Positions 1-24,651 of a stretch of 24,651 bases of DNA are shown one piece after another; positions within the stretch are counted from its first letter, which is position 1; each line of letters opens with the position of its first letter. The DNA is from a virus. The notes beneath the pieces were generated by a model. That model saw only the letters and a list, made by a program, of their open reading frames with translations, made no database searches and had not been told where the DNA came from. The stretch lies in the IMG/VR virus record IMGVR_UViG_3300037193_001330, positions 1 through 24,651 of that record; one strand, written 5' to 3'. The position numbers and the translations under genes are program-made.

Positions 1-848
1 CAGGCCAACTGCACGGCGGTCCAGAGGTTCAGGCTTTAGAGAAGGAATGGGCCGAGCATTTCGGCTTTAAACATGCGGTTGCGATGAACAGCGCTACAAG
101 CTGTTTGATTGCTGCCTGTGGTGCCGTAGGGGCAGGACAGGGGGACCGGGTTATCGTGCCACCGCTCACCATGAGCGCTAGCGCGACTTGCATGATGCCT
201 TGGGGAGCAAGGCCAATTTTCTATGATATTGAGCCGGATTATTTCTGCCTGGATCCCAACAAAGTCCATCCAGAATATGCCAAGGCCATCATCACGGTTG
301 ACATTTTTGGACAAATCTCAAATTCAGAATTGAGAAAACACGGGCTTCCGATTATTCAGGACGCTTCTCAGCGCCCTTTGCCCGGAGGCTTTGGCGATAT
401 CGTTGTCCATTCCCTGAATTATCACAAGCATATCCATTGCGGTGAGGGCGGGATGGCTTGCACGAACAATGATTTCTATGCTGATAAGCTCAGACTCATT
501 AGGAACCACGCCGAGTGTGGGCAGGGCGTCCTTGGCGCTTTTTGGAAAGGTCTTTACGGGTTCAACTTCCGTCTGACGGAAATAGAAGCCGCTATTGCCC
601 GTGTACAGCTCACCAAGTTACCGGCAGAGATAGAGCGCCGCCAAGCGAGCGCAGAAACGATTGAAAACTTGGCTCCGGTTCGGCCTGGCACGCAGCATGC
701 TTGGTATCTTTTCCCGCATCTGGAAGAGGTCCAGGACAGCTTCAAGTATGCAAAACCACTTTATAACCTGCCTTTATTGAAATCGGATCCGGATCGGTAT
801 CCAGTAACTGAGCAAGTGTGGAAGTCGATTTGGATGACCCGGCCGTGA
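1..848 (+). CDS. DegT/DnrJ/EryC1/StrS-family sugar aminotransferase (PseC/LegC-like), 5' end outside window
   Basis: PLP-dependent aminotransferase expected to convert a UDP-4-keto-6-deoxy-HexNAc into its 4-amino sugar, the step after the dehydratase encoded at 9563. The reading frame is open from base 3 with the typical N-terminal motif GGPEVQALEKEWAEHFG followed by NSATSC (base 84 onward), so the ATG at 84 is internal and the true start is left of the window. Counting from that Met, IIQDASQ (Asp93) matches the Asp that binds the PLP pyridine nitrogen, and NYHKHIHCGEGG gives Lys115 as the Schiff-base lysine. The fold-type I core is intact. After the FNFRLTEIEAAIARVQL segment the C-terminal part is much shorter than in usual members of about 370 residues, with a compressed ending LYNLPLL. 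The stop overlaps the next gene by 4 bp (GTGA). Family is certain; sugar specificity is inferred from the neighbouring pathway genes. Confidence 0.88.
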   Translation, partial: GQLHGGPEVQALEKEWAEHFGFKHAVAMNSATSCLIAACGAVGAGQGDRVIVPPLTMSASATCMMPWGARPIFYDIEPDYFCLDPNKVHPEYAKAIITVDIFGQISNSELRKHGLPIIQDASQRPLPGGFGDIVVHSLNYHKHIHCGEGGMACTNNDFYADKLRLIRNHAECGQGVLGAFWKGLYGFNFRLTEIEAAIARVQLTKLPAEIERRQASAETIENLAPVRPGTQHAWYLFPHLEEVQDSFKYAKPLYNLPLLKSDPDRYPVTEQVWKSIWMTRP

Positions 849-1399
849 GCCGTTTCTTGAAAGGGGATCGGATCCGACTGGCGCATTTCGGCCCGCATCT
901 GGTCAGCTTGTTTTATCAAAAGTGGCTGAACGATCCAGAAATTAACCGGTATACGTCGCGAGGTCGATTCCCAGTAACTTGGGACGATTGCAAGCAGTAT
1001 GCCCAGACCTGTCAGTCCGAAAGCCGTATCGTGATGGCTATTCTGCTGAATGAGGGGGTAGTTACTGCCCCGTCCGGTGATCTGACTGAGCACATTGGGA
1101 ACATTACCCTGCAACAAATCAATCTGTTTGATTGCAGTGCAGAACTGGCTATCCTGCTAGGCGAAAGGCAGGGTGAAGGATACGGACTGGAGGCAGCCCG
1201 TCTACTTTGCACCCATGGCTTCAATACATTGGGCTTAAATCGCATCTACTGCGGCACGCATGAAGAGAATATCGGTATGCAAAAGCTGGCCATAAAACTT
1301 GGAATGAAAGAAGAAGGCCGCAGGCGGCAAGCCATCTGGAAGAACGGGAAGTTCTCCGATGTCATCGAATACGGAATTTTAAAAGAGGAATTCAAATAA
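845..1399 (+). CDS. GNAT N-acetyltransferase, RimJ/RimL type
   Basis: Acetyl-CoA-dependent acetyltransferase of the RimJ/RimL-like GNAT fold, about 184 residues. The chosen GTG start at 845 forms a GTGA overlap with the aminotransferase stop and gives the usual N-terminus (MSRFLKGDRIRL); an upstream GTG at 818 would add nine residues inside the preceding gene. The acetyl-CoA-binding region is seen as ERQGEGYGLEAARLL, followed by the GLNRIYCGTHEENIGMQKL and LGMKEEGRRRQ segments characteristic of RimL-like proteins. Directly behind a sugar aminotransferase, the likely substrate is the new amino group of a nucleotide-activated amino sugar (PseH/LegH role). A second, different GNAT at 18699 is a better PseH match because of its WRN motif, so this one may acylate another position. 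The next gene, a structural phage gene, starts on the very next base after the stop. Confidence 0.85.
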   Translation: MSRFLKGDRIRLAHFGPHLVSLFYQKWLNDPEINRYTSRGRFPVTWDDCKQYAQTCQSESRIVMAILLNEGVVTAPSGDLTEHIGNITLQQINLFDCSAELAILLGERQGEGYGLEAARLLCTHGFNTLGLNRIYCGTHEENIGMQKLAIKLGMKEEGRRRQAIWKNGKFSDVIEYGILKEEFK

Positions 1400-1996
1400 A
1401 TGCCGGTTTCCGCTTCCTCTACAGGCTCAAGTTTTACTGTTTTATCCACGACAGACCTGAAAACCCACCTGCGCGTTACTGATACCAACAGTGACTCCTA
1501 TATCGGCGCGCTGGCGGATGTGGCTATAAGCTTGGTAGAGGCTCAAACCGGGCGCTCCCTGGGTTCCAGAAAATACACCTGGACGATGGACGGCTTTCCT
1601 TGCCAGAGCTATCTTTATGTTCCCAAGCCACCCCTGCAATCAGTAACCAGCATCACCTACATTGATACGGATGAATCCACCCAGACGTGGGGCTCTACCT
1701 ATTACACGGTAGATACAAACAGCGTCCCGGCCCGGATTTCTCCTGCTTATCAGGAGAGCTGGCCTATTAACCTAAATATCCCGAACTCAGTGACCATTAC
1801 TTTCACGGCTGGTTATGGGTCATCTTCTCAGGTCCCGGCGGCATTGCTGCACGCGGCAAAGTTTATCGGCGCTCACTTGTGGACAAATCGCCAAGATGTG
1901 GTGATGGGTAACGGTTTCCAAACGGCTGTGACCATCCCTCAAAACTCCAGTTGGTTGCTGGCTCCTTATCAGGTGCCGTTCTTTGAGGGTTATTGA
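1400..1996 (+). CDS. Phage head-tail connector protein (gp6-like / phiE125 gp8-like)
   Basis: Virion structural protein of 198 residues that forms the connector ring below the portal. The N-terminal half has the family pattern: LSTTDLKTHLRVTD, then SDSYIGALADVAISLVEAQTGRSL and a beta region beginning RKYTWTMDGFP. The middle contains PPLQSVTSITYID and the end ALLHAAKFIGAHLWTNRQ, all as in phiE125 gp8-type connectors. The ATG at 1400 abuts the stop of the acetyltransferase with no gap; a GAGGA motif lies about 11 bases upstream, within the previous gene. The next gene overlaps by one base. This starts the neck module: connector, adaptor, tail terminator. Assigned from recognisable family pattern, not from a search. 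Confidence 0.85.
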   Translation: MPVSASSTGSSFTVLSTTDLKTHLRVTDTNSDSYIGALADVAISLVEAQTGRSLGSRKYTWTMDGFPCQSYLYVPKPPLQSVTSITYIDTDESTQTWGSTYYTVDTNSVPARISPAYQESWPINLNIPNSVTITFTAGYGSSSQVPAALLHAAKFIGAHLWTNRQDVVMGNGFQTAVTIPQNSSWLLAPYQVPFFEGY

Positions 1997-2322
1997 TGGA
2001 TATCGGCAAGATGGATCGGCTGATTACGATCCAAGCTCCCACCGTGACCTATGACAGCGAGGGCAGCGCTTCCAAAAGCTGGTCAACTGGTTATCAGGTT
2101 TGGGGCGAAGTGATCCAGAAGGGCGGTCGGGAAACCTTTCGGCATGAACAAGTAAGTGCCGAGGCAGATATCATCTTCAGGATCTATTACAACGCAACGG
2201 TAATCCCGGACAGAACCCAAAGGGTTGTCTATAACTCCACCAATTACAACATTGTGGATGTTCGCGAATTGGGCTATGGAGAGCGCTGGGAAATCATGGC
2301 TAAATCGGTGCCAGTTGTATGA
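1996..2322 (+). CDS. Phage head-tail adaptor (head-tail joining protein)
   Basis: Small neck protein of 108 residues resembling the SPP1 gp16 / HK97-type head-tail joining family. It shows the family opening MDIGKMDRLITIQAPTVTYD (a short beta strand carrying R-I-x-I-Q), the W-x-T-G-Y and VWGEVIQKGGRE segments, and the closing YNIVDVRELGYGERWEIMAKSV. The ATG at 1996 shares its first base with the preceding stop codon; a TTG three bases earlier is possible but less likely. The downstream gene overlaps by 4 bp (ATGA), indicating translational coupling. Acts at the junction between capsid connector and tail. Confidence 0.88.
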   Translation: MDIGKMDRLITIQAPTVTYDSEGSASKSWSTGYQVWGEVIQKGGRETFRHEQVSAEADIIFRIYYNATVIPDRTQRVVYNSTNYNIVDVRELGYGERWEIMAKSVPVV

Positions 2323-2717
2323 CGATTGAAGCAGATTTGCGCGGGATCTTGACCGGCAGCACCAGCGTTGCCGCATTCTCTAGTAATCGAGTTTATCAGG
2401 ATCAATTGCCGCAGAATCCATCCTATCCGGCCATTAGTTTCCTGCTGATTAGCGAAATTCGCTACCCTCTGATGGGAGTGGATGCGGTTAATATCCAGAG
2501 TCGATATCAGTTTGATTGCTGGGGCACCAGCCCATCCAGTGCAAACGGGTTGAAAAATGCTGTTATTGGGGCTATCGAACGGTATGGCTCCAGCACCGGC
2601 ACCAAAGATATTGAAACCATTTTTATTGAAGACGTGCAAACCATTCCAGAGCGCGATCCGGATGAAGAAGTCTTCCGGCGGACGATCGACGCCATTGTTC
2701 ACTACAGGAGTTCATAA
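2319..2717 (+). CDS. DUF3168-type tail terminator / tail completion protein
   Basis: Protein of 132 residues with the DUF3168 pattern: an N-terminal helix (EADLRGILTGSTSVAAFSSNRVY), the QLPQNPSYPAISFLLIS segment, a central strand QSRYQFDCWG, a following helix ANGLKNAVIGAIERYG, and a final strand RRTIDAIVHYRS. Members of this family (lambda gpU and SPP1 gp17-like) form the ring that ends tail-tube polymerisation and joins the tail to the head. The start overlaps the adaptor stop as ATGA. Position between adaptor and tail tube is the canonical one. Confidence 0.83.
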   Translation: MTIEADLRGILTGSTSVAAFSSNRVYQDQLPQNPSYPAISFLLISEIRYPLMGVDAVNIQSRYQFDCWGTSPSSANGLKNAVIGAIERYGSSTGTKDIETIFIEDVQTIPERDPDEEVFRRTIDAIVHYRSS

Positions 2718-2720
2718 ACA

Positions 2721-3473
2721 ATGGCTAATTTTATTCTTAAAAACCAAAAGATCCTTGTAGGGCATATTCATATCACCAGCAGGGCTAACGCTGCAGCCCT
2801 GAGCCAAGCAGTAACGGCGCTTGATGATACTACCTTCGGGCAGGACACCATGTCCAACCTGCCGGGCCTGCGCTCGATTGCTTGCAGCGTCTCTGGATTG
2901 TATGATCCAGAACCGGAATACGATGCCGCTCTATCCAGTCAGTTAGGTTTGACGGGCCGACCGTTCACACTGGCTGATAGCACCACAGTCACATCCCTGG
3001 CATACTTTTTCAACTCAATGCTTTCTGAATACACGCCATTTGAAAACAGCGTCGGAGAGCTGGCAGGGTTTAACACCGGAGCCGTGGCCACTAAAACCAC
3101 CAGCGGCAATGCTGATTTGGTTCGCGGGCAGGTGGGTTACTGGACGGAGAACTTTACCACTAGCGCTAACGGAACGTCTGTCAACTTGGGGGCCGCTACT
3201 ACAAGCCAGAAAATCGGCGCCGCGTTGCATTTGTTTGGAATCCCTAGCAGCACCTTTAGCTTTGCGGCTACCATCCAGTCTGCCGCCAGCAGTGCGGCCA
3301 GTTCCAGCCAATGGACAAACCGGTTTACCTTCGACACTCTGACGGCCAAGGGTTCAACCTTCCAGACCAGCACCGGCAATATTACCGATACCTGGTGGCG
3401 CTTTACACACGCCACGGTATCCAGTTCTCAATCAACTGGCCTTAGTGCTGTAGGTGTTTTCGGGATTTATTAG
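2721..3473 (+). CDS. Tail tube-like protein 1
   Basis: Protein of 250 residues, rich in Ser, Thr, Ala and Gly, immediately after the tail terminator, where the major tail protein is expected. An AGGAG Shine-Dalgarno lies at 2705-2709. The N-terminal third contains ALDDTTFGQDTMSNLPGLRS, and a very similar segment occurs in the next gene, so the two are paralogous. The N-terminal half follows the pattern seen in tail-tube proteins of marine and proteobacterial siphophages. The C-terminal part ends TWWRFTHATVS followed by VGVFGIY. Which of the two is the abundant tube subunit cannot be decided from sequence; the larger size here could reflect an added surface domain. Confidence 0.75.
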   Translation: MANFILKNQKILVGHIHITSRANAAALSQAVTALDDTTFGQDTMSNLPGLRSIACSVSGLYDPEPEYDAALSSQLGLTGRPFTLADSTTVTSLAYFFNSMLSEYTPFENSVGELAGFNTGAVATKTTSGNADLVRGQVGYWTENFTTSANGTSVNLGAATTSQKIGAALHLFGIPSSTFSFAATIQSAASSAASSSQWTNRFTFDTLTAKGSTFQTSTGNITDTWWRFTHATVSSSQSTGLSAVGVFGIY

Positions 3474-3500
3474 GGCGGAAAGACTTAAGGAGACTAGCTA

Positions 3501-3938
3501 ATGGCAACATTAGTGCTTGATGATGCATATGTGATTATGAACTCCACCGCCATTTCCGGTGTTCGGCAGGTGGCAATCAACCACCAGGTTAACGCAGTGG
3601 ATGACACGGTGATGGGTCAAGATACCCAATCGAACCTGCCCGCACTGAAAAACTGGAATGCTTCGATTACATTTGCCCAAGATTTCAACGGCGCAGCGGT
3701 GGATTCCCAACTGAACGGCCTGATCGGCTCTCGGTTCCTGTTACAGGTGCGCGTTACCAGCTCGGCCCGCAGCACTCAAAACCCGGAATACCAGGGCTAT
3801 GCCATGATCACCGATTACAGCATTTTCTCTGGCGGCCCTGGAGACTTTGCCGAGGCTCCTGTTTCGCTTGTTCCGGCAAAAAGCTCGACAGGCGGAAACA
3901 GCACTCCGGACTTAACTCGGACTACTTCATCGACATAA
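3501..3938 (+). CDS. Tail tube-like protein 2 (paralogue of 2721-3473)
   Basis: Protein of 145 residues with a strong ribosome-binding site (AAGGAG at 3487-3492, eight bases before ATG). Residues about 30-50, AVDDTVMGQDTQSNLPALKNW, align with ALDDTTFGQDTMSNLPGLRS in the preceding protein, giving the shared signature DDT-x2-GQDT-x-SNLP-x-L. The C-terminal ITDYSIFSGGPGDFAEAPVSL is the kind of tail-tube ending seen in lambda gpV-like folds, followed by a Ser/Thr-rich tail (TPDLTRTTSST). Likely a tail-tube subunit; whether it replaces or co-assembles with protein 1 is unknown. A sugar gene begins 30 bp downstream. Confidence 0.72.
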   Translation: MATLVLDDAYVIMNSTAISGVRQVAINHQVNAVDDTVMGQDTQSNLPALKNWNASITFAQDFNGAAVDSQLNGLIGSRFLLQVRVTSSARSTQNPEYQGYAMITDYSIFSGGPGDFAEAPVSLVPAKSSTGGNSTPDLTRTTSST

Positions 3939-3949
3939 CTTCCAACTTA

Positions 3950-3965
3950 GGCGGAAAGGCGGAAC
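3950..3965 (+). repeat. 16-bp leader repeat, copy 1 (before sugar amidotransferase)
   Basis: The sequence GGCGGAAAGGCGGAAC is present here and again at 17740-17755. In both copies it ends two bases before an ATG, of the amidotransferase here and of the NeuB-like gene there. The repeat carries purine-rich GGCGGAA elements that could act as Shine-Dalgarno sequence. A related partial copy, GGGCGGAAAGAC, precedes tail tube protein 2 at about 3474. Confidence 0.85.
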
Positions 3966-3967
3966 AA

Positions 3968-5113
3968 ATGATAGAGGGTTTGCAGTACTGCACCCGGTGT
4001 ATTATGCCGGAGACGCAGGAAGGCGTTTCTTTCGATGATATGGGCATCTGTACGGCATGCCAATCATCCGAACAGAAGATGCACATCAACTGGCAGCAGC
4101 GCCGGGAGCAATTGTCGGAAATCCTAGCAGAGGCCAAGGCCAGCGCTGGGGATAACTACGATTGCATCATTCCCATTAGCGGTGGGAAAGACAGCTTTTT
4201 CCAGCTTCATGTGCTGGTGAAAGAGTTTGGACTTAAACCGCTGGCAGTGACCTTCTCTCACAACTGGTTTTCAAAAACCGGCTACCACAACCTAATGCTG
4301 GCACTGGAAACCTTTAATGTTGACCATATCCAGTTCACGCCAAACCGTAAATTGGTGAATCAGCTTGCCAAAAAATCTATATATAAAATTGGGGATGCTT
4401 GCTGGCATTGTCACTCAGGCGTCGGGGCGTTCCCGTTGCAAGTGGCTGTCAGGTTCGGCATCCCCTTATTAGTTTGGGGAGAATCGATTTCTGAAGCCTC
4501 CGGGCGCGCTTCTTACGAGGCCCCCGTGAGGCATTTTGATCGAGAATACTTCGAAAAGGTTTCGGCTAAAGTCCCTCCGGCGGCTATGCTGGGCGATGGA
4601 ATTACCGAGCAGGATCTATCGCCTTTCAGGCTCCCTACGGCGGAAGCTTGCGAAGCCATCGGGCTAAAAGGCATCCATCTGGGCGATTACATCTTCTGGG
4701 ACGATGAAAAACAAATGGAATTCGTCCGGGATCATTACGGATGGAAAGAAACCCAGCTTGAAGGCACTTACAAGTGCTATAAATCTGCCGAGTGCATTAT
4801 GCCGGGCGTCCATGACTTTGCCTGCTACCTCAAGCGCGGGTACGGCCGGGCGACATACCAGGCAAGCCTTGATGTCAGAAATGGGCTACTGACCCGCTCA
4901 GAAGGTCATCAGCTTGCAGCGCAATACGATCCTGAACGTCCGTATGCCCTGGATTATTTCCTAGATATCACCGGGCTGTCAGAAGCTGAATTCTATGAAG
5001 CCGTAGACGCTCATCGGCATGAAAAGCTGAAAGAACGCCAGCAGATCAAGCCAAAATCCAGAGAACACGCAGAGACGCTGACCCCTTATTCTCAGCAGGT
5101 GCTCAATGATTGA
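3968..5113 (+). CDS. N-acetyl sugar amidotransferase (PseA/WbpG/LegA-type)
   Basis: ATP-dependent PP-loop enzyme of 381 residues. In characterised relatives it replaces an acetamido group of a nonulosonate or HexNAc with an acetamidino group, using ammonia. Seen directly: an N-terminal four-cysteine cluster, CTRC (Cys8, Cys11) and CTAC (Cys28, Cys31); the adenylation PP-loop ISGGKDS (residues 70-76); and CWHC (Cys145, Cys148). Length fits the family (about 370-380). Relatives normally depend on a HisH-like glutaminase and often HisF; neither is in this window. Instead an amidase overlaps the end of this gene by 8 bp. The ATG at 3968 follows the 16-bp leader repeat. This is the clearest indicator that the sugar made here is an acetamidino derivative. 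Confidence 0.9.
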   Translation: MIEGLQYCTRCIMPETQEGVSFDDMGICTACQSSEQKMHINWQQRREQLSEILAEAKASAGDNYDCIIPISGGKDSFFQLHVLVKEFGLKPLAVTFSHNWFSKTGYHNLMLALETFNVDHIQFTPNRKLVNQLAKKSIYKIGDACWHCHSGVGAFPLQVAVRFGIPLLVWGESISEASGRASYEAPVRHFDREYFEKVSAKVPPAAMLGDGITEQDLSPFRLPTAEACEAIGLKGIHLGDYIFWDDEKQMEFVRDHYGWKETQLEGTYKCYKSAECIMPGVHDFACYLKRGYGRATYQASLDVRNGLLTRSEGHQLAAQYDPERPYALDYFLDITGLSEAEFYEAVDAHRHEKLKERQQIKPKSREHAETLTPYSQQVLND

Positions 5114-6251
5114 CCGCTGGAATGCCTGGCGAGCCTATGAGCAGCCGCCGGAAGGATACTTGGCTGTAGGGATAAAAGACGTTATCAATACAGCAGATTT
5201 TTCAACAGAGATGGGCAGTCCGGCCTGGGCAGGCTTCACCCCTGGCAACGATGCCCGTGTGGTGACCAAGTTAAAAGAAGCCGGTTGCGTCATTGCTGGT
5301 AAAACGGTGAGCGCTGAATTTGCCGTCCATCATCCTGGCCCAACACTCAACCCGCACGACCCTACCCGAACCCCTGGTACATCTTCCAGCGGGTCTGCTG
5401 TTGCGGTCGCCTGTGGCATGGTACCAGCAGCCATAGGCACGCAAACAGCGGGATCAATCATCCGCCCTGCAAGCTATTGCGGTGTGTATGCAATGAAGCC
5501 CAGTTTTGGGCTTATCCCACGCACTGGGGTGCTAAAAACTGCGGATACATTGGATACGATTGGCTTCTTTACAGAAACTCCGGAGCTGCTGCGGACAATG
5601 CTGGACATCTGCCGGGTGGACGGACCAGATTACCCGCAAATCACCAAGCTGAAAACACTTGCTACCGTTAAACGGGTTGGGGTCCTTCGACCTTCTTGTC
5701 AGAAGGAATGGCCGGTTTATGCCTTGCGAATGTTTGAAACTTGGGTGGACAGGCTGGGTGAGTTCTTTGATCTTGATGAATTCGGGCTGGATGATGAGCC
5801 GATTCATCAGATTCACCGAACGATTTATCACAAATCCCTTTCCTATTATTTCCAACGGGAAATAGAAGCCGGACAGGTATCAGAGGCCTTCAAAGCCCAG
5901 GCAGAAGAAGGTAAGCAGATATCGCTGGAAGATTACCGGGCCGCGCTTCAAGCCCAGGAGCTTATCAGTGAGTCGTTCGACACCACTCTTCAGCAATTTG
6001 ACGTCCTGGTGACACTGAGCAGCGGAGGCGATGCGCCGAAGGATGAGAGCCAAGCGCCCAGGGATACAAATTTAGTGTGGACACTGGCCGGAGCACCGGT
6101 CATCAATATTCCGGCGTTTGTATCTCCGGACGGGTTGCCGTTCGGGGTGTCTATCATTGCCCGTAAATATCACGATTACAAGCTTTTTGGCTTTTTGGAC
6201 ACGTTAATAAAAGCAGGACTGGCCCCGACCGGGCTGAATCCTAGGTTATAA
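5106..6251 (+). CDS. Amidase signature family hydrolase
   Basis: Ser-cisSer-Lys amidase of 381 residues, shorter than the usual 450-500. Catalytic elements are all visible: Lys24 in VGIKDVINT, the cis-Ser region PGTSSSGSA (Ser93/Ser94), and the nucleophile Ser117 in GTQTAGSIIRPAS. The family hydrolyses amides with release of ammonia; GatA belongs to it. The start overlaps the amidotransferase stop by 8 bp, so the two are translationally coupled. The inference is that it either supplies ammonia to the amidotransferase in place of HisH or removes an N-acyl group during sugar synthesis. Substrate is unknown. The 5' side lacks part of the N-terminal helical region of longer relatives, but the catalytic core appears intact. 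Confidence 0.9.
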   Translation: MIDRWNAWRAYEQPPEGYLAVGIKDVINTADFSTEMGSPAWAGFTPGNDARVVTKLKEAGCVIAGKTVSAEFAVHHPGPTLNPHDPTRTPGTSSSGSAVAVACGMVPAAIGTQTAGSIIRPASYCGVYAMKPSFGLIPRTGVLKTADTLDTIGFFTETPELLRTMLDICRVDGPDYPQITKLKTLATVKRVGVLRPSCQKEWPVYALRMFETWVDRLGEFFDLDEFGLDDEPIHQIHRTIYHKSLSYYFQREIEAGQVSEAFKAQAEEGKQISLEDYRAALQAQELISESFDTTLQQFDVLVTLSSGGDAPKDESQAPRDTNLVWTLAGAPVINIPAFVSPDGLPFGVSIIARKYHDYKLFGFLDTLIKAGLAPTGLNPRL

Positions 6252-6261
6252 GGAGGCGGAT

Positions 6262-6573
6262 ATGCTTACAAAAGAACAGATTCTCAGTATTACAGACCAA
6301 GCGATCAAAGAAATTGAAGTCCCAGAATGGAAAGGGTCTGTTTGTATCCGGGGTATGACGCTTGAAGACGTGGATTATTGCCAGAAGCTCGGTGAAGATG
6401 CCGAATCCTTGGAGAAAATGATCATCCGTTTTGTGTGTGATGAGCAGGGTAATTCTTTGTTCAGTGAGGAAGACATTCCTGCAATGAAGAGAAAATCCAT
6501 CCAGGCCTTTAAGCGGATTGTGAATCAGATCAAAGCCTATAACTCCATTGAGGAAGCCGAAAAAAACTCCTAA
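6262..6573 (+). CDS. Tail assembly chaperone, short (zero-frame) product
   Basis: Acidic 103-residue protein just upstream of the gp10 and tape measure genes, in the position of lambda gpG. A strong Shine-Dalgarno AAGGAGG is at 6250-6256. It shows the PEWKGSVCIRGMTLEDVDYCQKL pattern typical of siphophage tail assembly chaperones (a beta strand then helix). The frame ends NSIEEAEKNS and terminates at 6571-6573, four bases beyond a canonical slippery heptamer. These chaperones bind the tape measure protein and recruit tail-tube subunits; they are absent from the finished virion. Confidence 0.82.
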   Translation: MLTKEQILSITDQAIKEIEVPEWKGSVCIRGMTLEDVDYCQKLGEDAESLEKMIIRFVCDEQGNSLFSEEDIPAMKRKSIQAFKRIVNQIKAYNSIEEAEKNS

Positions 6574-6782
6574 AGCACCCTGGCCTACTCGTCTCATTTT
6601 CTCTGGCTAAAAACCTAGGAATGACGGTCGGGTGCTTACTTAGTGGAGAGCAAAAACCGCTTGCTCAACGAGAGCTGGCGCACTGGATCGCGTTCAACAA
6701 AATCGAACGTGACCAGCACGAGCAATCGATGCTTGCAAACCAAGCAAAAGCCAATTTGCCGCGCTATCAGAGGAAAGTGTAA
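6262..6782 (+). CDS. Tail assembly chaperone, long product by programmed -1 frameshift (gpGT-like)
   Basis: A -1 slip at A AAA AAC (6561-6567) bypasses the zero-frame stop and opens a further 71 codons from base 6567 to the TAA at 6780-6782, giving a fusion of about 173 residues. The extension reads LLKHPGLLVSFSLAKNLGMT, then GCLLSGEQKPLAQRELAHW, IAFNKIERDQHEQ and a basic end ending RYQRKV. This resembles the T-domain/DUF4035-like pattern of tail assembly proteins (LA-x2-LG-x-T ... EL-x-W-x-AF). The stop shares one base with the next ATG, so coding density is continuous only if this frame is used. The stretch has no suitable start codon of its own early in this frame, which supports frameshift expression. 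Confidence 0.82.
6561..6637 (+). promoter_or_regulatory. Programmed -1 ribosomal frameshift signal (slippery site plus stem-loop)
   Basis: Slippery heptamer A AAA AAC at 6561-6567, in the correct phase (zero-frame codons GAA AAA AAC). After a 5-base spacer comes AAGCACCC (6573-6580), perfectly complementary to GGGTGCTT (6630-6637), forming an 8-bp stem closing a 49-base loop. Spacer length and stem position match known frameshift stimulators in phage tail chaperone genes. Confidence 0.88.
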
Positions 6783-7218
6783 TGGATCTAACGGTCAAAA
6801 TAGAGGGGTTGGAGAGTCTTCAAAAGGCCTTCAGCCTTCTTCCTCAGAGGGTTGCGGTCAAAGCGGCATCCAAGGCCGTGCGGGCTGGTGCGAATGTCAT
6901 CCTGAAGGCCGCACGGATGAAAGTCCCTGTGGACACTGGAAATCTGAAAAAGAGTATTGCGGTTAAGGTGCTCAATAAAAGACGAGACGCAATGCAGGTG
7001 GCTGCCATCATCGGGCCGCGCGTAGTGAATCGGCGGAGTAAGGCAAAGCATGATGGCTTCTATGGCTTCTTTGTCGAGTATGGAACGAAAAAAGTTCGTT
7101 CTCAGCCCTTCATGAGGCCTGCCTACGATGAAAATAAAGTCGCAGCGCAACAAGCCATCATGGACATTGTTGGAGAAGCAATAGAACGTGAGGCGCAAGC
7201 CTTGTACGGGGTGAAATA

Positions 7219-7219
<1 letters not shown>
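6782..7219 (+). CDS. HK97 gp10-like neck/tail protein
   Basis: Protein of 145 residues with the HK97-gp10 pattern: an N-terminal strand VKIEGLESLQKAFSLLP, a long helix KAASKAVRAGANVILKAARM, the hallmark VPVDTGNLKKSI, and the C-terminal FVEYGTKKVRSQPFMRPAYD. In other phages this protein lies between the adaptor and the DUF3168 tail terminator; here it is displaced behind the chaperone pair, directly before the tape measure. Its ATG overlaps the frameshifted chaperone stop by one base, and the tape measure GTG overlaps its own stop by one base. Confidence 0.88.
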
Positions 7220-10979
<3,760 letters not shown>

Positions 10980-11023
10980 ACCAAGTACTCCTATGTTTAC
11001 CAAACCTTATCCATGAGCTTGAC

Positions 11024-11051
11024 ATTTTACCATGAGCGGTACATTTGACAC
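11024..11051 (-). promoter_or_regulatory. Candidate sigma70-type promoter for the minus-strand secreted protein
   Basis: Read on the minus strand: GTGTCA (4 of 6 to TTGACA; plus positions 11046-11051), 16-base spacer, TAAAAT (5 of 6 to TATAAT; plus positions 11024-11029). A transcript would begin near 11017, leaving a leader of about 38 bases to the TTG start with its AGGAG. The site lies around the start of the distal tail gene. Prediction by eye. Confidence 0.4.
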
Positions 11052-11643
11052 TTCCATTGTAAGAAGCGAAGAGCTGGAAAGTATTTGGTTAACCTATCGC
11101 CAACGCTCTCTTTCTCAGCAGCGCTTTGCAGTCAGGCAGCAGGGGCATCGGTGGGGAATCACTATAACCACTAAGCCGATGGAGCGGGCAGAGTGGCAAA
11201 AGCTACTGGCATTTCATAGTCAGCAGCGCGGGCAGTACAACACATTTAGCTATACCAGCGTTGCAATGGCAGCGCCTTTAGGCAGCTTAGCGGGTAGCAC
11301 CTATAGCGTAACAGTTTCCGGCACTTCTCACGCTACCGGCGGAACGACTGTCGCTTTTACCGGCCTTCCTAACTCGTCTGTCGTGCTTAAGGCCGGGGAT
11401 TTACTGAAGTTTGCTAACCACGCCAAGGTGTATGCAGTGGAGTCCACGAGTGTGACCAGCTCAACATCCGGAACGGCAACGGCGACAATCTTCCCGGAAC
11501 TGGTTGCTACATTGGCCAATGGGGAGGCGCTTACTTATCAAAACGTGCCTTTCACGATGTCATTTGCAGATGATACACCCAGGTGGCCAGTTGACGTGAC
11601 TGGATTGATGGAAGCTCAGCTATCTCTGGAAGAGGTCTTCTAA
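11032..11643 (+). CDS. Distal tail / minor tail protein (Dit- or gpM-like)
   Basis: Protein of 203 residues at the position where the distal tail ring is expected, after the tape measure and before the hub. The N-terminal half has TYRQRSLSQQRFAVRQQGHRW, GITITTKPMERAEWQKLLAF and RGQYNTFSYTS, typical of siphophage proteins that read as R-x-W-x-I-x-x-x ... W-x-x-L-x-x-F. The middle is a Ser/Thr/Gly-rich beta insert (SVTVSGTSHATGG) that looks like a surface-exposed domain. The end, WPVDVTGLMEAQLSLEEVF, gives the closing strand of a tail-ring beta barrel. The start ATG has no good Shine-Dalgarno and lies 513 bp after PseB, behind the inverted gene. The next gene starts on the base after the stop. 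Confidence 0.65.
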   Translation: MSGTFDTSIVRSEELESIWLTYRQRSLSQQRFAVRQQGHRWGITITTKPMERAEWQKLLAFHSQQRGQYNTFSYTSVAMAAPLGSLAGSTYSVTVSGTSHATGGTTVAFTGLPNSSVVLKAGDLLKFANHAKVYAVESTSVTSSTSGTATATIFPELVATLANGEALTYQNVPFTMSFADDTPRWPVDVTGLMEAQLSLEEVF

Positions 11644-12207
11644 ATGACACAGCGGGGGATGTCTTCTCAGTTCTCAACAGAGCTTTCGCAAGACAGCATT
11701 ACCATTTACCATCTCTATCGGGGCGAATTCCCTGATGGAAACCTGTATTTTACCGATCTGCCATATGACACATCATTTGGCGGCAACACTTATTCCGGGG
11801 TTGGGAATGCGCTTGGGTATGATGCCATTGAAGAGGTGTCAGGACTTCAGGCCAATGGTGTTCGGGTTTACTTTAACGCGGCCAATGCCTCAATACTTGC
11901 TCTGTTGTTGGGTCAGAACCTTATAGACCGGCCTGTTTATATCTATCGTGGGCTGGTTGATACAAGCGGGCAGCAGGTATCCGACCCGCTGTTGATCTTT
12001 GAGGGCCGTACAGACGGAATCCAGCTTTCTGAAGATCCGGAAAAGCGGAACATGCAAATCAGCCTGGAATGTTTTGATGAAAACGTAGACTTTGAGCGGG
12101 TAAATGGACGCCGAACCAACCATGAAGAGCAGCAGATTTATTTCCCAGGGGATAAAGGGTTTGTGTTTATCGCTGATAACGTTGACAAGGTAACGGTCTG
12201 GAAATGA
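11644..12207 (+). CDS. DUF2163-like tail hub / baseplate protein
   Basis: Protein of 187 residues resembling the DUF2163 family found in gene transfer agents and related siphophages. It shows ITIYHLYRGEFPDGNLYFTD, FGGNTYSGV, VRVYFNAANASILALLLGQNL, DRPVYIYRGLV, PLLIFEGRTDGIQLSEDP, and the closing RKMQIS-like strand seen here as RNMQISLECFDENVDFERVN. This fold packs in the tail-tip hub between the distal ring and the central J-like protein. ATG directly follows the previous stop; the next gene overlaps by 4 bp (ATGA). Confidence 0.75.
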   Translation: MTQRGMSSQFSTELSQDSITIYHLYRGEFPDGNLYFTDLPYDTSFGGNTYSGVGNALGYDAIEEVSGLQANGVRVYFNAANASILALLLGQNLIDRPVYIYRGLVDTSGQQVSDPLLIFEGRTDGIQLSEDPEKRNMQISLECFDENVDFERVNGRRTNHEEQQIYFPGDKGFVFIADNVDKVTVWK

Positions 12208-12626
12208 TGAAAATCAAGGATCATCATCGGGCATTGACCGATTACATTAATGCAACGCTGGGCTTGCCTTTTGAGTGGGGTGTGCGGGATTGCGTAACCT
12301 ATGCCATAGGCGCATTGGAGTCCATGATCGGCATGGAGGGTGAAAAGCCAGAATTTACCTATCGCACCCGCGAAGATGCAATGGAATTTGCAAAAAGCTG
12401 GCGCCTTAAGGATGGGATGATTGCCCAGCTTAATGCCTATGAAGTCCCGCATCATTTTCACCAGCCTGGAGATATCGCTATTGTTGAGCGTGACGGGCTT
12501 GAATGTGCACATGTTGTGTTCGACCGCCGGGCGTATGCACCTCTTTTGGGTGACAGGGTAAGACCTTTCAACATGAAGGCGCTTTATGAAGAGTGTCCGG
12601 ACGTCAAGATTTTAAGGTTTGATTGA
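12204..12626 (+). CDS. NlpC/P60-like tail assembly protein (lambda gpK-like, DUF6950-like)
   Basis: Protein of 140 residues located between hub and tail-tip genes, the standard place of a tail-associated cysteine peptidase. It contains PFEWGVRDCVTYAIGA with Cys30 as the expected nucleophile, the strand region HQPGDIAIVERDG, and ECAHVVFDRRAYAPL with His103 as the expected catalytic His. This Cys-then-His order fits NlpC/P60. In lambda-like phages the equivalent protein helps tail-tip assembly and may open peptidoglycan during DNA entry. Starts as ATGA overlap with the hub gene and ends one base into the next start. Confidence 0.78.
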   Translation: MMKIKDHHRALTDYINATLGLPFEWGVRDCVTYAIGALESMIGMEGEKPEFTYRTREDAMEFAKSWRLKDGMIAQLNAYEVPHHFHQPGDIAIVERDGLECAHVVFDRRAYAPLLGDRVRPFNMKALYEECPDVKILRFD

Positions 12627-15523
12627 TGACCTCTTGCTTACGGGCCTTCTTGTTGGCTGCACTGCTATTGGTGCTTTTGCCGCTCCCCGCTCATGCTGAG
12701 CCCATCAGTATCATTCTATCTGCTATTGCTGCGGCTGTTTCCATTGCAGGCATCGTCAAAGCGGTTGTTGGTGCAGTTATTGCCGCAGGATTAAGTTTGG
12801 CTGCAAATGCGATCTTTGCAAGCAAGCCAAGGCGGCCATCGTTCGGCGGGATTTCAAACCTGTCCCGTGAAATTATTGAAAACAAGCAAGGCACAGTTGA
12901 ATATATCCCTGTTGTTTACGGGCAACATAAAGTAGGCGGAGTTCGGGTTTTTGAAGAAGTCAGTCAGAGCCGGCTCTTTTTGGTAACTGTCTTCTGCGAA
13001 GGTCCTATCAGCTCAATAGATAAAATATATATAGACGGGGTTGACGCGACGGATGATCGCTTCGATGGACTGGTAGAAGCCTATACTTTTTTAGGATCTG
13101 ACGATCAAAGCGTAACGGAGTGGACGCACGCAATCGGTAGCGGCCCTGCCGACTTTCTGGCCGCCAACCCTCCAGGCTGGACAGCGGATCATCGTTTGCG
13201 CGGCTGTGCGGGCGTGGCGCTAAGATTAAGAAAAAATACAAACAAGTTCCCGCGAATTCCGGTTATAACAGGCTTGGTCAGCGGGAAAAAAGTGTATGAC
13301 CCACGGGATCTCACCACTAAATACACAACCAACCCGGCTCTATGCGCAAGGGATTACTACACTAGCACCCGTTATGGCGCCCGTATTCCCAGTAGCCGGA
13401 TAGATGATACTAGCTTTATTGATGCCGCCAATTATTTTGACCAGACGGTCAACTATGGCAACGGCAATCAAAAGCGCTTTGAGATGAATGGTATCCTCGA
13501 TACGTCTCAGCGGGTTTGGGACAACATTGAGGACATGATGAGGTGCTGTAACTCGTTACCAAAGCGGGTTAACGGGAAACACGGTATTCTACCTCTAAAA
13601 ACAGAAACCGTGGCTTTTACTTTCACGGATGACAACGTGACTGGCGGCATTCATGTTGAACGGCTTGGGAAACGCTTCAAGAAAAACAAGGTTAATGGCC
13701 AGTTCATTAACCCTGATAACAATTGGCAGGCTGACTTGTATGTGGCTTCAGATGCAACCTACAAAACCCAAGACAATAATCTAGATCTGACCACGGAGCT
13801 GGAGCTGCCAATGGTTACCAACTGGTATCAAGCAGCTCATCTGACTAACGTTGCCTTAAGGCAGTCTCGTCTGGAAGAAAAATACACATTCAATGCCACA
13901 CATGAATCTCTCAAGCTCGAAATCGGTGACGTGGCTCAGATGACGCACAGCTTGTATGGGTTTTCTGGTAAGCAGATGCGAATTACCAGTTTAACCATTA
14001 ACCCAGATGGCGCAATAGGTGTAGGGGCTGAGGAGTACGATGCAGATGTCTACAATACGACATCAGCAAACGAGCCCAATCCCGGAAGCAGTACCACTTT
14101 CGGTAGCCCATTTGAGATAGACCCTCCTGGCACTCCATCCATTTCCCAAAGCTTTACAACCAATAGCGCCGGTTTTGTGGTCAATGTTGTAACGCTTTCA
14201 TGGACTGAACCTGTCAGCGCCCAAGTTGCCAGATATATTGTGGAATACAAGCTATCCAGTTCTTCCGATTGGATAAAAGCAGGGGAGCCAGAATCAACAA
14301 CATTTTCAATTTCTGACATTGTCGCTGGAGTCTATGATTTTGCTGTTTCTGCGGTAAACACCATTGGTCGAATTAGCGACAGGTCCACACGCACCAGTAT
14401 CGGAATAACCAATAATACAGACGCACCAGAGGATGTAACCGGATTCACTCATGAATTTACCAGCGGGGAGCAAATCACCCTACGCTGGGATAGAAATTCG
14501 GATGTCACAGTTGGAGGGGGTTACCGAATCCGGCTAAGTAACAAAACCAGTGGTGCGGCTTGGACGGATTTTCCGCAGCTTAATATCCTGGTTCCTGAGC
14601 GAGCGACTACGGTTACTTTGGGTCTTCTGGAAGGCACTTATATGATCAAGGCTGAAAATCTTGCCGGAGTGCAAAGTGAAAACGTTGCCAGTATTCCTAT
14701 TGTTCTTCCCGATCATGATGAATGGGTCAATGTCACATCAGTGACAGAATCGACCACTTTTGGCGGGTCACATTCCAACACAGAAAGCTCTACTGGCACC
14801 CTGACTCTTTCTGCGACAAGTAGCGGCGGGTATTACACCAGCGGCACTTATCTGGGTACTAGCTTGGTGCTATGGGATGACTTCACCGGGCTGATCGACA
14901 GCTATACCACTACCACCATAGATGAAATGGTTGGCAGCGGTATTGATCTTGGTGGCACCTATTCCTTTAAGCTTACTCGTGATTCCAGCGGAACGCTCTC
15001 CAACACGGCATCCAACTGGGATAGCTTCACCGATAACATTGATACCTATACCAGTGTGAATGTAGATGACATGGCCGGACGTTCCACTGTCGATGTGAAG
15101 CACTATTTTGCCACCAGCACCCAAAACAGCACCGGCCCTTTTGGGGAATTTCAGCAGTTGCAGACGGTGGAGTCAGTCGGGCGATATCTGAAGTTCAAAA
15201 CCACTATTGACACTGAATCCAACACGGAAAACGTGAATATTCAGGAATTGGCCTTCCATGTTTGGATGAAGCGCCGGGCTGAATCAGGGTCTAACATTTC
15301 GGTGTCGTCATCCGGAGGCACTATTTCATTTGCGGCCCCGTTTTATGCAACTCCCAATATTCAAGTGTTTCCCTTTAACGGCTCTGCTGGCCAGTATGTA
15401 ACTGCTACCACCAGCCAAACCAGCCGTACTGGCTTTTCAGTAGCTTATTTTACTTCTTCAGGCGGGCAAACCAGCGGAAAGATAAGCTGGGCGGCGTTTG
15501 GTTACGGAAAGGAAATTTTATGA
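12626..15523 (+). CDS. Tail-tip central / host specificity protein (lambda gpJ-like)
   Basis: Large protein of 965 residues, the central tail tip that contacts the receptor. It opens with a signal-peptide-like segment (residues 1-25, Ala/Leu-rich, ending PAHAEP) and continues with a hydrophobic Ala/Val/Ile-rich stretch to about residue 65, probably the gpI-like insertion helix. Then come GTVEYIPVVYGQHKVGG, YDPRDLTTKYTTNPALCARD, YYTSTRYGARIPSSRIDD and RVWDNIEDMMRCCNSLPKR, the phage tail J core. Two fibronectin type III-like domains lie at about 498-595 and 600-695. The C-terminal 270 residues are Ser/Thr/Gly-rich with a duplicated motif (WDDFTGLIDSYT near 750 and WDSFTDNIDTYT near 797). ATG at 12626 shares a base with the previous stop; a TTG three bases earlier is less likely. 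Confidence 0.9.
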   Translation: MTSCLRAFLLAALLLVLLPLPAHAEPISIILSAIAAAVSIAGIVKAVVGAVIAAGLSLAANAIFASKPRRPSFGGISNLSREIIENKQGTVEYIPVVYGQHKVGGVRVFEEVSQSRLFLVTVFCEGPISSIDKIYIDGVDATDDRFDGLVEAYTFLGSDDQSVTEWTHAIGSGPADFLAANPPGWTADHRLRGCAGVALRLRKNTNKFPRIPVITGLVSGKKVYDPRDLTTKYTTNPALCARDYYTSTRYGARIPSSRIDDTSFIDAANYFDQTVNYGNGNQKRFEMNGILDTSQRVWDNIEDMMRCCNSLPKRVNGKHGILPLKTETVAFTFTDDNVTGGIHVERLGKRFKKNKVNGQFINPDNNWQADLYVASDATYKTQDNNLDLTTELELPMVTNWYQAAHLTNVALRQSRLEEKYTFNATHESLKLEIGDVAQMTHSLYGFSGKQMRITSLTINPDGAIGVGAEEYDADVYNTTSANEPNPGSSTTFGSPFEIDPPGTPSISQSFTTNSAGFVVNVVTLSWTEPVSAQVARYIVEYKLSSSSDWIKAGEPESTTFSISDIVAGVYDFAVSAVNTIGRISDRSTRTSIGITNNTDAPEDVTGFTHEFTSGEQITLRWDRNSDVTVGGGYRIRLSNKTSGAAWTDFPQLNILVPERATTVTLGLLEGTYMIKAENLAGVQSENVASIPIVLPDHDEWVNVTSVTESTTFGGSHSNTESSTGTLTLSATSSGGYYTSGTYLGTSLVLWDDFTGLIDSYTTTTIDEMVGSGIDLGGTYSFKLTRDSSGTLSNTASNWDSFTDNIDTYTSVNVDDMAGRSTVDVKHYFATSTQNSTGPFGEFQQLQTVESVGRYLKFKTTIDTESNTENVNIQELAFHVWMKRRAESGSNISVSSSGGTISFAAPFYATPNIQVFPFNGSAGQYVTATTSQTSRTGFSVAYFTSSGGQTSGKISWAAFGYGKEIL

Positions 15524-15876
15524 TCCCAGGTGAATTGTATTTCACGACCAGAGGCATTGCTGAAATCCAATCGTTCTACACGGAAGACGGGACAGACAAA
15601 GTTCGGTTTTGGCTGCATAGCGTGGATAAGGAAGACGGTGTTACGGCAGATGGCGGCTATACACTAATGAGCACTATCCCAACTGTCTTGCAGGAATGGA
15701 TTGATGATTTTCCCAGGGACATTGAAGAGCGCCGCTGTTCAGTTGCGGCTATTAAAGATAGATACCCTCAGCAGCGGGACAAATGCAACGCTATTCTGGA
15801 ACGCATTAAAGCCACCAAAACAGCCGATGCTCAGGTGAAAGTTCGTCACTTTGAAGATAAAAAGGTGATGCCATGA
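15520..15876 (+). CDS. Hypothetical protein between tail tip and fibre
   Basis: 118-residue protein of unknown function, coupled to the tail-tip gene by an ATGA overlap and to the fibre gene by a second ATGA overlap, so it is part of the tail-tip/fibre transcript. It is mixed alpha/beta: N-terminal GELYFTTRGIAEIQSFYTED and VRFWLHSVDKEDG, then a helical half rich in charged residues (EWIDDFPRDIEERRCSVAA, RYPQQRDKCNAILERIKA). There is no signal peptide or membrane segment. By position it may be a fibre chaperone or fibre attachment protein; this is inference only. Confidence 0.8.
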   Translation: MIPGELYFTTRGIAEIQSFYTEDGTDKVRFWLHSVDKEDGVTADGGYTLMSTIPTVLQEWIDDFPRDIEERRCSVAAIKDRYPQQRDKCNAILERIKATKTADAQVKVRHFEDKKVMP

Positions 15877-17000
15877 GCCCTTTACATGACTACAACCTCG
15901 CAAATCAAACGCCGGCCAGCTACAGAACCGATCACAACAACCTCAATCTAGCCATAGCCGGTTGTAACGCCTCATCCAGTGGAATCACGACCACTTACGC
16001 CCACATGCTTTATGCGGACGTGTCGTCAAGCGGTTGGATGCGACAACGGAACGCGGCAGACAGCACGTTTAACTATTTATACAAAACTGATGCGGCTGGA
16101 GGAGTCTGCACCTATGCGGGCAGTCCGAGCACAAATCATATTGGCAGATTTGTCGGGCAATTTGTGTTTGACACCAGCAACACTGTCTACTACTACAACA
16201 CACTGGCCGGAACCTCCTCTCAGGCGACATGGTCCATGGTTGCGTCCAGTTCGGCATATAATGCCAGTGGTTTTCCAAAAGGATATATCCATGGCCTAAT
16301 CCCAACTTATGCTAGTGCGGCCAGCTTCACCATATCAGCCGGGGGCTGTCGAGATTCTGGAAATGTGGCAGATATCTCTATTTCTACCGCTTATACGGTA
16401 AATATTACCGTGTCTGGTGCTGGCGGGTTGTCTACCAGCGAAACCGAATCCACTAGTGGTAGTTGGTATTACTGTTTCGCTATGCGTAAGAGCGGAGACG
16501 GGACGGTCAATTTTATTCTGACCGCTTCCTCCAGCGGTGCAGTCTTGCCGAGTGGATATGACCAGACCAGAATGCTGCCCTTCGCCATCCGGAACACCAC
16601 CCAGGCGAATTTTCTGCGGTGGAGCGTAATAGAAGGCTGGCCGCAGCGGCCATATATTAAATATGACGAAACACATCAGGATCCTGGGAGCGCTGTTGGC
16701 ACTTGCAATCTACTTGATGGCGGATCGGCCAGCACATATACGGCCGTAACAATGACTTCTTTTGTTCCTCCGATATCAAATATTGCCAGAATCTTGGTGG
16801 GGAATACGGCCGCCACTGCTCAGATAGAGGTGTCAATTCGGCCCACAGGGCAGACTTACCAAATGGTGCACCAAACACAGCCAAGCCAATGGCATCCGAC
16901 GACAGTTACAAATTTATCAACCAGCAAGCAATTTGATTACGCCGTTGGAAGCGGCTCCGTTGATATCGATATCGACGGTTATTATGTTACCGAGCTGTGA
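15873..17000 (+). CDS. Tail fibre-like protein 1
   Basis: Protein of 375 residues, rich in Ser, Thr, Gly and Tyr. Residues 5-20, HDYNLANQTPASYRTD, recur almost exactly at the start of the second fibre (19229), so this is a shared attachment domain with divergent distal parts. After it comes GWMRQRNAADSTFNYLYKTD, a particle-anchoring pattern common in tail fibres that display a domain after a W-x-x-R-N segment. The rest is beta-strand rich and lacks recognisable catalytic motifs. ATGA overlap with the previous gene, AGGTGA as ribosome-binding sequence. Likely role: receptor binding. The sugar genes follow two bases after the stop. Confidence 0.72.
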   Translation: MSPLHDYNLANQTPASYRTDHNNLNLAIAGCNASSSGITTTYAHMLYADVSSSGWMRQRNAADSTFNYLYKTDAAGGVCTYAGSPSTNHIGRFVGQFVFDTSNTVYYYNTLAGTSSQATWSMVASSSAYNASGFPKGYIHGLIPTYASAASFTISAGGCRDSGNVADISISTAYTVNITVSGAGGLSTSETESTSGSWYYCFAMRKSGDGTVNFILTASSSGAVLPSGYDQTRMLPFAIRNTTQANFLRWSVIEGWPQRPYIKYDETHQDPGSAVGTCNLLDGGSASTYTAVTMTSFVPPISNIARILVGNTAATAQIEVSIRPTGQTYQMVHQTQPSQWHPTTVTNLSTSKQFDYAVGSGSVDIDIDGYYVTEL

Positions 17001-17002
17001 GG

Positions 17003-17791
17003 ATGAAAATAGTTGTTCTGGGCGCCAGCGGCATGCTTGGTTGCGCCTTGATGGCCGAAGGGCAAGGACGCGGGCATGAGATGACCGGGGAGCGGGTAGA
17101 GCTAACCGATGGAGCAGCCTTAAAGGCCCACCTGGAAAAACACCAACCCGATCTTGTCATCAATTCGGCAGCATTAACCGATCTGAGGAGATGCGAGGCG
17201 GACGCCCGGCTTGCTTACGCTATCAACGCAAAGCCAGTTGAAATAATGGCGCAATACAGGTTGATTCAGATTTCCAGTGATCAATGTCAAGGGGAATTGT
17301 TCAATGAGTATGCTCGATCTAAGTGGTATGGCGAATGTTATGCCATGGATGGACTGGTTATCCGGACTAATATTGTTGGCCTTAACAATATGGGATGGGC
17401 CATAGAGGCCATTGAAAATGACTCTCCAGTTACCTTGTTTGACGACTATCACACATCCAGCATTGATATCTGGAGCTTTTCGGAAATCCTGTTTGACCTG
17501 CTGGAACAGCATCCGGGCGAGACAGGGATTCTAAACATTGCCAGCAAGGACACGGTGAGCAAAAAGGAATTCGTCGAGGCTCTAGCTGGCAGGATGGGAA
17601 AGAAATTGACCAATGCCAAGGCTGGCAGTGTGAAAGACTTGTTGCCCAAGAGAAACCTGAATAACAGGCTGGATGTCAGCAGGATTGAGGGCTTACTAAA
17701 CCGGAAGATGCCGGATTTAAACAAAGTGGTTAATTCATTGGCGGAAAGGCGGAACCTATGTACCAACCAATCACGATTGGCGATCGTCTGA
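17003..17791 (+). CDS. RmlD-like SDR oxidoreductase (dTDP-4-dehydrorhamnose reductase family)
   Basis: Extended SDR enzyme of 262 residues. N-terminal MKIVVLGASGMLG contains the NAD(P)-binding Gly7-x2-Gly10-x2-Gly13; DLVINSAALTDLRRCE, AINAKPVEIMA and the catalytic Tyr103-x3-Lys107 (YARSK) follow, with SSDQ upstream at residues 91-94. The C-terminal half has TSSIDIWSFSEILFDLL and a GILNIASKDTVSKKEF segment as in RmlD. Shorter than typical RmlD (about 290). ATG 17003 gives the standard N-terminus; GTG at 16997 would create a GTGA overlap with the fibre gene and adds two residues. The 3' end overlaps the NeuB-like gene by 34 bp. Probably a sugar-nucleotide or nonulosonate reductase/epimerase; exact substrate unknown. 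Confidence 0.85.
   Translation: MKIVVLGASGMLGCALMAEGQGRGHEMTGERVELTDGAALKAHLEKHQPDLVINSAALTDLRRCEADARLAYAINAKPVEIMAQYRLIQISSDQCQGELFNEYARSKWYGECYAMDGLVIRTNIVGLNNMGWAIEAIENDSPVTLFDDYHTSSIDIWSFSEILFDLLEQHPGETGILNIASKDTVSKKEFVEALAGRMGKKLTNAKAGSVKDLLPKRNLNNRLDVSRIEGLLNRKMPDLNKVVNSLAERRNLCTNQSRLAIV
17740..17755 (+). repeat. 16-bp leader repeat, copy 2 (before NeuB-like gene)
   Basis: Second copy of GGCGGAAAGGCGGAAC, again ending two bases before an ATG (17758). This copy lies inside the last codons of the RmlD-like gene, where it encodes part of the C-terminal LAERRN, so it must satisfy both coding and translation-initiation roles. Confidence 0.85.
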
Positions 17792-18702
17792 TCACAGATG
17801 ACAGCCAGACTTTTTTCATTGCAGATATTGCCAGCAATCATGACGCGGATTTAAACCGGGCCATTGACCTGATCCACCTAGCGGCCGAGGCCGGGGCAGA
17901 CGCGGTGAAATTTCAGCACTTTTTAGCGGACGAAATTGTCAGCGATGAAGGGTTTCAGAAAGTCGGTAAGCAGTCTCATCAAACCGACTGGCCTTTGTCG
18001 GTTTATGAAACTTACAAAAAATACGAACTCAACCGGGAATGGACCGCCACACTGGCAGAAGAAGCTAGAGAAGCCGGGGTTGTGTTTATGTCTACCCCGT
18101 ATGACTTGGAAGCGGTGGAGCATTTAGATCCTTATGTCCCGGCCTGGAAGGTGGGCTCCGGGGATTTTGGTTGGGCTCCTTTGTTGAGGGCTCTCCTTGA
18201 GACAGGCAAACCGGTGATAATGGCGACAGGGGCAACGTCAGAAAGTGAGATCATAGGGTTAACCTCCAGTTTAGCCTTTTCGGCACCTAACAGCCCCATT
18301 GCCCTCATGCAGTGCAACACTAGCTACACTGGTAGCCTGGAAAACTTCAAGTACATTAACCTGCGTGTCATCAACTGGCTTCGAAATACATTCCCAGGAA
18401 TGACTGTAGGCCTTTCCGACCACACCCCAGGTCATGCCACCGTGCTGGGCGCGGTAACACTTGGCGCCAGGCTGATTGAAAAGCATTTCACTGATAACAA
18501 CAGCCGGATCGGCCCGGACCATGCTTTTTCTATGAATCCCAAAAGCTGGCGCGAAATGGTTGACCGATCTAGAGAGCTTGAAGCGGCTTTAGGCGACGGC
18601 ATTAAACGGGTAGAAGAGAACGAGCGGGAAACCCGTATCCTGCAACGTCGTGGCAGGTGGATAGTCAAGGGCGTCGAAAAAGATTTGAGGCCTGCATTAT
18701 GA
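17758..18702 (+). CDS. NeuB/PseI-type nonulosonic acid synthase lacking the SAF domain
   Basis: PEP-dependent synthase of 314 residues that condenses a 6-carbon N-acyl amino sugar with phosphoenolpyruvate to form a 9-carbon nonulosonate (sialic, legionaminic or pseudaminic type). Seen: FFIADIASNHDADLNRA, DAVKFQHF (Lys51, Gln53; PEP region), STPYDLEAVEHLDPYVPAWK, VGSGD, MATGAT, QCNTSYTG, GLSDHTPGH (His222) and IEKHFTDN (His243). The two His are 21 residues apart, as are the metal ligands of meningococcal NeuB. The barrel is complete but the protein stops at RRGRWIVKGVEKDLRPAL, where the C-terminal antifreeze-like SAF domain (about 50-60 residues) would begin. Start is marked by the 16-bp leader; the stop overlaps the next gene as ATGA. 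Confidence 0.92.
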   Translation: MYQPITIGDRLITDDSQTFFIADIASNHDADLNRAIDLIHLAAEAGADAVKFQHFLADEIVSDEGFQKVGKQSHQTDWPLSVYETYKKYELNREWTATLAEEAREAGVVFMSTPYDLEAVEHLDPYVPAWKVGSGDFGWAPLLRALLETGKPVIMATGATSESEIIGLTSSLAFSAPNSPIALMQCNTSYTGSLENFKYINLRVINWLRNTFPGMTVGLSDHTPGHATVLGAVTLGARLIEKHFTDNNSRIGPDHAFSMNPKSWREMVDRSRELEAALGDGIKRVEENERETRILQRRGRWIVKGVEKDLRPAL

Positions 18703-19226
18703 TCCGTGGCGATTCTGTAGGGTTGCGGGCTGTTGATTATCAAGACCTGACCAAGCTGCTGGAATGGCGTAACAGGCCAGAGTATCGATGCTACTTCCGT
18801 GAAAATCGGGAACTGAATTGGGAACAGCAAAAAGCGTGGTTTTTTGAAAAGGTCTTAAAAGACAAAAATACCCGCATGTTTACCATGGTCCGCTTGTCAG
18901 ACGGACTATTAATTGGTGCTTGTGGGCTTTGCTATATCGACTGGGTGAACGGCAGCGCTGACTTCTCTATCTATATTGGCCATGATGACTTGTACATTGA
19001 TGAAACGTTAGCTCCAGACGCGGCAAAGACCATGATCCGTTATGGTTTTGATGAAATGCGGTTGCATCGGCTTTGGGCAGAAGTGTACGGCTTCGATAAG
19101 CAAAAACAGGCCATGTTCAAGAGCCTGGGCTTTAACGTGGATGGCGTTCACCCGGAAACCAACTGGCATGATGGCCAATGGCATGATTCGGTCTATTTTT
19201 CCATGTTGAATAACGACCAGAGGTAA
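18699..19226 (+). CDS. GNAT N-acetyltransferase, PseH-like
   Basis: RimJ/RimL-like acetyltransferase of 175 residues, starting at the ATG that overlaps the synthase stop (ATGA); the in-frame codon at 18657 is inside the synthase gene and is rejected. N-terminal RGDSVGLRAVDYQDLTKLLE is followed by WRNRPEYRCYF; the WRN motif is characteristic of PseH and related sugar N-acetyltransferases. Further on, GLLIGACGLCYIDW and ADFSIYIG form the central strands, and RLWAEVYGFDKQKQAMFKSL the acetyl-CoA side. PseH acetylates the C4 amino group of UDP-4-amino-4,6-dideoxy-AltNAc. Location in one run with the RmlD-like and NeuB-like genes supports this. A Shine-Dalgarno for the following fibre gene overlaps its last codons. 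Confidence 0.85.
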   Translation: MIRGDSVGLRAVDYQDLTKLLEWRNRPEYRCYFRENRELNWEQQKAWFFEKVLKDKNTRMFTMVRLSDGLLIGACGLCYIDWVNGSADFSIYIGHDDLYIDETLAPDAAKTMIRYGFDEMRLHRLWAEVYGFDKQKQAMFKSLGFNVDGVHPETNWHDGQWHDSVYFSMLNNDQR

Positions 19227-19228
19227 AC

Positions 19229-20149
19229 ATGACCCAACACGACTACAATTTGGCAAACCAGACTCCGGCAAGCTTCCGGACTGATATCAACAACGCTTTG
19301 GCGGCCATTCAAAGCGTAAACTCTAGCACGACCGCACCAACCGCAACCACGCCAGGAATGCCCTGGTACGATACTGGAAACGACGTGGTCAAGCGGAGAA
19401 ATTCTGCTGATAGCGGCTGGATTACAGAGCCTTATACCAACCGTGCCTCAGTTCTGGAGATCTATGACGATTTCCTCGGAGTGGCTGGCGTGGATTTGCT
19501 GCCGGGCGATACGGCTTGGGAATATGATAACAACGGCGCCGGATCTGCCGTAACAGGAGCTGCTTCACACATTACAGATGGACATCCTGGTGTCGTTGCG
19601 CTTGAAACTGGCACCAGCACAAACGGCTATGCCTCAAATTTCAAATCGCGTTACGGTACTTTTATACTGGGCGGTGGAGAACTCACGCTAGAGGCCGTGA
19701 TCAAGCTAAGTGCCGTATCCAACTCTACCAATGAATACGAAGCCTATGTTGGTATGATGGATCAGGTTGTTGTATTCGGGCTGCCAACCTATGGCGGCAC
19801 AGTGAGCGACGGCGTCTACTTCCAGTACAAACGGGCCACTGATGGTGATTTCTGGAGTATTGTCACAGTTAAAAGCATTGGCTCCCAAACCAAAACCGTT
19901 ACTGCGACTGCGGTTAGCACTAACTGGGTTAAGTTGAAATATGTGGTCAATGCAGCAGCAACATCTGTTGAGTTTTTTATTAACGGTACAAGTGTTGGCA
20001 CCAGTACGCAAAACATACCAACATCTGCAAGTTCTGGCTCAGGGGTTGTAACTCCAGCGTTTGGTATCGCTAAAACCGCTGGCACGACAGAGCGAATAAT
20101 GTATGCAGACTTGTTCAGCGTTAGGCAGTTGCTCACTACAAGCCGATGA
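19229..20149 (+). CDS. Tail fibre-like protein 2
   Basis: Protein of 306 residues. The first 20 residues, with HDYNLANQTPASFRTD, match the start of fibre protein 1, and both continue with a W-x(2)-R-N-(A/S)-A-D-S segment (here VVKRRNSADSGW). The remaining 240 residues appear as a beta-sandwich of the concanavalin/LamG kind: IYDDFLGVAGVDLLPGDTAW, GELTLEAVIKLSAVSNS, WVKLKYVVNAAATSVEFFIN and GTSVGTSTQNIPT. This is typical of carbohydrate-binding domains at fibre tips. Ribosome-binding sequence AGAGGT precedes the ATG. The stop overlaps the following 55-aa ORF as ATGA. Confidence 0.75.
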   Translation: MTQHDYNLANQTPASFRTDINNALAAIQSVNSSTTAPTATTPGMPWYDTGNDVVKRRNSADSGWITEPYTNRASVLEIYDDFLGVAGVDLLPGDTAWEYDNNGAGSAVTGAASHITDGHPGVVALETGTSTNGYASNFKSRYGTFILGGGELTLEAVIKLSAVSNSTNEYEAYVGMMDQVVVFGLPTYGGTVSDGVYFQYKRATDGDFWSIVTVKSIGSQTKTVTATAVSTNWVKLKYVVNAAATSVEFFINGTSVGTSTQNIPTSASSGSGVVTPAFGIAKTAGTTERIMYADLFSVRQLLTTSR

Positions 20150-20313
20150 TTGTGGTGCTAACGACCTTTTTGATAATGGCGGCTCCTCCTCCAGAGGAGC
20201 TTAACGGCGTAGCCGTGAAGTTACCACCAATACAGCCACTGGAAATCAGACGGGAAAACGGGCGGATATTGCTAACACCAAAAAGCGGGGCAGATAGTAA
20301 TGGCAGACCTTAA
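20146..20313 (+). CDS. Small 55-aa protein with hydrophobic N-terminus
   Basis: Short gene linked to the fibre stop by ATGA overlap and to the next start by a 14-bp overlap, fitting the translationally coupled organisation of the operon. The product starts with a hydrophobic segment, MIVVLTTFLIMAA, then PPPEELNGVAVKLPPIQPLE and a basic end (IRRENGRILLTPKSG). There is no Cys for lipid attachment. It could be a membrane-anchored lysis accessory or a fibre-related peptide; no family recognised. Two hairpins lie in its coding sequence: GCTCCTC/GAGGAGC (20182-20200) and ACGGC/GCCGT (20205-20217). Confidence 0.6.
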   Translation: MIVVLTTFLIMAAPPPEELNGVAVKLPPIQPLEIRRENGRILLTPKSGADSNGRP

Positions 20314-20515
20314 AGATAAAGCGACATGGGGACTATCAGGGGCGATAGTGGCGGGAATTATTAATCTAGGCATCTTCGCAATGAAATCAGATGTCAGTGA
20401 CCTACGGGCAGAAATATATCGGGAATTTGTAACCCGAAAAGAATACACAGACACCGTCCAGAACTTTGATCGAAAGCTGGATAAAGTAGTAGACGCTTTG
20501 TATAACAGGAAATAA
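20300..20515 (+). CDS. Putative holin or small membrane protein
   Basis: 71-residue protein with one predicted membrane segment, TWGLSGAIVAGIINLGIFA (about residues 9-27), followed by a charged amphipathic helix, probably coiled coil (VSDLRAEIYREFVTRKEYTD, then VQNFDRKLDKVVDALYNRK). The size, a single membrane span and position between fibre genes and peptidoglycan-active enzymes suggest a holin or holin-associated (XhlA-like, inverted arrangement) role. Alternative: an anchor protein for another tail or envelope component. It overlaps the 55-aa ORF by 14 bp and ends 5 bp before the LamG gene. Confidence 0.65.
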   Translation: MADLKDKATWGLSGAIVAGIINLGIFAMKSDVSDLRAEIYREFVTRKEYTDTVQNFDRKLDKVVDALYNRK

Positions 20516-20520
20516 GTAAC

Positions 20521-21240
20521 ATGCTTTTATTATTGGCATCAGGGAGACCGTCTCCTGCACTTGCATCGTCTATATTGTCCCTTGCTTCATCCTACTGGGA
20601 TTTCAATGAAACCACTTCTTCTCACGCGGACAGTAAGGGTGTTCTGTCATTAACAAGCGGCGGGACTACGATCTCAAGGGATGGAACTAAGGTTGGCTTT
20701 ACAACCCCTGGAAGTACAGGCGGCGCGATTATTGCAGATGCTAATACTTACTTTAACTCCACGAAATTCACTTCTGCCGTATGGTTCACTCCTTCTGATT
20801 TATCGGCAACGGCTGCAATTATTCAAGGGATGCTGCCTGGCAATGGCGTGGTGGGCTCTTGGTCAATAAATACTTCGACTTCGGGGTCAGGGTTTGAACT
20901 TTCTGTTTGGAATGGCGGAAGTAGAGGCGTTCTTAATGCAAGTGGATCAACATCTACCGGCACCAAATATCTCATCATCGTTAAGTATGAGCTGATAAAT
21001 GCGGGCTCAAACACAAACAATTGTCAAATTCGATGGACAAGTGATGGTTCAACGTGGACCACAGCTTCTGCAACGGATGCTGTCCCTATGACCACAAACT
21101 CAGCCTGGGAGCTTAGAACGAATTGGGCATCGGGCACGGCCGGAAGTACGCCTGGCAGTCATTGGCGCTGGCTGTTCTACAGCAACAAGTACACAACGAC
21201 TGATGAAGATCAGGACATTTGGAATGCCGGCAGCGAGTAA
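20521..21240 (+). CDS. LamG/concanavalin A-like domain protein
   Basis: Protein of 239 residues with a single LamG-like jelly roll from about residue 25: SSYWDFNETTSSHADSKGV, LTSGGTTISRDGTKVGF, FTSAVWFTPSDLSATAAIIQ, GFELSVWNGGSRG, LIIVKYELINAG, CQIRWTSDGSTW and the closing HWRWLFYSNKYTTTDEDQDI. Such domains in phages decorate capsids or fibres and often bind glycans. The N-terminus (MLLLLASGRPSPALASSI) is mildly hydrophobic but not a clear signal peptide. An AGGAAATAAG sequence precedes the ATG. The last 128 bp are overlapped in antisense by the minus-strand hydroxylase. Confidence 0.75.
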   Translation: MLLLLASGRPSPALASSILSLASSYWDFNETTSSHADSKGVLSLTSGGTTISRDGTKVGFTTPGSTGGAIIADANTYFNSTKFTSAVWFTPSDLSATAAIIQGMLPGNGVVGSWSINTSTSGSGFELSVWNGGSRGVLNASGSTSTGTKYLIIVKYELINAGSNTNNCQIRWTSDGSTWTTASATDAVPMTTNSAWELRTNWASGTAGSTPGSHWRWLFYSNKYTTTDEDQDIWNAGSE

Positions 21241-22165
21241 AAGGCCTCAAAGCCCAAGCCTCAGCAAAGGGGCGGAAAATTAGGTCTGTAAATGTTCTGT
21301 AATTCTTGGTTTCCGCACCTAACCCAAATTTTATATGCCCTTGTCTGCGGCAATAAGTGCCCAACATGCGGTCCCAAACTGTAAAGAACATCCCGAAGTT
21401 CTTATCGAAATGTTCTGGGTTATCGCTGTGGTGCACCTGATGGTCGGCGGGGCTGACGAAAATCAAACCAAGTGGCCCGTAATCGATCCAGTGGTGCGTG
21501 TGCTGAAGAGTATAGAGAATCCCATAAAGTACGAAGTACAGAAAATCAAAGATGGGTGGAGTGGTTACTGTAGCGGTATATAGATACTGATACGCCCCAT
21601 CCACGCTGCCAGCAAAGAGGCCCAGGACAAAATAAAGAATATAAAGAGCAGGGTGATGCCGCGAACCTGTCATAGGGGTTAGCACTTCCGCAGAATGATG
21701 GACTTTGTGGAAGACCCAGAACAGCGGGACTTTATGCATCGCATAATGAAGGACGAACATCCCAAGGTCAAAGAGAATGAGCTTTAAAAAAAAGACCAAG
21801 ACCGCTGCACCGATTCCGCCTTCACCTAATACGCCGGCAGGCAGAAAGAGTGATAACAAGTTAGCCATTCCTTTCTCAAAAAAAGGCTTGGAGTGATAAA
21901 GGGAGCCTATAATCGGCAGAGCCAGGATAAAAGGCGTGAGCTTAAGAAAAACAAAATCGTTCAGTGTTGACACCCTGAAATAGACATCTTTGGGAAACCA
22001 TGACGCTTTCGCACTGGTTTTCCTGCCCGTCAATCGCTGGAACAGGAAATAAGGCCCCGCCACAAGAAAACAACCCAACACATACAGTAGAAGGGTTTCG
22101 ACTTCAGGTAGCGCGGAAAACAGAATCGAAATATCAGGCATATGGCATCCATAGCTATACCGCAT
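21113..22165 (-). CDS. Fatty acid hydroxylase / sterol desaturase superfamily membrane protein
   Basis: Integral membrane di-iron oxygenase of up to 350 residues. The histidine clusters are complete: HYAMH (His140, His144), HKVHH (His153, 156, 157), HTHH (His222-225) and HQVHH (His242, 245, 246). Hydrophobic segments near residues 22-40, 76-90, 119-140, 172-188 and 204-220 give the usual membrane arrangement. Family members hydroxylate or desaturate lipids (fatty acids, sterols, carotenoids, lipid A chains). Normal homology appears to end around FTDLIFRPFAEAWAL (about residue 306); the last 42 residues read antisense through the LamG gene and are Cys-rich and unrelated. Start could be Met1 (22165) or, more likely, Met9 (22141): a weak promoter (TTGGCA at plus 22190-22195) would place the first base after Met1. 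Orientation opposite to late genes marks it as a moron. Confidence 0.88.
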   Translation of the reverse strand: MRYSYGCHMPDISILFSALPEVETLLLYVLGCFLVAGPYFLFQRLTGRKTSAKASWFPKDVYFRVSTLNDFVFLKLTPFILALPIIGSLYHSKPFFEKGMANLLSLFLPAGVLGEGGIGAAVLVFFLKLILFDLGMFVLHYAMHKVPLFWVFHKVHHSAEVLTPMTGSRHHPALYILYFVLGLFAGSVDGAYQYLYTATVTTPPIFDFLYFVLYGILYTLQHTHHWIDYGPLGLIFVSPADHQVHHSDNPEHFDKNFGMFFTVWDRMLGTYCRRQGHIKFGLGAETKNYRTFTDLIFRPFAEAWALRPFTRCRHSKCPDLHQSLCTCCCRTASANDCQAYFRPCPMPNSF

Positions 22166-22224
22166 TTAAAACCCAACAAGTTTAAACATTGCCAATCTGT
22201 TACGAAGCAGTGGAGCCAGAGGAA

Positions 22225-22674
22225 ATGATAAACGCTTTCTTTAAAAGAGACCCTAATAGCATCGAAGGCCTGTTCACCCTCCAGGAGAACGGCGAACCTA
22301 TCTTCAAGCGCCTCCGTGCCCGCTCCGGCCAAGCAGGTTTCACGAAAACTAATTGGAATAGAGGCAAAAGCCCTATTCCTTTTGGCAATTACCTGCTTTG
22401 GCTGGACAGCCCGCTTGATATCGGAAAACGCGCAGGCGCTAAAGGCATCGGAGAGTTTTACAACATCTCCTCGACGACAGATAACCGCCGCATCATCGCC
22501 AACCCTGGGGGTATTGAAAAGCGCTGGGATATTGGCTTACACGCTGAAAACAGTTACCCCGGATCCGCTGGATGCATTGTCCTAGTTGATGTCGATCACG
22601 CCTATGAAAAGGTATTCCCTTATCTCAGGCAATTGGGGAAGCGGGTACAGACGATAGAGCTGAGGGTGATATGA
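22225..22674 (+). CDS. L,D-transpeptidase-like (YkuD-like) cysteine enzyme, lysis candidate
   Basis: 149-residue protein starting at ATG 22225, with GGAG nine bases upstream; an in-frame TTG at 22189 would add 12 residues. It begins with a tryptic-like beta region GLFTLQENGEPIFKRLRA, then KSPIPFGNYLLWL and a C-terminal catalytic-looking motif HAENSYPGSAGCIVL (His106, Ser114, Cys117), closely like the H...S-x-GC-(I/V)-x-L signature of L,D-transpeptidases. No signal peptide, so export would rely on a holin. In phages such domains serve as peptidoglycan cleavage or remodelling enzymes in the lysis cassette. Family is assigned from the motif only; it could also belong to the DUF2778/tail-lysin-like groups that share it. 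Confidence 0.75.
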   Translation: MINAFFKRDPNSIEGLFTLQENGEPIFKRLRARSGQAGFTKTNWNRGKSPIPFGNYLLWLDSPLDIGKRAGAKGIGEFYNISSTTDNRRIIANPGGIEKRWDIGLHAENSYPGSAGCIVLVDVDHAYEKVFPYLRQLGKRVQTIELRVI

Positions 22675-22811
22675 ACATCAAGCACGAAATCCCCAAGGGA
22701 GAAGAGAGGCAGCATATCGAAGAACTCTTTTGCGAGTGCTGCCCATATTTCGTTGACACCACTGTGTTTCATAATGCTTTGAGGGAAACAAATGACCACC
22801 TTCATCTTTGA
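22671..22811 (+). CDS. Small 46-aa Cys/His protein
   Basis: Short gene overlapping the previous stop as ATGA and the next gene by 20 bp. The product has EELFCECCPYFVD followed by VFHNALRETNDH, a pattern (Cys-x-Cys-Cys ... HNAL) seen in tiny phage proteins of the form CxC-P-x(n)-HNA-x-D-x-RE. A possible small metal-binding protein; function unknown. Coupling places it in the lysis-end transcript. Confidence 0.65.
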   Translation: MNIKHEIPKGEERQHIEELFCECCPYFVDTTVFHNALRETNDHLHL

Positions 22812-23412
22812 TGGTTTTGAGTTTGAAAATGGGGACCTGATCTTTGTTCGTGACAAGTTCAGCCTCATTGGTGCGCTCATCCGCAACGCTCAAGGCGACT
22901 TCGACTACCAGCACGTCTGCTCGTTCTGGTTTATCAACGGAGAACCCAAGATCCTGACCACCGGAGCCCGCTTTGATTGGTCAAAAATGGATTGGGTCTA
23001 TGGAATGGTAGATGCCAAGCCCTATCTTCAAGCTCGATCCTATGCCGTGGGCCGCCGGACTGACCTTACCCCTATCCAGCAATTCAGACGGATGGATACC
23101 TTGCTTAAACTGGAATACCGGAAAGCCGGTTATGCAGAAGGGAAAGTTATTCGGTTAGCCATCAAAGGACGGACGACGGCCCGTGTTGTGAATCAATTAA
23201 ACAAGACCCCTGACCTGTTCCCTACACAGGTTTTCTGTGCCGAGAGCGAAGCCTATGGAATCGGAGAAGGCAAGCGGGCGGATGTCGGATTCAATGAAGC
23301 CCTGGCAACCATAAACAGCAAGTATCCGAAAAAGAAAGAATACTGTACCCACACCCCAGAAACACTGTTCGACTCTCCAGAGACGTCGATCCAGTGGGTT
23401 GTGGATCGCTGA
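22792..23412 (+). CDS. Permuted papain-like (YiiX/YebB-type NlpC/P60) protein
   Basis: 206-residue protein with the circularly permuted order, His before Cys: GDLIFVRDKFSLIGALIR and YQHVCSFWFINGEPKIL (His41) near the N-terminus, and DLFPTQVFCAESEAYG (Cys149) late. This is the layout of YiiX/YebB-type NlpC/P60 proteins, in which GD-x-hydrophobic-F...(x)HV precedes a C-S/A-E segment. Possible substrates are peptidoglycan peptides or acyl/amide bonds. It is the last gene of the + strand operon and is followed by a strong terminator. GAGGGAAA before the ATG is the likely ribosome-binding site. Either an endolysin-type enzyme or a late virion-associated protein. Confidence 0.75.
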   Translation: MTTFIFDGFEFENGDLIFVRDKFSLIGALIRNAQGDFDYQHVCSFWFINGEPKILTTGARFDWSKMDWVYGMVDAKPYLQARSYAVGRRTDLTPIQQFRRMDTLLKLEYRKAGYAEGKVIRLAIKGRTTARVVNQLNKTPDLFPTQVFCAESEAYGIGEGKRADVGFNEALATINSKYPKKKEYCTHTPETLFDSPETSIQWVVDR

Positions 23413-23444
23413 TACTCCTCGATAATAAACAACTTAAATCTTTT

Positions 23445-23482
23445 AGCCCCGGCTTTTTATGGCCGGGGCTTTTTGTTTTTTT
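23445..23482 (+). terminator. Rho-independent terminator ending the late operon
   Basis: AGCCCCGGC (23445-23453) pairs perfectly with GCCGGGGCT (23462-23470) around an 8-base loop; the + strand continues with a T-rich run (TTTTTGTTTTTTT). It sits 33 bp after the last + strand stop, facing the convergent Bro-N gene, whose stop lies in the T-run. Confidence 0.93.
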
Positions 23483-24254
23483 AGCTTCCAGGAAGCATTT
23501 TCGGGAGGTAAGGAAGTGCCAAGGGGTCACGCTCTTGGAAGTATCCATGTGCCCTTTCGTGCATCCACACGTCATCGACATACCGGATAAACACAGGCCA
23601 GAGGTCCAGCGGGTATTGCTTTGCATCAACTGTGTTTCCGTCCGGCAGCACATGGGAATAGTATTTGGAGTCCTTTGAGGCCTCGGGCATATGCTTTTTC
23701 AGCCAGTCTGAGAACATGCGCCCCACTGAAACATCAGGGCGCAATTCTTTGCCATCAGGCCCGATGTCTGCCATACGATGACCAAGTTGCTCCAGCCGTC
23801 CATAAAGGCGGATTGTCAGTTCGCTTATAACGCTGAAATACCCTTTGTCGACACGGTCCCAATTGGCATTGTATCGACGGATGAAGTTCGGCGTGGCGCT
23901 CATGCCCGGCAGTAGGTAGCCGCCTTTTTTGCGGATTGAAGGCAAGACCTCATGAGTAACCCATCGCTTAAAGGCTTTTGCCTCCGGCTTCCGGCTGCGG
24001 ATAATCAGAGAGTATAATCCCGGCTCATTGATAACCAAAAAGCTCTGAGCGCCTATTCCCGCCTGACCATCACTATTAATGATGGTCGTCTTCTCGTCAT
24101 CATCCAACGCTGACAGCGCTTGGCTCACGTTGTTCAATTCCAGGATTTTGCAGACATCAACGGCATAAAACCAAATCTGGCCGTCAATTTCTGCTGTCCT
24201 AACTTTATTGTCTCCGTGGTACTCGAAAACCTGGAGACTTAACTGCATAGCCAT
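23481..24254 (-). CDS. Bro-N domain protein (phage antirepressor type)
   Basis: 257-residue protein with an N-terminal BRO domain: FEYHGDNKVRTAEIDGQIWF, YAVDVCKILELNNVSQALSA, LDDDEKTT, FLVINEPGLYSLIIRSRKPE and AKAFKRWVTHEVLPSIRKKGGY. Proteins with this domain are DNA-binding regulators or antirepressors in phages. The C-terminal part (from about residue 130) is a different helical region beginning PNFIRRYNANWDRVDKGYFS, with IRLYGRLEQLGHRM, resembling P63C-type modules of antirepressors. The start ATG at 24254 has AAAGGAG eight bases upstream; codons at 24272 would add six residues that overlap it. It faces the late operon and is transcribed towards it. Confidence 0.9.
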   Translation of the reverse strand: MAMQLSLQVFEYHGDNKVRTAEIDGQIWFYAVDVCKILELNNVSQALSALDDDEKTTIINSDGQAGIGAQSFLVINEPGLYSLIIRSRKPEAKAFKRWVTHEVLPSIRKKGGYLLPGMSATPNFIRRYNANWDRVDKGYFSVISELTIRLYGRLEQLGHRMADIGPDGKELRPDVSVGRMFSDWLKKHMPEASKDSKYYSHVLPDGNTVDAKQYPLDLWPVFIRYVDDVWMHERAHGYFQERDPLALPYLPKMLPGS

Positions 24255-24287
24255 ATTCTGCACTCCTTTCACAAGTGCAAAACTCTA

Positions 24288-24394
24288 ACAATGTACGACT
24301 GCCCCTCTGGAAAGAGGCTCACTACTCGTATATACTGATCTCAACAATATTAGACAGCCGATTGTAGCATTAAGATTGAGTAATCACAATGTAC
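24288..24394. repeat. Paired 9-bp direct repeats ACAATGTAC, candidate operator
   Basis: ACAATGTAC occurs at 24288-24296 and again at 24386-24394, 98 bp apart, flanking the AT-rich probable promoter of the Bro-N gene. Such paired sites would suit a repressor with DNA looping, but no dyad symmetry is evident beyond the TGTAC core. Confidence 0.4.
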
Positions 24395-24439
24395 ATCGGC
24401 ATTTTTTTTGGTTGGTTTTAGCTGCCCAGACAAACTAAT

Positions 24440-24466
24440 AAAGCCACCCCTTACGGAATGGCTTTT
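24440..24466. terminator. Possible hairpin terminator in the right intergenic region
   Basis: AAAGCCA (24440-24446) pairs with TGGCTTT (24459-24465) around a 12-base loop, followed by one more T and then G-rich sequence on the + strand; on the minus strand it is followed by TATTAGTTTGT. Weak in both directions. Confidence 0.35.
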
Positions 24467-24539
24467 GGGTAGTCTGAAGTTCGTCCCTCAGCCCTTCCAT
24501 AATACCATTCCCCTCTTTTATTCCATAGAGGTATGAAAG

Positions 24540-24545
24540 TATAAT
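24540..24545 (+). promoter_or_regulatory. Candidate rightward -10 element
   Basis: Perfect TATAAT at 24540-24545; the best -35 at 17 bp is TTTATT (3 of 6). It could serve a gene starting near the right edge of the window. Confidence 0.3.
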
Positions 24546-24651
24546 GAATTCATAAGCCCGGCAGGCCTCTTGGGATAATCATCGGGGTTCACCCCATGAC
24601 CTCAAAGCCCAAACCGCTGATAGGTCTTTTCGGGAGGTAAGTGACCGGCTA

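Follow-up and report, generated by a model that had tools for sequence, protein, structure and literature searches.

The N-acetyl sugar amidotransferase PseA of an uncultivated siphophage and the amidase encoded right next to it are probably subunits of one amidotransferase, in which the amidase replaces HisH and HisF as the source of ammonia. Judging from sequence comparisons, we put the probability of this reading at roughly three in four. The stretch of DNA analysed here (the window) is a 24.7-kb fragment of the phage genome and corresponds to positions 1-24,651 (24,651 nt) of the IMG/VR virus record IMGVR_UViG_3300037193_001330. Its relevant features are listed in Table 1.

In the proposed mechanism, the amidase subunit would hydrolyse an amide donor by means of Lys24, Ser93 and Ser117 and release ammonia. 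The PP-loop subunit, together with ATP, would activate the N-acetyl carbonyl of a nonulosonic-acid sugar and add the amidase-derived ammonia to it, yielding an acetamidino group. The amidase would stand in for two subunits, the glutaminase HisH and a HisF-like protein (WbuY/WbuZ or HisH2/HisF2). Ammonia would be handed over between the subunits, presumably through a channel, and the donor may be glutamine, asparagine or a malonamate-like amide.

Table 1. Location of the amidotransferase-amidase pair and of other sugar genes in the window
Feature	Position	Strand	Basis
PseC-like aminotransferase, sugar pathway shared with PseA	84..848	+	PF01041; TIGR03588 110.9 bits, below cut-off
GNAT N-acetyltransferase, sugar pathway shared with PseA	818..1399	+	PF13302
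N-acetyl sugar amidotransferase (PP-loop; WbuX/PseA/NASAT), amidase-linked clade	3968..5113	+	TIGR03573 339 bits
PP-loop SGGKDS, amidotransferase residues 71-76	4178..4195	+	sequence; kept across the clade
PseA/amidase gene overlap, 8 bp	5106..5113	+	ORF coordinates
Amidase-signature enzyme, proposed ammonia-supplying partner	5106..6251	+	PF01425 197 bits, cut-off 27
Catalytic Lys24 codon	5175..5177	+	aligns with MAE2 K62; 55/55 family members
Catalytic cis-Ser93 codon	5382..5384	+	aligns with MAE2 S131; 55/55 family members
Nucleophile Ser117 codon	5454..5456	+	aligns with MAE2 S155; 55/55 family members
PseB, UDP-GlcNAc 4,6-dehydratase (inverting)	9563..10519	+	TIGR03589 513.7 bits, cut-off 407.75
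RmlD-like reductase, sugar pathway	16997..17791	+	PF04321
NeuB-family nonulosonic acid synthase	17758..18702	+	PF03102 237 bits
Second GNAT N-acetyltransferase (PseH-like)	18657..19226	+	PF13302; TIGR03585 53.5 bits, below cut-off

The PP-loop sugar amidotransferase

The known partners of PseA, WbuX and WbpG are a HisH-like glutaminase and HisF-like proteins (WbuY/WbuZ, HisH2/HisF2). The systems WbuX-WbuY-WbuZ, WbpG-HisH2-HisF2 and PseA-HisH-HisF have in common with the window a PP-loop subunit of one family (TIGR03573) and a similar sugar pathway. However, they possess both a HisH glutaminase and a HisF-like subunit, whereas the window system lacks both and has an amidase-signature enzyme instead. 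Its PseA also falls in a clade separate from that of the HisH/HisF-partnered enzymes.

The window PseA is 381 aa long and clearly passes the cut-off of 203.2 bits for the WbuX 'N-acetyl sugar amidotransferase' model TIGR03573. Its best solved relative is LpNASAT from Legionella (PDB 8WEX, E 2.8e-39), with which it shares the PP-loop family, the zinc tetracysteine and the SGGKDS motif. The tetracysteine (C8/C11/C28/C31) and the PP-loop motif, which were defined in PMC10607449, are invariant at the counted positions in all 45 sequences compared. For the PseA family, it was proposed there that ATP activates the N-acetyl carbonyl of the sugar and that ammonia is then added. Based on its family membership, the window enzyme is predicted to form an acetamidino group on a sugar in the same way. 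PMC10607449 covers the LpNASAT subunit alone, and its main text names no ammonia-supplying partner.

The amidase

The amidase is likewise 381 aa long and belongs to the Amidase signature superfamily according to both PF01425 and its Lys-cisSer-Ser triad. The original prediction had noted that the stop of the amidotransferase gene overlaps the amidase gene by 8 bp and that the Lys-Ser-Ser elements (Lys24, Ser93/94, Ser117) are intact. Both observations held up: the overlap likely reflects translational coupling, and the alignment with malonamidase E2 (MAE2) places the triad residues as given in Table 1, with Ser94 invariant in 55/55 family members as well. Arg120, located 3' of Ser117 and equivalent to R158 of MAE2, is kept in 54 of the 55.

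The further assumption that the amidase is of the GatA type was not confirmed. The nearest solved structure is malonamidase E2 from Bradyrhizobium japonicum (1obi/1o9o; E 8e-56 across residues 9-359), and one bacterial homologue gave a match to it at the fold level, too. The window amidase resembles malonamidase E2 over the full length, including the equivalents of the triad and of Arg158, but GatA only across the N-terminal half, so that a glutaminase pocket is not evident. With 175.6 bits, it remains far below the cut-off of the GatA equivalog TIGR00132 (481.1). GatA belongs to the same superfamily and supplies ammonia to a partner subunit in GatCAB. It has the amidase-signature fold and the Lys-cisSer-Ser triad in common with the window amidase, but its partner is GatB, whereas the neighbour here is a PP-loop sugar enzyme. 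Malonamidase E2, in turn, is a stand-alone malonamate hydrolase, and we know of no PseA partner for it; the window amidase differs from it in being paired with PseA.

Compared with its cellular homologues, the phage amidase is shorter by about 55 N-terminal residues, which make up the first helices of the amidase fold. A wrong start call was considered as the cause and rejected, because the open frame continues upstream for only 8 more codons (389 codons) and the relatives in L010 and L011 are likewise short.

Distribution of the PseA-amidase pair

An amidase-alignment scan of 84,980 species genomes resulted in 67 bacterial and archaeal loci from at least 15 phyla. Among them are Pseudomonadota, Campylobacterota, Bacteroidota, Ignavibacteria, Planctomycetota, several Patescibacteria, Synergistota, Chloroflexota, Melainabacteria, Gemmatimonadota, Armatimonadota, Omnitrophota, Acidobacteriota, Bacillota, Thermodesulfobacteriota, Methanomicrobiales, Woesearchaeota and others. 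In 64 of these 67 closest cellular loci, the amidase has a neighbouring PseA homologue with 54-71% identity to the window PseA; since the scan used patterns taken from paired amidases themselves, sampling of the closest subfamily is built into this count. PseA lies directly upstream of the amidase, at a distance of at most 250 nt, in 62 of the 64 paired loci, and many of the genes overlap. The gene order is reversed in L069. In L076, PseA is 1.9 kb away from the amidase and two genes lie between them, one of which encodes a formyltransferase; in G090 (L170 2820-4381), a methyltransferase-like gene and a PIG-L deacetylase gene separate the pair. The three unpaired loci are L070, which is at a contig edge, and two homologues from the Roseomonas group with 38% identity. 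A search that started from PseA added five Campylobacterota genomes, with the amidase adjacent in all five. The carriers of the pair include the isolate Massilia sp. Root418 (L073). The adjacency of PseA and the amidase is far beyond chance, and the phage pair is one variant of a cellular module that occurs widely and is not peculiar to phages.

We could also follow the pair among viruses. The amidase is present in all 11 viral records searched except one (L009/G057). A 52.5-kb phage relative (G051/L002), which carries an integrase (Pfam) as well as terminase, portal and capsid-like genes (ORF reading), has the same set of sugar genes, arranged in identical order amid its structural genes, the PseA-amidase pair among them. 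The pair occurs within another phage type in L004 and L005, and the placement of the amidase ahead of PseA in L006/L007 makes for two gene orders among the viral loci. Phage L009, a 30.7-kb fragment, encodes a PseA of the amidase clade and neither an amidase nor HisH. Annotated phages contained no PseA match and no similar genome; their amidase matches were all distant and apparently stemmed mostly from contaminating bacterial contigs.

Some phages of the PseA clade also encode an MptE-like protein and a CMP-sugar synthetase-like protein (L007 2043-3908, L009 3604-5478). The MptE-like protein of L007 resembles the flagellin modification protein PseD (Maf type), below the cut-off, and the same record encodes a short NeuB-like protein. 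Phages of the L007/L009 type hold a nearly complete sugar-transfer set.

Absence of HisH and HisF from amidase-type loci

The original prediction had seen no HisH-like gene at hand, and TIGR01855 indeed gave no match to the window or to any of 10 related viral records, which include one of 52.5 kb. It had also suggested a survey of amidase genes beside amidotransferases without HisH. We searched 50 pair-bearing genomes for HisH and PseA and compared their positions with a limit of 3.5 kb. None of these genomes has HisH within 3.5 kb of the amidase-linked PseA, while about 22 of the 26 other PseA copies that they contain have HisH within that distance. Two apparent cases of HisH together with the amidase (G017:C111 and G048:C46), which arose from matching coordinates alone, were rejected, as the amidase pair is located on different contigs (C214 and C162). 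HisF is excluded from amidase-type loci like HisH. Given that both proteins are missing and that the amidase is there in nearly every case, the most straightforward interpretation is that the ammonia comes from the amidase.

Both types can share one sugar cluster, as seen in Adlerbacteria/Kaiserbacteria (L042 8430-15590, L043 2-6629), where the PseA-amidase pair occurs along with a HisH-HisF-PseA set. There, HisH adjoins its own PseA and is 3.65 kb away from the amidase-linked one. Such double sets perhaps amidate two positions or two sugars.

A HisH gene elsewhere in the genome had been named beforehand as evidence against an ammonia-supplying amidase. This is not decisive: most hosts carry the gene for histidine synthesis, and the point that counts is its absence from the amidase-type loci. 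In an evenly drawn sample of 398 Pseudomonadota genomes with 51 PseA copies, 40 copies had HisH within 6 kb, 2 had the amidase (one of these is the centre genome of the sample), 9 had neither and none had both. The amidase type is a minority of PseA enzymes, cleanly separated from the HisH type. Nine PseA genes outside the amidase clade likewise have no HisH nearby; PseA thus need not be encoded close to its ammonia source.

Fusions, co-evolution and phylogeny

PseA and the amidase form a single protein of 875 aa in the isolate Solidesulfovibrio alcoholivorans DSM 5433 (L035:8534-11158) and of 870 aa in a Desulfarculus MAG (L064); a search of the phylum of L035 for additional fusions yielded no new one. 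In the HisH/HisF class, we found a HisF/WbuZ-WbuX (PseA) fusion of 805 aa (L156 202-2619), so both classes show PseA fused to its respective partner. An AlphaFold2 model of the L035 fusion had a mean pLDDT of 92.5 and a pTM of 0.91, based on an alignment of 94 rows, six of which cover both parts (four of them through read-through of an in-frame stop). Such a pTM would be hard to reach without a defined mutual placement of the domains, and we regard the model as supporting, not decisive. A GNAT-PseA read-through control gave a pTM of 0.40, but cannot calibrate the value for the fusion, as its PseA part was itself poor and its alignment shallow.

Pairwise distances of PseA and the amidase are correlated with r 0.86-0.88. 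The corresponding values for PseA with PseC (0.62-0.63), GNAT (0.38-0.42), NeuB (0.42) and PseB (0.61) were obtained with best-match picks, some of which may be non-orthologous. A quick ML tree built from 87 PseA rows places every one of the 46 amidase-linked sequences, together with the unpaired phage L009, in one group with a support of 100 and a stem length of 0.70, in which the window PseA clusters with its phage relatives. The partner label changes twice on this tree, compared with 29 times in shuffles. The single group and the two label changes suggest one partner switch that was followed by a wide spread.

Sugar genes in the phage genome

The window contains siphophage connector, tail and tip genes. 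The genes for the nonulosonic-acid sugar are dispersed among these structural genes, singly or in small groups. The PseC-like gene is probably 5'-truncated by the record edge; its homologues in relatives encode 301-305 aa. In many bacterial loci, a GNAT gene lies a short distance upstream of PseA, and the RmlD-like gene adjoins NeuB in related bacterial ones. Being located between siphophage head-tail, tail and tip genes, the sugar genes are probably expressed late, along with the virion proteins. The sugar product likely ends up on the virion or on the host surface. We recognised no clear PseG/NeuC, CMP-sugar synthetase or glycosyltransferase in the window or among the listed ORFs of G051.

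The minus strand of the window harbors two further genes of note. Positions 21113-22165 encode a phage-borne protein of the fatty-acid-hydroxylase family with distant similarity to the ornithine lipid hydroxylase OlsE. An antirepressor-like protein (Bro-N) is encoded at 23481-24272, and its C-terminal half matches the PHROG family of the abortive-infection protein BstA.

Possible roles of the amidase

The idea of a new ammonia-delivery arrangement is favoured by the conserved pairing, the exclusion of HisH and HisF, the fusions, the co-evolution and the clade specificity. The original proposal is partly supported, with the transfer of ammonia as its conjectural part; the arrangement is not peculiar to this phage, and the amidase resembles malonamidase more than GatA. 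The unpaired L009, the intervening genes in L076 and G090, the nine PseA genes of other clades that likewise lack a nearby HisH, the GatA match limited to the N-terminal half and the shortened N-terminus of the phage amidase count against an ammonia-delivering amidase. A more specific version, a channelled complex of a malonamidase-like amidase and the PP-loop enzyme that uses a carboxylate-bearing amide donor and neither glutamine nor asparagine, seems rather unlikely, but is permitted by the conservation of Arg120. It is also conceivable, with still lower probability, that the amidase merely raises the local ammonia concentration for PseA and that no stable complex or channel exists. The separate genes in most loci, the reversed order in L006/L007 and L069 and the intervening genes in L076 and G090 would agree with this weaker form of the explanation; the natural fusions, the high pTM of the fused two-domain model and the very tight co-evolution of the two proteins speak against it.

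Alternatively, the amidase could process the sugar itself, hydrolysing an N-acyl or amide group of the nonulosonic acid or of one of its precursors, either ahead of the PseA step or following it, with ammonia for PseA coming from the cell or from a host HisH. Malonamidase E2 is a small-molecule amidase, the amidase gene is located within sugar clusters, and the PIG-L deacetylase (G090) and the formyltransferase (L076) between the paired genes indicate acyl remodelling in some of them. However, such a role predicts neither the loss of HisH and HisF wherever the amidase occurs, nor the PseA-amidase fusions, nor a co-evolution with PseA that is far weaker with PseC, GNAT and NeuB. We consider it unlikely; in particular, a de-acylation of the sugar ahead of PseA, the second option originally put forward, is disfavoured, as it gives no account of where the ammonia comes from and no reason to expect the loss of HisH and HisF. 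An amidase that is a mere passenger or an independent catabolic enzyme would fit its distant homologues of about 38% identity, which lie in apparently catabolic surroundings (molybdenum-hydroxylase and tripartite-transporter genes around L079, by ORF reading) or next to a TRAP-transporter-like gene (L159). A predominance of such surroundings had been foreseen as a counter-argument, but only distant homologues are placed in this way. With 64 of 67 close homologues adjoining PseA across at least 15 phyla, and with the fusions in addition, this explanation is effectively refuted by the survey.

Significance

Both parts of the pair come from known families, and an amidase-driven supply of ammonia is already known from GatCAB. 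In the openly licensed literature, we found no paper that ties an amidase to PseA/WbuX and no description of the phage group of the window, which is weak evidence given that scope. The PseA-amidase pair is probably a second, so far unnamed route for the sugar-amidation step. If the amidase does supply the ammonia, an amidase-signature enzyme would have been recruited independently for this task, comparable to GatCAB. The natural fusions make the claim testable with a single expression construct.

Acetamidino nonulosonic acids are found as decorations on flagella, lipopolysaccharide and capsules, and their ammonia source has hitherto been tied to HisH/HisF. An exclusive second partner in at least 15 phyla and in phages would give a function to genes that are annotated merely as 'amidase', and the pair may serve as a simple genomic marker for acetamidino sugar chemistry where HisH is missing.
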